Program-made: the position numbers and the translations under genes
In this document: positions 1-64,000 of the stretch, piece after piece
How positions within the stretch are numbered: the first letter of the stretch is position 1
Layout of the letters: each line of letters begins with the position of its first letter
Notes under the pieces: model-generated
What the model saw: only the letters and a program-made list of their open reading frames with translations
The model's database searches: none
Told to the model about the DNA's origin: nothing
From: Comamonadaceae bacterium 2PF
GTDB lineage: Bacteria; Pseudomonadota; Gammaproteobacteria; Burkholderiales; Burkholderiaceae_C
Assembly: GCA_005502875.1 (NCBI GenBank)
Contig: SCMV01000012.1
Coordinates: 1-64,000, forward strand
DNA length: 64,000 nucleotides
Reading direction: 5' to 3'

Positions 1-39
1 ACCAACTCCTTCTCCAGGCTTTGCACGCGCTTGCCGGCC
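1..39. repeat. Inverted copy of 144-182 at the window edge (probable assembly fold-back)
   Basis: Bases 1-39 are an exact reverse complement of bases 144-182; pairing fails at base 40. The copy therefore reads as the antisense of hemX coding sequence and cannot be native hemX 5' sequence in this orientation. Terminal inverted copies with a short spacer (104 bp here) are typical of chimeric reads or contig-end fold-backs. It creates a spurious TTG start at 31. That the repeat is exact is seen directly; that it is an artefact is inference. Confidence 0.85.
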
Positions 40-1143
40 CCCACCCACCACCTGTCGCACGACGGCGAACCGAGTGGCTGGGTGCGCTACGCCATCGTCA
101 TCCTGAGCGTGGCCGTGGCCGCCGCAGGCTGGCAGGCGTGGCAGGCCGGCAAGCGCGTGCAAAGCCTGGAGAAGGAGTTGGTGCGCCGCCAGCAAGACAG
201 CCAGGGCCAAGCCACCGAGGCCCGCGTGCTGGCCAAGCAAGCCGAAGAACTCTCTCGCGAAGCCGCCGCCCGGGCCACCCTGCTCGAAACCCGCCTGACC
301 GAAATCGCCCTGCAGCGCAGCCAGGTCGAGGACCTGATCAAAAACCTCAGCCTCTCGCGCGACGAAAACCTCGTCTTCGACATCGAGTCGAGCCTGCGCG
401 TGGCCAGCCAACAAGCTGCATTGACCGGCAGCGCAGAGCCCCTCATCGTCGCCATGCAATCGGCCGACGAACGACTGGCACGCGCCAAGCAACCGCGCCT
501 GGACAACATCCGCCGTGCGCTGGCCAAGGACCTCGACCGCGCCCGCGCCACCCGCGTCGCCGACATCAACACACTGGCCATCCGCCTGGACGAGGCCGCG
601 CGCCTGGTCGACGAGGTGCCCCTGCTCAACCAACCTGACACCGGCCCCACGGGCCCCACCGCGCCGCGAGCCATGGCACCGACCAAGGACCGCAGCACGG
701 CACCGGGCAAGGCCGTGGCCGCCGCCACACCCACACCCGAAGAAGAAACCGGCTGGCGAGCGGCCCTCCTGGGTTGGGGCAAAGGCGCGGCCGAAGCGGT
801 GTGGACCGAAACCCGCGGCCTCATCCGCCTGACCCGAATCTCCCAGCCCGAGGCCATGCTGATCGCGCCCGATCAAGCCTTCTTCCTGCGCGAAAACATG
901 AAGCTCAGGCTGCTCAACGCACGCCTGGCTTTGATGAGCCGCCAGACCACCCAGGCCGCCGCAGACCTGCGTCAGATCGAGCGATTGCTGCCACGCTACT
1001 TTGACGCCCAGTCGCGCAAGACCCAGCTGCTTGAGTCCATGGTGACCGACGCCATCGCGCAAAGCCAGCTGACCCAGGTTCCCCGTCCTGACGACACCCT
1101 GGCCGCGCTGGCCACCGTGGCCGCCTCGACCGGCGCCCGCTGA
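40..1143 (+). CDS. hemX: HemX-like membrane protein (uroporphyrinogen-III C-methyltransferase family), 5' end missing
   Basis: About 367 residues are visible and the native start is lost at the window edge. The protein has one transmembrane segment near the N-terminus (YAIVILSVAVAAAGWQAW), then a long Gln/Glu/Arg-rich coiled coil (RVQSLEKELVRRQQ onward) and a soluble C-terminal domain with the HemX-type ending. HemX is an inner-membrane protein encoded beside heme-synthesis genes; a methyltransferase role has been proposed but no SAM-binding motif is visible, so a scaffold role is as likely. In many Burkholderiales it is fused to or follows HemD, which cannot be checked here. hemY starts 14 bases after its stop, supporting a hem operon. 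The TTG at 31 is rejected as a start because it lies in the inverted copy. Confidence 0.8.
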   Translation, partial: PTHHLSHDGEPSGWVRYAIVILSVAVAAAGWQAWQAGKRVQSLEKELVRRQQDSQGQATEARVLAKQAEELSREAAARATLLETRLTEIALQRSQVEDLIKNLSLSRDENLVFDIESSLRVASQQAALTGSAEPLIVAMQSADERLARAKQPRLDNIRRALAKDLDRARATRVADINTLAIRLDEAARLVDEVPLLNQPDTGPTGPTAPRAMAPTKDRSTAPGKAVAAATPTPEEETGWRAALLGWGKGAAEAVWTETRGLIRLTRISQPEAMLIAPDQAFFLRENMKLRLLNARLALMSRQTTQAAADLRQIERLLPRYFDAQSRKTQLLESMVTDAIAQSQLTQVPRPDDTLAALATVAASTGAR

Positions 1144-1157
1144 CCGGAGAGACCCGC

Positions 1158-2414
1158 GTGCAAGGCATCGTCTGGATCCTGCTGCTGGCCGTGGCGGCTG
1201 TGGTTGGCGCCACCGCCCTGGGGGCCAACGACGGCCTCGTGACCCTGTTCTGGATGGGTTGGCGGGTCGATTTCTCGCTCAACCTTTTCTTGCTGGGCCT
1301 GTTCGTTTTCATCCTGGCGGTGTATTCCCTGGTGCGGGGCCTCGACGGCCTGCTCAACCTGCCTGAGCGCGCCCGCCGCTGGCGCATCACCCAGCGCGAC
1401 CGACTGGCCCAAGCCGCCCTGCGCGAAGGCCTGGCCTTGTACATGGCCGGGCGCTACACCCGCGCCCACAAGGCCTGCCAGCGAGCCATCGCCATCCAGG
1501 CTGACACACCCGAGCTCGCGCTCGACGCCGAATTCACCGCCCTGGCCCACCTGCTGTCGGCGGGCAGCCTGCACCGCCTGCAAGACCGCACCCACCGAGA
1601 CGAACACCTGCAGCGCGCCATCGAGCTGTCGCAACTGACGCGCAAGCCACGCGCCACCGAAGAGGGCGCCCGACTGCTGGCCGCCGAATGCGCCCTCGAA
1701 GACCGCGATGCCGGCCGGGCCCTGCGCGACCTGGCCGAGCTGCCGCCTGGTGTGGCGCGCCGCACCCAGGCATTGCGACTGAAACTGCAGGCCACACGGC
1801 TGGCGCGCCAGCCCATGGAAGCGCTCAAAACGGCTCGCCTGCTGGCCAAACACCAGGGCTTCACCGCAGGCGCTGCCGAAGGCCTGCTTCGCTCGCTGGC
1901 CAGCGAAGCGCTGGGCGCCGCTCGCGACGTTGACCAGTTGCGCGCGCTGTGGAACACGCTGGACGCCAGCGACCGCCGGGACCCACTGGTGGCCGCCCGC
2001 GCTGCCCGCCGCATGGCCGACCTGGGTGCCCCCCAAGAGGCCCGCCAATGGCTCGCCCCGCTGTGGGACCAGATCGGGCGCCTGACGATCGAGCAATCGA
2101 CCGAACTGGCGACCGCGCTGCGCCACGCGCTGCTGGACCTCGAAGCCGAGTGGCTGCCACGCCTGGACGCCACGACCCAGGCCGCGCTGCGCAACCCTCA
2201 CCTCGCCTTGACCTTGGGCATGGCCCTGGCCGAAAGGCAGCTGTGGGGCAAGGCGCGCGGCATGCTGCTGTCGGCCGCCAACGACCTGGACCTCGACGCC
2301 AATGGGCGCCGCCTGGCCTGGGCCCGGTTGGGGCAGCTGGCAGAGCAAGAGCAGCGACACGACGAAGCAGCCCGCTTCTTCCGCCTGGCAGCGCTGCTCG
2401 AATCAGGCCGCTGA
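1158..2414 (+). CDS. hemY: HemY protein, TPR-containing inner-membrane protein of heme biosynthesis locus
   Basis: This 418-residue protein begins at GTG behind a purine-rich ribosome site (CCGGAGAGA). Two hydrophobic segments lie at residues about 1-20 and 35-60 (the second SLNLFLLGLFVFILAVYSLV), followed by the HemY N-terminal domain and TPR-like helical pairs rich in Ala, Leu and Arg to the end. HemY proteins of proteobacteria are membrane-anchored TPR proteins linked to late heme synthesis; they are unrelated to the protoporphyrinogen oxidase called HemY in Bacillus. The gene directly follows hemX on the same strand and is followed by the tRNA-Arg pair. Length and architecture fit the family. 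Confidence 0.88.
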   Translation: MQGIVWILLLAVAAVVGATALGANDGLVTLFWMGWRVDFSLNLFLLGLFVFILAVYSLVRGLDGLLNLPERARRWRITQRDRLAQAALREGLALYMAGRYTRAHKACQRAIAIQADTPELALDAEFTALAHLLSAGSLHRLQDRTHRDEHLQRAIELSQLTRKPRATEEGARLLAAECALEDRDAGRALRDLAELPPGVARRTQALRLKLQATRLARQPMEALKTARLLAKHQGFTAGAAEGLLRSLASEALGAARDVDQLRALWNTLDASDRRDPLVAARAARRMADLGAPQEARQWLAPLWDQIGRLTIEQSTELATALRHALLDLEAEWLPRLDATTQAALRNPHLALTLGMALAERQLWGKARGMLLSAANDLDLDANGRRLAWARLGQLAEQEQRHDEAARFFRLAALLESGR

Positions 2415-2482
2415 ATCATCGCGCGCGGGCCTCGCGCGGGCCTGTTGGCAACGCAGTCGCAATCACGCGACGGCCCGCCAAC

Positions 2483-2512
2483 TTGATCCTTGACGCAAAA
2501 ACATGCTATAGT
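2483..2512 (+). promoter_or_regulatory. Probable sigma-70 promoter of the tRNA-Arg pair
   Basis: A -35-like TTGATC (2483-2488) is separated by 18 bases from a -10-like TATAGT (2507-2512), placing the start of transcription about 7 bases before the first tRNA. A nearby TTGACG at 2490 would leave only 11 bases of spacing and is not favoured. Confidence 0.5.
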
Positions 2513-2525
2513 CTCGCTTCTCTCG

Positions 2526-2602
2526 GCGGCTGTAGCTCAGTTGGATAGAGTACTTGGCTACGAACCAAGGGGTCGTGGGTTCGAATCCTGCCAGCCGCAC
2601 CA
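2526..2602 (+). tRNA. tRNA-Arg(ACG), copy 1
   Basis: This 77-nt cloverleaf has an acceptor stem GCGGCTG/CAGCCGC, D-arm with AGCTCAGTTGG, anticodon stem CTTGG/CCAAG with loop CTACGAA, T-arm containing GGTTCGAATCC, and an encoded 3' CCA. The anticodon ACG reads CGN arginine codons after A34 is deaminated to inosine. It is followed after 57 bases by an identical copy. Confidence 0.97.
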
Positions 2603-2659
2603 GAGAAACCCGTTCACATGCCGCTCCCTTTGTTGGGGTTCGGAGCACTGAACAACAAT

Positions 2660-2736
2660 GCGGCTGTAGCTCAGTTGGATAGAGTACTTGGCTACGAACC
2701 AAGGGGTCGTGGGTTCGAATCCTGCCAGCCGCACCA
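2660..2736 (+). tRNA. tRNA-Arg(ACG), copy 2
   Basis: Identical over all 77 nt to the copy at 2526-2602, including the encoded CCA. The flanking bases differ, so only the tRNA itself is repeated. Both appear to be co-transcribed from the promoter at 2483-2512 and end at the terminator at 2743. Confidence 0.97.
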
Positions 2737-2742
2737 ACATGC

Positions 2743-2775
2743 AAACCCACAGGTCACACGGCCTGTGGGTTTTTT
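2743..2775 (+). terminator. Rho-independent terminator of the tRNA-Arg operon
   Basis: An 11-bp stem AAACCCACAGG (2743-2753) pairs with CCTGTGGGTTT (2762-2772) and runs into a T tract. It lies seven bases after the second tRNA. Confidence 0.85.
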
Positions 2776-2811
2776 GTTGCCTGTTGCTGTTACCCGCTGG
2801 CTTGCCTGTTG

Positions 2812-3507
2812 TCAAACAGGACGCCTGGACAGGTAGCGTTTGAGCCACCACAACGCCAGCAGCGTCACCACGGCCCAGGCGGCGGCCATCGCGTACGTGC
2901 TCGCATCCGGGTTGCGCCAGGCCTCTTTGAGTTGCTCCAGGAAGAACGACAGCACCACGGTGCCCGGCAACAGCCCGAAGAAGGTGCCCAGCACGTAGTC
3001 GCGCAAGCGCACCCGCAAGGCACCGGCCGCCAGGTTGACGACCATGAATGGCGCCACCGGCATGAAACGCACCAGCGCCATCGTGACAAAGCCGCGCTGC
3101 TTGAGGTGCGTGTCCAGCAAGCGCAGGCGCCCGCTGGCGAAACGGTCCATGCCTTGAGCGCCCGTGAAACGCCCAAAACCATAGGCCACCGTGGCGCCCG
3201 CCACCATGCCCAGCAACGAGTACGCCATGCCAGGCCAGGGGCCGAACACCAAGGTGCCCACGCTGATGAGGGCCAGCACGGGCACGGCCATGAGCACCAT
3301 CAACACGTAACCGCCGACCACCGCCACGGGCCCCAGTGGCTGCGCCAGCAACCAGGCACCATGGCGGCTCAGCGCTTGAGGGGACATGTGCTGCTGCCAA
3401 GCCGGGTCCTGCCAGGCCAGCATCAGCCCGACCAGCACCACGCCATAGGCACCCAGCAACAACCAGCGCATCCACGGCAGGGGACGACTGGGTTCTTCGA
3501 CACGCAC
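2812..3507 (-). CDS. TVP38/TMEM64 (VTT/DedA-like) family membrane protein
   Basis: About 231 residues with several hydrophobic segments: RWLLLGAYGVVLVGLML near the N-terminus, VLMVLMAVPVLALISVGTLV, the conserved core with GFGRFTG and RFMPVAPFMVVNLAAGA, and a final segment WAVVTLLALWWL. The core matches the VTT (SNARE-associated) domain of the TVP38/TMEM64 family, which is related to DedA proteins and implicated in lipid scrambling or transport; no substrate can be assigned. The GTG at 3507 is chosen because GGAG lies six bases upstream; a TTG at 3522 has no ribosome site and abuts a GC hairpin (3523-3542). It follows the LOV kinase gene on the same strand with a gap of about 150 bases. Confidence 0.8.
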   Translation of the reverse strand: MRVEEPSRPLPWMRWLLLGAYGVVLVGLMLAWQDPAWQQHMSPQALSRHGAWLLAQPLGPVAVVGGYVLMVLMAVPVLALISVGTLVFGPWPGMAYSLLGMVAGATVAYGFGRFTGAQGMDRFASGRLRLLDTHLKQRGFVTMALVRFMPVAPFMVVNLAAGALRVRLRDYVLGTFFGLLPGTVVLSFFLEQLKEAWRNPDASTYAMAAAWAVVTLLALWWLKRYLSRRPV

Positions 3508-3522
3508 TTGCAACTCCAACAA

Positions 3523-3542
3523 GGGGCGGCCCGATCCGCCCC
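3523..3542 (-). other. GC hairpin just upstream of the TVP38-family gene
   Basis: GGGGCGG (3523-3529) and CCGCCCC (3536-3542) form a perfect 7-bp stem with a 6-nt loop, ending a few bases before the GGAG ribosome site of the next gene. On the minus strand it is followed by TTGTTGG rather than a T run. It may act as a weak terminator or attenuator between the kinase and this gene; that role is inference. Confidence 0.4.
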
Positions 3543-3656
3543 GACAACGTTGACCTTCGGGATGCCGGATCTTGAACCACTTGCTCGGTGGCGTCAGCCG
3601 GGCAGGCCCGGGGTCGTGGCCCTGCCCCCTTCATTCCGGGGGGCGTTCAACGTCAA

Positions 3657-6419
3657 TCAGGTCGACGCGACATCCTCGTCGCAGCCCTCCCGGGCCTCCT
3701 GGGGCGCGCCCAAGGTGGGCAGCCACAACGTCACCGTGGTGCCCACGCCGCGCTCGCTGCTCAGGCTCACCTGCCCGCCATGGAGCTCGACGATTTCCTT
3801 GACGATGGTCATGCCCAGCCCAGTGCCAGGGATCTTGCCCGAGGTGTCCGCGCGGAAGAACCGGTCGAACACCTTGCCCAGCTCCTCCGGCGTCATGCCC
3901 AGGCCCTGGTCGTTGATGCGGATGCCGCACTCCAGTTTGCCGGCGCGGTCGCGCCAGACCAGGTCCAGGGAGATCTCGCCGCCATCGGGTGAGTACTTGT
4001 AGGCGTTGGACAGCACGTTGGTGATGGCCAGCGACAGCTTCTCGCGATCCGCATCGACCGCGATGGGCTCGGCTGGCAGGCTCACCTCCACCTTGCGGGC
4101 GTCGTTGTGCATGAGCAGCCCCGCCACGGTGGCCTCGATGATCGGCTGCAACTGCAGGCGTTCGCGCTTGAAGTCCTTGCCCCGACGTGATTCGATGCGG
4201 GCCAGGTCCAGCAGCTCGTTGACCAGGTTGATGAGCACCGAGGCCTGCCTGTGGATGGTCGAGAGCATGTCGTTTCGACGCTCGTCCGTGAACTGCCGCT
4301 TGAGCAACAGCTCCGTGAAACCGAAGATGCTGACCATGGGCGTTCTCAACTCGTGCGCCGCCATGGCCAGGAACTCGCTCTTCATGCGATCGACTTCCTG
4401 CTCGTGCGTGATGTCCCGGAAGTACATCACCGTCTCGTTGTCTTGCTCGTCCTGGCGCACACGTCGCAACAAGGTGCGCGTGCAGGGGGTGTGCAGGTGC
4501 AGCACCTCCCTGGTCGCTGCGGCAGCGGTGTCGCCCTCGCCGGTGGCCACGACACCGCCGTCGGCATCGAGCACCTCCCGCGAGCGGCATCGCTCGAGCA
4601 ACTGCTCCTCGAACACCGACAGCGACTGCCCCACCAGGTCGGCGGCGAGCATGCCCGTCATGCGCTCGAAAGCCGGGTTGACGATGCTCACCTCGCCCCG
4701 CTTGTCGAGCACCACGAAACCGTCCGGGCTCAACTCGAAGACCGCGTTGAGCCGCTCCGTGCGCAGGTGCAGCACCTGCTCGGCAGCGATCCGGTCTGTG
4801 ATGTCGGTTGCGATGCCAACGTAGTGCGTCAACACCCCTTCCGAGCTGAGGACAGGCGAGATCGCCAGGTCGTTGTAGAACAGCTCGCCGCTCTTGCGGT
4901 AGTTGCGCACCACCACCTGGCAGGCGCGCCCCTCGCGGATGGCGTCCCGCATGACCGCGATGCCGGGCTGCTGCAGGTCGTCTCGCTGCAGCAATCGGCA
5001 GTTGTAGCCCAGCAGCTCGTGGGTCTCGTAGCCCGTGATCTGCTCGAACGCGTGGTTGGCATAAATCATCGGCTGGTTGGGCAAGGTCATCGAAACGATG
5101 ACCACCCCATCGGCAGACGAGGCGAGCGCGCGATCCCGCAACTCCAGCTCCTGCTCGGCCCACTTCGCGTCCGTGGTGTCGCGCACGATGAAGGTCTGGA
5201 TGAGCTCGTCGTCCACCATCGCGCGACTGGCCGAGACGGCCACCGGGAAACTCACGCCCTCGTTGCGCCGCCCGGTGCTCTCATGCCCGATGACGCGGTT
5301 GGAGAACCCACAGGTGTTGAACCAGTCGTCCAGGCTGCCATTTCCCAGCGACGGCAGCACCAACTGGATGGGCTGCCCGATCAACGATTCGATGGGCTGC
5401 CCAAAGATGCTGGTGACCGCCTGGTTGCACCAGCGCACCAGGCCCTGGCTGTCGACCATGAGGATGGCGTCGGGTGCGGTGTCCATGACCGCCTGGTTGC
5501 GCGACTGCGTGCGCTGCAAAGCCATGCCCATGTCCCGCGCCATCTCTCGGGCACGCATGCGCGTCGAGATCAACATGAGGTAGCCATGCAGGGCGGCCAG
5601 CGTGAAGAGCAGGCCCAGGCCACAGGCGATCCAGATGCCCGCCTGGCGCCCCAGGACTTCGTGCCAGGGCACGCTGACGGTTTCAGCCCACACGCGCAAC
5701 TTCAGGGCGCTGCCTGCCGCGTTCACCTGCACAGGTGCCGACCAGCCCGCCGGGGCCACCGCAGCCTGATCGGAATGTGCGTCCAGCCTCACCCGCAGTG
5801 AGACCTCGGTATCCCCAGCAACGCCTTGGGCGCCCCTGGCCTCGCCAAACAGCCAGTCGCGCCAGACCGGGATGATCACCCAGCCCCGAGCGGGAGATTC
5901 GAGTCGGGCGGCCAACAACCAGCCCCCCACGGCCTCAGGCCGCGCACCCAGGGCGCAAAACACGTGGCGCGCCTGAGCAGGCGCTCGTTGCAGGCAGGCA
6001 GCACCAGCGAAGGCGCTCGGCTCATCGAGGTCCAGCCTGCCACCCACCATGTCGGCGTCCAGGTCTTCGCTGCGCACCACCGTCACACCGCCCACTGACC
6101 AGGTGCCATTGAGCACGCCAGACAAGCGCACCTGTTCGCGGGTCCAATGGGCCACTTGATCGATCAGCGCTTGCTGCCGATCAAGCCGGGCTTGCACCGC
6201 CATTTGCTGCTGGTGAACCAGGGTCTGGAAAAAGCCTTGCTGCCTGTGCCGCTCGACCCACCACACGAGGCTGCCAGCCAGACCGGTCATGAGCAGCCCC
6301 ACCAGCACGATCGCGATCAGGGCCTGGGACCTGGGGATGCGCCCCGTCCAGCGCTCAAGGCGATCCAGCGCCTTCAACAGCGAGGGCGGCAGGGGCTGAT
6401 GACCAGGTTGGTCGGCCAT
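3657..6419 (-). CDS. Hybrid PAS-LOV-PAS sensor histidine kinase (putative blue-light sensor)
   Basis: A 920-residue membrane kinase. Transmembrane segments at about 34-54 and 262-284 flank an extracytoplasmic domain. Three PAS-type domains follow at about 305-420, 425-545 and 556-675, then HisKA with the phospho-acceptor His689 in AAHELRTP, and an ATPase domain with N box NVLSNAYKYS, DQGLGM and GTGLGM. The second PAS carries the LOV signature GYNCRLLQ with Cys474, the residue that forms the flavin adduct in LOV photoreceptors, plus RNYRKSG and FYND that match the flavin-contacting Asn positions. The normally conserved Gln of the last LOV strand is Ala537 (YVGIATDIT). A CheY-like receiver gene lies 33 bases upstream, presumably the cognate regulator. 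Light sensing is inference from the motif; kinase identity is secure. Confidence 0.9.
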   Translation of the reverse strand: MADQPGHQPLPPSLLKALDRLERWTGRIPRSQALIAIVLVGLLMTGLAGSLVWWVERHRQQGFFQTLVHQQQMAVQARLDRQQALIDQVAHWTREQVRLSGVLNGTWSVGGVTVVRSEDLDADMVGGRLDLDEPSAFAGAACLQRAPAQARHVFCALGARPEAVGGWLLAARLESPARGWVIIPVWRDWLFGEARGAQGVAGDTEVSLRVRLDAHSDQAAVAPAGWSAPVQVNAAGSALKLRVWAETVSVPWHEVLGRQAGIWIACGLGLLFTLAALHGYLMLISTRMRAREMARDMGMALQRTQSRNQAVMDTAPDAILMVDSQGLVRWCNQAVTSIFGQPIESLIGQPIQLVLPSLGNGSLDDWFNTCGFSNRVIGHESTGRRNEGVSFPVAVSASRAMVDDELIQTFIVRDTTDAKWAEQELELRDRALASSADGVVIVSMTLPNQPMIYANHAFEQITGYETHELLGYNCRLLQRDDLQQPGIAVMRDAIREGRACQVVVRNYRKSGELFYNDLAISPVLSSEGVLTHYVGIATDITDRIAAEQVLHLRTERLNAVFELSPDGFVVLDKRGEVSIVNPAFERMTGMLAADLVGQSLSVFEEQLLERCRSREVLDADGGVVATGEGDTAAAATREVLHLHTPCTRTLLRRVRQDEQDNETVMYFRDITHEQEVDRMKSEFLAMAAHELRTPMVSIFGFTELLLKRQFTDERRNDMLSTIHRQASVLINLVNELLDLARIESRRGKDFKRERLQLQPIIEATVAGLLMHNDARKVEVSLPAEPIAVDADREKLSLAITNVLSNAYKYSPDGGEISLDLVWRDRAGKLECGIRINDQGLGMTPEELGKVFDRFFRADTSGKIPGTGLGMTIVKEIVELHGGQVSLSSERGVGTTVTLWLPTLGAPQEAREGCDEDVAST

Positions 6420-6452
6420 GGCTTTCGCCTGATGGTGGTGGATCGCGCTGAA

Positions 6453-6830
6453 TCAGGCCGCAGCACTCACCATGGCCTCGACCCGCTCGATCAACTCCAA
6501 GGGGCTGAAAGGCTTGACCAGGTACGCATCCGCGCCCGCGGCTTCGCCTGCGGCCATGTCCGAGGCCTGCCCTCTGGCGGTGAGCATCACCACCTGGATC
6601 GACTGGAGCGCGGGATCCTGCTTGATGCGGGTGCAGACCTGGTATCCATCCAGCAGCCCGGGCATCATGACGTCCAGCAGCATGATGGAGGGCTTGATGG
6701 CACGGGCCATGTTCAGCCCGGTTTCGCCGTCGTTGGCCTCGTGAATTTCGAAGTCGCCGAACTCCAGCGTCATGCGGATGAGTTTGCAGATGTCAGGCTG
6801 GTCTTCAACGATGAGGATGCGGTGGGCCAT
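6453..6830 (-). CDS. Single-domain CheY-like response regulator
   Basis: A 125-residue stand-alone receiver domain. The acidic pocket is D10 (VED), the phospho-acceptor is D53 in IMLLDVMMPG, the switch Thr is T84 (MLTARG) and the conserved lysine is K106 (LVKPFSP), so it should be phosphorylatable. There is no output domain. It lies directly upstream of the LOV histidine kinase with a 33-base gap and downstream of the PAS protein, suggesting it relays phosphate from that kinase to an unidentified target or within a phosphorelay. Confidence 0.93.
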   Translation of the reverse strand: MAHRILIVEDQPDICKLIRMTLEFGDFEIHEANDGETGLNMARAIKPSIMLLDVMMPGLLDGYQVCTRIKQDPALQSIQVVMLTARGQASDMAAGEAAGADAYLVKPFSPLELIERVEAMVSAAA

Positions 6831-6894
6831 GAGGTGCTCCGTGAATGTGGGCGTCGTGTGGTGCTGCTTGGGTTCTGGGCGTCTGTTCAGGGTG

Positions 6895-8025
6895 TCAAGG
6901 CGCCTTCACTGCGGCGGGTGGCGTCGCTTCGCTGCCCTTGGCACGCCGAGACATGCTGCGGGTCAACAGTTCCGACATGTCGCGGGCGTAGCGATGCGCC
7001 TGCTCGACCGAGAGCTGGGCATCCTGGGTGCTGGGTGCGCCAGCGGGCAACTCGAGCACGAAGTCCACCGAGTCGAACTCGTCCTCGATGCGCACGCAGC
7101 CGCCGTGCTGCTCCAGGATGCGCTGGCTCAACGCCAGGCCAATGCCTTGACGCGCCTCACCAGGCTTGGCCGAGTCGCCCACACCGAAAGGAACGAAGGC
7201 ACCGCGCCGTTCATGTTGGGAGACAAACAGCCCCTGGTTGCGTGCCCGCACCATGACGCGCGTGCCCACGGCCTGGATGGACAGCTCGATCAGGTCACCC
7301 GACTGCGCGCTGCGCACCGACTGCTCCAGGTACTCCGACATCGCCTTGCTCAGCCAGTGAGCGCTGCCGTAGACGGCTGGCAACTCGTCGCTCAGGCCAT
7401 TGGCAGACAGGGTGATGTTGCGGCCCCTGGCCATCGGCATGACCTCGCCCACGGCGCGGCGCAGCAGGTCGGACAGCAAGATGCGCTCGTCGCGCTGGAT
7501 GGCGCTCTCACCGAACACCGACACCAGGTCACGCAACTTGCCCAGCTTCAACGACAAGTTGCTGGCGTCCTCGACCAAGGCCGCCAGCTCGCCGGTTGCG
7601 CCTTGCTGCTGCACGATCTGAGCGATCTTGGGCAGTTTCTGGGCCAGGGCCTCGATGGGATGCGCCATCTCTGCCTCGATGTAGCCGATGAGGTTTTCCA
7701 GCGCTTGCGAGTACCAGCGCTCCTCGGAGACGTTGTTGAGCACCACCATCAGGTCGTTGCCAACCGGGGCACCGATCACCGCAGCACGGATGCTGTCGGG
7801 GTGGGCCTCTTGCGTGGTGAGCTCGAAATGAAACGGCAGCTTGAGCATGCCCTGCCCGGCCGCCTTGACGGTGCGGTCGGCCACCGGGTCCATCATGACC
7901 TGCCCCAGCATCACCGGCGTCATCTGAACCGCAGCCTTGTTGGCGTAGCGCACCACGCCGTCGCGCTGCACCCAGACCACGCCACTTTTGACCTGATCGA
8001 ACAACAGTCTGAAGGCTTCGTTCAT
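6895..8025 (-). CDS. PAS-domain protein with degenerate histidine-kinase core
   Basis: A 376-residue soluble protein starting at an ATG preceded by GAGGAC. An N-terminal PAS-like region (residues about 5-120, LLFDQVKSGVVWVQRDGVVRYANKAA) is followed by a helical segment with MAHPIEALAQ where a dimerisation/H box would sit, and a C-terminal ATPase-like fold with a recognisable G2 box (GIGLALSQ). The usual HELR-P sequence and the Asn of the N box are not seen, so autokinase activity is doubtful. It may be a pseudokinase or phosphatase partner for the neighbouring receiver. Position in a run HTH protein, PAS protein, CheY-like regulator, LOV kinase suggests a shared pathway. Domain calls are from motif reading only. 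Confidence 0.75.
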   Translation of the reverse strand: MNEAFRLLFDQVKSGVVWVQRDGVVRYANKAAVQMTPVMLGQVMMDPVADRTVKAAGQGMLKLPFHFELTTQEAHPDSIRAAVIGAPVGNDLMVVLNNVSEERWYSQALENLIGYIEAEMAHPIEALAQKLPKIAQIVQQQGATGELAALVEDASNLSLKLGKLRDLVSVFGESAIQRDERILLSDLLRRAVGEVMPMARGRNITLSANGLSDELPAVYGSAHWLSKAMSEYLEQSVRSAQSGDLIELSIQAVGTRVMVRARNQGLFVSQHERRGAFVPFGVGDSAKPGEARQGIGLALSQRILEQHGGCVRIEDEFDSVDFVLELPAGAPSTQDAQLSVEQAHRYARDMSELLTRSMSRRAKGSEATPPAAVKAP

Positions 8026-8050
8026 GGTGGCGTCCTCGGATTTCTCAGGG

Positions 8051-8755
8051 TCAAGACACTCGTTGATGGAGCAACCAGCGCCCCACGCGCACGGCCACAC
8101 CCTCGGGCGAGACAGGCAACTGCATCAACTCAGCGCTGGCCGGCAAACCGCCGCGGCGCTTCAACTCGGCGTCATCCAGGTGGCTCAGCGCCAGGATGCG
8201 CATGCCGGCGATCGACTCGCACCGCTCCAGGGTGCGCAGCATCACCAGGCCATCCATGCCGGGCAGCTCCAGGTTGGTGATGAGCAGGTCGGGTGCTTTC
8301 TGGCCGATTTGCAGCAGCGCGAGGTAGCCTGTCTCGGCAAAGCGCAGCTCGATGCTCGGCAAAAAGGGCGCCAGGGCCTGCTCGCAACGCACCTGCCAGA
8401 TGGGGTTGTCCGCCACCAGCAAGACGTCGCGCGGGCGCAGGGCCGAGCCGGCGGTGTGAGCCGGGGGCTGCTCCCCTTCGTGCGCCACCAACACCTGGGC
8501 ATCGACGGGCTCACGGTTTCGCGCTGGCGAGCGCGCAGAACGGGCAAGCGGCTCGCCGCCCAAGCCCGTCGACAAAGCGAGCGCTTCCACCGCGTTGTGG
8601 GGGATTCGGCGGTGCCCGCCTGGTGTGCGCGCAGCCGGCAGGATGTCGGCCTCCACCCACAGCTGCACCGTCCGCAATGACACGCCAAGGCGCTGCGCAG
8701 CCTCTCTGGTGGTGAGCATGCGGGAACCGGGGCCCAGGGGGATCACTTGTGACAT
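8051..8755 (-). CDS. MerR/BldC-type helix-turn-helix protein with pseudo-receiver domain
   Basis: A 234-residue protein. The ATG at 8755 is chosen for its TTTGGAG ribosome site nine bases upstream; an in-frame ATG at 8812 lacks one. Residues about 12-60 form a winged helix-turn-helix of the excisionase/MerR type (MLTTREAAQRLGVSLRTVQLW, then GGHRRI). The C-terminal half resembles a receiver domain (DVLLVADNPIW, then LLITNLELPGMDG), but the phospho-acceptor Asp is replaced by Asn in ITNLELPG, so phosphorylation of this domain is unlikely. It is the first gene of the minus-strand sensory cluster and divergent from greB, and could be the cluster's DNA-binding output. Function inferred from domains and position. 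Confidence 0.78.
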   Translation of the reverse strand: MSQVIPLGPGSRMLTTREAAQRLGVSLRTVQLWVEADILPAARTPGGHRRIPHNAVEALALSTGLGGEPLARSARSPARNREPVDAQVLVAHEGEQPPAHTAGSALRPRDVLLVADNPIWQVRCEQALAPFLPSIELRFAETGYLALLQIGQKAPDLLITNLELPGMDGLVMLRTLERCESIAGMRILALSHLDDAELKRRGGLPASAELMQLPVSPEGVAVRVGRWLLHQRVS

Positions 8756-8945
8756 CTTCGCGAACTCCAAAGCGCTTGCCTGATCTGCACTTGTTTTCGG
8801 CAGCGGTTTCATTTTTGCAAGTTGAATCGAGCTCAGGAACGTCCAACGACGCACAAACATGGGGCCGCCGTGAACAAATGACGCTCCCACGCCCGCTCGC
8901 AGCTGCGCTGGCCCGATGCCCGAGGATTCGGCACAATCGCCGCCC

Positions 8946-9509
8946 ATGAGCAAGGCTTTCACCAAGGAACCCGACAGCGAGGACGACGACGACCTCGCCC
9001 TGCCCCCGCTGCCAGCGGGCACGCGCAACTACATGACGCCGCAGGGCTACCAGCGCCTGCGCACCGAGCTGCTCAACCTGATCGACATCGAGCGTCCGAA
9101 GATCGTGGAAATCGTGCACTGGGCCGCTTCGAATGGCGACCGCTCCGAAAATGGCGACTACATCTACGGCAAGAAGCGCCTGCGCGAGATCGACCGCCGC
9201 ATCCGCTTTTTGACCAAGCGCCTGGACATCGCCGAGGTGGCCGACCCCAGCCAGCACCACGGACGAGACCAGGTCTTCTTCGGCGCCACCGTCACCTATG
9301 AGAACCAGGCAGGTGTGGCGCGCACCATCACCATCAAGGGCATCGACGAGGCCGACGCGCTGCAAGGCGAAGTCAGCTGGGTCTCGCCGATCGCCCGCGC
9401 CTTGCTCAAGTCGCGCGAAGGCGACGAGGTCACGCTGATGACGCCGGGCGGCATCGAGAAAATCGAGGTGATCGAGGTGCGCTACCCGAAGCCGCAGACG
9501 GCGCACTGA
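8946..9509 (+). CDS. greB: Transcription elongation factor GreB
   Basis: 187 residues. GreB binds the RNA polymerase secondary channel and stimulates cleavage of backtracked transcripts. The N-terminal coiled coil holds the family signature YMTPQGYQRLRTELL and the acidic-tip region NGDRSENGDYIYGKKRLREID, and the C-terminal FKBP-like domain contains GEVSWVSPIARALLKSREGDEV. The GreB rather than GreA type is supported by YIYGKKRLREIDRRIRFL and by the acidic leader (DSEDDDD). The ATG at 8946 is preferred over an upstream in-frame ATG at 8916. It is convergent with spoT, as in many betaproteobacteria, with about 60 bases between the stops and no clear T-tract terminator. Confidence 0.95.
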   Translation: MSKAFTKEPDSEDDDDLALPPLPAGTRNYMTPQGYQRLRTELLNLIDIERPKIVEIVHWAASNGDRSENGDYIYGKKRLREIDRRIRFLTKRLDIAEVADPSQHHGRDQVFFGATVTYENQAGVARTITIKGIDEADALQGEVSWVSPIARALLKSREGDEVTLMTPGGIEKIEVIEVRYPKPQTAH

Positions 9510-9569
9510 AGCGCACCGAGGCGCGCTGAGCCGAGCTGACAGCTCAGGCGCAGCCCAAGGGGCCCAAGG

Positions 9570-11768
9570 TCAGACGCGGTCCACCTTGAGCACCACTGGG
9601 CAGCGCCTGAGGGTGCGCATCACGTCGGTGAGGTGCTCGGTGTCGCGCACGGCCACGGTGAGCTTGAGCTCGGCCGTCTCGCCCAGTCGCTCGTCGCCCA
9701 TCTCGATGTGGGTGATGTCGGTCTCGGCGCTGCTGATGGACGCAGCCACCTGCGCCAGCACGCCCTTGCCGTTGGTGACCAGCACCTTGATGACGGTCTC
9801 GAACAGGCGGGTGGGCTCGTCGGACCAGCTGACGTCGATCCAGCGTTCGCTGTCGCGCTCGAACAGGCGCTTGCCCACACCGCAAACCTGCGTGTGCACC
9901 ACCAGGCCTTCGCCCCGGCCCAGGTAGCCGGCGATCGGGTCACCCGGCACCGGGCAACAACACGATGCCAGCTGGACCGTCGCCCCTTCGCTGCCATCGA
10001 TGACCACGGCGGCGTTGGTCGGGCCTTCATCCGAGAAACGCCCCAGGGTCAGCGTCAGCGCGTCAGGCCGCTCGCCCTGCTCGACCATGCTTTGGGCCAG
10101 GCGTTTGGCCACCATCGTGGCGATCTTGCGGCCCAGGCCGATGTCGGCCAGCAGCTCGTCGCGCGTGCGGTTGCCACCCCAGCGCGTGAGCGACTGCCAC
10201 AGCGCACCGGCATCGCCTTCGCTTTCTTCGCTGCCCGCAGGCATCGACAAGCCCTCGGCGCGCAGGGCCTGGCCCAAAAGCTTCTCGCCCAAAGCCAGCG
10301 ACTCTTCCGCCTCCATGTTCTTGAGGTAGCTGCGGATCTTGGAGCGGGCACGGCCCGTGCGCACGAAGTTCAGCCAGCCCGGGTTCGGGCGAGCGCTTGG
10401 CGCGGTGACGATCTCGACCACGTCGCCTGAGCGCAACTCGGTGCGCAACGCCACCGCTTCGCCGTTGACCTTGGCCGACACGCAGCGGTCGCCCACGCCC
10501 GAGTGGATGGCGTAGGCGAAGTCCACCGGCGTCGCGCCCTTGGGCAGGGCCACGATGCGCGACTTGGGCGTGAGCACATAAACCGATTCGGGGAACAGGT
10601 CGATCTTGAGGTGCTCCAGGAACTCGGCCGAATCGCGCGTTTCGTGCTGGATGTCGATGAGCGACTGCAGCCACACGGCGCCTTCCTGCGGCGAAGCGTC
10701 GGGCTCGGCCCCCTCGCTCTCCTTGTACATCCAGTGCGCGGCGATGCCCTTCTCGGCCACGGCGTGCATGGCCTGCGAGCGGATCTGGAACTCCACCGCC
10801 GTGCCCACCGGGTTCACCAGCGTCGTGTGCAGCGACTGGTAGCCGTTGGCCTTGGGGATGGCGATGTAATCCTTGAAGCGGCCCGGCAGCGGCTTGTAGA
10901 GCTGGTGCAGCACGCCCAGAGCGCGGTAGCAATCGAGCAGCTCGCGCGTGACGATGCGAAAGCCGAAGATGTCGCTGACCTGGGCGAAGCTCAGGCGCTT
11001 TTCGACCATCTTGTTGTAGATGGAAAAGATCGTCTTCTCGCGCCCGAACACCTCGACGTGCATCTCGGCATCGGTGAAGGCGCCATCGACGTCCTTGCGG
11101 ATGCGCTCGACCAGGTCGCGCCGGTTGCCGCGCGTTTTTTTCACCGCTTTGGCCAGCACCCCGTAGCGCCAGGGGTTGATGTACTGGAAGGACAGCTCCT
11201 GCAGCTCGCGGTAGGTCTGGTTCAAGCCCAGGCGGTGCGCGATCGGCACGTAGATGTCGAGCGTCTCGCGGGCGATGCGGGCCCGTTTGGGCGCGGCCAT
11301 CGCGTCCATGGTGCGCATGTTGTGCAGGCGGTCCGACAGCTTGATGAGGATCACGCGCACATCGCGCGCCATGGCCAGCAGCATCTTGCGGAAAGACTCG
11401 GCCTGGGATTCTTCCTTGGTCGAGAAGTGCAGCTTGTCCAGCTTGGTCAGGCCGTCGACGATCTCGGCCGTGGGCGCACCAAAGCGCTCGATCAGCTCGA
11501 TCTTGGTGACGCCGCAGTCCTCCATGGCGTCGTGCATGAGCGCGGCCATGATGGCCTGGGCATCGAGCTTCCAGTCGGCGCACAGGCCGGCCACCGCGAT
11601 CGGGTGGGTGATGTAGGGCTCACCGCTGGCGCGGAACTGGCCCAGGTGGGCCTCGTCGGCAAAGCGGTAAGCGTCACGCACCCGGCGGATGTCCGCCTCA
11701 TCGAGGTAGTCGAGTTTGTGGGTGAGCGCGGCAAATGAAGCGGCTGCCGCATCGGTGACGGTGTTCAT
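9570..11768 (-). CDS. spoT: Bifunctional (p)ppGpp synthetase/hydrolase, SpoT/Rel type
   Basis: 732 residues from the ATG at 11768. The N-terminal HD hydrolase domain has H55 (THPIAVA) and the H79-D80 pair in ALMHDAMED. The synthetase domain has GREKTIFSIYNKM and the basic RFKDYIAIPKANGYQSLHT, the RxKD form found in bifunctional enzymes rather than the acidic version of RelA. TGS (VYVLTPKSRIVALPKGATPVDFAYAIH), a conserved CC/ZBD-type region (ASCCCPVPGDPIAGYLGRGEG, split here as ASCCCPVPGD and IAGYLGRGEG) and a C-terminal ACT domain complete the fold. It should both make and degrade the stringent-response alarmone. In many relatives it follows rpoZ directly; here tetR and sugE lie in between. 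Confidence 0.95.
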   Translation of the reverse strand: MNTVTDAAAASFAALTHKLDYLDEADIRRVRDAYRFADEAHLGQFRASGEPYITHPIAVAGLCADWKLDAQAIMAALMHDAMEDCGVTKIELIERFGAPTAEIVDGLTKLDKLHFSTKEESQAESFRKMLLAMARDVRVILIKLSDRLHNMRTMDAMAAPKRARIARETLDIYVPIAHRLGLNQTYRELQELSFQYINPWRYGVLAKAVKKTRGNRRDLVERIRKDVDGAFTDAEMHVEVFGREKTIFSIYNKMVEKRLSFAQVSDIFGFRIVTRELLDCYRALGVLHQLYKPLPGRFKDYIAIPKANGYQSLHTTLVNPVGTAVEFQIRSQAMHAVAEKGIAAHWMYKESEGAEPDASPQEGAVWLQSLIDIQHETRDSAEFLEHLKIDLFPESVYVLTPKSRIVALPKGATPVDFAYAIHSGVGDRCVSAKVNGEAVALRTELRSGDVVEIVTAPSARPNPGWLNFVRTGRARSKIRSYLKNMEAEESLALGEKLLGQALRAEGLSMPAGSEESEGDAGALWQSLTRWGGNRTRDELLADIGLGRKIATMVAKRLAQSMVEQGERPDALTLTLGRFSDEGPTNAAVVIDGSEGATVQLASCCCPVPGDPIAGYLGRGEGLVVHTQVCGVGKRLFERDSERWIDVSWSDEPTRLFETVIKVLVTNGKGVLAQVAASISSAETDITHIEMGDERLGETAELKLTVAVRDTEHLTDVMRTLRRCPVVLKVDRV

Positions 11769-11892
11769 GCGCAAACTGTAGCGCGGATGCAAGGCCGTGG
11801 CGGTCGCGGGGCCCCTTCGACCGCACCTTGAGCACACAAAACAAGCGAGTGGGGGACCGGTGCACAGGTTCTCGGCGCGCGAAGCGCAGCAC

Positions 11893-12210
11893 TCAGTGCG
11901 CAAGCTTCAGCGTGAGCACCCCTGAAACGATCAACAGCACCCCCACGTAACGCATCAGCGTGGCAGGGTCGCCGTAGAAGTGCACCCCGACGAGGAAGGT
12001 GCCCGCCGCCCCGATGCCGGTCCAGACAGCGTACGCCGTGCCCATGGGCAACTGACGTTGCGCCATCCACAACAGGGCACCACTGACGGCCATGAAGAAC
12101 ACGGCGATCGCCACCCCCAGCCAACGGGTGCCCGGCGTCTGCGCCATCTTCAGGCCCACGGGCCAGCCAATTTCAAACAACCCGGCAAGGGTCAGGTAAA
12201 CCCAGCTCAT
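11893..12210 (-). CDS. sugE: SMR-family exporter, SugE/Gdx type
   Basis: 105 residues with four transmembrane helices. The essential glutamate of helix 1 is E13 (AGLFEIGWPVGLK), and helix 3 carries GTAYAVWTGIGAAGTFLVG, typical of the SugE/Gdx subgroup, whose characterised members export guanidinium in exchange for protons. These transporters work as antiparallel dimers in the inner membrane. The gene follows a TetR regulator on the same strand (74-base gap), which suggests local repression. I looked for a guanidine riboswitch upstream and saw no recognisable candidate in that short gap. Substrate is inferred from subgroup only. Confidence 0.9.
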   Translation of the reverse strand: MSWVYLTLAGLFEIGWPVGLKMAQTPGTRWLGVAIAVFFMAVSGALLWMAQRQLPMGTAYAVWTGIGAAGTFLVGVHFYGDPATLMRYVGVLLIVSGVLTLKLAH

Positions 12211-12284
12211 GTCAAAGCTCCAGTTGGGTCAAACGGTCAAGGGTGCCACCGGCCCAAGCGGGTGCGGGCGCGGCCCCGAGGCGA

Positions 12285-12818
12285 TCACGTCGTCAGGTGA
12301 CTTTCGACGTCCTTGAAAAAATCATCCCAGTCCGCCTGGGCGATGTCGGCCAGCCCCAGGTAGCGCAACAGGAAGATGCCTTCGGTGGCAAAGAAGGCCA
12401 TGCGCGCGCGCCGCCCCTGCTCGGTTTGAAGGTCGAAGGCCTCGAAGTGCCGCGCGTACCACTCGCGGGCGAAACTCAGTTGCTCCTTGGACTGCATCAG
12501 CGCCGCCAACAAGCTGGCCGATCGGGCGTTGAGGTCGTGCGAGACGGCCGTCAACCTCACATGGTCCTTCGCACGCTGAAACGGCGACGGCGAATCCGGC
12601 AGGCACCGAACTGCCTCGTCGTAGCTCTCGCCCCAGCGCTTGAGCATCGCCGTGACCAGGCCCTCCTTGGTGCCAAAACACGACTGGATGCCCCCCTTGG
12701 TGACGCCCACCTCGCGCGACACGGACTCAAAGGTCAGGTGACTGGCGCCTTGCTCGACGACGATGCGTTCGGCAGCGTCGAGGACGAGGCCTCGATCGAT
12801 GGATTTGGGTCGGCTCAT
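12285..12818 (-). CDS. TetR-family transcriptional regulator
   Basis: 177 residues. The N-terminal helix-turn-helix (residues about 10-55) reads VLDAAERIVVEQGASHLTFESVSREVGVTKGGIQSCFGTKEGLV, which follows the TetR pattern (long motif, given here in part: ASHLTFESVSREVGVTKGG). The remaining helical domain, ending DDFFKDVESHLTT, is the ligand-binding part and has no assignable ligand. The ATG at 12818 (MSRPKS) is preferred to a TTG at 12851. An imperfect palindrome lies 27 bases upstream and may be its operator. It precedes sugE and probably controls it. Confidence 0.88.
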   Translation of the reverse strand: MSRPKSIDRGLVLDAAERIVVEQGASHLTFESVSREVGVTKGGIQSCFGTKEGLVTAMLKRWGESYDEAVRCLPDSPSPFQRAKDHVRLTAVSHDLNARSASLLAALMQSKEQLSFAREWYARHFEAFDLQTEQGRRARMAFFATEGIFLLRYLGLADIAQADWDDFFKDVESHLTT

Positions 12819-12844
12819 GCGATGCGGCACCACCGGCGCCTTTT

Positions 12845-12864
12845 GATTCAATACGTATGGATTC
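12845..12864. promoter_or_regulatory. Candidate TetR operator (imperfect palindrome)
   Basis: The 20-bp element has half-sites GATTCAATAC and GTATGGATTC, which match in 8 of 10 positions after inversion and meet at a central TACGTA. It sits 27 bases upstream of the tetR ATG, where autoregulatory operators of this family usually lie. Binding is inferred. Confidence 0.4.
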
Positions 12865-12942
12865 TAATTGGCATGCTCCACCGGGTCAAGCCAGGCCCTC
12901 TGCCCGCACGAACGAGGTCCGTGCCGACAGCGCCAAGCGCCC

Positions 12943-12971
12943 CAAAAACAAAAGCCCGCATGAAGCGGGCT
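12943..12971 (-). terminator. Rho-independent terminator of rpoZ
   Basis: AGCCCGC (12953-12959) pairs with GCGGGCT (12965-12971) across a 5-nt loop. On the minus strand the stem is followed by TTTTGTTTTTG. It lies about 58 bases after the rpoZ stop. Confidence 0.8.
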
Positions 12972-13028
12972 GATGTGGGGTGCGAGCCGGGTCGCGTCGA
13001 GCGCGACAGGCCGTTGGCGCTCAAACGC

Positions 13029-13232
13029 TCAGGTCGGGACCTTGCGCAGCATTTCCAGGCCAACCTGGCCGGCGGCGATTTCGCGCAGGGCGGTCACGCT
13101 GGGCTTGTTGCGCGACTCGATCTTGGGGGTGTGCCCCTGGCTCAGCATGCGGGCGCGGTAGGTCGCGGCCAGCACCAGCTGGAAGCGGTTGGGGATCTTT
13201 TGCAGGCAGTCTTCGACGGTGATGCGGGCCAT
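13029..13232 (-). CDS. rpoZ: RNA polymerase omega subunit
   Basis: 67 residues, the normal length for omega. The sequence starts [21 protein letters not shown] and continues with AATYRARML, then [16 protein letters not shown], both conserved. Omega helps assemble RNA polymerase and, in proteobacteria, forms one of the ppGpp-binding sites, which fits its proximity to spoT. The start has a GGAG ribosome site. It follows gmk by 35 bases and is probably co-transcribed, ending at the terminator at 12943-12971. Confidence 0.97.
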
Positions 13233-13267
13233 GTCAACTCCAGGAGGTGAACGCAGGTGGGGCCTGG

Positions 13268-13888
13268 TCAGACCAGGTGGAGGGCGCGGAACACAGCGGA
13301 CTTGTTCCGGCGCTGAGCAGCGTATTTTAACCGCTGCGAGTGAACAATCGCCTTCAAATCGAACAAAGCCGACTCAAACAAGGCGTTGACGACGATGAAA
13401 TCGAAGTGCTGGGCCTGTTCGACCTCGATGCGGGCATTGGCCATGCGCACCTCGATCACGTCGGCCGTGTCTTCGCCACGGCGGTGCAGGCGCTGCAGCA
13501 GCTCCTCGTAGCTGGGCGGCAGGATGAACACCAGCACGGCGTACGGGAAGGTGTCCTTCATCTGCAAGGCACCCTGCCAGTCGATCTCCAGCACGACGTC
13601 TTCGCCACCCTTGATGCGCTCTTCGATGGCCTGGCGCGAGGTGCCGTAGTGGTTGCCGTGGACCTCGGCGTGCTCGAAGAAGTCACCGCGCTCGACCATG
13701 GACTGGAACTCGTCCTTGGAGACGAACCAGTATTCGCGCCCATGCTGCTCTTGCCCACGCGGCTGGCGCGTGGTGTGCGAGACGCTGACCTGCAGGCGCG
13801 AGTCGAGCTCGAGCAGCGCCTTGACGAGGCTGGATTTGCCAGTGCCGCTGGGCGCAGACACCACGAAAAGGTTGCCGGGATAGTCCAT
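13268..13888 (-). CDS. gmk: Guanylate kinase
   Basis: 206 residues. It phosphorylates GMP to GDP with ATP. The P-loop is [11 protein letters not shown] near residue 11, the GMP-binding segment is [21 protein letters not shown], and [13 protein letters not shown] and [10 protein letters not shown] follow, all diagnostic of the family. The length is standard. It lies upstream of rpoZ in the same direction, as is usual in proteobacteria. The yicC gene that normally adjoins it is displaced by the EF-hand protein gene. Confidence 0.97.
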
Positions 13889-14013
13889 GGAACGGGCTCA
13901 GGGGCCATCGGCACCGGTTTTCAGCCGGTCGCAACAGCCCCTGCGAAGGAGGTTGGGAGCCCAGGAAGTCTACCCGCAACCGCCCTCACACGCCTTGCGG
14001 CGGCCCACTCAAC

Positions 14014-16188
14014 TCAGGGCGCAGGCGGGAAAATGCCCGGCCACCCGCCCATCCAGTGCACACAAAGCACCACGCCCACGACGATGGCGGCCATCAGCAC
14101 GTAGCCCTTCCAGGGCGAACGCTTCTCGGCGTAGGGGTCGGAGAGCGCACGCTCGGCACCGTCGGGCAACTTGGCCAGCTGGGTCAGGGCCGCACCAAAC
14201 GGGATGTTGATGCGCGCACGGGTGTTGACGGCCCAGCCGTTGGCATCGAGGATCGGGCCCAGGTTGCGGTTGCGCAGCTTGAAGAACGCCATGGCCATGG
14301 AGGGGCCCGAGATCAACAGCATCAGGCCCAGCAGCGCCACCGGCATCTGCCAGGCCTTGAGCCCCAAAAAGCCCGTGACGACGGCCGCCAAAGCCGTGCC
14401 GATGGCACCGATGGCCAGCCCCACCGCCGCGAAGATGCCCGCGAACTTCGCCGCATCCACCGGTGCGGGTGGCGCGGGTGGCGCTGCTGTCGCAGCCGCA
14501 CCCGCCGCACCCGCCGCAGCCTTCTCGCCAGCCTTGGCCACCGCCTGAGTCGTGAAGTCGGTCGATGCCTGCGCCTTGCTGGCCGCGAACTTCTGCACCT
14601 GCTCACCGATCAGGCGAGAGACCTTTTTGTAAGGCGTCCAGAAGGCCTGGCGGATGCTGATCGGGTGGTCGACGATCTTGACGACGGTGGCGTCCCAGTC
14701 GCGACCCAGGCGGTCGTAGAAGACGCCATTTCGGCCCACCATGAGCTGGTCCGCGTCACCGGCTGTGACGGCCGCAGCAATCGTCAGCTTCTCACCGGCG
14801 CGGCTGCACTCGCAGTACGCCAGGTAAACACCCGAAAGCGTGGCCAGCGCAGCGTGTTTGCCCGCGTCGAGCACCTTCACGCACAGGTCGCTGCTGCGCC
14901 CGTCGATGTAGAGGGTGCCGGCCTGGAAGCTGGCCTTGTCGCGGCGCGTGTAGAAGTCGGTGAAGGCCACGAAGTTGTTGGCAAGCTTGGCCAGGTCACG
15001 CACGTAGCGCACCAGGCGCTCGACATCGCCGATCAACGCGGCCTCTTCGGCTGCGACTTCGTCCTGGCTGACGAGGTCCAGCAGCCGGGCTTTGACGTCA
15101 CCGGCCAGCAGCGCGCTCAAGGCATCGGCTTCGAGCTGGTCGAGCGGGGTTTCGGGGCGGGCGGCCTGCCAGGCCTCGAAGTCGGCAAAGCGCGCCACCA
15201 GGGCTCGCCACTCGACCTCGGTCAGCTCGGCACGGTCACCCAGCAGGGGCTGCACCACCTGTCGGCGCAAGTCCTGCACGGCCGCCGCCCAAGCCGGGTT
15301 GAGCTGCTCGCGCAGGGGCAGGCTGGCGCCACTGCTCACATAGGCCAGCGGCAAGGTGGCGACGTCCTGGGTGCCAGCACCGCCACCGAGCAGCTGCGAG
15401 CCGATGCGCTTGAGGTCGTCCTCGCTGCCGTTGAGCAGGCTGGCTGCCCGGGGGTCGAACGCCGCCAGTTGGCAGCGCTGGAAGAAATCATCGACCTTGG
15501 CGCGCACGGCCTGCAGGGTAGCGAAGACATCGGCGGCACTGGCCTCTTCGGGCAGGCCGGTGACTGTGGCGCGGGCGTCCTGTCGCCAGGCCTGCAGCGC
15601 AGCGCCCTCTTCGAAGAAGCGCTCAACCGTGGCGCGGTTGACACCGGGCTCACCGCTGCGATCGGCCACGGGTCCCAGGCGGTCGATCAGCGTGGCGATG
15701 GCGGCTTGCAGGTCGTCGCCCAGGCCCTTGGCCGCGATGACGCCATCGCCATTGAACGGCATGCCCCCGAAGATGCGGCCAATGTCGGTGCAGTCGTCCA
15801 CGCTGATGTGCGTGGCATCGGCCTTGCCCAGGCTGACCAGGATGCGTCGGGTGGCCGCCAGCAATTTGCTGTTGTCCTCGCCGTCCCCGTTGATGTCGGA
15901 CAGCGCCAGCGAGCCGGCGCGCACCAGCACATCGGGTGAACGCAGGCGGGCGATCGACCAGTCGATGGCGGCGATGAGCTCGGGGGCACGCACATGGCCG
16001 TCTGCGTCGGTGTCGACCAGGGCCAGGGTGGCGGCATCGAGCTCAACGCCCTGGGTCGGGCAGGACAAAGCCACCCAGAGCTTCTGATCAAGCTCGGCCA
16101 GGTGGGCCAGGTCGGCGCCTGTGTCCAGGCGAACCTGGTCAAAGCCACCAGCTCGGAAAAAGCGCCAACGGTGCGTGCTCGATGTCAT
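14014..16188 (-). CDS. Large EF-hand-containing membrane protein of unknown function
   Basis: 724 residues that I cannot assign to a characterised family. A canonical calcium-binding EF-hand loop is present at D59-E70 (DTDADGHVRAPE). A second loop near 98 (DINGDGEDN) and a third near 145 (FNGDGVIAAKG) are partly degenerate. A long soluble region follows, then an Ala/Pro-rich linker (about 550-575) and three to four hydrophobic segments near 579-640 (AVGLAIGAIGTALAAVVTGF, VALLGLMLLISGPSMAMAFF) and 696-720 (YVLMAAIVVGVVLCVHW). No signal peptide is evident. It lies between yicC and gmk on the same strand, where no gene usually sits. A membrane-tethered calcium-responsive protein is a guess from the motif. 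Confidence 0.8.
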   Translation of the reverse strand: MTSSTHRWRFFRAGGFDQVRLDTGADLAHLAELDQKLWVALSCPTQGVELDAATLALVDTDADGHVRAPELIAAIDWSIARLRSPDVLVRAGSLALSDINGDGEDNSKLLAATRRILVSLGKADATHISVDDCTDIGRIFGGMPFNGDGVIAAKGLGDDLQAAIATLIDRLGPVADRSGEPGVNRATVERFFEEGAALQAWRQDARATVTGLPEEASAADVFATLQAVRAKVDDFFQRCQLAAFDPRAASLLNGSEDDLKRIGSQLLGGGAGTQDVATLPLAYVSSGASLPLREQLNPAWAAAVQDLRRQVVQPLLGDRAELTEVEWRALVARFADFEAWQAARPETPLDQLEADALSALLAGDVKARLLDLVSQDEVAAEEAALIGDVERLVRYVRDLAKLANNFVAFTDFYTRRDKASFQAGTLYIDGRSSDLCVKVLDAGKHAALATLSGVYLAYCECSRAGEKLTIAAAVTAGDADQLMVGRNGVFYDRLGRDWDATVVKIVDHPISIRQAFWTPYKKVSRLIGEQVQKFAASKAQASTDFTTQAVAKAGEKAAAGAAGAAATAAPPAPPAPVDAAKFAGIFAAVGLAIGAIGTALAAVVTGFLGLKAWQMPVALLGLMLLISGPSMAMAFFKLRNRNLGPILDANGWAVNTRARINIPFGAALTQLAKLPDGAERALSDPYAEKRSPWKGYVLMAAIVVGVVLCVHWMGGWPGIFPPAP

Positions 16189-16284
16189 GGGTCAGGCGAG
16201 AAGTTGGTGAAGGAATTCACGCATTCTCCACCGACCGGGGCACCTGGCGCCATCCGCCGTGAGCACCAGCGCGCCCATCGATGC

Positions 16285-17223
16285 TCACTCGATGTTCTGC
16301 ACCTGCTCGCGCATCTGCTCGATCAGCACCTTCATGTCCACCGAGATCTGGGTCAGCTCCAGCGCAGCGGCCTTCGAGCCCAGGGTGTTGGCCTCGCGGT
16401 GCAGCTCCTGGATCAGGAAGTCCAGGCGCTTGCCGACCTCGCCGCCCTTTTTCAGCAGGCGCCCGATCTCGTCGAGGTGGGCCTTCAGGCGCTGCAACTC
16501 CTCGTCGACGTCGATGCGCAGGGCATAGGCGGCGGCTTCCTGCAGCGCACGCTCTTGCGCGGCTTCAGGCGTGACGCTGCCGCCCACGGCCTGCAGGGCC
16601 TCGGTGTACTTCTGGACGAAGCGCTCCTGCTGGCGCTGCACGGCCTGGGGCACCAGGGGCTGGGCCTGCTCGGCCAGGGCCTTCAGGCCGGTGAGCTTGT
16701 CCTTGAGCACGCCGACCAGGCGGGCGCCTTCGCGCTCGCGGGCCTCGATCAGCGCGGCAATCGCCTGGCGGGTGGCTTCCAGGGCCGCGTCTTCCAGGCG
16801 CACCGACGGGGCGGCCGCGCGACACCAGTTCAGCACCTCGTTGACCGACAGCGGTTGCGACTTGGGCAGCCAGTTCTGCACCGTGCCTTCGAGGCGAGCC
16901 AGCGTGTGGAGCTGCTCGGGTTGGGGCTGCGGCCAGCCGGCGTCGGCGGCGCGCTGGGGCTGCATGCGCAGCTCGATCTTGCCGCGCTTGAAGGCGGCGG
17001 TCAGCAGGTCGCGAAGGGCGGGCTCCAGGGCGCGGAACTCGTCGGCCAGCTTGAAGCTCAGGTCCAGGAAACGGCTGTTGACGGAGCGCAATTCGGCGCT
17101 CACCGCCCCCGATGCCGTCTTGCGTGACGCATTCGACGCTTCCGAGTCGTCCGTGTTTTCACCGACGTGGTCGGGTGCCGACGCGACCGCGCTGGCAAAG
17201 CCGGTCATGGAGTAGACTGACAT
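16285..17223 (-). CDS. yicC: YicC/YloC-family endoribonuclease
   Basis: 312 residues. The N-terminus MSVYSMTGFASA and the C-terminal ELTQISVDMKVLIEQMREQVQNIE are family hallmarks, as are VSAELRSVNSRFLDLSFKL and EVGKRLDFLIQELHREANTLGSKA. YicC proteins are RNases involved in small-RNA and mRNA turnover. Compared with the usual form, which runs straight from TGFA to the SAELRSVN strand, there is an extra acidic, Ser-rich stretch at about residues 15-38. It is divergent from the Ser/Thr kinase gene, with only 30 bases between the starts. Confidence 0.93.
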   Translation of the reverse strand: MSVYSMTGFASAVASAPDHVGENTDDSEASNASRKTASGAVSAELRSVNSRFLDLSFKLADEFRALEPALRDLLTAAFKRGKIELRMQPQRAADAGWPQPQPEQLHTLARLEGTVQNWLPKSQPLSVNEVLNWCRAAAPSVRLEDAALEATRQAIAALIEAREREGARLVGVLKDKLTGLKALAEQAQPLVPQAVQRQQERFVQKYTEALQAVGGSVTPEAAQERALQEAAAYALRIDVDEELQRLKAHLDEIGRLLKKGGEVGKRLDFLIQELHREANTLGSKAAALELTQISVDMKVLIEQMREQVQNIE

Positions 17224-17253
17224 GGATCTATTTCACCCAGATAAAACACGATT

Positions 17254-18222
17254 ATGTCAAAGCCGAAACCCGCTCCGTTGCCCTCGGGCACCGTCGTGGG
17301 CGGCTACCAGATCGTCAAGAAGCTTGCCGCAGGCGGTTTCGGCGTGGTCTACCTCGCTGAAGACCCGGAAAAGCGCCTGGTCGCCCTCAAAGAGTACCTG
17401 CCTGCCTCGCTGGCCGAGCGTTCGGCCGGTGAACTCATTCCCCGCGTCAAGCCCGACAAGCAGCCACTCTACCGCCTGGGGCTGAAAAGTTTCTTCGAAG
17501 AAGGCCGCTCGCTGGCCCAGATCGCCCACCCGAGTGTGGTGTCGGTGCTGAACTTCTTCCGCGAAAACGAAACCGTCTACATGGTGATGAACTACCTCCA
17601 GGGCGACACCCTGCAGGACTTCATCGTCACCGCGCGCGACTTGAAGCGCGACAAGGTCTTCCGCGAGTCCACCATCCGCAGCCTCTTCGACGAGATCCTG
17701 CGCGGCCTGCGCATCGTGCACCAGCACAAGATGCTGCACCTGGACATCAAGCCGGCCAACATCTTCATCACCAACGACAACCGGGCCGTGCTGCTGGACT
17801 TCGGCGCCGCCCGCGAGGTGCTGAGCAAGGAAGGCAACTTCATCCGCCCGATGTACACGCCGGGCTTTGCCGCCCCCGAGATGTACCGCCGCGACGGCTC
17901 GCTGGGCCCCTGGACGGACATCTACGCGATTGGCGCCTGCATCTACGCCTGCATGCAGGGCTACCCGCCCAACGACGCGCCCCAGCGCCTGGAAAAAGAC
18001 CGCCTGAGCCTGTCGCTCTCGCGCCTGCGCAACGTCTACTCGGACAACCTCATCGAGGTCACCGAGTGGTGCATGTCCCTTGACCCGCTGGCCCGGCCGC
18101 AGAGCGTCTTCGCGCTGCAGAAGGAGCTGGCGCGCGAAACCGAACGCCGCTACTCCAAGCTCACCTTCTCCGAGCGCGTGAAGCTGCAACTCGAAAACCT
18201 CAAGTCCGGTGCGAAGGCATGA
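17254..18222 (+). CDS. Eukaryotic-like serine/threonine protein kinase
   Basis: 322 residues forming one Hanks-type kinase domain with no transmembrane anchor. The Gly-rich loop is LAAGGFGVVYLA, the ATP lysine is K46 (VALKEYLP), the catalytic loop is HLDIKPANI (D164, K166, N169; Leu replaces the Arg of HRD) and the magnesium motif is D182-FG. An activation segment with YTPGFAAPEM follows. Its stop overlaps the start of a PP2C phosphatase gene (ATGA), so the two form an opposed kinase-phosphatase pair. Targets are unknown. Placement between yicC and rph is shared with several Burkholderiales as I recall. Confidence 0.93.
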   Translation: MSKPKPAPLPSGTVVGGYQIVKKLAAGGFGVVYLAEDPEKRLVALKEYLPASLAERSAGELIPRVKPDKQPLYRLGLKSFFEEGRSLAQIAHPSVVSVLNFFRENETVYMVMNYLQGDTLQDFIVTARDLKRDKVFRESTIRSLFDEILRGLRIVHQHKMLHLDIKPANIFITNDNRAVLLDFGAAREVLSKEGNFIRPMYTPGFAAPEMYRRDGSLGPWTDIYAIGACIYACMQGYPPNDAPQRLEKDRLSLSLSRLRNVYSDNLIEVTEWCMSLDPLARPQSVFALQKELARETERRYSKLTFSERVKLQLENLKSGAKA

Positions 18223-19163
18223 GATTCTCCGTCTACCAGATCAGCCGCAAGGGCGGCCGTGAAAAGAACGAAGACCGCATGGGCTACTGCTACACGCGGG
18301 ACTCGGGGCTGTTTGCACTTGCCGATGGCATGGGCGGCCACCCCGAGGGCGAGATGGCCTCGCAACTCGCGCTGCAAACCATGGCAGCCCTGTACCAGCG
18401 CGACGCCAAGCCCCGCCTGGCCGACCCCATCCGCTTCCTGCAGGACGCCATCATGGCGGGTCACCACCAGCTGCTGCGCTACGCCAGCGAGCGCGGCCTG
18501 ATGGACACCCCTCGCACCACCATCGTCGCCTGCATCATGCAGGGCAACACGGCCTACTGGGCCCACTGCGGTGACTCGCGCCTGTACTTCGTGCGCGGCG
18601 ACAAACTCATCGCCCGCACGCGCGACCACTCCTACTCCGAGCTGCAGAACACGCTGTCCTCGGTGGTGCCGCTCAACGAGCGCTACAACCGCAACGTGCT
18701 CTTCACGTGCCTGGGCAGCCCGGGCAAGCCGGTGGTCGACACCGCCGGCCCGCTGGTGCTGCAAGAAGGCGACCGCATCATGCTGTGCTCCGACGGCCTT
18801 TGGGGCACGGTCGAAGACGACGCCATCACCCAGAACCTGGCCACGCGCACCATCTCCGACGCCGTGCCCGAACTCGTCGAGATGGCCCTGCGCAACGGCG
18901 GCGCCAAGTGCGACAACGTGACCGTGCTGGCCATGGAGTGGGAGTCGGCCGCCAACGACGACCAGCCTGGCGTGAGCACCGACAGCCTGGGCGACGAGGT
19001 CTTCGCCTCGACCATCCAGGCCAGTGTGGGCAACACCGGCACACCGGGCGACAATGTCGAGGTCGATGACCTGGACGAAGCCGAGATCGAGCGCTCCATC
19101 CGCGAGATCAACGAGGCCATCCGTCGTTCGTCGGCCAGCGCCGCCGCCAAAAAAACGACCTGA
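18219..19163 (+). CDS. PP2C-family serine/threonine phosphatase
   Basis: 314 residues. Metal-binding aspartates occur in KNEDRMG (D19), ADGMGGHPEGEMAS (D36), CSDGLWG and CDNVTV, and HCGDSRLY with TRDHSY completes the PP2C motif set. The catalytic domain ends around residue 245; the remaining acidic tail, ending in a Ser/Ala/Lys-rich stretch, shows no known domain. The four-base overlap with the kinase gene implies translational coupling and balanced expression. It should reverse the kinase's phosphorylations. Confidence 0.93.
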   Translation: MRFSVYQISRKGGREKNEDRMGYCYTRDSGLFALADGMGGHPEGEMASQLALQTMAALYQRDAKPRLADPIRFLQDAIMAGHHQLLRYASERGLMDTPRTTIVACIMQGNTAYWAHCGDSRLYFVRGDKLIARTRDHSYSELQNTLSSVVPLNERYNRNVLFTCLGSPGKPVVDTAGPLVLQEGDRIMLCSDGLWGTVEDDAITQNLATRTISDAVPELVEMALRNGGAKCDNVTVLAMEWESAANDDQPGVSTDSLGDEVFASTIQASVGNTGTPGDNVEVDDLDEAEIERSIREINEAIRRSSASAAAKKTT

Positions 19164-19216
19164 TTCGGACGACCTGACCCTGGGCGACTGGCACCGAGTC
19201 CATCGCCCGATTCACC

Positions 19217-19247
19217 GGCCCGGGCACCCGCTCCGGGCCTTTGCTTT
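19217..19247 (+). terminator. Possible terminator or attenuator between the PP2C gene and rph
   Basis: GGCCCGG (19217-19223) pairs with CCGGGCC (19233-19239) and is followed by TTTGCTTTT. The T tract is interrupted, so termination may be partial. It would separate the kinase/phosphatase pair from rph. Confidence 0.5.
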
Positions 19248-19279
19248 TCCCCGCCACTTTTTTCTTCACGGACACCACC

Positions 19280-20008
19280 ATGGCCTACAACCGCCCCCAC
19301 GGTCGCGCGCTCGACAGCTTGCGCCCCCTGACCATCACCCGCGGCTACACCATCCACGCCGAAGGCTCGGTGCTCATCTGCTTTGGCGACACCAAGGTCC
19401 TGTGCACCGCCTCGGTTGAAGAGAAGGTGCCGCCGCACAAGCGCGGCAGCGGCGAAGGCTGGGTGACGGCCGAGTACGGCATGCTGCCCCGCTCCACCCA
19501 CACCCGCAGCGACCGCGAGGCAGCTCGCGGCAAGCAAAGCGGCCGCACACAAGAGATCCAGCGCCTGATCGGCCGCAGCCTGCGCGCCGTGGTCGACCTG
19601 GCCAAGCTGGGCGAGCGCTCCATCGTCATCGACTGCGACGTGATCCAGGCCGACGGCGGCACCCGCACCGCGGCCATCACCGGCGCCTACGTGGCCCTGG
19701 CCGACGCCGTCAAGGGCCTGATCGCCCAAGGCAAGATCAGCGAGAGCCCCATCCTCAACCCGGTGGCTGCCATCAGCGTGGGCATCGTCGAAGGCACGCC
19801 GCTGCTCGACCTCGAGTACATCGAGGACTCGGCCTGCGACACCGACATGAACGTCGTCATGACCGGCGCTGGCCACTACGTGGAAGTGCAAGGCACGGCC
19901 GAAGGCGTGGCCTTCACCCGCGCCGAGATGGACCAACTGCTGGCCTTGGCAGAGAAGGGCATCCGCGAACTCGTGGCCGCCCAGGCCGCTGCGCTCGCGC
20001 AGGCCTGA
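19280..20008 (+). CDS. rph: Ribonuclease PH
   Basis: 242 residues, the full-length form. RNase PH trims tRNA 3' ends phosphorolytically. Conserved blocks include [40 protein letters not shown], the phosphate-site RSLRAVVDL and [20 protein letters not shown]. The ATG at 19280 (MAYNRPHGR) is preferred to an in-frame upstream ATG at 19241, which would add a non-conserved leader. It is followed by rdgB after 91 bases. Confidence 0.96.
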
Positions 20009-20099
20009 ACGCCCTGGGCAGGCTCATCGCCAAATCGCCATGGGCCTGTGCGCCCCTGCCCCGCCTCACCGACCCGCCAGCCTTTCGAAAGCCCCGCGC

Positions 20100-20774
20100 A
20101 TGAGCAAGCGACTGATCCTCGCCTCCAACAACGCCAAGAAGCTCAAGGAGCTGCAGGCGCTGATCGCCCCGCTCGGGGTCGAGTTGGTGACCCAGGGCAG
20201 CCTGGGCATCCCCGAAGCCGAAGAACCGCACATCACCTTCGTCGAGAACGCCCTGGCCAAGGCACGCCATGCCGCTGCGGCGGTCGGTGGCCCGGCGTTG
20301 GCCGATGACTCTGGCCTGTGCGTCGATGCGCTGGGGGGCGCCCCCGGCGTGCGATCGGCCCGTCACGCGGTGGACGCCGGCCGCATCGCCGAAGGCCTGC
20401 CGCGCGAGCAGATCGACCAGGCCAACAACGAGTGGCTGCTCACGCAGATGAAGGACCAGGCGCTGCGCGGCGCGCACTTCACCTGCCTGCTGGTGGCCGT
20501 GCGCCATGCCGAAGACCCCGAACCCCTGATCGCCGAAGGCCAGTGGCTCGGCGACCTGCTTGAAGCCCCTCAGGGTGCGCACGGATTCGGTTACGACCCG
20601 CTGCTGTGGGTGCCCTCTCACGGCTGCAGCGCCGCCGACCTGGACCCGGCCATCAAGAACGCCATCAGCCACCGCGCGCTGGCCTGCCAGCAGTTGCTGG
20701 CGTTGATGCGCGCGCGCTGGGGACTGGGCGAAAGCACAGCTGCCATGGCCAGCGGCTGGGCCTGGCAACACTGA
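20100..20774 (+). CDS. rdgB: XTP/dITP diphosphatase (non-canonical purine NTP pyrophosphatase)
   Basis: 224 residues, slightly longer than the E. coli enzyme. It hydrolyses dITP and XTP to keep deaminated purines out of nucleic acids. The N-terminal LILASNNAKKLKELQAL, central PALADDSGLCVDALGGAPGVRSA (given in part: LADDSGLCVDALGG) and C-terminal HGFGYDPLLWVP and SHRALA are family motifs. ATG 20100 is preferred to 20040 because the family begins directly at the LILASNN strand. It lies between rph and hemW, 18 bases from the latter. Confidence 0.95.
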   Translation: MSKRLILASNNAKKLKELQALIAPLGVELVTQGSLGIPEAEEPHITFVENALAKARHAAAAVGGPALADDSGLCVDALGGAPGVRSARHAVDAGRIAEGLPREQIDQANNEWLLTQMKDQALRGAHFTCLLVAVRHAEDPEPLIAEGQWLGDLLEAPQGAHGFGYDPLLWVPSHGCSAADLDPAIKNAISHRALACQQLLALMRARWGLGESTAAMASGWAWQH

Positions 20775-20792
20775 GCGCAACCAAGCCTCGCC

Positions 20793-22064
20793 ATGATCAC
20801 CCTGCAACGCCCAGGCGCACTCACCGCCCTGCCACCGCTGTCGCTGTACGTGCACCTGCCCTGGTGCCTCAAGAAGTGCCCCTACTGCGACTTCAACTCG
20901 CATGAACCGGCCCTCGGGGCGACCTCTGCCTCACCCACCCAAGGCGTGGTGTTCGGATTGACGCCACCCGGCGCCGAGCCGCCCGCCAAGGCGCCAGCGG
21001 CCTCGCGCCTGACCGCCGAGGTGCAATCGCGCTACCTCGACGCCCTGTGCGCCGACCTCGAATCCGCCCTGCCCCAGATCTGGGGCCGCCGCGTGCACAC
21101 CATCTTCATCGGTGGCGGCACGCCCAGCCTGTTCTCGCCGGAAAGCATCGATCGCTTGCTGGCCGACATCCGCGCTCGCCTGCCCCTGGAGCCGGGTTGC
21201 GAAATCACCTTGGAAGCCAACCCAGGCACCTTCGAGCGAGACCGCTTCAAGGCTTTCCGCCAAGCCGGCGTCACGCGCCTGTCGATTGGTGTGCAGAGCT
21301 TCGACGACACCAAACTCAAAGCACTGGGCCGCGTGCACGACCGCGCACAAGCACTGGCTGCTGTCGAAGAGGCTCAGCGCTGCTTCGACACCTTCAACCT
21401 CGACCTGATGTACGCCCTGCCCGGCCAGACCATGGCCGAGCTTCAGGCCGACCTCGACCAGGCCCTGGCCTTCGAGCCCCCACACCTCTCGCTCTACCAC
21501 CTCACGATGGAGCCCAACACCGTCTTCGGCAGCCGCCCCCCGGCCGACCTGCCCGACGACGACACCGCCTTCGACATGCTCGACCTGCTGACCGCAGGCA
21601 CCACGGCGGCGGGCCTGCAGCGCTACGAGGTATCGGCCTACGCACGCCCAGGCCACCACTGCGAGCACAATCTCAACTACTGGCAGTTCGGCGACTACCT
21701 CGGCATCGGCGCCGGCGCGCACAGCAAGATCAGCTTCCCGGACCGCATCGTGCGGCAGGTGCGATGGCGCGAGCCGAACACCTACATGGACAAGGCCATG
21801 CAAGGCCAGGCCACCTCGAACGAGAACGAAGTCGGCCTGTCGGCGCGCCCCTTCGAGTTCATGATGAACGCCCTGCGCCTCAAAGACGGCTTCGAGCTGC
21901 AGCGCTTCGCCGAGCGCACGGGCCTGACGCTGGCCAGCATCCAGAAACCCCTGGCAGAGGCCGAGGCCAAAGGACTGCTGCAACGCGACCTCGCGCGCGC
22001 CTGGCCCACGGACAAGGGCTTCGACTTCCTGAGCGACCTGCAGGCACTCTTTCTCAACGAGTGA
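20793..22064 (+). CDS. hemW: Radical SAM heme chaperone HemW
   Basis: 423 residues. The iron-sulfur motif is C25-x3-C29-x2-C32 (CLKKCPYCDF), the HemW-type CxxxCxxCxF. GGGTPSLF, LEANPGTFERDRF and RLSIGVQSFDD are the SAM-domain motifs, and the HemW C-terminal domain ends the protein. HemW binds heme and delivers it to respiratory enzymes; it is not an active coproporphyrinogen oxidase despite similarity to HemN. An extra Pro/Ala-rich stretch of about 30 residues (near 38-72) sits between the cluster motif and the next helix. It ends the rph-rdgB-hemW run. Confidence 0.94.
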   Translation: MITLQRPGALTALPPLSLYVHLPWCLKKCPYCDFNSHEPALGATSASPTQGVVFGLTPPGAEPPAKAPAASRLTAEVQSRYLDALCADLESALPQIWGRRVHTIFIGGGTPSLFSPESIDRLLADIRARLPLEPGCEITLEANPGTFERDRFKAFRQAGVTRLSIGVQSFDDTKLKALGRVHDRAQALAAVEEAQRCFDTFNLDLMYALPGQTMAELQADLDQALAFEPPHLSLYHLTMEPNTVFGSRPPADLPDDDTAFDMLDLLTAGTTAAGLQRYEVSAYARPGHHCEHNLNYWQFGDYLGIGAGAHSKISFPDRIVRQVRWREPNTYMDKAMQGQATSNENEVGLSARPFEFMMNALRLKDGFELQRFAERTGLTLASIQKPLAEAEAKGLLQRDLARAWPTDKGFDFLSDLQALFLNE

Positions 22065-22135
22065 GCTTCAACGAAGGGCCTTTGAGCCCATCACCGCCGC
22101 ACCAGGCAAAGCAGGCAAGCGCCTCGTCGACCAGG

Positions 22136-22168
22136 AAAAAAGCCGCTGGCTCTCACCAGCGGCTTTTT
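22136..22168. terminator. Bidirectional terminator between hemW and fadD
   Basis: AGCCGCTGG (22141-22149) pairs with CCAGCGGCT (22156-22164) across a 6-nt loop, with an A run before and a T run after, so it serves both converging transcripts. Confidence 0.88.
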
Positions 22169-22190
22169 CATTGGGCAGCCTGAATCAGGG

Positions 22191-23888
22191 TCAGGCGGCC
22201 TTCTTCTCGTCGCGCAGTTCGCGGCGCAGGATCTTGCCCACGTTGGTCTTGGGCAGGTCGTTGCGGAACTCGACGTACTTGGGGCACTTGTAGCCGGTCA
22301 GTTGCTCGTGGCAGTAGGCCTTGAGCTGGGCTTCGGTCAGGGTGCTGTCCTTGCGCACCACGAACAGCTTGACGGCCTCGCCAGACTTCTCGTCGGGCAC
22401 GCCGACCGCAGCACACTCCATCACACCCGGGTGCAGGTTCACCACCTGCTCGACTTCGTTGGGGTACACGTTGAAGCCCGAGACCAGGATCATGTCCTTC
22501 TTGCGGTCCACGATCTTGACCTGACCCGTCGCGTCCATGATGCCGATGTCGCCGGTGCGGAAGAAGTTGTCGGCGGTCATGACCTTGGCGGTCTCGTCGG
22601 CGCGCTGCCAGTAGCCGGCCATCACCTGCGGGCCACGGATGGCGATCTCGCCGACCGCGCCGATCTCCAGGTGGTTGCCATCGTCGTCCAGGATGGCGAC
22701 TTCGGTCGAAGGCAGCGGGTAGCCGATCGAGCCGTTGAACTCGGTGTTGTCCAGGCGGTTGGCCGTGGCCACCGGCGAGGTCTCGGACAGGCCGTAACCT
22801 TCAACGATGGCACAACCCGTGACCTTCTTCCACTTCTCGGCGGTGGCTTGCTGCACGGCCATGCCGCCGCCCATCGACACCTTCAGGCCGGAGAAGTCCA
22901 GCTTGATGAAGTCGGGGTGGTTGGCCAGCGCGTTGAACAGCGTGTTCACAGCGGGGAACTGGTTGATCTTGTACTTGCCCAGGGTCTTGATCACGGCCGG
23001 CAGGTCGCGCGGGTTCGGGATCAGGATGTTCATGCTGCCCATGCGAGCGCCCATGAAGTAGCACACCGTCAGCGCGAAGATGTGATAGAGCGGCAGCGCA
23101 CACACGGCCACCAGCGGCTGGTTGCCCAGCTTGCTCAGCTCAGGCTTGAACCAGGCTTCGTTTTGCAGGATGTTGGCCACCACGTTGCTGTGCAGCAGCG
23201 TTGCGCCCTTGGACACGCCCGTGGTGCCGCCGGTGTACTGCAGGAAGGCCACATCGCTGGGCTGCATGCTCGGGCGGGTGTACTTGGCCGAAGCGCCCTT
23301 GGCCAGCGCGTCCTTGAACGACACCACCTTGACCGAGCCCGTGGGCAGGCTGAAAGCCGGCACCATCTTCTTGACGTGGCGCACGACCAAGTTCACCAGC
23401 GCGCCCTTGAGGAAGGGCAGCAGGTCGCCCATGGCGGCCAGCACCACGGTCTTGACCGGCGTGCGCGCGATGACTTCCTGCAGCGTGGTCGCGAAGTTCT
23501 CCAGGATCACGATGGCTTCGGCGCCCGAGTCCTTGAGCTGGTGCTCCAGTTCACGCGGGGTGTAGAGCGGGTTGACGTTGACCACCACGTAGCCGGCGCG
23601 CAGCACGGCAGCGATGGCCACCACGTATTGCGGCACGTTGGGCATCATCAGCGCGATGCGAGCGCCCTTGGCCAACCCCAGCGACTGGAAGTAGGCAGCC
23701 AACGAGCGAGAGAGCTCATCGACCTGTTCGAAGGTCCAGTGCACGTCCATGAACGCGGCCATGTCGCGCTTGGCGTGCTGCTTGAAAGCCTGATCCAGCA
23801 GATCGACCAGCGAGTTGTACTCGCCCAGGTTGATGGTTGCGGGCACGCCGGGCTCATAGCTGGCCAGCCAGGGTTGAGAAGTCGTCAT
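22191..23888 (-). CDS. fadD: Long-chain fatty-acid-CoA ligase
   Basis: 565 residues, the usual FadD length. It activates fatty acids to acyl-CoA through an acyl-adenylate. The AMP-binding P-loop motif is LQYTGGTTGVSKGA, followed by EGYGLSETSP, the FACS region FFRTGDIGIMDATGQVKIVDRKKD (given in part: TGDIGIMDATG, VDRKKDMI) and the C-terminal PKTNVGKILRREL with the catalytic lysine. A perfect 25-bp palindrome lies 31 bases upstream of the ATG. It is divergent from a Tat-subunit/GMC oxidoreductase operon, which suggests lipid or long-chain alcohol metabolism. Confidence 0.95.
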   Translation of the reverse strand: MTTSQPWLASYEPGVPATINLGEYNSLVDLLDQAFKQHAKRDMAAFMDVHWTFEQVDELSRSLAAYFQSLGLAKGARIALMMPNVPQYVVAIAAVLRAGYVVVNVNPLYTPRELEHQLKDSGAEAIVILENFATTLQEVIARTPVKTVVLAAMGDLLPFLKGALVNLVVRHVKKMVPAFSLPTGSVKVVSFKDALAKGASAKYTRPSMQPSDVAFLQYTGGTTGVSKGATLLHSNVVANILQNEAWFKPELSKLGNQPLVAVCALPLYHIFALTVCYFMGARMGSMNILIPNPRDLPAVIKTLGKYKINQFPAVNTLFNALANHPDFIKLDFSGLKVSMGGGMAVQQATAEKWKKVTGCAIVEGYGLSETSPVATANRLDNTEFNGSIGYPLPSTEVAILDDDGNHLEIGAVGEIAIRGPQVMAGYWQRADETAKVMTADNFFRTGDIGIMDATGQVKIVDRKKDMILVSGFNVYPNEVEQVVNLHPGVMECAAVGVPDEKSGEAVKLFVVRKDSTLTEAQLKAYCHEQLTGYKCPKYVEFRNDLPKTNVGKILRRELRDEKKAA

Positions 23889-23918
23889 TTGTCTTCCTCT
23901 GATGGGTCGATGGAGGCA

Positions 23919-23943
23919 GGACTGTCACCAAGCGTGACAGTCC
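23919..23943. promoter_or_regulatory. Perfect palindrome in the fadD leader region (candidate operator or hairpin)
   Basis: GGACTGTCAC (23919-23928) and GTGACAGTCC (23934-23943) are exact inverted repeats separated by 5 bases, starting 31 bases upstream of the fadD ATG. The lack of a T run argues against a terminator. It could bind a dimeric regulator of fadD or form an mRNA leader hairpin. Its sequence does not match the PsrA or E. coli FadR sites I know. Confidence 0.5.
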
Positions 23944-24170
23944 GAAACTGGAGCGTTGTTCGCTGCATGGATTCTGCAACATTCGCGACCAAGGGTTTTC
24001 CCGAGACACGGCACGCCGCGATCGTTGTTTGAAACGCCGATGCACATTGAACACGGGATCGCGCGATGCCAGCTCAGGGTATGTGAGAACTCTGTCACGG
24101 GCACAATCACCGGCTGATTTGACTCAGAATGTTTTCACCTTGGCGTCCCCACAGATGAGACAGATTCGAC

Positions 24171-24707
24171 ATGGTTGACCGCGCGATTGATCACCCCCTC
24201 ACCCCCAAGCGACGCTGGTTCCTCAAGACCGCGCTGGCCATCGGCGCCGTTGGTGCGTCGCTGGGCGGCCTGGTTTACTGGCACCGCGGCATGGCGGACA
24301 ACAAGCTGACCGAACATGGCCGCGACGTGCTGCGAGGCCTGGCCATCGGCATGGTTGGTCCCATGCTGCCCACAGAAGCCAAGGCCCGTGAGGCGGCCCT
24401 CGAAGCCCACCTCGAACGCGTCGAGGTGTTCATGAACGGCCTGCCCACCTTCCTCAAGGGTCAGATCGGCGCCGTGCTGGGCCTGCTGGGCAACCTGCCC
24501 ACTCGCAAGATGCTCACCGGCCTGGGCAAGCGCTGGAGCGATGCCTCCGAAGCCGAGATCGCAGACGCGATCGAGACCATGCGTTTGAACCCGCTGCCCA
24601 CCACGCGTCTGACCTACCAGGTTGTCCGTTCGGTGACCTGCATGGTCTTTTTCTCCAACTCCGCCAACTGGCCCCTGACCGGCTACCCAGGCCCTGTCGA
24701 ACTATGA
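24171..24707 (+). CDS. Tat-signal small subunit partnered with a GMC oxidoreductase
   Basis: 178 residues. The N-terminus has a twin-arginine motif (KRRWFLK) followed by a hydrophobic stretch ALAIGAVGASLGGLVYW, so it should be exported by Tat. The rest is a short helical domain without cofactor motifs, comparable to small subunits of membrane or periplasmic GMC dehydrogenases. Its stop overlaps the start of the GMC gene (ATGA). The likely role is to carry or anchor the folded flavoprotein partner across the membrane; this is inference from the gene pair. Confidence 0.8.
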   Translation: MVDRAIDHPLTPKRRWFLKTALAIGAVGASLGGLVYWHRGMADNKLTEHGRDVLRGLAIGMVGPMLPTEAKAREAALEAHLERVEVFMNGLPTFLKGQIGAVLGLLGNLPTRKMLTGLGKRWSDASEAEIADAIETMRLNPLPTTRLTYQVVRSVTCMVFFSNSANWPLTGYPGPVEL

Positions 24708-26314
24708 GCAAACTCCCTGATCCCTTCCGCGAAGGCCTGGCCCGTGGCTGGAAAGCCACCAATGGCGAGGCGGGCCTGCCGCAGGAAATCCAGTGCGACG
24801 TGGCCATCGTGGGTTCTGGCGCCGGCGCAGGCATCACCGCCGAACTGCTGACCAAGGCTGGGCTGGATGTCGTCCTGATCGAAGAAGGCCCGCTCAAGAC
24901 CAGTTCGGACTTCAATCAGAAAGAATCGGAAGCCTACGCCAGCCTGTACCAGGAAGGCGCCGGCCGCCGCACGATGGACGGCGCGTTGACGCTGCTGCAA
25001 GGCCGCTGCGTGGGCGGCACCACCGTCATCAACTGGACCAGCTCCTTCCGCACGCCCGCCAGCACCCTGGGCTACTGGCAAGACAAGTTCGGCCTGAAGG
25101 ACTTCAGCGAGGCCGCCCTGGCGCCCTGGTTCGAGCAGGCCGAAAAGCGCCTGAACGTGCACAAATGGGACATCCCCCCCAACCCCAACAACGAGCTGCT
25201 GCGCACCGGCGCCCACAAGCTGGGCATCTCGGCCGAGGTGATCCCGCGCAACGTCAAGACCTGCTACAACCTGGGCTCCTGCGGCATGGGCTGCCCCACC
25301 AACGCCAAGCAGTCGATGCTGGTGACCACGATCCCGGCAGCCCTTGAAACAGGCGCCCGGCTCTTCCACCAGACCCGGGCACAGCGCTTCCAGTTCGACG
25401 GCAACCGCGTCACCGGCCTGGAGTGCGTGGGCATCCGCATCAACGGCACCCGCACCTCCGACCAGGTCATGCGCGTCAAGGCTCGCCACTACGTGGTCTC
25501 CGGCGGCGCCATCAACTCTCCTGCCCTGCTCAAGCGCTCCGACGCACCGGACCCTCACGGCCTGCTGGGCAAGCGCACCTTCCTGCACCCTGTGGCGTTC
25601 TCCAACGGCGTCTACAAAGAGCGCGTGGAAGGCTGGAGCGGCGCGCCGCAGTCGATCTATTCCGATCACTTCGTGCACAACGCGCCGTTCGACGGCCCGA
25701 TCGGCTACAAACTGGAAGCCACCCCCATCCACCCCGGCCTGATGTCGGTGCTGATGGGCGGCTACGGCAAGGCACTGGCCGAGCGCGTCCAGAACTACCC
25801 GCACACGCAAACGATGCTGTCGCTCATGCGCGATGGTTTCCACCCCGAGTCCGAAGGTGGCACGGTGCTGCTCAACGTCGACGGCATGCCGCTGCTCAAC
25901 TACGTGATGAGCGACTACGTGCTGGCCGGCTTCAAGCAGTCGCTGCTGACCATGGCCGAGATCCAGTTCGCAGCCGGCGCCACCAAGGTGCTGCCGCTGC
26001 ACGAACAAGGCCGCTACTACACCAGCTGGGCCGAGGCCAAAGCCGCCATCGAGGCCTTCGAGATGAAGCCGTATTACGTCGGCGGCGGCAGCGCCCACAT
26101 CATGGGCGGCTGCGGCATGGGTGGCTCGGAGAAGCTCGGCGTGGTGCGCCCGGACGGCGTGCACTGGCAGATCGAGAACCTCTCGGTGCACGACGGCTCG
26201 GTCTTCCCGACCAGCATCGGCGCCAACCCGCAGCTCTCGATCTACGGTGTCGTCAACCGCATGGCCACGCAACTGGCCAAGCGGCTGAGCAACAAGGACG
26301 TGGCGCTGGCTTGA
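24704..26314 (+). CDS. GMC-family FAD-dependent oxidoreductase
   Basis: 536 residues. The FAD-binding motif is CDVAIVGSGAGAGITAELL near residue 30, with LLQGRCVGGTTVINW as the GMC signature. A Cys-rich stretch CYNLGSCGMGCPTNAKQS resembles that of long-chain alcohol oxidases. The C-terminal active-site region contains HIMGGCGMG and the final VHDGSVFPTSIGANPQLSIYG (in part: DGSVFPTSIGANP). It has no signal peptide and overlaps the Tat-signal subunit gene, so co-export is likely. The substrate is probably an alcohol; proximity to fadD hints at long-chain alcohols, but this is not shown. Confidence 0.88.
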   Translation: MSKLPDPFREGLARGWKATNGEAGLPQEIQCDVAIVGSGAGAGITAELLTKAGLDVVLIEEGPLKTSSDFNQKESEAYASLYQEGAGRRTMDGALTLLQGRCVGGTTVINWTSSFRTPASTLGYWQDKFGLKDFSEAALAPWFEQAEKRLNVHKWDIPPNPNNELLRTGAHKLGISAEVIPRNVKTCYNLGSCGMGCPTNAKQSMLVTTIPAALETGARLFHQTRAQRFQFDGNRVTGLECVGIRINGTRTSDQVMRVKARHYVVSGGAINSPALLKRSDAPDPHGLLGKRTFLHPVAFSNGVYKERVEGWSGAPQSIYSDHFVHNAPFDGPIGYKLEATPIHPGLMSVLMGGYGKALAERVQNYPHTQTMLSLMRDGFHPESEGGTVLLNVDGMPLLNYVMSDYVLAGFKQSLLTMAEIQFAAGATKVLPLHEQGRYYTSWAEAKAAIEAFEMKPYYVGGGSAHIMGGCGMGGSEKLGVVRPDGVHWQIENLSVHDGSVFPTSIGANPQLSIYGVVNRMATQLAKRLSNKDVALA

Positions 26315-26352
26315 CACCCGCGCAGGCCTCAGCCGAGGCCTTCCAACACCCA

Positions 26353-26377
26353 AGGCGACCCAAGAGGTCGCCTTTTT
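26353..26377 (+). terminator. Terminator of the GMC oxidoreductase operon
   Basis: AGGCGACC (26353-26360) pairs with GGTCGCCT (26366-26373), followed by a T run, about 40 bases after the GMC stop. Confidence 0.85.
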
Positions 26378-26446
26378 CATGGCTGACAGGCGCGGCCAAC
26401 GGCCCACCGCCATCGACCACCCTTCGGCGATGAGGTTTTTCGCCCC

Positions 26447-26482
26447 AAAAGAAAAAGCCCCACAGCGAGCCGTGGGGCTTTT
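26447..26482 (-). terminator. Terminator of the ompA-like gene
   Basis: AAGCCCCAC (26455-26463) pairs with GTGGGGCTT (26472-26480). On the minus strand the stem is followed by TTTTTCTTTTGG. It lies about 40 bases after the gene's stop. Confidence 0.85.
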
Positions 26483-26520
26483 CGTGCGTGCGAACCAGCG
26501 GGCCTCAGGCCCGCCGTGCA

Positions 26521-27150
26521 TCACTTGGTGCGGGTGCCAACCACTTCGATTTCGACGCGGCGGTTCTTGGCGCGACCATCGGCAGACTTGTTGTCGGCCA
26601 CGGGTTGCTTCTCGCCCTTGCCTTCAACGTACACGCGGGAAGCGTCGGTGCCCTTGCTGGTCAGGTAGTCCTTGACGGCCTGAGCGCGCTTCTCGGACAG
26701 CTTCTGGTTGTAGGCGTCAGCGCCAACGGAGTCGGTGTGACCCACGGCGATGATGACTTCCAGGGTGATGCCCTTGACCTTGTCGGACAGATCGTCCAGC
26801 TTGGCCTTGCCTTCAGGCTTCAGGGTGGCCTTGTCGAAGTCGAAGAAGGCGTCAGCAGCGAAGCTCACCTTTTCGGTGGCAGGAGCCACGGGGACCACAG
26901 GGGCCACGGGGGCAGGAGCCGGGGCAGCCGGTGCGGCCACAGGAGCCGGGGCGGCCGGTGCGGGCACGCCATCGCAGCCTTGGACGCCGGTGGCCGGGGT
27001 CCAGCCGGTGTCGCGCCAGCAGTATTCGTTCGAGCCGTTCTTCCAGACGGTGCCGTCGGTGGCACGCCAGTTGTCGACGTTCTGGGCGAATGCACCACCG
27101 GCCAGTGCAGCAGTGGCAAACAGCGCGGCGATCTTGTTGAGCTTGATCAT
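26521..27150 (-). CDS. OmpA-family outer-membrane protein with peptidoglycan-binding domain
   Basis: 209 residues. A clear signal peptide (MIKLNKIAALFATAALAGG, cleaved after AFA) is followed by a short region with two Cys and several Trp (EYCWRDTGW), a Pro/Ala/Val-rich linker at about 62-95 and the OmpA C-terminal domain. That domain contains FDFDKATLKPEG, VGHTDSVGADAYNQKLSEKRA (in part: GHTDSVGADAYNQ) and GRAKNRRVEIEV, which bind diaminopimelate of peptidoglycan. There is no eight-stranded barrel, so it is a small betaproteobacterial form. The ATG at 27150 has a GAGGAC ribosome site. Its leader contains several palindromes (27194-27253). Confidence 0.93.
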   Translation of the reverse strand: MIKLNKIAALFATAALAGGAFAQNVDNWRATDGTVWKNGSNEYCWRDTGWTPATGVQGCDGVPAPAAPAPVAAPAAPAPAPVAPVVPVAPATEKVSFAADAFFDFDKATLKPEGKAKLDDLSDKVKGITLEVIIAVGHTDSVGADAYNQKLSEKRAQAVKDYLTSKGTDASRVYVEGKGEKQPVADNKSADGRAKNRRVEIEVVGTRTK

Positions 27151-27193
27151 GCAGGTCCTCACGAGTATTAGGCGCAGACAAAAACTGCGAACG

Positions 27194-27253
27194 GCCCATG
27201 TGGGCGGTACCCAGAACGGGTTTTTGCCCTGAAGAACAGGGATCACCCTAGGG
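27194..27253 (-). promoter_or_regulatory. Structured leader of the ompA-like gene
   Basis: Four short palindromes lie in 60 bases upstream of the ompA-like gene: GCCCA-tg-TGGGC (27194-27205), ACCC-agaac-GGGT (27209-27221), CCCTG-aagaa-CAGGG (27227-27241) and CCCTAGGG (27246-27253). Highly expressed outer-membrane protein mRNAs often have stabilising or sRNA-responsive leaders, so such a role is plausible but unproven. Confidence 0.4.
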
Positions 27254-27362
27254 CTGGTAACCAAATCATTGTGCCACATCGATCCATTCGCTCAAGCATC
27301 CCCTGGACTGCAGCGTCGCCCGGCTCGCTGCTGTTGCTTCAGGGCGACATGAGCGGCCAATT

Positions 27363-27368
27363 ACAATG
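27363..27368 (+). promoter_or_regulatory. gyrA: Possible -10 element of gyrA
   Basis: TACAAT at 27363-27368 lies 60 bases upstream of the gyrA ATG. No -35 at proper spacing is convincing (TTGCTT at 27334 is too far), so only the -10 is proposed. Confidence 0.3.
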
Positions 27369-27427
27369 CTCGTTTGGACCGGGACCACCGTCCAAACCAG
27401 GCGCTCTCCCATATCAGTGAAGCACGC

Positions 27428-30079
<2,652 letters not shown>

Positions 30080-30148
30080 CGACGATCTGACATCCTGCCG
30101 GGCGAAGATGTCGCCCCATTCGCAACCGGAAAAGACAAGGACCGCAAG

Positions 30149-30745
30149 ATGATGTTCCGCCAAACCGCTCTGGCCGCCGTGGCCGCCACCCTGGCCCTGT
30201 GCAGCCTGTCGGCCCACGCCGACAAGAAGGAGCAGATCCAGAAGGTGCTGTCTGTGCAGCAACCCGCCCTGGAAGACATGGCCCGTGGCGTCGCCGAGCA
30301 GCCCGCCCGCCAGCTCGCTGGCGGTGCACGCAACATCCTGGTGCAGGCCGTGCCCGAAGACAAGCGCGAAGCCACCGCCAAGCAAGTCGATGCCGAGATC
30401 AAGAAGTACCTCGACGGCGCCATCCCCGCTGTGCGCGCCAGCGCCATCAAGCTGGCCCCCACCGCCATCGGCCCCATCCTGGAAGAGCGCTTCACCGAAG
30501 AGGAGCTCAAGCAACTGGTCGTGATGCTGGAATCGCCCATCCTCAAGCGTTACCAGTCGGCACTGCCCGAGATGAGCAACGCCCTGCTGGAGAAGGTCGT
30601 CGAAGACGCTCGCCCCGCTGTCAACCCCAAGCTGCAAGCCGCCGAAGGCAACATCCGCAAGCTGCTGGACACCGCCTCGGGTGGCAAGCTCAGCGCTGGC
30701 GACAAGGGTGGCGCAGGCGCAGCCAAGCCTGCCGCCAAGAAGTAA
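30149..30745 (+). CDS. DUF2059 exported protein
   Basis: 198 residues. A signal peptide (ALAAVAATLALCSLSAHA) is followed by a helical DUF2059 domain with EEELKQLVVMLESPILKRYQ, and a Lys/Ala/Gly-rich tail. The domain has no known biochemical function; members are periplasmic. It lies between gyrA and serC, as I recall for many Burkholderiales. A terminator-like hairpin follows. Confidence 0.85.
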   Translation: MMFRQTALAAVAATLALCSLSAHADKKEQIQKVLSVQQPALEDMARGVAEQPARQLAGGARNILVQAVPEDKREATAKQVDAEIKKYLDGAIPAVRASAIKLAPTAIGPILEERFTEEELKQLVVMLESPILKRYQSALPEMSNALLEKVVEDARPAVNPKLQAAEGNIRKLLDTASGGKLSAGDKGGAGAAKPAAKK

Positions 30746-30767
30746 GCTAGAGCCCTCTCTCGTGGTG

Positions 30768-30799
30768 CGGGGCGCCCGACGGCGCCCCGACCCGTTTTT
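30768..30799 (+). terminator. Terminator-like hairpin after the DUF2059 gene
   Basis: CGGGGCGCC (30768-30776) pairs with GGCGCCCCG (30781-30789) around a CGAC loop. Five bases intervene before TTTTT, so it may terminate only partly before serC. Confidence 0.55.
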
Positions 30800-30822
30800 C
30801 AAGACGCCTTTTCCCGCGCGCC

Positions 30823-31941
30823 ATGACCCGTCCCTTCAACTTCTCGGCCGGACCGGCCACGCTTCCCGAAGAAGTGCTGCAGCAGGCAGCGCGCGAGATG
30901 CTGGACTGGCAAGGCAGTGGCATGGGCGTCATGGAGATGAGCCACCGGGGCAAAGAATTCATCTCGATCGCACAGCAGGCGGAAGCCGACTTGCGCGACC
31001 TGCTGTCGGTGCCGGCCCATTTCCGCATCCTGTTCATGCAGGGCGGTGCGCTCGCCGAGAACGCCATCCTGCCGATGAACCTATCGCGTGGGGGCCGCAC
31101 CGACTACGTCATCACCGGCTCCTGGTCTCAGAAATCGGCCAAAGAAGCGCGCAAGTACAGCGACGTGCACATCGCCGCCAGCAACGAGGCCGACCACCAT
31201 ACCTCGCTGCCCTCGCCCGCCAGCTGGCAGCTCTCGGGTGACGCGGCCTACGTGCACGTGTGCAGCAACGAGACCATCCACGGCGTCGAGATGCACGAGT
31301 TGCCGGACCTGGCGGCCCTGGGCTCGAAGGCCCCGCTGGTCATCGACTTCTCTTCGCACGTGCTCTCGCGCACCATCGACTGGTCGCGCGTGGGCGTGGC
31401 CTATGGTGGCGCCCAAAAGAACATCGGCCCCTCCGGGCTGACGCTGGTCATCGTGCGCGAAGACCTGCTGGGGCAGGCCCTGCCCATCACGCCCTCGGCG
31501 TTCGACTACAAGGTCGTGGCCGACAACGGCTCGATGTACAACACGCCCCCCACCTACGCCTGGTACATCGCCGGGCTGGTGTTCCAGTGGATCCAGCGCC
31601 AAACCGAGGTCACGCCACAAGGCACCCTCAAAGGCCTGGCCGCGATGGAGGCACGCGCCATCGCCCGCTCGCAAACGTTCTACGACTACGTCGATGGCTC
31701 GGGCTTTTACCTCAACAAGGTGGCCGCCAACTGCCGCTCGCGCATGAACATCCCCTTCTTCCTGCACGACGAATCGCTCAACGAGGCTTTCCTGGCCGGC
31801 GCCAAGAACGCCGGGCTGCTGCAACTCAAGGGCCACAAGTCGGTGGGCGGCATGCGCGCGTCCCTGTACAACGCCATGCCCATGGCCGGCGTGCAGGCCC
31901 TGGTCGACTACATGAAGCACTTCGCGACCACCCATGGCTGA
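30823..31941 (+). CDS. serC: Phosphoserine aminotransferase
   Basis: 372 residues. It converts 3-phosphohydroxypyruvate and glutamate to phosphoserine in serine synthesis, and serves a similar step in pyridoxal phosphate synthesis. [15 protein letters not shown] at the start, the MSHRGKEF segment, FMQGGA and the pyridoxal-binding lysine in [12 protein letters not shown] are diagnostic. Its last bases overlap the pheA start by 8 nt, suggesting coupled translation in a serC-pheA-tyrA-aroA operon. Confidence 0.97.
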
Positions 31942-33073
31942 CACCCCCGACACCGCCTCCGGTCACTTCCAGCCAGATGGCCGCCCGGTCGACGAACAGC
32001 TCGCCGACCTGCGCGTGCAGATCGACTCGGTCGACCAGCAACTGCTGTCGCTGCTGAACCGCCGCGCCAGGCTGGCGCAGGCCGTGGGTGAGGTCAAGAA
32101 GATCGACGGCTCGCCCGTCTTCAGGCCCGATCGCGAAATCCAGGTCATCGAAGGCCTGCGCCAAGGCAACCCCGGCCCCGTGCTGCCCGAAAGCATCGGC
32201 CCGATCTGGCGCGAGATCATGTCGGCCTGCCGCGCACTGGAAGCCAAGCAACGCGTTGCCTTCCTCGGCCCCGTGGGCACCTTCACCGAGCAGGCCGCCC
32301 TGAAGTATTTCGGCTCGTCCATCGAACCCGTGCTGTGCGCCAACTTCGACGAGGTGTTCCGCGCCACGGAGGCCGGATCGGCCGACTTTGGCGTGATCGC
32401 CATCGAGAACTCCACCGAAGGCGTGGTCGCCCGTTCGCTCGACCTGCTGCTGCAATCGCCCCTGGTCGTCATGGGCGAGACCTCGCTGCTGGTGCAACAC
32501 AACCTGCTGCGCAGCACCCCATCGCAGCAAGGCATCACCGCGGTCGCGGCGCACCCGCAAGCCCTCGCCCAGTGTCAGGGCTGGCTCACCCAACACCTGC
32601 CGCAGGCTGAGCGCCACGCGGTGAGCAGCAACGCCGAAGGCGCGCGCCTGGCCGCTGCCGACCCCAGCGTCGCGGCCCTGGCGAGCGAGCGCGCCGCAGC
32701 CATGTTCGGCCTGCACGTGGTGCAACGAGCCGTGCAGGACGAAGCCCACAACCGCACCCGCTTCGTGGTCCTCACCCGACCGGAGCGTCAGCCACCTTCA
32801 GGCCCCACAGGGCGTGATTGCACCAGCCTGATCGCCTCGGTGGACAACCGCCCCGGCGCCGTGCACGACCTGCTCGTGCCGCTCAAACGCCATGGCGTGT
32901 CCATGACCCGTTTCGAGTCCCGTCCGGCTCGCTCGGGCCAGTGGGAGTACTTCTTCTTCATCGACCTGGCCGGCCACGCCGCCCAGGACAACGTGGCCGC
33001 TGCGCTCGACGAGCTGCGCGCCCAGTGTTCGTTCTTCAAGGTGCTCGGCAGCTACCCGCTGGACGTGCACTGA
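31934..33073 (+). CDS. pheA: Bifunctional chorismate mutase/prephenate dehydratase
   Basis: 379 residues. The AroQ-type chorismate mutase domain covers about 18-105 ([20 protein letters not shown]). The dehydratase domain begins at [15 protein letters not shown] and includes IENSTEGVV and the catalytic NRTRF. The C-terminal ACT domain keeps the FESRP motif for phenylalanine feedback. It makes phenylpyruvate from chorismate. It overlaps serC and precedes tyrA by 21 bases. Confidence 0.97.
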
Positions 33074-33094
33074 GTCACCAGGATCCTGACCACC

Positions 33095-33982
33095 ATGTTC
33101 AACCAGCTCGGTCTGATCGGCTGCGGCCTGATGGGCGGCTCCTTCGCGCTGGCGCTGAAAAAAGCCGGCCTGGTCAAGCGCGTCATCGGCTACAGCAAGT
33201 CGCCCTCGACGGTCGAAAAAGCGCGGCGCCTGGGCGTCATCGACGTGGCCGCCGAATCAGCGCTGCTGGCCGTCTCGGGCTCGGACATCGTGCTGATCGC
33301 CGTGCCCGTGGCCGCCAGCGAAGGCACCTTCAAGGCCATCCGCCACCTGGTCGACCCGGGCGTGCTGTTCATGGACGTGGGCTCGACCAAGCGCGACGTG
33401 GTCGACGCCGCGCGACGCGTGCTCAAGGAGCGCTTGCCTGCCTTCGTGCCGGCTCACCCGATCGCCGGGCGCGAGGTCGCGGGCATCGAGCACGCCGACG
33501 CCACGCTGTACCAGGGTCGCAAGGTCATCCTCACGCCATTGGAGCAGACCAACCCGACCCTGGTGCAAAAGGCCACCGACGTGTGGGCCGCTGTGGGCTC
33601 GCAGGTGCTCAAGATGACGCCCGAGCACCACGACGCCGCTTTCGCGGCCGTCAGCCACCTGCCCCACCTGCTGGCCTTCGCCTACATGAACGCGATGGGC
33701 GAGCAGCCCGGCGGCCAGGAGTACCTCTCGCTCGCCGGCCCCGGTTTCCGTGATTTCACCCGCATCGCCGCCAGCGACCCGACCGTCTGGCGCGACATCC
33801 TGCTGTCCAATCGGGAAGAGGTGCTGCGCCAGTCCGAGGCCTTCCGCCAAGCCCTGGAAGCGCTGGAGCGCCAGATGCGCGACTGGAGTGGCCCCGACCT
33901 GCAACGCCTGATCCAGACCGCTTCCGATGCCCGCAGCCAGTGGAGCCTGGGAGGCGGCAAGCCGCCCCAGACCGTCCGCTGA
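33095..33982 (+). CDS. tyrA: Prephenate dehydrogenase
   Basis: 295 residues. The N-terminal Rossmann fold has [11 protein letters not shown], and the helical dimerisation domain contains [29 protein letters not shown] and [16 protein letters not shown], typical of the TyrA family. It forms 4-hydroxyphenylpyruvate for tyrosine. No ACT domain is present, so feedback would act elsewhere. The next gene starts 20 bases later. Confidence 0.96.
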
Positions 33983-34002
33983 CGTTTTCTTTCGTTGTCC
34001 GC

Positions 34003-36048
34003 ATGTACACCACCGCCTTCCTCGACCTGCCCCCGCTGCTGACCGCCGGTGGCACCCTGCGCCTGCCCGGCTCCAAGAGCATCTCCAACCGGGTGCTGCT
34101 GCTGGCGGGCTTGAGCGAAGGCACGACCGTCGTGCACGACTTGCTGGCCTCCGACGACACGCGCGTCATGCTCGAAGCCCTGCGCGCGCTGGGCTGCGAC
34201 ATCCAGCAAAACGCCGACACCGTGCACATCACTGGCCTGGCTGGCAAGCTCTCGGTGCTGCAGGCCGACCTGTTCATGGGCAACGCCGGCACCGCCATCC
34301 GCCCGTTGACGGCTGCGCTGGCGCTGCTGTCGGCCACGCAAGGCGGCTTGTTCACGCTCAGTGGCGTGCCCCGCATGCACGAGCGCCCCATCGGCGACCT
34401 GGTCGACGCCCTGCGTCCACTTGGCTGCGTGGTCGAGTGCCTTGCCAACGAGGGCTACCCACCGCTGCGCCTGGCCGGTGGGCGCCTGAACCTGAGCCGC
34501 CCCATCCAGGTCCGTGGCGACGTCTCCAGCCAGTTCCTGACCGCGCTGCTGCTGTCGCTGCCCCTGGTCTCTCAAGAGCAGGACCTGGTCATCGACGTGG
34601 TCGGCGAGCTCATCTCCAAGCCCTACATCGAGATCACGCTGAACCTGCTGGCGCGCTTTGGCATCCAGGTGCAACGCCAGGGCTGGGAGCGCTTCGTCAT
34701 CCCGCGTGGCAGCCGCTACCAGTCGCCCGGCCACATCCACGTCGAGGCCGATGCTTCGTCGGCGTCCTACTTCATCGCAGCGGGTGCCATCGCCGGCATC
34801 GAAGAACCGGTGCGCATCGAGGGCGTGGGCAGCGCCTCCATCCAGGGCGACATCCGCTTCATCGAGGCCGCGCAGGCCATGGGCGCCAAGGTCAGCTCTG
34901 GCGCCAACTGGCTGGAGGTGCGCCGTGGCGCCTGGCCGCTCAAGGCCATCGACCTGGACTGCAACCACATCCCCGATGCAGCCATGACCCTGGCCGTGAT
35001 GGCGCTGTACGCCGAAGGCACCACCCGCCTGCGCAACATCGCCAGCTGGCGCGTGAAAGAAACCGACCGCATCGCCGCCATGGCCATCGAGCTGCGCAAG
35101 CTGGGCGCCACCGTGATCGAAGGCGAGGATTTCATCGAGGTGACGCCCCCCGTGCGTGGATGCTGGCAACACGCCAGCATCCACACCTACGACGACCACC
35201 GCATGGCCATGTGCTTCTCGCTGGCCGCCTTCAACGCCCTGGCGCCCACCGCCGACGCGCAAAAGCCCGTCTCGGTGCGCATCGAAGACCCGCGCTGCGT
35301 CGCCAAGACCTTCCCCGATTACTTCGAGGCCCTGTTCCAGGTCGCCCAGACCCGCCCTGACTGGATCCCCGTCATCACGGTCGACGGCCCCACCGCCTCG
35401 GGCAAGGGCACCCTGGCCAGCGCCTTGGCCACCCGCCTGGGCTACCAGTTCCTCGACTCGGGCTCGCTCTACCGCATCACCGGGCTGCTGGCCGTCGAGC
35501 AGGGCATCGACCTCGCCGACGCCAACGCGCTCGAGCAGCTCGCCCGCCAACTCGGCGAAGCCATCTCCCTGCGCTTCGACCGGGAACACATCTGGGTCGA
35601 TGGCCGCGACGTCAGCGAAGCCGTTCGCCGCGAGGAAATCGGACAAGCCGCCTCGCGGCTGTCCGCTTACCCGGGCGTGCGCCAGGCCCTGCTGGAGCTG
35701 CAAAAAGCCTTCCGCGGCCTGCCAGGCCTGGTCGCCGATGGCCGCGACATGGGCACCGTGGTGTTCCCGGACGCCGCGCTCAAGGTCTTCCTGACCGCCT
35801 CGGTGGCCGAGCGCGCCGAGCGCCGCCACCGCCAATTGATTTCCAAGGGCGTTTCTGTTACCCTTGATGAGATTTGCTCCGACTTGGAGGCGCGCGACTT
35901 GCGGGACCGTTCCCGCGCGGTGGCGCCCTTGAAGCCGGCACAAGATGCCCAGTTGCTCGACAACTCGGCCCTGACGATCGAACAATCGGTCGACACGGTG
36001 CTGGGGTGGTGGGTGGCTGGCTGGCCCCACGTCATCGTGCGGCACTGA
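34003..36048 (+). CDS. aroA-cmk: Fused EPSP synthase and cytidylate kinase
   Basis: 681 residues in one frame. Residues 1 to about 450 are EPSP synthase of the shikimate pathway, with [10 protein letters not shown] (Lys24), [12 protein letters not shown] (93 onward) and the DDHRMAM region. From about residue 457 a complete cytidylate kinase follows, with P-loop [30 protein letters not shown] and a normal C-terminus. The two enzymes are usually encoded by adjacent genes; here no stop lies between them. The fusion is known in some Burkholderiales databases as I recall. ATG 34003 is preferred to 33940, which lies inside tyrA. Confidence 0.95.
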
Positions 36049-36266
36049 CCTGGTTTTTCAGGCCAGTGCCCGCTGTGAAGGGGCCATGTCACCTTCCGTG
36101 ACAAACACAAGGCTGTGACGTCCAGCCCCTGCTGCCAGGTGGGGGTTCGAGCAATCAGGGCTGCCATCTTTGGGCACCCGGGCGCCATGTTCTTCAACCC
36201 AACCCGTTCGGGTCGTTCCTGTCGATCCGGGCGTATCCGCTGGTTCACGCCAGCACAGGAAATTCC

Positions 36267-37952
36267 ATGTCTGAATCCTTTGCCGCCCTTTTTGAAGAGT
36301 CGCTGCAGCGCGCCAACATGCGCACTGGCGAAGTCATCACCGCTGAGGTGGTGGCCGTCGAACACAACTTCGTGGTCGTCAACGCCGGCCTGAAGTCCGA
36401 AGCCTACGTCCCCCTGGAAGAGTTCAAGAACGACCAGGGCGAGATCGAAGTCCAAGTGGGCGACTTCGTGTCCGTGGCTGTCGACGCCATCGAAAACGGC
36501 TACGGCGACACCATCCTGTCGCGCGACAAGGCCAAGCGCCTGGCCTCGTGGCTGTCGCTGGAAACCGCTCTGGAGTCTGGCGACTTCGTGACCGGCACCG
36601 TCAACGGCAAGGTCAAGGGCGGTCTGACCGTCCTGGTCAACGGCATCCGCGCCTTCCTGCCCGGCTCGCTGCTCGACACCCGCCCCGTGAAGGACATGTC
36701 GCCGTTCGAAGGCAAGACCATGGAATTCAAGGTCATCAAGCTGGACCGCAAGCGCAACAACGTCGTGTTGTCGCGCCGCGCTGTGGTCGAAGCTTCGATG
36801 GGCGAAGAACGCGCCAAGCTGATGGAAACCCTGCGCGAAGGCGCGATCGTCAACGGCGTGGTCAAGAACATCACCGAATACGGTGCCTTCGTGGACCTCG
36901 GCGGCATCGACGGCCTGCTGCACATCACCGACATGGCATGGCGCCGCGTCCGTCACCCGTCCGAAGTGGTGACCGTGGGCCAGGAACTGACCGCCAAGGT
37001 CCTGAAGTTCGACGCCGAGAAGAACCGCGTCTCGCTGGGCCTCAAGCAAATGGGCGACGACCCCTGGGTTGGCGTCTCGCGCCGCTACCCGGCCGGCACC
37101 CGCCTGTTCGGCAAGGTCACCAACATCGCTGACTACGGCGCTTTCGTCGAGATCGAACCGGGCATCGAAGGCCTGGTGCACGTCTCCGAAATGGACTGGA
37201 CCAACAAGAACGTGGCCCCCAACAAGATCGTCAACCTGGGCGACGAAGTGGAAGTCATGGTCCTGGAAATCGACGAAGACAAGCGTCGCATCTCCCTGGG
37301 CATGAAGCAGTGCAAGCCGAACCCCTGGGACGATTTCGCCCAGTCGTTCAACCGCGGCGACAAGGTCAAGGGCCCCGTCAAGTCGATCACCGACTTCGGC
37401 GTGTTCGTGGGCCTGGCTGCCGGCATCGACGGCCTGGTGCACCTGTCCGACCTGTCGTGGAACGAGCCTGGCGAAGCCGCCGTGCGCAACTACAAGAAGG
37501 GCCAGGAAGTCGAAGCCGTCGTGCTGGCCATCGATGTGGAGCGCGAGCGCATCTCCCTGGGCATCAAGCAGCTCGACAGCGACCCGTTCACCAACTTCAC
37601 CACCCTCAATGACCGTGGCGCCACCGTCACCGGCGTGGTCAAGACCGTGGACGCCAAGGGTGCCGAAATCACCCTGGGTGACGACATCATCGGTTACCTG
37701 CGCGCTTCGGAAATCTCCCGCGACCGCGTGGAAGACGCCCGCAACGTGCTGAAGGAAGGCGACGAAGTCACCGCCCTGATCATCAACATCGACCGCAAGA
37801 CCCGCGGCATCCAGTTGTCGATCAAGGCCAAGGACAACGTCGAGCAGCAAGAAGCCATGCAATCGCTGCGCGCCGACACCACCAAGGAAGGCTCCGGCAC
37901 CACCAGCCTGGGCGCCCTGCTCAAGGCCAAGCTCGACCAGAACAACGGCTGA
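36267..37952 (+). CDS. rpsA: 30S ribosomal protein S1
   Basis: 561 residues with six S1 RNA-binding repeats. The first two, degenerate repeats bind the ribosome; later repeats (such as [21 protein letters not shown], in part [15 protein letters not shown], and [20 protein letters not shown]) bind mRNA. Length and repeat number match full-length S1. It lies between cmk and ihfB as in most proteobacteria. The 218-base gap upstream leaves room for its own promoter and an autoregulated leader, though no specific site was identified. Confidence 0.98.
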
Positions 37953-37980
37953 TCCCAGCCCGCGTTCTTTTCCCCCGACC

Positions 37981-37998
37981 GCCGGAGTCCGCTCCGGC
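37981..37998 (+). other. GC hairpin between rpsA and ihfB
   Basis: GCCGGAG (37981-37987) pairs with CTCCGGC (37992-37998) around a TCCG loop. There is no T run, so it may be a transcript-stabilising stem or weak attenuator. Confidence 0.45.
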
Positions 37999-38111
37999 GC
38001 GACGGGGATTGAGCTGAGCGGGGCAGGCGTCCTCAACAGACCCCTGCTGCCGCTCACCTCAGTCCCCCCCCCGGACACCCGCTTTCGGCACGCCAGCCTC
38101 CGACCGCATCC

Positions 38112-38447
38112 ATGACACGCTCCGATCTCGTCGCCCGGCTGGCCGAGCGCTTCAGCCAGTTGACCCAGCGCGACGCCGAATTCGCCGTCAAGACCATCCT
38201 CGACGCCATGTCGGAGGCGCTGGCCAAGGGTCACCGAATCGAGATCCGTGGTTTCGGCAGCTTTTCGATCAGCCGCCGCCCGCCGCGCATGGGCCGCAAC
38301 CCGCGTTCCGGCGAACAGGTGCTCATCCCCGAAAAGCTGGTGCCGCACTTCAAGCCCGGCAAGGCCCTGCGCGAAGGCGTCGATCAAGCCGCTACACTGG
38401 CCTCTCAAACCGATCTCTCAGCCCCCAACGAAACCAAGCCAAACTGA
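38112..38447 (+). CDS. ihfB: Integration host factor beta subunit
   Basis: 111 residues. IHF is a DNA-bending heterodimer. [14 protein letters not shown] at the start, [26 protein letters not shown] (in part: [14 protein letters not shown]) and the arm with [12 protein letters not shown] and FKPGKALRE match IhfB. A short Ser/Thr-rich tail extends past the usual end. It is followed at once by lapA. IHF also assists sigma-54 promoters such as the one before glnK in this window. Confidence 0.96.
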
Positions 38448-38450
38448 CCC

Positions 38451-38810
38451 ATGCGAGCCTTGAACTGGTTGTGGCGCGGACTGCTGTTCTTCATCCTGTT
38501 TGCCTTCGCACTCAACAACCAGCACCTGGTCGAGTTGAAGTGGGTCTTTGGCTGGCGCTGGCAGGCGCCGATGGTGTTCGTGGTGCTGGTGGTGTTCGCG
38601 CTGGGCTGTGTCACCGGTGTGCTGGCCATGTTGCCAAGCTGGTGGCGCCACCGCCGCACCGCACGCAACCGACAGCTGCTGATGCCCGACCCGGTGGCCG
38701 CAACGCCGGGCACCTCGCCTGCATCGGGCGCCAACGCCGAGCCGCTGAACCTGCCCCGCGAATTGCCCTTCCCGCCGGACATGCCGGCCCCACGCAAGCC
38801 TGCCAAGTGA
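38451..38810 (+). CDS. lapA: LapA family membrane protein
   Basis: 119 residues. Two transmembrane helices (LFFILFAFALNN and APMVFVVLVVFALGCVTGVLAM) form the LapA/DUF1049 domain, followed by a Pro-rich cytoplasmic tail. LapA works with LapB in controlling lipopolysaccharide synthesis through LpxC turnover in enterobacteria. It lies 3 bases after ihfB and 78 before lapB. Confidence 0.9.
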   Translation: MRALNWLWRGLLFFILFAFALNNQHLVELKWVFGWRWQAPMVFVVLVVFALGCVTGVLAMLPSWWRHRRTARNRQLLMPDPVAATPGTSPASGANAEPLNLPRELPFPPDMPAPRKPAK

Positions 38811-38888
38811 TCGCCGCCTGATCGCGCCCGTCTGCCACGGCACGCACCCTCCCCGGCTCAATCGGACAGCGCACTGGCGCACCGCCCC

Positions 38889-40046
38889 ATGGATTTCAAC
38901 TTCTACTGGCTGCTGCTCGCCCTGCCCCTCGCCTTCCTGCTGGGCTGGATCGCGTCCCGGCTCGACCTGCGCCAACTCAAGCGCGAAGACCAGGCCTCAC
39001 CCCAGGCCTACTTCAAGGGCCTGAACCTGTTGCTCAACGAACAACAGGACAAGGCCATCGATGCGTTCATCGAGGCCGTGCAGCACGACCCCAACACGTC
39101 CGACCTGCACTTTGCGCTGGGCAACCTCTTTCGCCGTCGCGGCGAGTACGAGCGGGCCATCCGCGTGCACCAGCACCTGCTGGCACGGGCCGACCTCAAG
39201 CGCGAAGAGCGCGAGAAGGCCCAGCATGCCCTGGCTCAGGACTTCATGAAGGCCGGGCTGTTCGACCGGGCCGAAGCGGCCTTCCAGGCCCTGGAAGGCA
39301 CCGCCTTCAGCACAGATGCCCGCTTGGCCTTGCTTTCCTTGCACGAGCGCTCGCGCAACTGGCATGCAGCCATCGAGGTCGCGCGCCAGCTGGAAGCCGC
39401 TGGCACGGGCTCCTTCTCTCAACGCATGGCCCACCACTGGTGCGAAATTGCACAGGAGGCCGATGCCCGAGACCGACTGGACGAAGCCGAACAGGCCCTG
39501 CATCGCGCCCGCGAGGCCGCTCCCCAGGCCGCTCGGCCACTGGTGCTTGCAGGCCAACGGGCCTTGAGGCAAGCACGGCCCACCGACGCCCTGGCGGCAT
39601 GGGACGAGCTGATGGCCATGCAGCCTCAGTCTTTTTCGCTGGTCGCGATGGATTACGCGCGCTGCGCCGAAGCTCAAGGCCAGGCCTCGGCAGCCTTGCG
39701 CAAACTCGAGAGCCTCTACCAGCAGATGCCCTCGGTCGACGTGCTGCTGGCCCTCAATGCACTGCAGCCCGATGCGAACCTGCGCCGACAGGCCCTGATG
39801 ACGCACATGGCGCGCCAGCCTTCCTTGTCTGCCGCGCAGGGCCTGATCCGCGAGCGCCTGATCACACACAAGCCATTGGAAGAGCCTGAAATCGAGCGCA
39901 TGCAGCAGTCTCTGGCGACGGCCGCACAACCGCTGCAGCGTTACCGCTGCGCGGCCTGTGGCTTTGAAAGCCAGCACCATTTCTGGCAATGCCCAGGCTG
40001 CCAGGGCTGGGAAACCTACCCGCCCCGCAAGCTCGAAGACCTTTGA
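38889..40046 (+). CDS. lapB: Lipopolysaccharide assembly protein LapB
   Basis: 385 residues. One N-terminal transmembrane helix (YWLLLALPLAFLLGWIA) is followed by TPR repeats (e.g. AFIEAVQHDPNTSDLHFALG, in part) and a C-terminal rubredoxin-like zinc site CAACGF with CPGCQGW. In E. coli LapB brings LpxC to FtsH for degradation. All three parts are present. It is convergent with comM, with 19 bases between the stops. Confidence 0.95.
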   Translation: MDFNFYWLLLALPLAFLLGWIASRLDLRQLKREDQASPQAYFKGLNLLLNEQQDKAIDAFIEAVQHDPNTSDLHFALGNLFRRRGEYERAIRVHQHLLARADLKREEREKAQHALAQDFMKAGLFDRAEAAFQALEGTAFSTDARLALLSLHERSRNWHAAIEVARQLEAAGTGSFSQRMAHHWCEIAQEADARDRLDEAEQALHRAREAAPQAARPLVLAGQRALRQARPTDALAAWDELMAMQPQSFSLVAMDYARCAEAQGQASAALRKLESLYQQMPSVDVLLALNALQPDANLRRQALMTHMARQPSLSAAQGLIRERLITHKPLEEPEIERMQQSLATAAQPLQRYRCAACGFESQHHFWQCPGCQGWETYPPRKLEDL

Positions 40047-40065
40047 GGCCAACAACCAGGGCCGG

Positions 40066-42200
<2,135 letters not shown>

Positions 42201-42309
42201 TCCGTCGCACCGATCTGGCGCACGTTCTCCTCCTCCCCTTGACGACCCGCACCGCTCCGGTTGGGCGTCTCCCTGAATTCACCCCTTCTGACCTGACAAG
42301 AGGCATTTC

Positions 42310-43842
42310 ATGAGAAAGCTCATTGCGTCCCTCGCGCTGGGGCTGGCGGCCTTCGGTCTCCTTGGCGTCTCGCACGCTCAAGAAGCCGCAGCCTCCGCCG
42401 CCGAAGTCGCATCCGCTGCCGTTGAGGCCGTGGCTGCGGCATCCGAAGCCGCACCTGCTGCGGCCGAAGCCGCTTCCGAAGCCGCACCCGCTGCGGCACC
42501 CGCTCCCGTCCCCAACAAGGGCGACACCGCCTGGATGATGGTCTCCACCCTGCTGGTGATCCTGATGACGGTTCCCGGCCTGGCCCTGTTCTACGGCGGC
42601 TTGGTGCGCAGCAAGAACATGCTGTCCGTGCTGATGCAGGTGATGGTCACGTTCTCGCTGATCGTCGTGCTGTGGTTCATCTATGGCTACAGCCTGGCCT
42701 TCACCGAGGGCAACGCCTACATCGGCGGCCTCGATCGCCTGTTCATGAAGGGCGTCTGGGACAACGCGGCTGGCACCTTCGCCAACGCCGCCACCTTCTC
42801 CAAGGGCGTCTACATCCCCGAGATCGTGTTCGCTGCCTTCCAGGCCACCTTCGCCGGCATCACCTGCGCCCTGATCGTCGGTGCCTTCGCCGAGCGCATC
42901 AAGTTCTCGGCCGTGCTGCTGTTCATGGTGCTGTGGTTCACCTTCAGCTACATCCCGATGGCCCACATGGTCTGGTTCTGGATGGGCCCGGACGCCTACA
43001 GCTCGCCTGAAGTCGCCGAAGCCATGACCGCCAAGGCCGGCCTGATCTGGCAACACGGCGCGCTGGACTTCGCTGGCGGCACCGTGGTGCACATCAACGC
43101 CGCCGTCGCGGGCCTGGTGGGTGCCTACATGGTCGGCAAGCGCATCGGTTACGGCAAGGAAGCTTTCACCCCGCACTCGCTGACGCTGACCATGGTCGGT
43201 GCCTCGCTGCTGTGGGTGGGCTGGTTCGGCTTCAACGCCGGCTCCGCCCTGGAAGCCAACGGCTTTGCCGCCCTGGCCTTCATCAACACCTTCGCCGCCA
43301 CCGCTGCCGCTGTGCTGGGCTGGATCCTGGGTGAAGCGCTGCTCAAGGGCAAGGCTTCGATGCTGGGTGCCGCCTCGGGTGCCGTCGCCGGCCTGGTCGC
43401 CATCACCCCTGCTGCCGGCAACGTCGGCATCGGTGGCGCGCTGATCATCGGCGTGCTGGCTGGCCTGATCTGCCTGTGGGGCGTGACCGGCCTGAAGAAG
43501 ATGCTGGGCGCCGACGACTCGCTCGACGTGTTCGGCGTGCACGGCATCGGCGGCATCCTGGGTGCCCTGCTGACCGGCGTGTTCAACTCGCCCAACCTGG
43601 GTGGCCCCTCGCTGGTCGCCGACTGGACCACGGTCGCCATGGTCGCCCCTGACGCCTACTCGATCGCCGGTCAAGTCTGGATCCAGGCCAAGGGTGTGCT
43701 GATCACCATCGCCTGGTCGGGCATCGTCTCCCTGATCGCCTACAAGATCGTCGACGTGGTCATCGGCCTGCGCGTGCCGGAAGAAGAAGAGCGCGAAGGC
43801 CTGGACATCACTTCGCACGGCGAAACCGCCTATCACAAGTGA
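42310..43842 (+). CDS. amtB: Ammonium transporter AmtB
   Basis: 510 residues. A cleavable signal peptide (LIASLALGLAAFGLLGVSHA) is followed by an unusually long Ala/Glu-rich stretch at about 24-68 and then eleven transmembrane helices. Channel motifs include PGLALFYGGLVRSKN, IVGAFAERIKFSAV and the pore region FAGGTVVHINAAVAGL with a conserved His. AmtB conducts ammonium at low concentration and is gated by GlnK. The 33-bp imperfect tandem repeat in the extension encodes SEAAPAAAEAA-type units. A strong terminator follows. Confidence 0.96.
   Translation: MRKLIASLALGLAAFGLLGVSHAQEAAASAAEVASAAVEAVAAASEAAPAAAEAASEAAPAAAPAPVPNKGDTAWMMVSTLLVILMTVPGLALFYGGLVRSKNMLSVLMQVMVTFSLIVVLWFIYGYSLAFTEGNAYIGGLDRLFMKGVWDNAAGTFANAATFSKGVYIPEIVFAAFQATFAGITCALIVGAFAERIKFSAVLLFMVLWFTFSYIPMAHMVWFWMGPDAYSSPEVAEAMTAKAGLIWQHGALDFAGGTVVHINAAVAGLVGAYMVGKRIGYGKEAFTPHSLTLTMVGASLLWVGWFGFNAGSALEANGFAALAFINTFAATAAAVLGWILGEALLKGKASMLGAASGAVAGLVAITPAAGNVGIGGALIIGVLAGLICLWGVTGLKKMLGADDSLDVFGVHGIGGILGALLTGVFNSPNLGGPSLVADWTTVAMVAPDAYSIAGQVWIQAKGVLITIAWSGIVSLIAYKIVDVVIGLRVPEEEEREGLDITSHGETAYHK
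42442..42507 (+). repeat. 33-bp imperfect tandem repeat in amtB extension
   Basis: Two units of 33 bases (42442-42474 and 42475-42507), each beginning TCCGAAGCCGCACC, encode the Ala/Glu/Pro-rich region after the AmtB signal peptide. The units diverge at the end. Confidence 0.6.
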
Positions 43843-43893
43843 TCGACAAGTGATCTTCGGCTGAGCGCTGAAACGGGCCCCGCGCCCGCCACG

Positions 43894-43924
43894 AAAGGGC
43901 CACCTCCGGGTGGCCCTTTTTTTT
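43894..43924 (+). terminator. Terminator of glnK-amtB
   Basis: AGGGCCACC (43896-43904) pairs with GGTGGCCCT (43909-43917) around a TCCG loop and is followed by eight T. Confidence 0.92.
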
Positions 43925-44007
43925 CGCCCATCCGCCCCCACCTGCCTGCCCACGCCCGGATGTTCCTAGAATGCTCCGGTGTCCACCGTCAGACGCTCGC
44001 TCCACCC

Positions 44008-45303
44008 ATGGTCCCTCACCTCATCACCGCGCTCACCGGCCCCATCAACGAACTGGAGCAGCGCATGCTGGAGTCCATGCCGGCCATCGAGCGCTGGTTC
44101 CGGCTCGAATGGATGGAGCACACGCCGCCCTTCTACACCTCGGTCGACCTGCGCAACGCGGGCTTCAAGCTGGCCCCGGTCGACACCAACCTGTTCCCGG
44201 GCGGCTTCAACAACCTGACCAACGAGATGCTGCCGCTGGCCGTGCAGGCCTCGATGGCGGCCATCGAGAAGATCTGCCCGGAGGCCAAGAACCTCCTGCT
44301 GATCCCCGAGAAACACACGCGCAACACCTTCTACCTGCAGAACGTGGCGCGCCTGGTGCAGATCTTCACGCTCACGGGCCTGAACGTGCGCCTGGGCACG
44401 CTCGACGAGTCCATCACCGAGCCGACCGAGATCGCCCTGCCCGACGGGAGCACCCTCACGCTGGAGCCGCTGGAGCGCAGCAAGCGTCGCCTGGGGCTCA
44501 AGCACTTCGACCCCTGCACCATCCTGCTCAACAACGACCTGTCTGCCGGCATCCCGGATGTGCTAAAGGACCTGCACGAGCAGTACCTGCTGCCCCCGCT
44601 GCACGCCGGCTGGGCCGTGCGCCGCAAGAGCCAGCACTTCAAGTACTACGAAGAGGCGGCCAAGAAGTTCTCCAAGCTGCTGGGCATGGACCCCTGGCTG
44701 ATCAACCCGATGCACGCCGAGTGTGACGAGGTGGACTTCCAGGAGGGCACGGGCCAGGAATGCCTGCAATCGCAGGTTGACACCCTGCTGGGCAAGGTGC
44801 GCCGCAAGTACAAGGAATACGGCATCAACGAAAAGCCGTTTGTCGTGGTCAAGGCCGACAACGGCACCTACGGCATGGGCATCATGACCGTGCGCGACGC
44901 CAAGGAGCTCGACGAGCTCAACCGCCGCACCCGCAACAAGATGTCGACGGTCAAAGACGGCCAGGCCGTCAGCCAGGTCATCATCCAGGAAGGCGTGCCG
45001 ACCTACGAGCGCATGAACGACGCGGTGGCCGAGCCGGTGGTCTACATGATCGACCGCTACGTCGTGGGTGGTTTCTACCGCGTGCACGCCGAGCGTGGCA
45101 TCGACGAGAACCTCAACGCCCCGGGCTCCAGCTTCGTGCCGCTGGCCTTTGCCGAGCCGACCCAGTTGCCACGCCCGGGCGTCAAACCCGGGGTGAGCGC
45201 GCCCAACCGGTTCTACATGTACGGCGTCATCGCCCGGCTGGCGATGTTGGCTGCAAGCTACGAACTGGCCGCCACCGACCCGGACGCCGAGGTTTACAGC
45301 TGA
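44008..45303 (+). CDS. gshA: Glutamate-cysteine ligase
   Basis: 431 residues of the proteobacterial GshA class distinct from the E. coli enzyme. It makes gamma-glutamylcysteine, the first step of glutathione synthesis. Conserved stretches include PVDTNLFPGGFNNL, LIPEKHTRNTFYL, FVVVKADNGTYGMG and DRYVVGGFYRVH, the last two forming the ATP-grasp-like active site. ATG 44008 (MVPHLITAL) is preferred to 43960. Unusually, gshB is not next but lies beyond kup and benE. Confidence 0.94.
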   Translation: MVPHLITALTGPINELEQRMLESMPAIERWFRLEWMEHTPPFYTSVDLRNAGFKLAPVDTNLFPGGFNNLTNEMLPLAVQASMAAIEKICPEAKNLLLIPEKHTRNTFYLQNVARLVQIFTLTGLNVRLGTLDESITEPTEIALPDGSTLTLEPLERSKRRLGLKHFDPCTILLNNDLSAGIPDVLKDLHEQYLLPPLHAGWAVRRKSQHFKYYEEAAKKFSKLLGMDPWLINPMHAECDEVDFQEGTGQECLQSQVDTLLGKVRRKYKEYGINEKPFVVVKADNGTYGMGIMTVRDAKELDELNRRTRNKMSTVKDGQAVSQVIIQEGVPTYERMNDAVAEPVVYMIDRYVVGGFYRVHAERGIDENLNAPGSSFVPLAFAEPTQLPRPGVKPGVSAPNRFYMYGVIARLAMLAASYELAATDPDAEVYS

Positions 45304-45390
45304 CCTGAGGCACCGCCCCTGCTCGGGGGAGTTTCAGATCGGGGCTGATCGGGCGCAAAATGGCCGCTTCAAGGCAACCCGCCCTTTTCC

Positions 45391-47277
45391 GTGCAGCATC
45401 CTTCCCACGACCCGAGCCACAAATCTTCGCTGGCCGCGCTGACCCTGGGAGCCCTGGGGGTCGTCTATGGCGACATCGGCACCAGCCCGCTCTATGCGTT
45501 CAAGGAGGTGTTTGCCCACGGACACCTGGATCCGAGCCCAGAGAACATCCACGGCATCCTGTCGCTGATGTTCTGGACCCTGACGGTCATCGTCTCTCTG
45601 AAGTACGTCAGCCTGATCTTGCGAGCCGACAACAACGGCGAAGGCGGCCTGGTGGCCATGCTGGCGCTGGCCTCCACCGCCGTGAAAGACCGCCCCCAAT
45701 TGCGGCAGGTGCTGCTGGGGCTGGGCATCTTCGGCACGGCCATCTTCTTTGGCGACGGGGTCATCACGCCCGCCATCTCGGTGCTGTCGGCCGTCGAAGG
45801 CCTCGGGGTGGCGGCACCCGGGCTGGAGCGCTATGTCATCCCGGTGACGCTGGTGGTGCTGACGGCGCTGTTTGCCATCCAGAAGCACGGCACGGGCGGC
45901 ATCGGCAAGTTCTTCGGGCCGATCACGGTGGTGTGGTTTGTCGTGCTGGCGGTGCTGGGCCTCAAGCACGTCATCGCCAACCCGGCCATCCTGGTGGCGC
46001 TGAGCCCGCACCACGCGCTGGGGTTCATCTTCAACCACCCCGGGCTGGCCTTCATCTCGCTGGGGGCCGTGATCCTGTGCGCAACCGGCGCCGAGGCGCT
46101 GTACGCCGACATGGGTCACTTCGGCAAGCGGCCCATCCGCCTGGCCTGGTTCAGCCTGGTCATGCCGGCGCTGGTGATCAACTACTTCGGGCAGGGTGCC
46201 ATGCTGCTGGCTCACCCGGAGAACATCGGCAACCCCTTCTACGAGATGGCCCCCCAATGGGCGCTGTACCCGCTGGTGGGGCTGGCCACTTGCGCCACGT
46301 TCATCGCATCGCAGGCGCTGATCTCGGCGGCGTTTTCGGTCACCAAACAGGTCATCCAGCTGGGCTACCTGCCGCGCCTTCGCGTGCTGCACACCTCCGA
46401 GCGCGAAACCGGCCAGATCTACATCCCCTTCATCAACTGGGGGCTGTACGCCAGCATCGTGATGGCGGTGGTGTTCTTTGGCTCGAGCAGCAAGCTGGCT
46501 GCAGCCTACGGCATCACCGTGGCGCTGGACATGCTGATCACGACCATCATGACCTTCTTCGTGATCCGCTTCGCCTGGCACATGAGCCTGCCGCTGTGCA
46601 TCGGGGCCACGGGCATCTTCTTCTTCATCGACCTGATGTTCTTTGGCGCCAACGCGCTCAAGATCATCGACGGTGGCTGGTTCCCGCTGCTCATCGGCGT
46701 CATCATGTTCACCTTGATGACGACCTGGAAGGACGGTCGCGCGCTGCTGAGCGAGCGACTGCGCTCGGACGCCATCGACCTGCACCCCTTCCTCGAAGCC
46801 GTCTTCTGCAGCCCGCCCTTGCGGGTCGAAGGCACCGCGGTGTTCCTCAACGCCGATGCGGGCACCACCCCCAACGCGCTGCTGCACAACCTCAAGCACA
46901 ACAAGGTGCTGCACCGCCAGAACCTGTTCGTGACGGTGCGCTCGCACGAGGTGCCCTGGATCGAGTCGGCGCAACGCATCGAGATCGAGGACCTGGGCAA
47001 CGACTGCTGGCAGGTGATGCTGCACTTCGGCTTCAAGGACGAGCCCGACGTGCCGCGCGCGCTGAAGCTGCTGAGCCAGCATGGCGTGCAGGTCGATGAC
47101 ATGGAAACGAGCTACTTCCTCTCGCGAGACATCGTCATCCCGACCATCGGCGGCGGCATGCTGCCCTGGCGCGAGAAGCTGTTCGCCGGCATGCACCGCA
47201 ACGCTTCGGGCGTGGCCGACTTCCTGAGCCTGCCGACCAACCGCGTGGTCGAGCTGGGCTCGAAGGTGGAGATCTGA
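45391..47277 (+). CDS. kup: Kup-family potassium uptake permease
   Basis: 628 residues, the family length. About twelve transmembrane helices follow the signature [20 protein letters not shown] near residue 20 and end before a cytoplasmic C-terminal domain (from about 460). Kup imports K+ with protons. GTG is the start; no strong ribosome site is visible before it. The benE-like gene begins one base after its stop, and the GGTGGAG inside the last kup codons probably serves that gene. Confidence 0.95.
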
Positions 47278-47278
47278 G

Positions 47279-48508
47279 CTGTCTGAGCACAAAGGTCCGG
47301 CAGGCCTGCTCGCCATCGGGCAGGACACCTCGCTGTCGTCCGTTTCGGCCGGCTTCGTGGCCACGCTGGTGGGCTTCACCAGCACGATCGCGCTGATCTT
47401 TCACGCGGCGCGCTCTCTGGGCGCCACACCCGATCAAGTCACGTCCTGGGTGCTGGCGCTGGGCATCGGCATGGGCCTGTCGAGCATCGGTCTGTCGCTG
47501 TGGACGCGCATCCCGGTGCTCATCACCTGGTCGACGCCGGGCGCCGCCGTGATCGCCAGCGCTGCCACCGGTGTGAGCCTGGCCGAGGCTGTGGGCGCCT
47601 TCCTGGTGTGCGGCGTGCTGATGTGGCTCAGCGGGGCCACCGGCTGGTTCGAGCGCATCATGAACCGCATCCCGTTGGCGCTGGCGTCCAGCCTGCTGGC
47701 GGGCATCCTGGCCAAGTTCGCGCTGATGTCCTTCGCAGCGGCCACGCCCCAGCCCCTGCTCATCATCTCGATGTTGATGATCTACCTGGTCGGCAAGCGG
47801 CTTTGGCCGCGCTACGCGGTGCTGGGCGTGCTGATCGGGGGCACGGCGGTGGCCGCAGCCCAGGGCCTGCTCGACACGCGCCAGATGCACCTGCAGTTCG
47901 CCGTGCCGGTGTGGGTCACGCCGGTCTGGTCGTGGCAGGCGGTGCTGGGAATGGGCCTGCCGCTGTTCATCGTGACCATGGCCTCGCAGGCGGTGCCGGG
48001 GGTGTCGGCCATCCGGGTGTCGGGCTACCAGCCACCGGTCTCGCCCTTGATGGGCTGGTCGGGCATCACCACGGTGTTGCTGGCGCCGTTCGGAGGCTAC
48101 GCCTTCAACCTGGCGGCCATCACGGCGGCCATCGTGCTCAACCCGCACGCCCATGCTGCGCCCGACAAGCGCTACACCGCCGCCGTGTGGGCCGGCCTGT
48201 TCTACATCGTGATGGGGCTGCTGGGCGGGGCCGTGGCGGGGCTGCTGGCGGCCTTCCCGCCCGCGCTGGTCATGGGTGTGGCGGGCCTGGCGCTGCTGGG
48301 CACGATCGCCAATGGGCTGGCCACTTCGCTGGCCGACCCGCTCACCCGCGAAGCCGCCATCGTCACCTTCCTGGTCACGCTCTCGGGCGTGGTGCTGCTG
48401 GGCGTGGGCTCGGCCTTCTGGGGCCTTGTGGCGGGTGGGGTCACCCTGTTCGTGGAACACTATCGGTCCAGGCCCGAGGGGGCCGATGCGGCGGACAACG
48501 CCCCTTGA
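47279..48508 (+). CDS. benE: BenE-family benzoate/H+ symporter-like transporter, probable CTG start
   Basis: About 409 residues with ten to twelve transmembrane helices. The N-terminal SLSSVSAGFVATLVGFTSTIA and later LITWSTPGAAVIAS match the BenE family, which includes benzoate importers of Acinetobacter; the substrate here is unknown and no aromatic pathway genes are nearby. The reading frame is open from 47228, has no ATG, GTG or TTG before 47357, and family-like sequence begins well before 47357. The CTG at 47279 has GGTGGAG with a 7-base gap upstream, so it is taken as the start. A GTG at 47357 is the alternative. gshB follows after 6 bases. Confidence 0.82.
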   Translation: MSEHKGPAGLLAIGQDTSLSSVSAGFVATLVGFTSTIALIFHAARSLGATPDQVTSWVLALGIGMGLSSIGLSLWTRIPVLITWSTPGAAVIASAATGVSLAEAVGAFLVCGVLMWLSGATGWFERIMNRIPLALASSLLAGILAKFALMSFAAATPQPLLIISMLMIYLVGKRLWPRYAVLGVLIGGTAVAAAQGLLDTRQMHLQFAVPVWVTPVWSWQAVLGMGLPLFIVTMASQAVPGVSAIRVSGYQPPVSPLMGWSGITTVLLAPFGGYAFNLAAITAAIVLNPHAHAAPDKRYTAAVWAGLFYIVMGLLGGAVAGLLAAFPPALVMGVAGLALLGTIANGLATSLADPLTREAAIVTFLVTLSGVVLLGVGSAFWGLVAGGVTLFVEHYRSRPEGADAADNAP

Positions 48509-48514
48509 GACACC

Positions 48515-49462
48515 ATGAAGCTGCTCTTCGTCGCCGACCCGCTCGACACCTTCAAGACCCACAAGGACAGCACCTTCGCGATGATGCGCGAAGCCGCCTC
48601 GCGCGGGCACGAGTTGTGGGCCTGCGAGCCCCAGGAGCTGGTGTGGCAGCGCGGCTCGACCGTGAACGCGCACGCGCGCCGCATCCAGCTCACAGGCGAC
48701 GCCCACGACTGGTACGAGGAGATCGAAGCCGCAGACCTGCCCCTGTGCCGCACCGACGCCGTGCTGATGCGCAAGGACCCGCCTTTTGATGCCGAGTACC
48801 TGTACTGCACCCACCTGCTGACGCAGGCCGAGCGCGAAGGGGCCCGCGTTTTCAACAGCCCGGCGGCCCTGCGGGCCCACCCCGAGAAGCTCGCGATCAT
48901 GGAGTTCCCGCAGCACATCGCGCCCACGCTGGTCACGCGTGACATGGCTGCGGTGCGCGCCTTCCACGCAGAGCACCGCGACGTCATCCTCAAGCCGCTG
49001 GACGGCATGGGCGGCATGGGCATCTTCCGCGTGAAGGACGATGGCCTGAACCTGGGCAGCATCGCCGAGACGCTGACCAAGGACGGCACCGAAACGATCA
49101 TGGTGCAGGGCTTTTTGCCCGCCATCAGCGAAGGCGACAAGCGCGTGCTGCTGATCGACGGCGTGCCGGTGCCTTTTGCCTTGGCCCGCATCCCGCAAGG
49201 TGGCGAGGTGCGAGGCAACCTGGCGGCAGGCGGCAAAGGCGTGGCCCAGCCGCTGAAGGCGTCCGACCTGGCGATTGCCGAGCACCTGGGCCCCATCCTG
49301 GCCGCACGCGGCCTGCTGCTGGTGGGGCTGGACATCATTGGTGACCGGCTCACCGAGATCAACGTGACCAGCCCGACGTGCTTCCAGGAAATCACAGACC
49401 AGACCGGGTTCAACGTGGCGCAACGCTTCGTGGACGCGCTGGAAGGCAAGCTGGCGGCTTGA
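48515..49462 (+). CDS. gshB: Glutathione synthetase
   Basis: 315 residues. It joins glycine to gamma-glutamylcysteine. The ATP-grasp core has ILKPLDGMGGMGIFR and the C-terminal GLDIIGDRLTEINVTSPTCFQEI (in part: DRLTEINVTSPTCFQE) that binds the substrate. N-terminal LLFVADPLDTFKTHKDS and VLMRKDPPFD are GshB-specific. It is 6 bases after the benE-like gene, so kup-benE-gshB are probably co-transcribed. Confidence 0.97.
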   Translation: MKLLFVADPLDTFKTHKDSTFAMMREAASRGHELWACEPQELVWQRGSTVNAHARRIQLTGDAHDWYEEIEAADLPLCRTDAVLMRKDPPFDAEYLYCTHLLTQAEREGARVFNSPAALRAHPEKLAIMEFPQHIAPTLVTRDMAAVRAFHAEHRDVILKPLDGMGGMGIFRVKDDGLNLGSIAETLTKDGTETIMVQGFLPAISEGDKRVLLIDGVPVPFALARIPQGGEVRGNLAAGGKGVAQPLKASDLAIAEHLGPILAARGLLLVGLDIIGDRLTEINVTSPTCFQEITDQTGFNVAQRFVDALEGKLAA

Positions 49463-49660
49463 GGTCGCCGTGACCCGTGAGCCTCATCGGCCGCCGGCTT
49501 GAAATCGGCCGAAGCAGGCCCCATTCGCACCTCGGCCCCTCGGCTGCGGGCCTGAGCGGGCCCAAAGACCCGTCCAGGCAGACAGCGTCACGCCAAACAG
49601 CGACAATACCGGGTTGCCCCTGCCCCGCGCGGGGCCCCTGGCTGCTCACCCGGACCTTCC

Positions 49661-51610
<1,950 letters not shown>

Positions 51611-51647
51611 GCAAGCCGCCGCCTGACAAGGCGGTCAGGCCACCGGA

Positions 51648-53438
51648 TCAGGCGGCCGACGCCAGCTTCGCGCCGGCCCCGCCAGCCATCGCCTGCATGC
51701 ACGCGGCCTCCGGGTCGTCGCACTGGATGACCTCGTCGACCAGCGGCGCCAGCCGGCGCGTGTCGGCGCGCAGCACGCGCTGCTTGACCGAGGCGATCTG
51801 CGAGGGGTGCATCGAGAAGCTGCGCAACCCCATGGCCAGCAGGAACTCGGTGAAGACCGGGTCGCCCGCCATTTCACCGCACACGCTCACGCCCTTGCCT
51901 GCCGCCCGCGCCTGCGCGATGGTGGTGCGGATGAGCTGCAACACCGCCGGGTGCCACGGGTCGTAGAGGTGGGCCACGGCCTCGTCGGCGCGGTCGATGG
52001 CCAGGGTGTACTGAATCAGGTCGTTCGTGCCGATGGACACGAAATCGAAGTGCTTGAGGAACAAGGGCATGGTCAGCGCTGCGGCCGGCACCTCGATCAT
52101 GGCGCCCAGTTCGCACTGGCCAAACGGCTTGCCGGACTCGGTCAACTGGCGCTGAACGTGCGCGATGTTCTCCAGCGTCTGGCGGATCTCGCGCTGGCTG
52201 GCCAGCATCGGGATCAGGATCTTGACAGGCCCGTGAACCGCCGCGCGGTAGAGCGCGCGCAACTGGCGGCGGAACATGCTTGGCTCCGACAGGCTCCAGC
52301 GGATGGCGCGCAGGCCCAGAGCCGGGTTGAGCACCGACTCGTGGCGCAGCTCCGAAGCCGTCAAGCCTTCCAGCGGCTTGTCGGCGCCGATGTCGACGGT
52401 GCGGATCACCACGGGCAGGCCCTTCATGGCCTCGACCGCGCGCCGGTAGGCGTCGTACTGCTCTTCTTCGTCGGGCAGGTTGCCGCCCCGGTTCATGAAC
52501 AGGAACTCGGAGCGGAACAGGCCCACGCCCACGGCACCGGCTTCCAGCGCGGCGGGGCTGTCTTCGGGCATCTCGATGTTGGCCACCAGCTCCACCCGCT
52601 CGCCGTCGAGCGTGACGGCCGGGGTGTGGCGCAGGCGGGCCAGGCGACCGCGTTCGAGCTCGGCCTGGCGCTGGCGGAAACGGTACTCCTCCAGCACGAT
52701 GGGGGACGGGTCGACGATCACCAGCCCGGCGTCGCCATCGACGATGATGCGATCGTCCTGGCGGATCAGGCCGCTGGCCTGGCGCGCGCCCACCACGGCC
52801 GGGATGTCCATGCTGCGCGCCACGATGGCGGTGTGCGAGGTCTTGCCGCCCACGTCGGTGACGAAGCCGCAGAACACGCTGCGCTTGAAGCTGGCCATGT
52901 CGGCCGGTGCGATGTCGTTGGCGACCAGGATCAGCGGCTCGTCGCCGCCGAAGTCACGCGGACCGTGGGTCGGCGCCTGCAGGCCTGCGGCGGCAACCTC
53001 GCGGTCCATGTTGCGCAGGATGCGCTCGACCACCTGCTCCAGGTCGGCCTTGCGTTCGCGGATGTAGGCGTCGTCCATCTCGTCGAACTGACGGGCCAGC
53101 ACTTCGAGCTGGGCCGACAACGCCCATTCGGCGTTGTAGTGGCGCTCGCGGATCCAGTCGGCGGCCGCACCGATCAGGGCCTCGTCCTGCAGCAGCATCT
53201 GGTGCACGTCGAGGATGGCGGCCAGTTCGGCCGGCGCATCGGCGGGCAGGTCGCGCTTGAGGGTGTCGAACTCGACGGCAACGGTGTCGCGGGCCGAAAT
53301 CAGGCGCGCGATTTCCTCTTCGGTCCGCGCAGGATCGATGAAGACGTGGGGCACGTCGACGCGGCTGGAGGCGACCAGCACCGCGCGACCGATGGCCACG
53401 CCACGCGAAACCGGCAGGCCGAAGATCTGGATGCTCAT
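51648..53438 (-). CDS. ptsI: Phosphoenolpyruvate-protein phosphotransferase (enzyme I)
   Basis: 596 residues, full length. The phosphorylated His202 is in TDVGGKTSHTAIVARS, and the PEP-binding domain has LFRSEFLFMNR, the loop GTNDLIQYTLAIDRAD and the catalytic CGEMAGD. Enzyme I passes phosphate from PEP to HPr. No ptsH or IIA gene is nearby, although these usually adjoin ptsI in Burkholderiales, where the system is mostly regulatory. ATG 53438 (MSIQIFGLPV) is preferred to 53516. It is divergent from the OlsB-like gene. Confidence 0.95.
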   Translation of the reverse strand: MSIQIFGLPVSRGVAIGRAVLVASSRVDVPHVFIDPARTEEEIARLISARDTVAVEFDTLKRDLPADAPAELAAILDVHQMLLQDEALIGAAADWIRERHYNAEWALSAQLEVLARQFDEMDDAYIRERKADLEQVVERILRNMDREVAAAGLQAPTHGPRDFGGDEPLILVANDIAPADMASFKRSVFCGFVTDVGGKTSHTAIVARSMDIPAVVGARQASGLIRQDDRIIVDGDAGLVIVDPSPIVLEEYRFRQRQAELERGRLARLRHTPAVTLDGERVELVANIEMPEDSPAALEAGAVGVGLFRSEFLFMNRGGNLPDEEEQYDAYRRAVEAMKGLPVVIRTVDIGADKPLEGLTASELRHESVLNPALGLRAIRWSLSEPSMFRRQLRALYRAAVHGPVKILIPMLASQREIRQTLENIAHVQRQLTESGKPFGQCELGAMIEVPAAALTMPLFLKHFDFVSIGTNDLIQYTLAIDRADEAVAHLYDPWHPAVLQLIRTTIAQARAAGKGVSVCGEMAGDPVFTEFLLAMGLRSFSMHPSQIASVKQRVLRADTRRLAPLVDEVIQCDDPEAACMQAMAGGAGAKLASAA

Positions 53439-53638
53439 GGCCTTGATCGTAACAGCCCGAGCCGCCCATGTGGATCGGGGTTTGTGATGCGAGCCAACCC
53501 CAGGAGCCGCCCCCATCCGCCGTCGGCGTCATCCATGCGTCACGCGGGCGTCACGGCACCGTCATGCACGCACTCGACACTGCGCCTCAGAACGCGAAAC
53601 GGCGAAACGGAACCTGGACCCAAGAACGGAGACCGACG

Positions 53639-54475
53639 ATGCGAGACCTCCCGCTGCCCACCCTGCCCATCGCAGGCCTGTCCACCCCGTCGGCCGACAG
53701 CACGGCCGCCCGGAGGTCACTTCACCCGAGCTCGGAACGCCAGGCCTTTGAGGTCGTTTGGGCTCGCACTGAGGAAGATGTTCGTGCGGCGCAACGCCTG
53801 AGGCACGAGGTCTTCGTCGGGGAGATGGGCGCACGCCTGAGCGTGCCCACTGGCAGCCCCGCAGGCCACGACATCGACCTGTTCGACCCCTACTGCGAGC
53901 ACCTGCTGGTGCGCCTGAGCAGCGAAGACGGCGAACCCGGCCAGGTCATCGGCACCTACCGCGTGCTGACGCCGGCTTCGGCCAAGCGCGTCGGCGGCCT
54001 CTACAGCGAAACCGAATTCGACCTGACCCGCCTGCGCGGCCTGCGCAGCAAGATGGTCGAGCTCGGCCGCTCCTGCGTGCACCCCGACCACCGCACCGGC
54101 GGCGCCATCATGGCGCTGTGGGGCGCCCTGGCTGAATTCATGGTCCGCAACGACCTGGACACCATGATCGGCTGCGCCAGCATCTCGATGCGCGACGGCG
54201 GCCACGTGGCGGCATCGCTGTGGGAGCAACTGCGCCAGACCCACCTCGCCCCGATCGACCTGCAAGTTCGCCCCCGCCTGCCCCTGCCGGTCGAAGAACT
54301 GGACCGCCACCTGCAGGTCGAGCCGCCCGCGCTGATCAAAGGCTACCTGCGCGTTGGCGCCAAGGTGCTGGGTGCGCCTGCCTGGGACCCCGACTTCAAC
54401 ACCGCCGACCTGCCGATGCTCATGCGCATCGAGGACCTGCCGGCGCGCTACCGCCGCCACTTCCTGGGTGCATGA
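53639..54475 (+). CDS. olsB: OlsB-like N-acyltransferase (ornithine lipid synthesis)
   Basis: 278 residues. The GNAT-like domain begins at FEVVWARTEEDVRAAQRLRHEVF and includes DIDLFDPYCEHLLVR, GTYRVL, ELGRSCVHPDHRTGGAI and GCASISMRDGG, the pattern of the OlsB/hemolysin-like acyltransferases that transfer an acyl chain from ACP to ornithine. Other members of this superfamily make different N-acyl amino acids, so the substrate is provisional. ATG 53639 has GGAG upstream and is preferred to 53468. No olsA-type gene is adjacent. Confidence 0.82.
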   Translation: MRDLPLPTLPIAGLSTPSADSTAARRSLHPSSERQAFEVVWARTEEDVRAAQRLRHEVFVGEMGARLSVPTGSPAGHDIDLFDPYCEHLLVRLSSEDGEPGQVIGTYRVLTPASAKRVGGLYSETEFDLTRLRGLRSKMVELGRSCVHPDHRTGGAIMALWGALAEFMVRNDLDTMIGCASISMRDGGHVAASLWEQLRQTHLAPIDLQVRPRLPLPVEELDRHLQVEPPALIKGYLRVGAKVLGAPAWDPDFNTADLPMLMRIEDLPARYRRHFLGA

Positions 54476-54522
54476 AGCGCGGCTGAAGACCACAGGTTCA
54501 CGCTGCGCATAGACTGCGCGGC

Positions 54523-55950
54523 ATGAACCGACCCGCCCCGGGGCACAGCCTGCCCCTGTCCCAGTTGCTGGGCCGATGCGCCAACGCGGTCGCCGCCGTG
54601 CGCAAAGGCCAGTCTCTCAACGAAGCGCTCGCCGCCACCCCGGCGCCCGAGCGCCCCGGCACCCAGGCCCTGGCCTTCACCGTGATGCGCCGCATGGGCC
54701 TGGCCCATGCCCTGCGCCAACAACTGGTGCCCAAAGCGCCCCACCCCTGGGTCGACGCGCTGCTGATCTCGGCCCTGGCCCTGATCGACGAGGGCAGCTA
54801 CGACGACCACACCCTGGTCGACCAGGCCGTGAACGCCTGCAAGAAAAACCGCAAGGTCGGGCAAGCCGCCAGCGGCCTGGTCAACGCCGTGCTGCGCCGA
54901 TTCCTGCGTGAACGCGCCGGGCTGATGGCCTCTCTGTCGGATGACGAAGTGGCCCGACACAACCACCCCGGCTGGTGGATCAGGCGGCTCAAGAAGGACT
55001 GGCCCGAACACTGGCAAGCCATCCTGGCCGCCAACCAGGCTCAGCCGCCGCTCACCCTGCGCGTCAACACCCGCCACGGCAGCGTCGCCGCCTACCGCGA
55101 GCGCCTGGTTGCCGCCGGCCTGCTGCCTGCCGCCACGCCCTCCGTCGCGCGCGTCCCCGACGCCATGGGAGCCCCGACCGGCGTCCCGCCCACGCCCTTG
55201 GGCCCCGAGCCCGTCGTCCTGCCCCGCGCCGTGCCGGTCGGCCAGCTGCCCGGATTTGCAGAGGGCGACGCCTCCGTGCAGGACGCCTCTGCCCAGTGGG
55301 CCGCCCCGCTGCTGCTGCAAGCAGGCGGCGCCCTGCTGCCAGCCGGCGCCCGCGTGCTCGACGCCTGCGCCGCGCCAGGTGGCAAGACGGCCCACCTGCT
55401 CGAACTCGGCGACTTCGACGTCACCGCCCTGGACGCCGACCCCGAACGCCTCAAGCGCATCGCGGACACCCTGGGTCGCCTGGGCCTGAAGGCGCGCACC
55501 ATCGCCGCCGACGCCAGCCGCCCGGCCGATTGGTGGGACGGCCAGCCCTTCGACGCCATCCTGCTGGACGCGCCCTGCAGCGCTTCCGGCATCGTGCGCC
55601 GCCACCCCGACGCTCGCTGGCTGCGCCGCGACACCGACATCGCGGCCCTGGCCGCCATCCAGGACGCCATCCTCGACGCCCTGTGGCCCCTGCTCAAGCC
55701 AGGTGGCCACCTGCTGTACTGCACCTGCTCCGTCTTCCGAGAAGAGGGCGAAGACCGCATCGACGCGTTTTTGCAACGCACGCCCGGCGCCCGGCGCCTG
55801 CCCGCGCCCGGCCACATCCTCCCTGTGGTCGAATACCCCGAGACCGCCGCCCATCGGCCATTGGCATCACCCACCCAAGGTGCGCCTGCTGCCGACCCTG
55901 GCGATGGCTTCTTCCACGCCCTGCTCGCCAAACCCTCACAAGGTGCCTGA
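54523..55950 (+). CDS. rsmB: 16S rRNA (cytosine-967-C5)-methyltransferase
   Basis: 475 residues. An N-terminal NusB-like domain (1-150) is followed by the RsmB catalytic domain with SAM motif VLDACAAPGGKTAHLLEL and the two cysteines in LLDAPCSASGIVRRH and YCTCSVFREEGEDR. It methylates C967 of 16S rRNA. A Pro-rich insertion at about 205-230 (PTGVPPTPLGPEPVV) lies before the SAM domain. Its stop overlaps the next start (TGATG), so the downstream gene is translationally coupled. Confidence 0.93.
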   Translation: MNRPAPGHSLPLSQLLGRCANAVAAVRKGQSLNEALAATPAPERPGTQALAFTVMRRMGLAHALRQQLVPKAPHPWVDALLISALALIDEGSYDDHTLVDQAVNACKKNRKVGQAASGLVNAVLRRFLRERAGLMASLSDDEVARHNHPGWWIRRLKKDWPEHWQAILAANQAQPPLTLRVNTRHGSVAAYRERLVAAGLLPAATPSVARVPDAMGAPTGVPPTPLGPEPVVLPRAVPVGQLPGFAEGDASVQDASAQWAAPLLLQAGGALLPAGARVLDACAAPGGKTAHLLELGDFDVTALDADPERLKRIADTLGRLGLKARTIAADASRPADWWDGQPFDAILLDAPCSASGIVRRHPDARWLRRDTDIAALAAIQDAILDALWPLLKPGGHLLYCTCSVFREEGEDRIDAFLQRTPGARRLPAPGHILPVVEYPETAAHRPLASPTQGAPAADPGDGFFHALLAKPSQGA

Positions 55951-56546
55951 TGTCGCCTCTGAGCCGCCGCGACCTGCTCCAGCGAAGCGCCAGCCTGGCG
56001 CTGGCTGCCGCATGTCTGAAGCCGGCAGGCGCCTGGGCTGACAGCGCCCTCACCCGCAACGTCGCCGAGCTCACCAGCCTGGCGGTCAGCCTCGGCGATG
56101 AAAGCGTGCTGCTGACCTACAGCGTGCGACTGGAACTGTCCAAGGACCTCGAGCAGATGCTGCTGCGAGGCGTCACCCTCGTCTTCGTGGCCGAGGCCGA
56201 ACTGATGCGCGAACGCTGGTATTGGCTGGACCAGAGCCGGGCCGAGGCCACGCGCCGCTGGCGCCTGGGCTGGCAACCCCTGACCCGTCGCTGGAAGCTC
56301 AGCCAGGACGGTCTCAGCCGTCACTTTGTCAACCTGCAAGAAGCCCTTGACGCGATGCGCCGCACCACACGCTGGCGCATCGGCGACCCCATTGCAATGG
56401 GCGACGAAGCCGAGCACCACGTCGTCTTTCGCTTCCGACTGGACACCGAAGAGCTGCCCCGCCCGCTGCAAATCGGCCTGGGGCCACAGTCCGGCTGGGA
56501 CCTCTCGATCGCGCGCCGCATCAACCTGAATGCGGCGATGCGCTGA
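55950..56546 (+). CDS. DUF4390 exported protein
   Basis: 198 residues. A Tat-like or Sec signal (SRRDLLQRSASLALAAACL) ends near AWA, followed by the DUF4390 domain with VLLTYSVRLELSKDLEQML, a central WYWLDQS and the C-terminal WDLSIARRIN. No function is known. It overlaps rsmB by one base and ntrY follows after 25 bases, forming a fixed rsmB-DUF4390-ntrY-ntrX operon. Confidence 0.88.
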   Translation: MSPLSRRDLLQRSASLALAAACLKPAGAWADSALTRNVAELTSLAVSLGDESVLLTYSVRLELSKDLEQMLLRGVTLVFVAEAELMRERWYWLDQSRAEATRRWRLGWQPLTRRWKLSQDGLSRHFVNLQEALDAMRRTTRWRIGDPIAMGDEAEHHVVFRFRLDTEELPRPLQIGLGPQSGWDLSIARRINLNAAMR

Positions 56547-56571
56547 GCATCGCCGTGACGGCCGCCACCCC

Positions 56572-58884
56572 ATGAGCACCATCAAGGCCAACCGCTGGGC
56601 GTGGGTCCTCGCCGGCACCGCCCTCTCCGGCGGGGGCCTGGTGCTGGCCTTCCTGCTGGTCATGGCCACGCAGAACAGCGAACGCCTGGAGCCCTACTTC
56701 GCCTGGCTGGTCTGGGGCAACCTGGCCGTGGCCGCGGTGCTGGGCCTGACCATCGCCATCGCCCTCGGGCGCCTGGCCCTGCGCCTGCGCGCGCGCAAGT
56801 TCGGCAGCCGGCTGCTGCTCAAGCTCGCCGGCATCTTCGGCCTGGTCGGCCTGCTGCCCGGCCTGCTGATCTACACCGTGTCCTACCAGTTCGTCTCGCG
56901 CAGCATCGAGACCTGGTTCGACGTGCGGGTCGAAGGTGCGCTCGAAGCCGGTCTGAACCTGGGTCGCAGCACGCTCGACACGCTCACACAGGACGTGTCC
57001 GCCAAGACCCGCACCGCCGCCCTGCGCCTGGCCGAAGAGCCGCGCGCTGGCGCCCAGCCAGGCCTGCTGGAACTCGAGCGCCTGCGCGAGCAGATCCGCG
57101 CCCGCACCGTCTCGGTGGCCAGCGAAAGCGGCCTCGTGTCCATGACCGCCGGTGGCGACGGCACCCGGCTGCTGACCACCGAGCGCCTGCCCTCGAACTG
57201 GCGCAGCGATGCGCGCAACCGCGGCGTCTACGCTCAGATCGAAGGCCTCGAAGAGCAGGCCGACAGCTCCGGCCCACCCCGCATCATCGCCATCGCCTGG
57301 ATGCCCGACCGCAGCTTCAGCCTGCAGTCCAGTGGTCACTTCCTGGTCGTCACGCAACTCATCCCGACCGAGCTGGTGCGCAACGCGCTCGATGTGCAAA
57401 GCGCCTACCAGGAGTACCAACAACGCGCGCTCGGCCGAGGCGGCCTGCGCAAGATGTACATCGGCACGCTGACGCTGGCGCTGGTGCTGGCGGTGTTCGG
57501 TGCGTTCCTGCTGGCGGCCATCCTCGGGCAACAACTGGCGCGCCCGCTGCTGCTGCTGGCCGAGGGCGTGCAGGAGGTGGCGCGTGGCGACCTGCGCCCC
57601 AAAACCATCTTCGCCAGCCGTGACGAACTCGGTGGCCTGACGCGCGCATTCGCGGCCATGACCCAGCAGCTTGCCGACGCGCGCACCCTGGCCGAGCGCA
57701 GCGTGCAGGAACTCGACAGCGCCCGCGCCCACCTGCAGACCGTGCTCGACAACCTCAGCGCGGGCGTGATCGTGTTCGACGCGCAAGGCCGCATCGAGAT
57801 GGTCAACCCCGGCGCCACACGCATCCTCAAGCTGCCGATTTCGGCCTACCGTGGCCGCCCGCTCACCGACGTGATCGGCCTGCAGGACTTCGCCACCGCC
57901 ATTGCCCAACGCTTCGAGCTCTACGCCAACGACCCCACGCCAGGCGAGCGCCAGCAATGGCAGGAGTCCTACGAGCTCAGCCTGCCGCATTCGCCCGACC
58001 CGCTGACCCTGCTGGTGCGCGGCGCCGAGTTGCCGCCCGACGAAACCCTCATCGTCTTCGACGACCTCACCGAGGTGGTCTCGGCCCAGCGCGCCGAAGC
58101 CTGGGCCGAGGTGGCGCGCCGTGTTGCCCACGAAATCAAGAACCCACTGACACCGATCCAGCTCTCGGCCGAGCGGCTGGAGATCAAGCTCGCCGACAAG
58201 CTCGACGACCCGGGACGCCAGCTGCTGACCCGCTCGGTCAACACCATCGTCACGCAGGTGCAGGCACTCAAGAACCTGATCAACGAGTTCCGCGACTACG
58301 CACGCCTGCCTTCGGCCAAGCTGGCGCCGCTGAACCTCAATGAGCTGGTCAACGAGGTGATGGCCCTGTACGGGCAGGCGATCGAGCAAGGCACGCTCAC
58401 GCTGGACCTTGCACCGGATCTGCCCAACATCCAGGGTGACGCCGCGCTGTTGCGGCAAGTGGTGCACAACCTGGTGCAGAACGCCCTGGATGCCGCGCTG
58501 GACACCGCACAAGACGCAGCAAGCGATCGGGCGGCAGCGCGAGGCGCCGCCCGTGTCACCGTTCGCACCGACACGCCGCGCAACGAGGACGGCAGCATCC
58601 GCGCCGTGCGACTGGCCGTTCGCGACAACGGCCCAGGCTTCCCGGACAAGGTGCTGCGCAGGGCATTCGAGCCCTACCTGACCACAAAAGCCAAAGGCAC
58701 GGGCCTGGGCCTGGCCGTGGTCAAGAAGATCGCTGACGAGCACAAGGCCCTGGTGAGGATCCGCAACCTGATGGAAAACGCATCGCAGGGCAATTCCCCG
58801 GGTGCCCCGACGGCGATCGGGGCACAAGTTTCGCTATCATTTTCGGTGCTGTCATCCATCCCACACCAAAGTGGGTCACACTAG
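56572..58884 (+). CDS. ntrY: NtrY-type nitrogen-related sensor histidine kinase
   Basis: 770 residues. Two to three transmembrane helices at the N-terminus flank an extracytoplasmic domain, followed by HAMP (ARPLLLLAEGVQEVARGDL), PAS (AGVIVFDAQGRIEMVNPGA) and the kinase core with His520 in RRVAHEIKNPLTPIQLSAERL (in part: VAHEIKNPLTPIQ). The ATPase domain has VQNALDAAL, RDNGPGFP and GTGLGLAVVKKI. NtrY senses nitrogen or redox status and phosphorylates NtrX. ATG 56572 is preferred to 56530. ntrX begins 33 bases after its stop. Confidence 0.95.
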   Translation: MSTIKANRWAWVLAGTALSGGGLVLAFLLVMATQNSERLEPYFAWLVWGNLAVAAVLGLTIAIALGRLALRLRARKFGSRLLLKLAGIFGLVGLLPGLLIYTVSYQFVSRSIETWFDVRVEGALEAGLNLGRSTLDTLTQDVSAKTRTAALRLAEEPRAGAQPGLLELERLREQIRARTVSVASESGLVSMTAGGDGTRLLTTERLPSNWRSDARNRGVYAQIEGLEEQADSSGPPRIIAIAWMPDRSFSLQSSGHFLVVTQLIPTELVRNALDVQSAYQEYQQRALGRGGLRKMYIGTLTLALVLAVFGAFLLAAILGQQLARPLLLLAEGVQEVARGDLRPKTIFASRDELGGLTRAFAAMTQQLADARTLAERSVQELDSARAHLQTVLDNLSAGVIVFDAQGRIEMVNPGATRILKLPISAYRGRPLTDVIGLQDFATAIAQRFELYANDPTPGERQQWQESYELSLPHSPDPLTLLVRGAELPPDETLIVFDDLTEVVSAQRAEAWAEVARRVAHEIKNPLTPIQLSAERLEIKLADKLDDPGRQLLTRSVNTIVTQVQALKNLINEFRDYARLPSAKLAPLNLNELVNEVMALYGQAIEQGTLTLDLAPDLPNIQGDAALLRQVVHNLVQNALDAALDTAQDAASDRAAARGAARVTVRTDTPRNEDGSIRAVRLAVRDNGPGFPDKVLRRAFEPYLTTKAKGTGLGLAVVKKIADEHKALVRIRNLMENASQGNSPGAPTAIGAQVSLSFSVLSSIPHQSGSH

Positions 58885-58917
58885 GGACTGCACCCACACC
58901 CGGGTATCAGAAATTAC

Positions 58918-59775
58918 ATGGCCACCATTCTTGTTGTCGACGACGAACTGGGCATCCGTGCCCTGCTGTCAGAAATCCTGAGCGACGAAGGTCACTCTGT
59001 CGAAGTGGCGGAAAACGCCGCCCAAGCGCGCACCCTGCGCGAGCAATGCAAACCAGACCTCGTCTTGCTGGACATCTGGATGCCTGACGTCGATGGCGTC
59101 ACACTCCTCAAGGAGTGGGCCGCCAATGGCCAGTTGACCATGCCCGTCATCATGATGTCGGGCCATGGCACCATCGACACCGCAGTCGAGGCCACCAAGT
59201 TCGGCGCCCAGGCCTTCCTGGAAAAGCCGATCACCATGCAAAAGCTGTTGCGCACGGTCGAGCAGGGTCTGGCCAAGCCAGCAGCCCCTCGCGCGGCCAA
59301 CGGTGCCGCGCCTCACGCCCCCCATCACGGCGGCCACCTCGCCACCACGATGGTGCAACCCGTGCACCTGGCGACGGTCACGCCCATCACGGCGGCCTCG
59401 TCCTACAACGGCGGCGGCGCACTGCGCACCGAGATGGCCCCGACGCAGCACCTGCACGCCGAAGCCCCTCACGTGAACTCCACGGCACCTGCCACCTATG
59501 GCAGCGCACCGGCTCACCACCACGTGCACGCCCCCGCCTCGCACGGCACTGCGCTGTCGGGCCCCTCGAACGAACAGCTCTTTCAGCTGGACCGTCCGCT
59601 GCGCGAAGCGCGTGACGACTTCGAGCGCGCCTACTTCGAGTTCCACTTGGCACGCGAAGGCGGCAGCATGACCCGCGTGGCCGAGAAGACGGGCCTTGAG
59701 CGCACCCACCTCTACCGCAAGCTCAAGCAGCTGGGCGTGGACCTCGGACGCAACAAGAAAACGGCCATGAACTGA
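58918..59775 (+). CDS. ntrX: NtrX-like response regulator lacking the AAA+ domain
   Basis: 285 residues, much shorter than classical NtrX (about 450). An intact receiver domain (1-120) has phospho-acceptor D52 in LVLLDIWMPDVDG and SGHGTIDTAVEA. Then a His/Ala/Pro-rich low-complexity linker (about 125-215, e.g. APHAPHHGGH and HHHVHAPASH) replaces the AAA+ sigma-54-interaction domain. The C-terminus is a Fis-type helix-turn-helix (MTRVAEKTGLERTHLYRKLKQLG). No GAFTGA or Walker motifs exist, so it cannot activate sigma-54 directly. The frame is continuous, so this is not a frameshift. Confidence 0.9.
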   Translation: MATILVVDDELGIRALLSEILSDEGHSVEVAENAAQARTLREQCKPDLVLLDIWMPDVDGVTLLKEWAANGQLTMPVIMMSGHGTIDTAVEATKFGAQAFLEKPITMQKLLRTVEQGLAKPAAPRAANGAAPHAPHHGGHLATTMVQPVHLATVTPITAASSYNGGGALRTEMAPTQHLHAEAPHVNSTAPATYGSAPAHHHVHAPASHGTALSGPSNEQLFQLDRPLREARDDFERAYFEFHLAREGGSMTRVAEKTGLERTHLYRKLKQLGVDLGRNKKTAMN

Positions 59776-59803
59776 TGAGGCCAAAAAGCCTCAAAAAGTG
59801 ATG

Positions 59804-59809
59804 TATACT
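59804..59809 (+). promoter_or_regulatory. Possible -10 element of tRNA-Phe
   Basis: TATACT lies 44 bases upstream of the tRNA. No convincing -35 was found at 17 bases. Confidence 0.35.
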
Positions 59810-59853
59810 GAGAGTCTTCGCTGATCGCACAAACGCTTTCAGCCAAGACAAAA

Positions 59854-59929
59854 GGCCTGGTAGCTCAGTTGGTAGAGCAGCGGATTGAAAATCCGCGTGT
59901 CGGTGGTTCGATTCCGCCCCAGGCCACCA
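59854..59929 (+). tRNA. tRNA-Phe(GAA)
   Basis: 76 nt with acceptor stem GGCCTGG/CCAGGCC, D-arm AGCTCAGTTGGTAGAGC, anticodon stem/loop GGATTGAAAATCC, T-arm GGTTCGATTCC and an encoded 3' CCA. The anticodon GAA reads UUU and UUC. It is followed by a strong terminator. Confidence 0.97.
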
Positions 59930-59936
59930 AAATTCA

Positions 59937-59972
59937 AAACCCCGCAAGCTTCACCGGCCTGCGGGGTTTTTT
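59937..59972 (+). terminator. Terminator of tRNA-Phe
   Basis: AAACCCCGCA (59937-59946) pairs with TGCGGGGTTT (59960-59969), followed by T. It also lies at the 3' side of the convergent lipoprotein gene. Confidence 0.9.
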
Positions 59973-59994
59973 GATTTCAGGCCAGGCTGTTAAC

Positions 59995-61380
59995 TCATTG
60001 CGCCTGCTGCAGAACGAAGGCATCTTTGGTTGCCACCTTCGTCAGCGCAGGGGTGCTCAGGTTGGCGCCACTGAACCCGCCCACCAGCACCAGGCTGTTG
60101 GCCGCATTGACCGTGCCCGTTGAGGCCGTGTCCACCGAAGCGCCGCTGCCGCCAAAATTCTGCGAAGACAGCGTCGTGCCAGAGGCGTCAACCTGGACAT
60201 TCACAGCGTCAACCGTGCCAAGGCGGGTGACAGCAGGGGTCGACAGGTTCGCGCCACTCAGGGCGCCAAACAGGTGAACCTTGCCACCAGCGGCGACCAC
60301 CCCATTGACGCTGAAGGTTGCGCCGGTGCCACCATAGTTCCGGCTCCAGACCGTCGTGCCCGAATTGTCGACACGCATCAACAGTGCGTCCTGGGTTCCG
60401 ATTTTGGTCAGCGCTGGCGTGGTGGGGTTGCTCCCGGAGAAGTGAAAACCAACGTACACCTCATCCGAGGCATCCACCGAGAGACCACCTGGGGTCATGC
60501 TGACACCGGATCCGCCGTAAGCGCGCGCCCAAATGGGCGTGCCGGAACTGTCCAGCATGATCAGGTAGCCATCGAGGGATCCGCCGGCCAGGGCCAAGGC
60601 TGGCGTGGTCATGTTCGCGTTGTTGAAGTAACCAGAGGTGTAGATGTTGCCGGCACTGTCTCCCGTCACTTCCCACGATCGCGCATTGCCACCCGCGCCG
60701 CCAAAGTTCTGCGCCCAGACGACGTTGCCGCTGCTGTCCAGCTTGACGATGAATGCATCGGTGCTGCCGATTCTGGTCAAGGCCGGGCTCGTCCAGTCCG
60801 CGGTGATCGAGCCAACGAAGAACACCTCGCCCGCGCTGTTCACGTACATGCCTCGGTTGAGGTCCCAGGCGCTGCCCGGCCCGAAATTCCTGCTCCACAG
60901 CACGTTGCCGCTGGCGTCGAGCTTGATCACGTAGTAATCAGACGTGCCTTGCATGGTCATGGCCGGAGACGTCACGTTGCCGCCCGAAAAGTTTCCCGCC
61001 ACGAACACGTTGCCCGACCCATCCAGCCCCACTGATCGGCCATTCATGGTGATGCCAGCACCACCAAAGTTCTTGGCCCACACCACATTGCCCGACGCGT
61101 CCAGCTTGGCGACGTAGGCGTCCGTGCTGCCCAGCTTGGTCAGGGTGGTGCCGCCCATCGGCAGGCTGGCGCCCGTGAAGCCTCCGACGATGTAGACGTT
61201 CTTGCTGGCGTCGGTGACCACGTCGTGGTTGACGCTGTTTGCCGTGGCGCCGAATCGCGTGGCCCAACTTTGCTCGGTGGCCGCAGGGGCCGCAGCGGGC
61301 GCGGCGTCTCCGCCGCCGCCACAGGCTGCCAGCCATGCAGAAAACCCAATGACCAGCAACCAAGTTTTTGATTTCCCCAT
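59995..61380 (-). CDS. SBBP-repeat beta-propeller lipoprotein
   Basis: 461 residues. The lipoprotein signal ends at Cys20 (AWLAAC) with a Gly/Ala/Pro-rich spacer. Seven repeats of about 55-62 residues follow, each with a core like GSTDAYVAKLDASGNVVWAKNFGG, an Asp-Xaa-Xaa-Gly-Asn strand and SPALT. Seven blades would close a beta-propeller, suggesting a ligand-binding or scaffold role on the cell surface or in the periplasm; no enzyme motif is present. The start ATG has GGAGG upstream. The G+C content looks lower than neighbours. Confidence 0.85.
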   Translation of the reverse strand: MGKSKTWLLVIGFSAWLAACGGGGDAAPAAAPAATEQSWATRFGATANSVNHDVVTDASKNVYIVGGFTGASLPMGGTTLTKLGSTDAYVAKLDASGNVVWAKNFGGAGITMNGRSVGLDGSGNVFVAGNFSGGNVTSPAMTMQGTSDYYVIKLDASGNVLWSRNFGPGSAWDLNRGMYVNSAGEVFFVGSITADWTSPALTRIGSTDAFIVKLDSSGNVVWAQNFGGAGGNARSWEVTGDSAGNIYTSGYFNNANMTTPALALAGGSLDGYLIMLDSSGTPIWARAYGGSGVSMTPGGLSVDASDEVYVGFHFSGSNPTTPALTKIGTQDALLMRVDNSGTTVWSRNYGGTGATFSVNGVVAAGGKVHLFGALSGANLSTPAVTRLGTVDAVNVQVDASGTTLSSQNFGGSGASVDTASTGTVNAANSLVLVGGFSGANLSTPALTKVATKDAFVLQQAQ

Positions 61381-61664
61381 GAAAGCCTCCAGATCAGGAC
61401 ACAAGTCAGTCATCGAACAGAAAAACCACCCACACAGGTGATTCAATTGACCGATGTTAGGCATCGGAACATCGGACAAATTGCTCGATCAGGGCGCGAG
61501 TCCCACTGGAATTCGCTGCATCAACCTGGCAAGCGCCTTCCCGACCCGCAGGGCCGCCGACACCCACGCGCCACGTGAGCGCAGAGGGCTGACCTAAAAT
61601 CGAGCGCCCAAAGCGCCTGCCGGCTTCACGGGTTTTGTCCTTCAGGCCCTCACCTCTGAGCCCC

Positions 61665-62081
61665 ATGCGTTCCCCGATCAACATCGTCGACGTCGACCGC
61701 ACCGAAACCTGGTCTCACTACAAGGCCGGGATGTGCGACACCTGCATGGCCAACTGCTGCACCATGCCGCTCGAGATCAAGCTGCCCGATCTGGTGCGCC
61801 TGGAACTGGTCGACCCGTTCGAAGCCGAGCACGAAGACCCCAGGCAGATCGCCAAGCGCCTGGTCAAGGCAGGCGTGATCGAGCGCTTCCACCACAAGTC
61901 GGGCGTCTTCACGGTCATGCGTCGCGCCGACGGCGACTGCCGCTTCCTGGACGCCAAAACGCGTCGTTGCACGGTCTACGACAAGCGCCCCAACACCTGT
62001 CGCAAGCACCCGCAGGTTGGTCCGCGCCCGGGCTACTGCCCCCATGGGCGCCGCACCGACGCCCGTGCACCGCTGCGGTAA
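61665..62081 (+). CDS. YkgJ-family cysteine-cluster protein
   Basis: 138 residues. Cysteines in CDTCMANCC at 34-42 region and in GDCRFL, RRCTVYDKRPNTCRKHP and GYC form the zinc or iron-sulfur cluster typical of YkgJ/DUF-type proteins. Function is unknown. ATG 61665 (MRSPINIVDVD) is preferred to a TTG at 61635. It precedes the polysaccharide deacetylase gene by 28 bases. Confidence 0.82.
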   Translation: MRSPINIVDVDRTETWSHYKAGMCDTCMANCCTMPLEIKLPDLVRLELVDPFEAEHEDPRQIAKRLVKAGVIERFHHKSGVFTVMRRADGDCRFLDAKTRRCTVYDKRPNTCRKHPQVGPRPGYCPHGRRTDARAPLR

Positions 62082-62109
62082 AGTGCGCCTCTGCACGAAA
62101 CGCCGACCG

Positions 62110-62880
62110 ATGATCACCCTGCCCCCGGCCACACCGCCGCTGTCGATCCTGATGTACCACCAGATCGGGCGCTACCCGCGTCCGGACGCGCACCGCGCGC
62201 TGTTCTGCCACATCGATCGCTTCAAGGCGCAACTCAGCTACTTCAAGTGGATGGGTGTGGACGTGCTGTCGATGGACCAGGCGCGCGCTTGCCTGTTCGA
62301 AGGCCAGCCGCTGAAACGCCGCTCGGTGGTGATCACCGTGGACGACGGCTACGACGACTTCCGCGAGCACGCCTGGCCGGCGCTCAAGGCCCACGGCTTT
62401 CCAGCCATGGTCTACCTGGTCAGCTCGCTGGTGGGCCAGCGGGCCAATTGGCTCACCGACCGGCCCGAATTACCTCGCCTGATGGACGCCAACGCCGTGC
62501 GCCAGCTGCGCAGCGAGGGCTGTGATTTCGGCTCGCACGCGATGTCGCACCCGCGGCTGTCAACGCTCAGCACCGAGCATCAGCGCCAAGAAATCGTCGG
62601 CAGCAAACAGGCGCTCGAGGACCTGCTGGGTGAGCGCGTCGACCACTTCTGCTACCCCTTCGGCGACTACACCGAGCGCTCGCGGGACATGGTTCGCGAA
62701 GCGGGCTACCAAACGGCCACGACCTGCATCCGCGGCGCGGCCAACTTCTCGGACAACCCGTTTGAGCTGACGCGCAAGGCCATCTCCTACGGTGACAACC
62801 TGGTGGGCTTTGCCTGGAAACTGCACGCCAAGCAGGAGCGCAAGGGCCAGGGCGCCGTTGCCGACCGCGTCGCAGCCTGA
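62110..62880 (+). CDS. Polysaccharide deacetylase (NodB domain)
   Basis: 256 residues. The metal-binding Asp and His are in TVDDGYDDF and FGSHAMSHPRL, and CYPFGDYTERS supplies further NodB motifs. Such enzymes remove acetyl groups from N-acetylglucosamine-containing polymers. There is no signal peptide, so it may act on a cytoplasmic or lipid-linked precursor. It precedes a glycosyltransferase by 14 bases and starts a likely surface-polysaccharide or LPS operon. Confidence 0.9.
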   Translation: MITLPPATPPLSILMYHQIGRYPRPDAHRALFCHIDRFKAQLSYFKWMGVDVLSMDQARACLFEGQPLKRRSVVITVDDGYDDFREHAWPALKAHGFPAMVYLVSSLVGQRANWLTDRPELPRLMDANAVRQLRSEGCDFGSHAMSHPRLSTLSTEHQRQEIVGSKQALEDLLGERVDHFCYPFGDYTERSRDMVREAGYQTATTCIRGAANFSDNPFELTRKAISYGDNLVGFAWKLHAKQERKGQGAVADRVAA

Positions 62881-62894
62881 GGCGCCACCACAGC

Positions 62895-63971
62895 ATGCGC
62901 ATCGTCCACGTCCTGCACAGCCACGGCTACGGCGGCGCAGAAAGCCACGCACTGCTGATGATGAAGCTGCAGCGCGAGGCGGGCCACGAGGTCTGCTACG
63001 CCGGACCGATGGACTCGTGGCTCGGACGCGAGTGCGAGAAGGCGGATATCGCCTTCGAACACATCCCCATGCACGGGCTGTTTGACCTGTGGTCGCACTG
63101 GAAGCTGCGTTCGTTGCTCAAGCGCATGCGAGCCGACATCGTCCATGGCCACCTGATCCGTGGCGCGATGTACGCGGGCCGCGCCGGGCGCCGACACCAC
63201 GCGCCGGTGGCCATCTGCACCGCCCACGCCACCACGGCGCGCACGCACATGCGGCGCTGCGCGCACATCATCGCGGTGTCGGGTGCGGTGCGCGATGGCC
63301 TGCTGGCCGCCGGGTATGCCGAGCGCGACGTCAGCCTGGTTTACAACGGCGTGCCCGAGGGCCCTGTGCCGCCCTCGCCCGAGCAACGCGCCGCGCTGCG
63401 TGCCGAACTGGGCATCCCGGCTGATGCGTTCGCGGTGGTCCACGTGGGCCGCTTCGTGCGCGACAAGGGGCAGGACCTGCTGGCACAAGCGATGCGCTCG
63501 GTGCCGACAGGCGTGCACCTCTACCTGATCGGCGACCCAGCGACCGAGTTCGGCCGCGAGGTGCAAGCGTTGCTGGCGACCGAGCCAGAGCTGGCTGCGC
63601 GCGTGCATTGCCTGGGTTTCCGCCCGGATGTGCAGAGGCTGCTGCCCGCCTTCGATGCCTTCGCGCTGGCTTCGCGCCGCGAGGCCTTGTCGATCGCCGT
63701 CATCGAGGCGTTTGCGGCGCGGGTGCCCGTGGTCGCCACGCGCGTGGGCGGCGTGCCCGAGATCGTGCGCCACGAGGACACCGGCCTGCTCGTGCCCACC
63801 GAAGACGCGGCCGCCTTGGCACAGGGCATCACCCGGCTGAGCGCCGATGCAGACCTGCGCGCGCGCCTCGTCGACCATGGCGAGCGCCTGTACGAAGAAC
63901 AACTCACGGCCCGCAGCATGCTCGATCGCACCCTGGCGCTGTACCAACGCTGCCTTGGCAGCGCGGCCTGA
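62895..63971 (+). CDS. Family-4 glycosyltransferase (GT-B fold)
   Basis: 358 residues. The N-terminal half starts MRIVHVLHSHGYGGAESHAL, the GT4 donor/acceptor loop, and the C-terminal half has VHVGRFVRDKGQDLL, RREALSIAVIEAF (EX7E) and GGVPEIV. It probably adds a sugar from a nucleotide donor to a lipid-linked or core oligosaccharide. The acceptor is unknown. It follows the deacetylase gene and precedes another start at 63984. Confidence 0.9.
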   Translation: MRIVHVLHSHGYGGAESHALLMMKLQREAGHEVCYAGPMDSWLGRECEKADIAFEHIPMHGLFDLWSHWKLRSLLKRMRADIVHGHLIRGAMYAGRAGRRHHAPVAICTAHATTARTHMRRCAHIIAVSGAVRDGLLAAGYAERDVSLVYNGVPEGPVPPSPEQRAALRAELGIPADAFAVVHVGRFVRDKGQDLLAQAMRSVPTGVHLYLIGDPATEFGREVQALLATEPELAARVHCLGFRPDVQRLLPAFDAFALASRREALSIAVIEAFAARVPVVATRVGGVPEIVRHEDTGLLVPTEDAAALAQGITRLSADADLRARLVDHGERLYEEQLTARSMLDRTLALYQRCLGSAA

Positions 63972-63983
63972 CAACCCCACACC

Positions 63984-64000
63984 ATGAGCGCGCCCCACCC
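63984..64000 (+). CDS. Start of a next gene, cut by the window end
   Basis: An ATG at 63984, 12 bases after the glycosyltransferase stop, opens MSAPH and is cut by the window edge. The short spacing suggests the same operon. Nothing can be said of the product. Confidence 0.35.

Follow-up and report, generated by a model that had tools for sequence, protein, structure and literature searches.

Can a LOV domain that lacks its conserved glutamine still act as the light sensor of a histidine kinase? The question is raised by a gene in a 64,000-nucleotide stretch of DNA from Comamonadaceae bacterium 2PF (contig SCMV01000012.1, positions 1 to 64,000; hereafter the window), in which a first-pass annotation had placed a LOV kinase at 3657–6419. 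The reading frame is confirmed, and the strand, which that annotation had not given, is minus. As judged from its sequence, the gene probably encodes a functional sensor histidine kinase of the glutamine-deficient LOV (LOV-ΔQ) type, located in a fixed four-gene cassette.

Architecture and flavin pocket of the kinase

The kinase gene and its parts, all on the minus strand, are as follows.

3657–6419, minus: membrane PAS-LOV-PAS histidine kinase, 920 amino acids plus stop (Pfam: three PAS, HisKA, HATPase_c)
6264–6320, minus: predicted transmembrane segment 1, residues 34–52 (hydropathy scan)
5568–5624, minus: predicted transmembrane segment 2, residues 266–284 (hydropathy scan)
5160–5522, minus: PAS1, about residues 300–420 (Pfam PAS_8 at 307–361)
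4770–5147, minus: LOV domain, which is PAS2, residues 425–550 (Pfam, and phmmer to solved LOV domains)
5067–5069, minus: Met451 codon ATG, equivalent to AsLOV2 Ile427 (codon read; offset from the cysteine)
4998–5000, minus: Cys474 codon TGC, the adduct cysteine (codon read directly)
4902–4904, minus: Asn506 codon AAC, equivalent to AsLOV2 Asn482 (alignment and codon)
4872–4874, minus: Asn516 codon AAC, equivalent to AsLOV2 Asn492 (alignment and codon)
4809–4811, minus: Ala537 codon GCA, at the conserved-glutamine site (alignment and codon)
4410–4757, minus: PAS3, about residues 555–670 (Pfam PAS at 555–602)
4188–4385, minus: HisKA, residues 679–744 (Pfam 64.9 bits, above cut-off)
4353–4355, minus: phospho-accepting His689 codon CAC, within HisKA (codon read directly)
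3714–4049, minus: HATPase_c, residues 791–902 (Pfam 92.6 bits, above cut-off)

A HisKA domain with its phospho-accepting histidine, followed by HATPase_c, identifies the protein as a sensor histidine kinase; it falls outside the YtvA family (NCBIfam NF052652), scoring 123.1 bits where 250 are needed. The residues between the two predicted transmembrane segments form a presumed periplasmic domain, where conservation is on the whole lower than elsewhere in the protein. A query of the window genome with the window LOV domain (E ≤ 1e-5) returned six matches; the other five are without the LOV cysteine motif, and the kinase is the sole LOV candidate found in its genome. Other photoreceptors were considered as a cause of LOV decay: the genome has one BLUF domain, no PHY domain was found in it, and no photosynthetic reaction-centre gene was found among 42 genus genomes, a picture that is not decisive.

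The second of the three PAS domains is indeed the LOV domain. It carries the motif GYNCRLLQ with Cys474, in agreement with the GxNCRxLQ pattern around the adduct cysteine, together with both flavin-ring asparagines, Asn506 and Asn516, and it is without the glutamine of strand Iβ. Its best PDB match is 7a6p (E 6.5e-31 over 112 residues, from the best 60 of 138 distinct sequences found by phmmer at E ≤ 0.001). The three alignments inspected are all ungapped and set Ala537 opposite the glutamine of solved LOV domains (giqrdvt in 7a6p, giatdit in the window), which bears out the replacement that had been proposed. That the glutamine lies at a shifted place, or that another residue substitutes for it by position, is scarcely credible and was rejected: no support was found for it, the alignment to solved LOV domains is ungapped through the DIT motif, and 11 orthologs have glutamine at the same column. 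By the criterion of PMC9098866, the domain holds eight of the nine signature residues, the deviation being Leu476 for phenylalanine. Alanine (GCN) and glutamine (CAA/CAG) codons are two base changes apart. A sequencing or assembly error behind Ala537 is unlikely, as seven further orthologs, taken from separate genomes, have the same alanine. A structure prediction of the window LOV domain with L007, L008, L009 and L012 was set aside (mean pLDDT 50.2, pTM 0.37).

Relation to known LOV-ΔQ proteins

The first-pass annotation started from the premise that glutamine is needed to couple adduct formation to output, which is out of date. Dietler et al. 2022 (PMC9098866) described about 350 natural LOV-ΔQ proteins, selected by the presence of at least eight of nine conserved LOV residues and the absence of the glutamine, and named leucine and isoleucine as its commonest natural replacements. 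Without the glutamine, YF1, NmPAL and AsLOV2 still signal, often with attenuation and with exceptions (PMC9098866). Specifically, most replacements in a YF1 reporter assay, alanine included, left light signalling "largely unimpaired", and YF1 fails with proline, histidine, tryptophan, tyrosine or arginine at this site; YtvA Q123A is slightly impaired, and replacing the glutamine moves the absorbance about 8 nm blueward (PMC9098866). A natural ΔQ diguanylate cyclase from M. loti, a LOV-GGDEF protein with methionine for glutamine, is repressed by blue light (PMC9098866). Speaking against a working sensor in the window, the response amplitude of purified YF1 Q123L is about half that of YF1 (PMC9098866).

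With eight of nine residues and the glutamine absent, the window protein satisfies this filter too, and as such is a new example of a described class, not the first of its kind; that the glutamine is dispensable has already been published, so the protein does not break with LOV biology. Set against the LOV-ΔQ proteins in the available portion of PMC9098866, it is distinguished by its alanine, its membrane PAS-LOV-PAS kinase architecture and a methionine at the Ile427 site; it or a near relative may already be contained in Supplementary Data 3 of that paper. The arrangement of a LOV domain upstream of HisKA-HATPase is shared with the YtvA-based kinase YF1, of which the Q123A variant directly mimics the Ala537 site. 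YF1 (described in part in PMC9098866) is engineered and soluble with a single LOV domain, whereas the window kinase is transmembrane and has two further PAS domains. The closest solved LOV sequence among the 60 of 138 matches listed, 7a6p, is PpSB2-LOV (PMC13322254) of Pseudomonas putida, which, unlike the window kinase, is a short LOV protein without an effector and has kept its glutamine. The open-licence literature yielded nothing on LOV proteins of Aquabacterium, and no work on ΔQ LOV domains beyond Dietler et al. was noticed there.

A conserved four-gene cassette

Three further genes complete the cassette.

6453–6830, minus: stand-alone receiver, 125 amino acids, likely kinase partner
6895–8100, minus: PAS-HATPase protein without a HisKA match (start given is that of the longest frame; translation may begin further downstream)
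8051–9028, minus: helix-turn-helix and receiver-like protein (overlaps the GreB frame, so that its true start is probably later)

The gene order of the cassette, along with the adjoining GreB and SpoT genes, is the same in all 15 other loci examined, out of 19 other orthologs, and these loci include glutamine, alanine and threonine forms of the kinase alike. Conservation of the catalytic residues differs among the three neighbours. The phospho-aspartate of the lone receiver is kept in 16 of 16 proteins compared, window included, whereas 5 of 16 PAS-HATPase proteins retain the histidine in their AHPIEAL stretch, and the aspartate site of the helix-turn-helix protein is occupied by asparagine in 11 of 16 (the window among them), histidine in three, threonine in one and aspartate in one. 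These counts single out the lone receiver, and not the other two proteins, as the catalytic partner: kinase and receiver look like a catalytic pair, and the remaining two look like degenerate two-component proteins that were retained for another role. The PAS-HATPase protein is a probable pseudokinase, and the helix-turn-helix protein is a putative conserved pseudo-receiver regulator. Nearby, the window holds two tRNA-Arg (ACG) genes on the plus strand, at 2526–2602 and 2660–2736; the minus-strand frame 2463–2750 and the 3' part of the minus-strand frame 2558–3634, which overlap them, are probably not genes.

Glutamine loss in the genus and the family

Aquabacterium parvum B6 encodes a protein 94% identical to the window kinase (the same ortholog as L016), and we infer that the window bacterium belongs to an Aquabacterium-like genus. 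Orthologs were found in 20 of 42 genus genomes, window included, all of them scoring at least 919 bits against 486 for the next match; L032, which spans residues 7–738, and L033, which begins at residue 223, are incomplete. The glutamine column holds glutamine in 11 of the 20, alanine in eight and threonine in one; the cysteine is present in 18 and replaced by glycine in L028 and serine in L033. When the trait columns are left out of tree building, a main Ala clade (support 100/99) made up of seven alanine rows and L028 is nested among glutamine rows. An eighth alanine row, L031, which has kept the cysteine and has a long branch, falls outside this clade, yet a single origin of alanine is not rejected (AU p 0.131); the glutamine has therefore been lost once or twice within the genus, and two independent losses were set aside as a firm claim.

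The seven cysteine-bearing members of the main Ala clade all keep Asn473, the cysteine, Asn506, Asn516 and Gln478, and L028, within the same clade, is without the cysteine and Asn516. In L033, serine stands for the cysteine and cysteine for Asn516, and the glutamine is kept, an order of loss opposite to that of L028; its match starts at base 40 of its contig. In L028 and L034, the presumed periplasmic domain is mostly missing and the two membrane segments lie close together; L034 keeps the cysteine that L028 has lost.

At the level of the family, a 19-row LOV profile, which included several non-glutamine rows, matched at E ≤ 1e-24 in 136 of 399 genomes. Among the 150 matches listed, 93 have the cysteine and 91 the cysteine with both asparagines, 62 of them with glutamine and 29 with another residue (leucine 12, isoleucine 6, methionine 4, threonine 3, alanine 2 including the window, histidine 1 and valine 1); the eight-of-nine filter leaves 57 with glutamine and 22 without (n = 79). 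The figure of 29 of 91 is biased, as the profile seed favours window relatives: among the matches listed that have the cysteine and both asparagines, glutamine occurs in 17 of 37 at 150 bits or more, 45 of 52 at 110–150 bits and 0 of 2 below 110 bits. A weakly resolved 110-row tree gives at least 13 changes at the glutamine site among the 91 cysteine-bearing rows. In this family, the glutamine has been lost repeatedly while the other residues of the site stayed in place.

These losses invite an alternative, which we consider unlikely: the LOV domain still binds flavin and maybe forms the adduct, yet it has become uncoupled or is in decay, and the kinase responds instead to the periplasmic domain or to PAS1/PAS3. 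Glutamine loss would then mark the beginning of a path that ends in a PAS domain blind to light. In its favour, and against a working LOV-ΔQ sensor, glutamine is found in 0 of 19 cysteine-less domains as compared with 64 of 91 cysteine-bearing ones among the family matches listed at 110 bits or more, so that glutamine loss may precede blindness. At 95 bits or more, however, 9 of 57 cysteine-less domains among the matches listed (the L046–L176 sample) keep the glutamine, many of these cysteine-less domains probably being ordinary PAS domains. On the tree, the association comes down to three supported independent pairs, and those that differ all point the same way (median p 0.25); strong by Fisher test but with an underpowered tree test, it is a lead only. 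Nor is the order of losses fixed, given that L033 lost its cysteine with the glutamine kept, and the authors of PMC9098866 state that they have no evidence on which of the two residues was acquired first.

Constraint on the LOV domain

To see whether the ΔQ LOV domain is still under selection, 124 of its columns, from which sites 474 and 537 were excluded, were compared in branch length on a fixed tree with 472 columns of PAS1, PAS3 and the histidine kinase part, in a post hoc test with a Poisson approximation. The LOV/rest ratio is 0.65 outside the Ala clade (20 branches) and 0.68 inside the main Ala clade (13 branches); in this clade, though not in every ΔQ lineage, constraint on the domain matches that in the glutamine orthologs. 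The ratio rises to 1.62 in L028 (cysteine lost; P 8.7e-6) and 1.08 in L033 (cysteine lost, glutamine kept; P 0.0088), and constraint is weaker on both cysteine-less branches. It is also high on the Ala-clade stem, the branch of glutamine loss (1.19, P 0.048), and in L031 (1.36, P 2e-7), which is a counter-example with a fast ΔQ LOV domain despite its kept cysteine.

The fast stem, L031 and L028, a member of the Ala clade without the cysteine and Asn516, are the points on which the decay alternative draws, and the first two count against a working LOV-ΔQ sensor; fast evolution on the stem and in L031 would be expected from relaxation or from adaptation. The ratios inside the clade speak the other way, and so does domain identity: when the seven Ala rows are compared with one another, the LOV domain is among the two most conserved of the four cytoplasmic domains in 20 of 21 pairs, the exception being L020–L032, where it is third. 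It is last of the four for L028 against L020 and against L032. As LOV constraint inside the Ala clade equals that in glutamine orthologs, the first-pass suggestion that the kinase is light-responsive by an alternative route appears to fit the evolutionary evidence better than the suggestion, made alongside it, that it is insensitive to light.

A methionine at the Ile427 site

Within residues 420–555, four LOV positions (451, 469, 483 and 537) share no residue between the seven cysteine-bearing Ala-clade rows and ten glutamine rows, a contrast that leaves out L028 and L033 as cysteine-less and L031 as outside the clade. Counted in the same way, PAS1 has 4 such positions, PAS3 has 0, the histidine kinase part 3 and the N-terminal part 16; four positions are therefore no excess in themselves. 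At site 451, all seven Ala-clade rows have methionine and all ten glutamine rows isoleucine or valine; L028, L031 and L033 have isoleucine. Among the family matches listed, methionine occupies the Ile427 site in 1 of 62 glutamine domains and 2 of 29 non-glutamine domains, the latter two being the window and its genus relative.

In AsLOV2, I427M speeds dark recovery (0.050 vs 0.013 s-1), lowers photoactivation (0.018 vs 0.048 s-1) and shifts the midpoint potential from −278 to −260 mV (PMC11151830), and Q513L slows recovery (6.6e-4 vs 1.43e-2 s-1; PMC9098866). Because the two changes pull in opposite directions, Ala537 and Met451 may offset each other in dark recovery. Against this idea, the slowing in AsLOV2 is known from leucine and not alanine at the glutamine site, L031 has the alanine without the methionine, and one or two evolutionary events are involved; the slowing on glutamine loss is tenfold in YF1 and only 1.2-fold in NmPAL (PMC9098866). 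It is possible, and held here tentatively, that the changes from glutamine to alanine and from isoleucine or valine to methionine are a compensating pair that would give near-normal kinetics with a shifted redox potential, and that the single-genus series (glutamine with cysteine; alanine with cysteine and methionine; threonine without cysteine and with isoleucine, in one orthologous gene) records a change of chemistry followed by blindness.

The same pair of residues can be read as the mark of a sensor in which the flavin mainly reports redox state and light is secondary, alanine and methionine near the flavin raising its tendency to be reduced. The potential and photoactivation of I427M point that way, as do the methionine in all seven cysteine-bearing clade members and, weakly, the finding of no reaction-centre gene in the 42 genus genomes; a flavin redox sensor would, moreover, equally be under purifying selection, which takes weight from the constraint argument for a light sensor. 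Yet Cys474 is kept in all seven, and a pure redox sensor needs none. The published potential shift is small and known for methionine at Ile427, not for alanine at the glutamine site, and every AsLOV2 methionine variant tested still forms the adduct (PMC11151830). A primarily redox-sensing kinase is thus quite improbable.

A model for signalling and its implications

The available data are most compatible with a working LOV-ΔQ kinase. Its domain retains eight of nine signature residues, its best solved relatives are LOV domains, and the cysteine persists in 18 of 20 orthologs; the LOV domain stays constrained inside the Ala clade and is fast in L028, where the cysteine is gone; the cassette with GreB and SpoT is unbroken in every other locus examined; and both YF1 with alanine and the methionine-bearing diguanylate cyclase respond to light without the glutamine (PMC9098866), the former also speaking against decay. 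In such a kinase, blue light would excite a bound flavin, Cys474 would add to its C4a and N5 would become protonated, as suggested by the conserved site. Water in the space vacated by the glutamine could then relay the change in hydrogen bonding to strand Iβ with its DIT motif, a mechanism proposed for glutamine-free LOV domains in PMC9098866 and carried over here by analogy. From DIT, the signal would pass through PAS3 to His689 and on to the adjoining receiver, a presumed partner by adjacency, and Met451 may offset a dark recovery slowed by the loss of the glutamine.

What is new here is the history of the family: a within-genus series of glutamine, alanine and cysteine-less forms of one gene at one syntenic locus. 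The Ala537/Met451 pair offers a concrete and cheap mutagenesis test, and the natural series makes both the order and the cost of losing the glutamine and the cysteine testable in native proteins.
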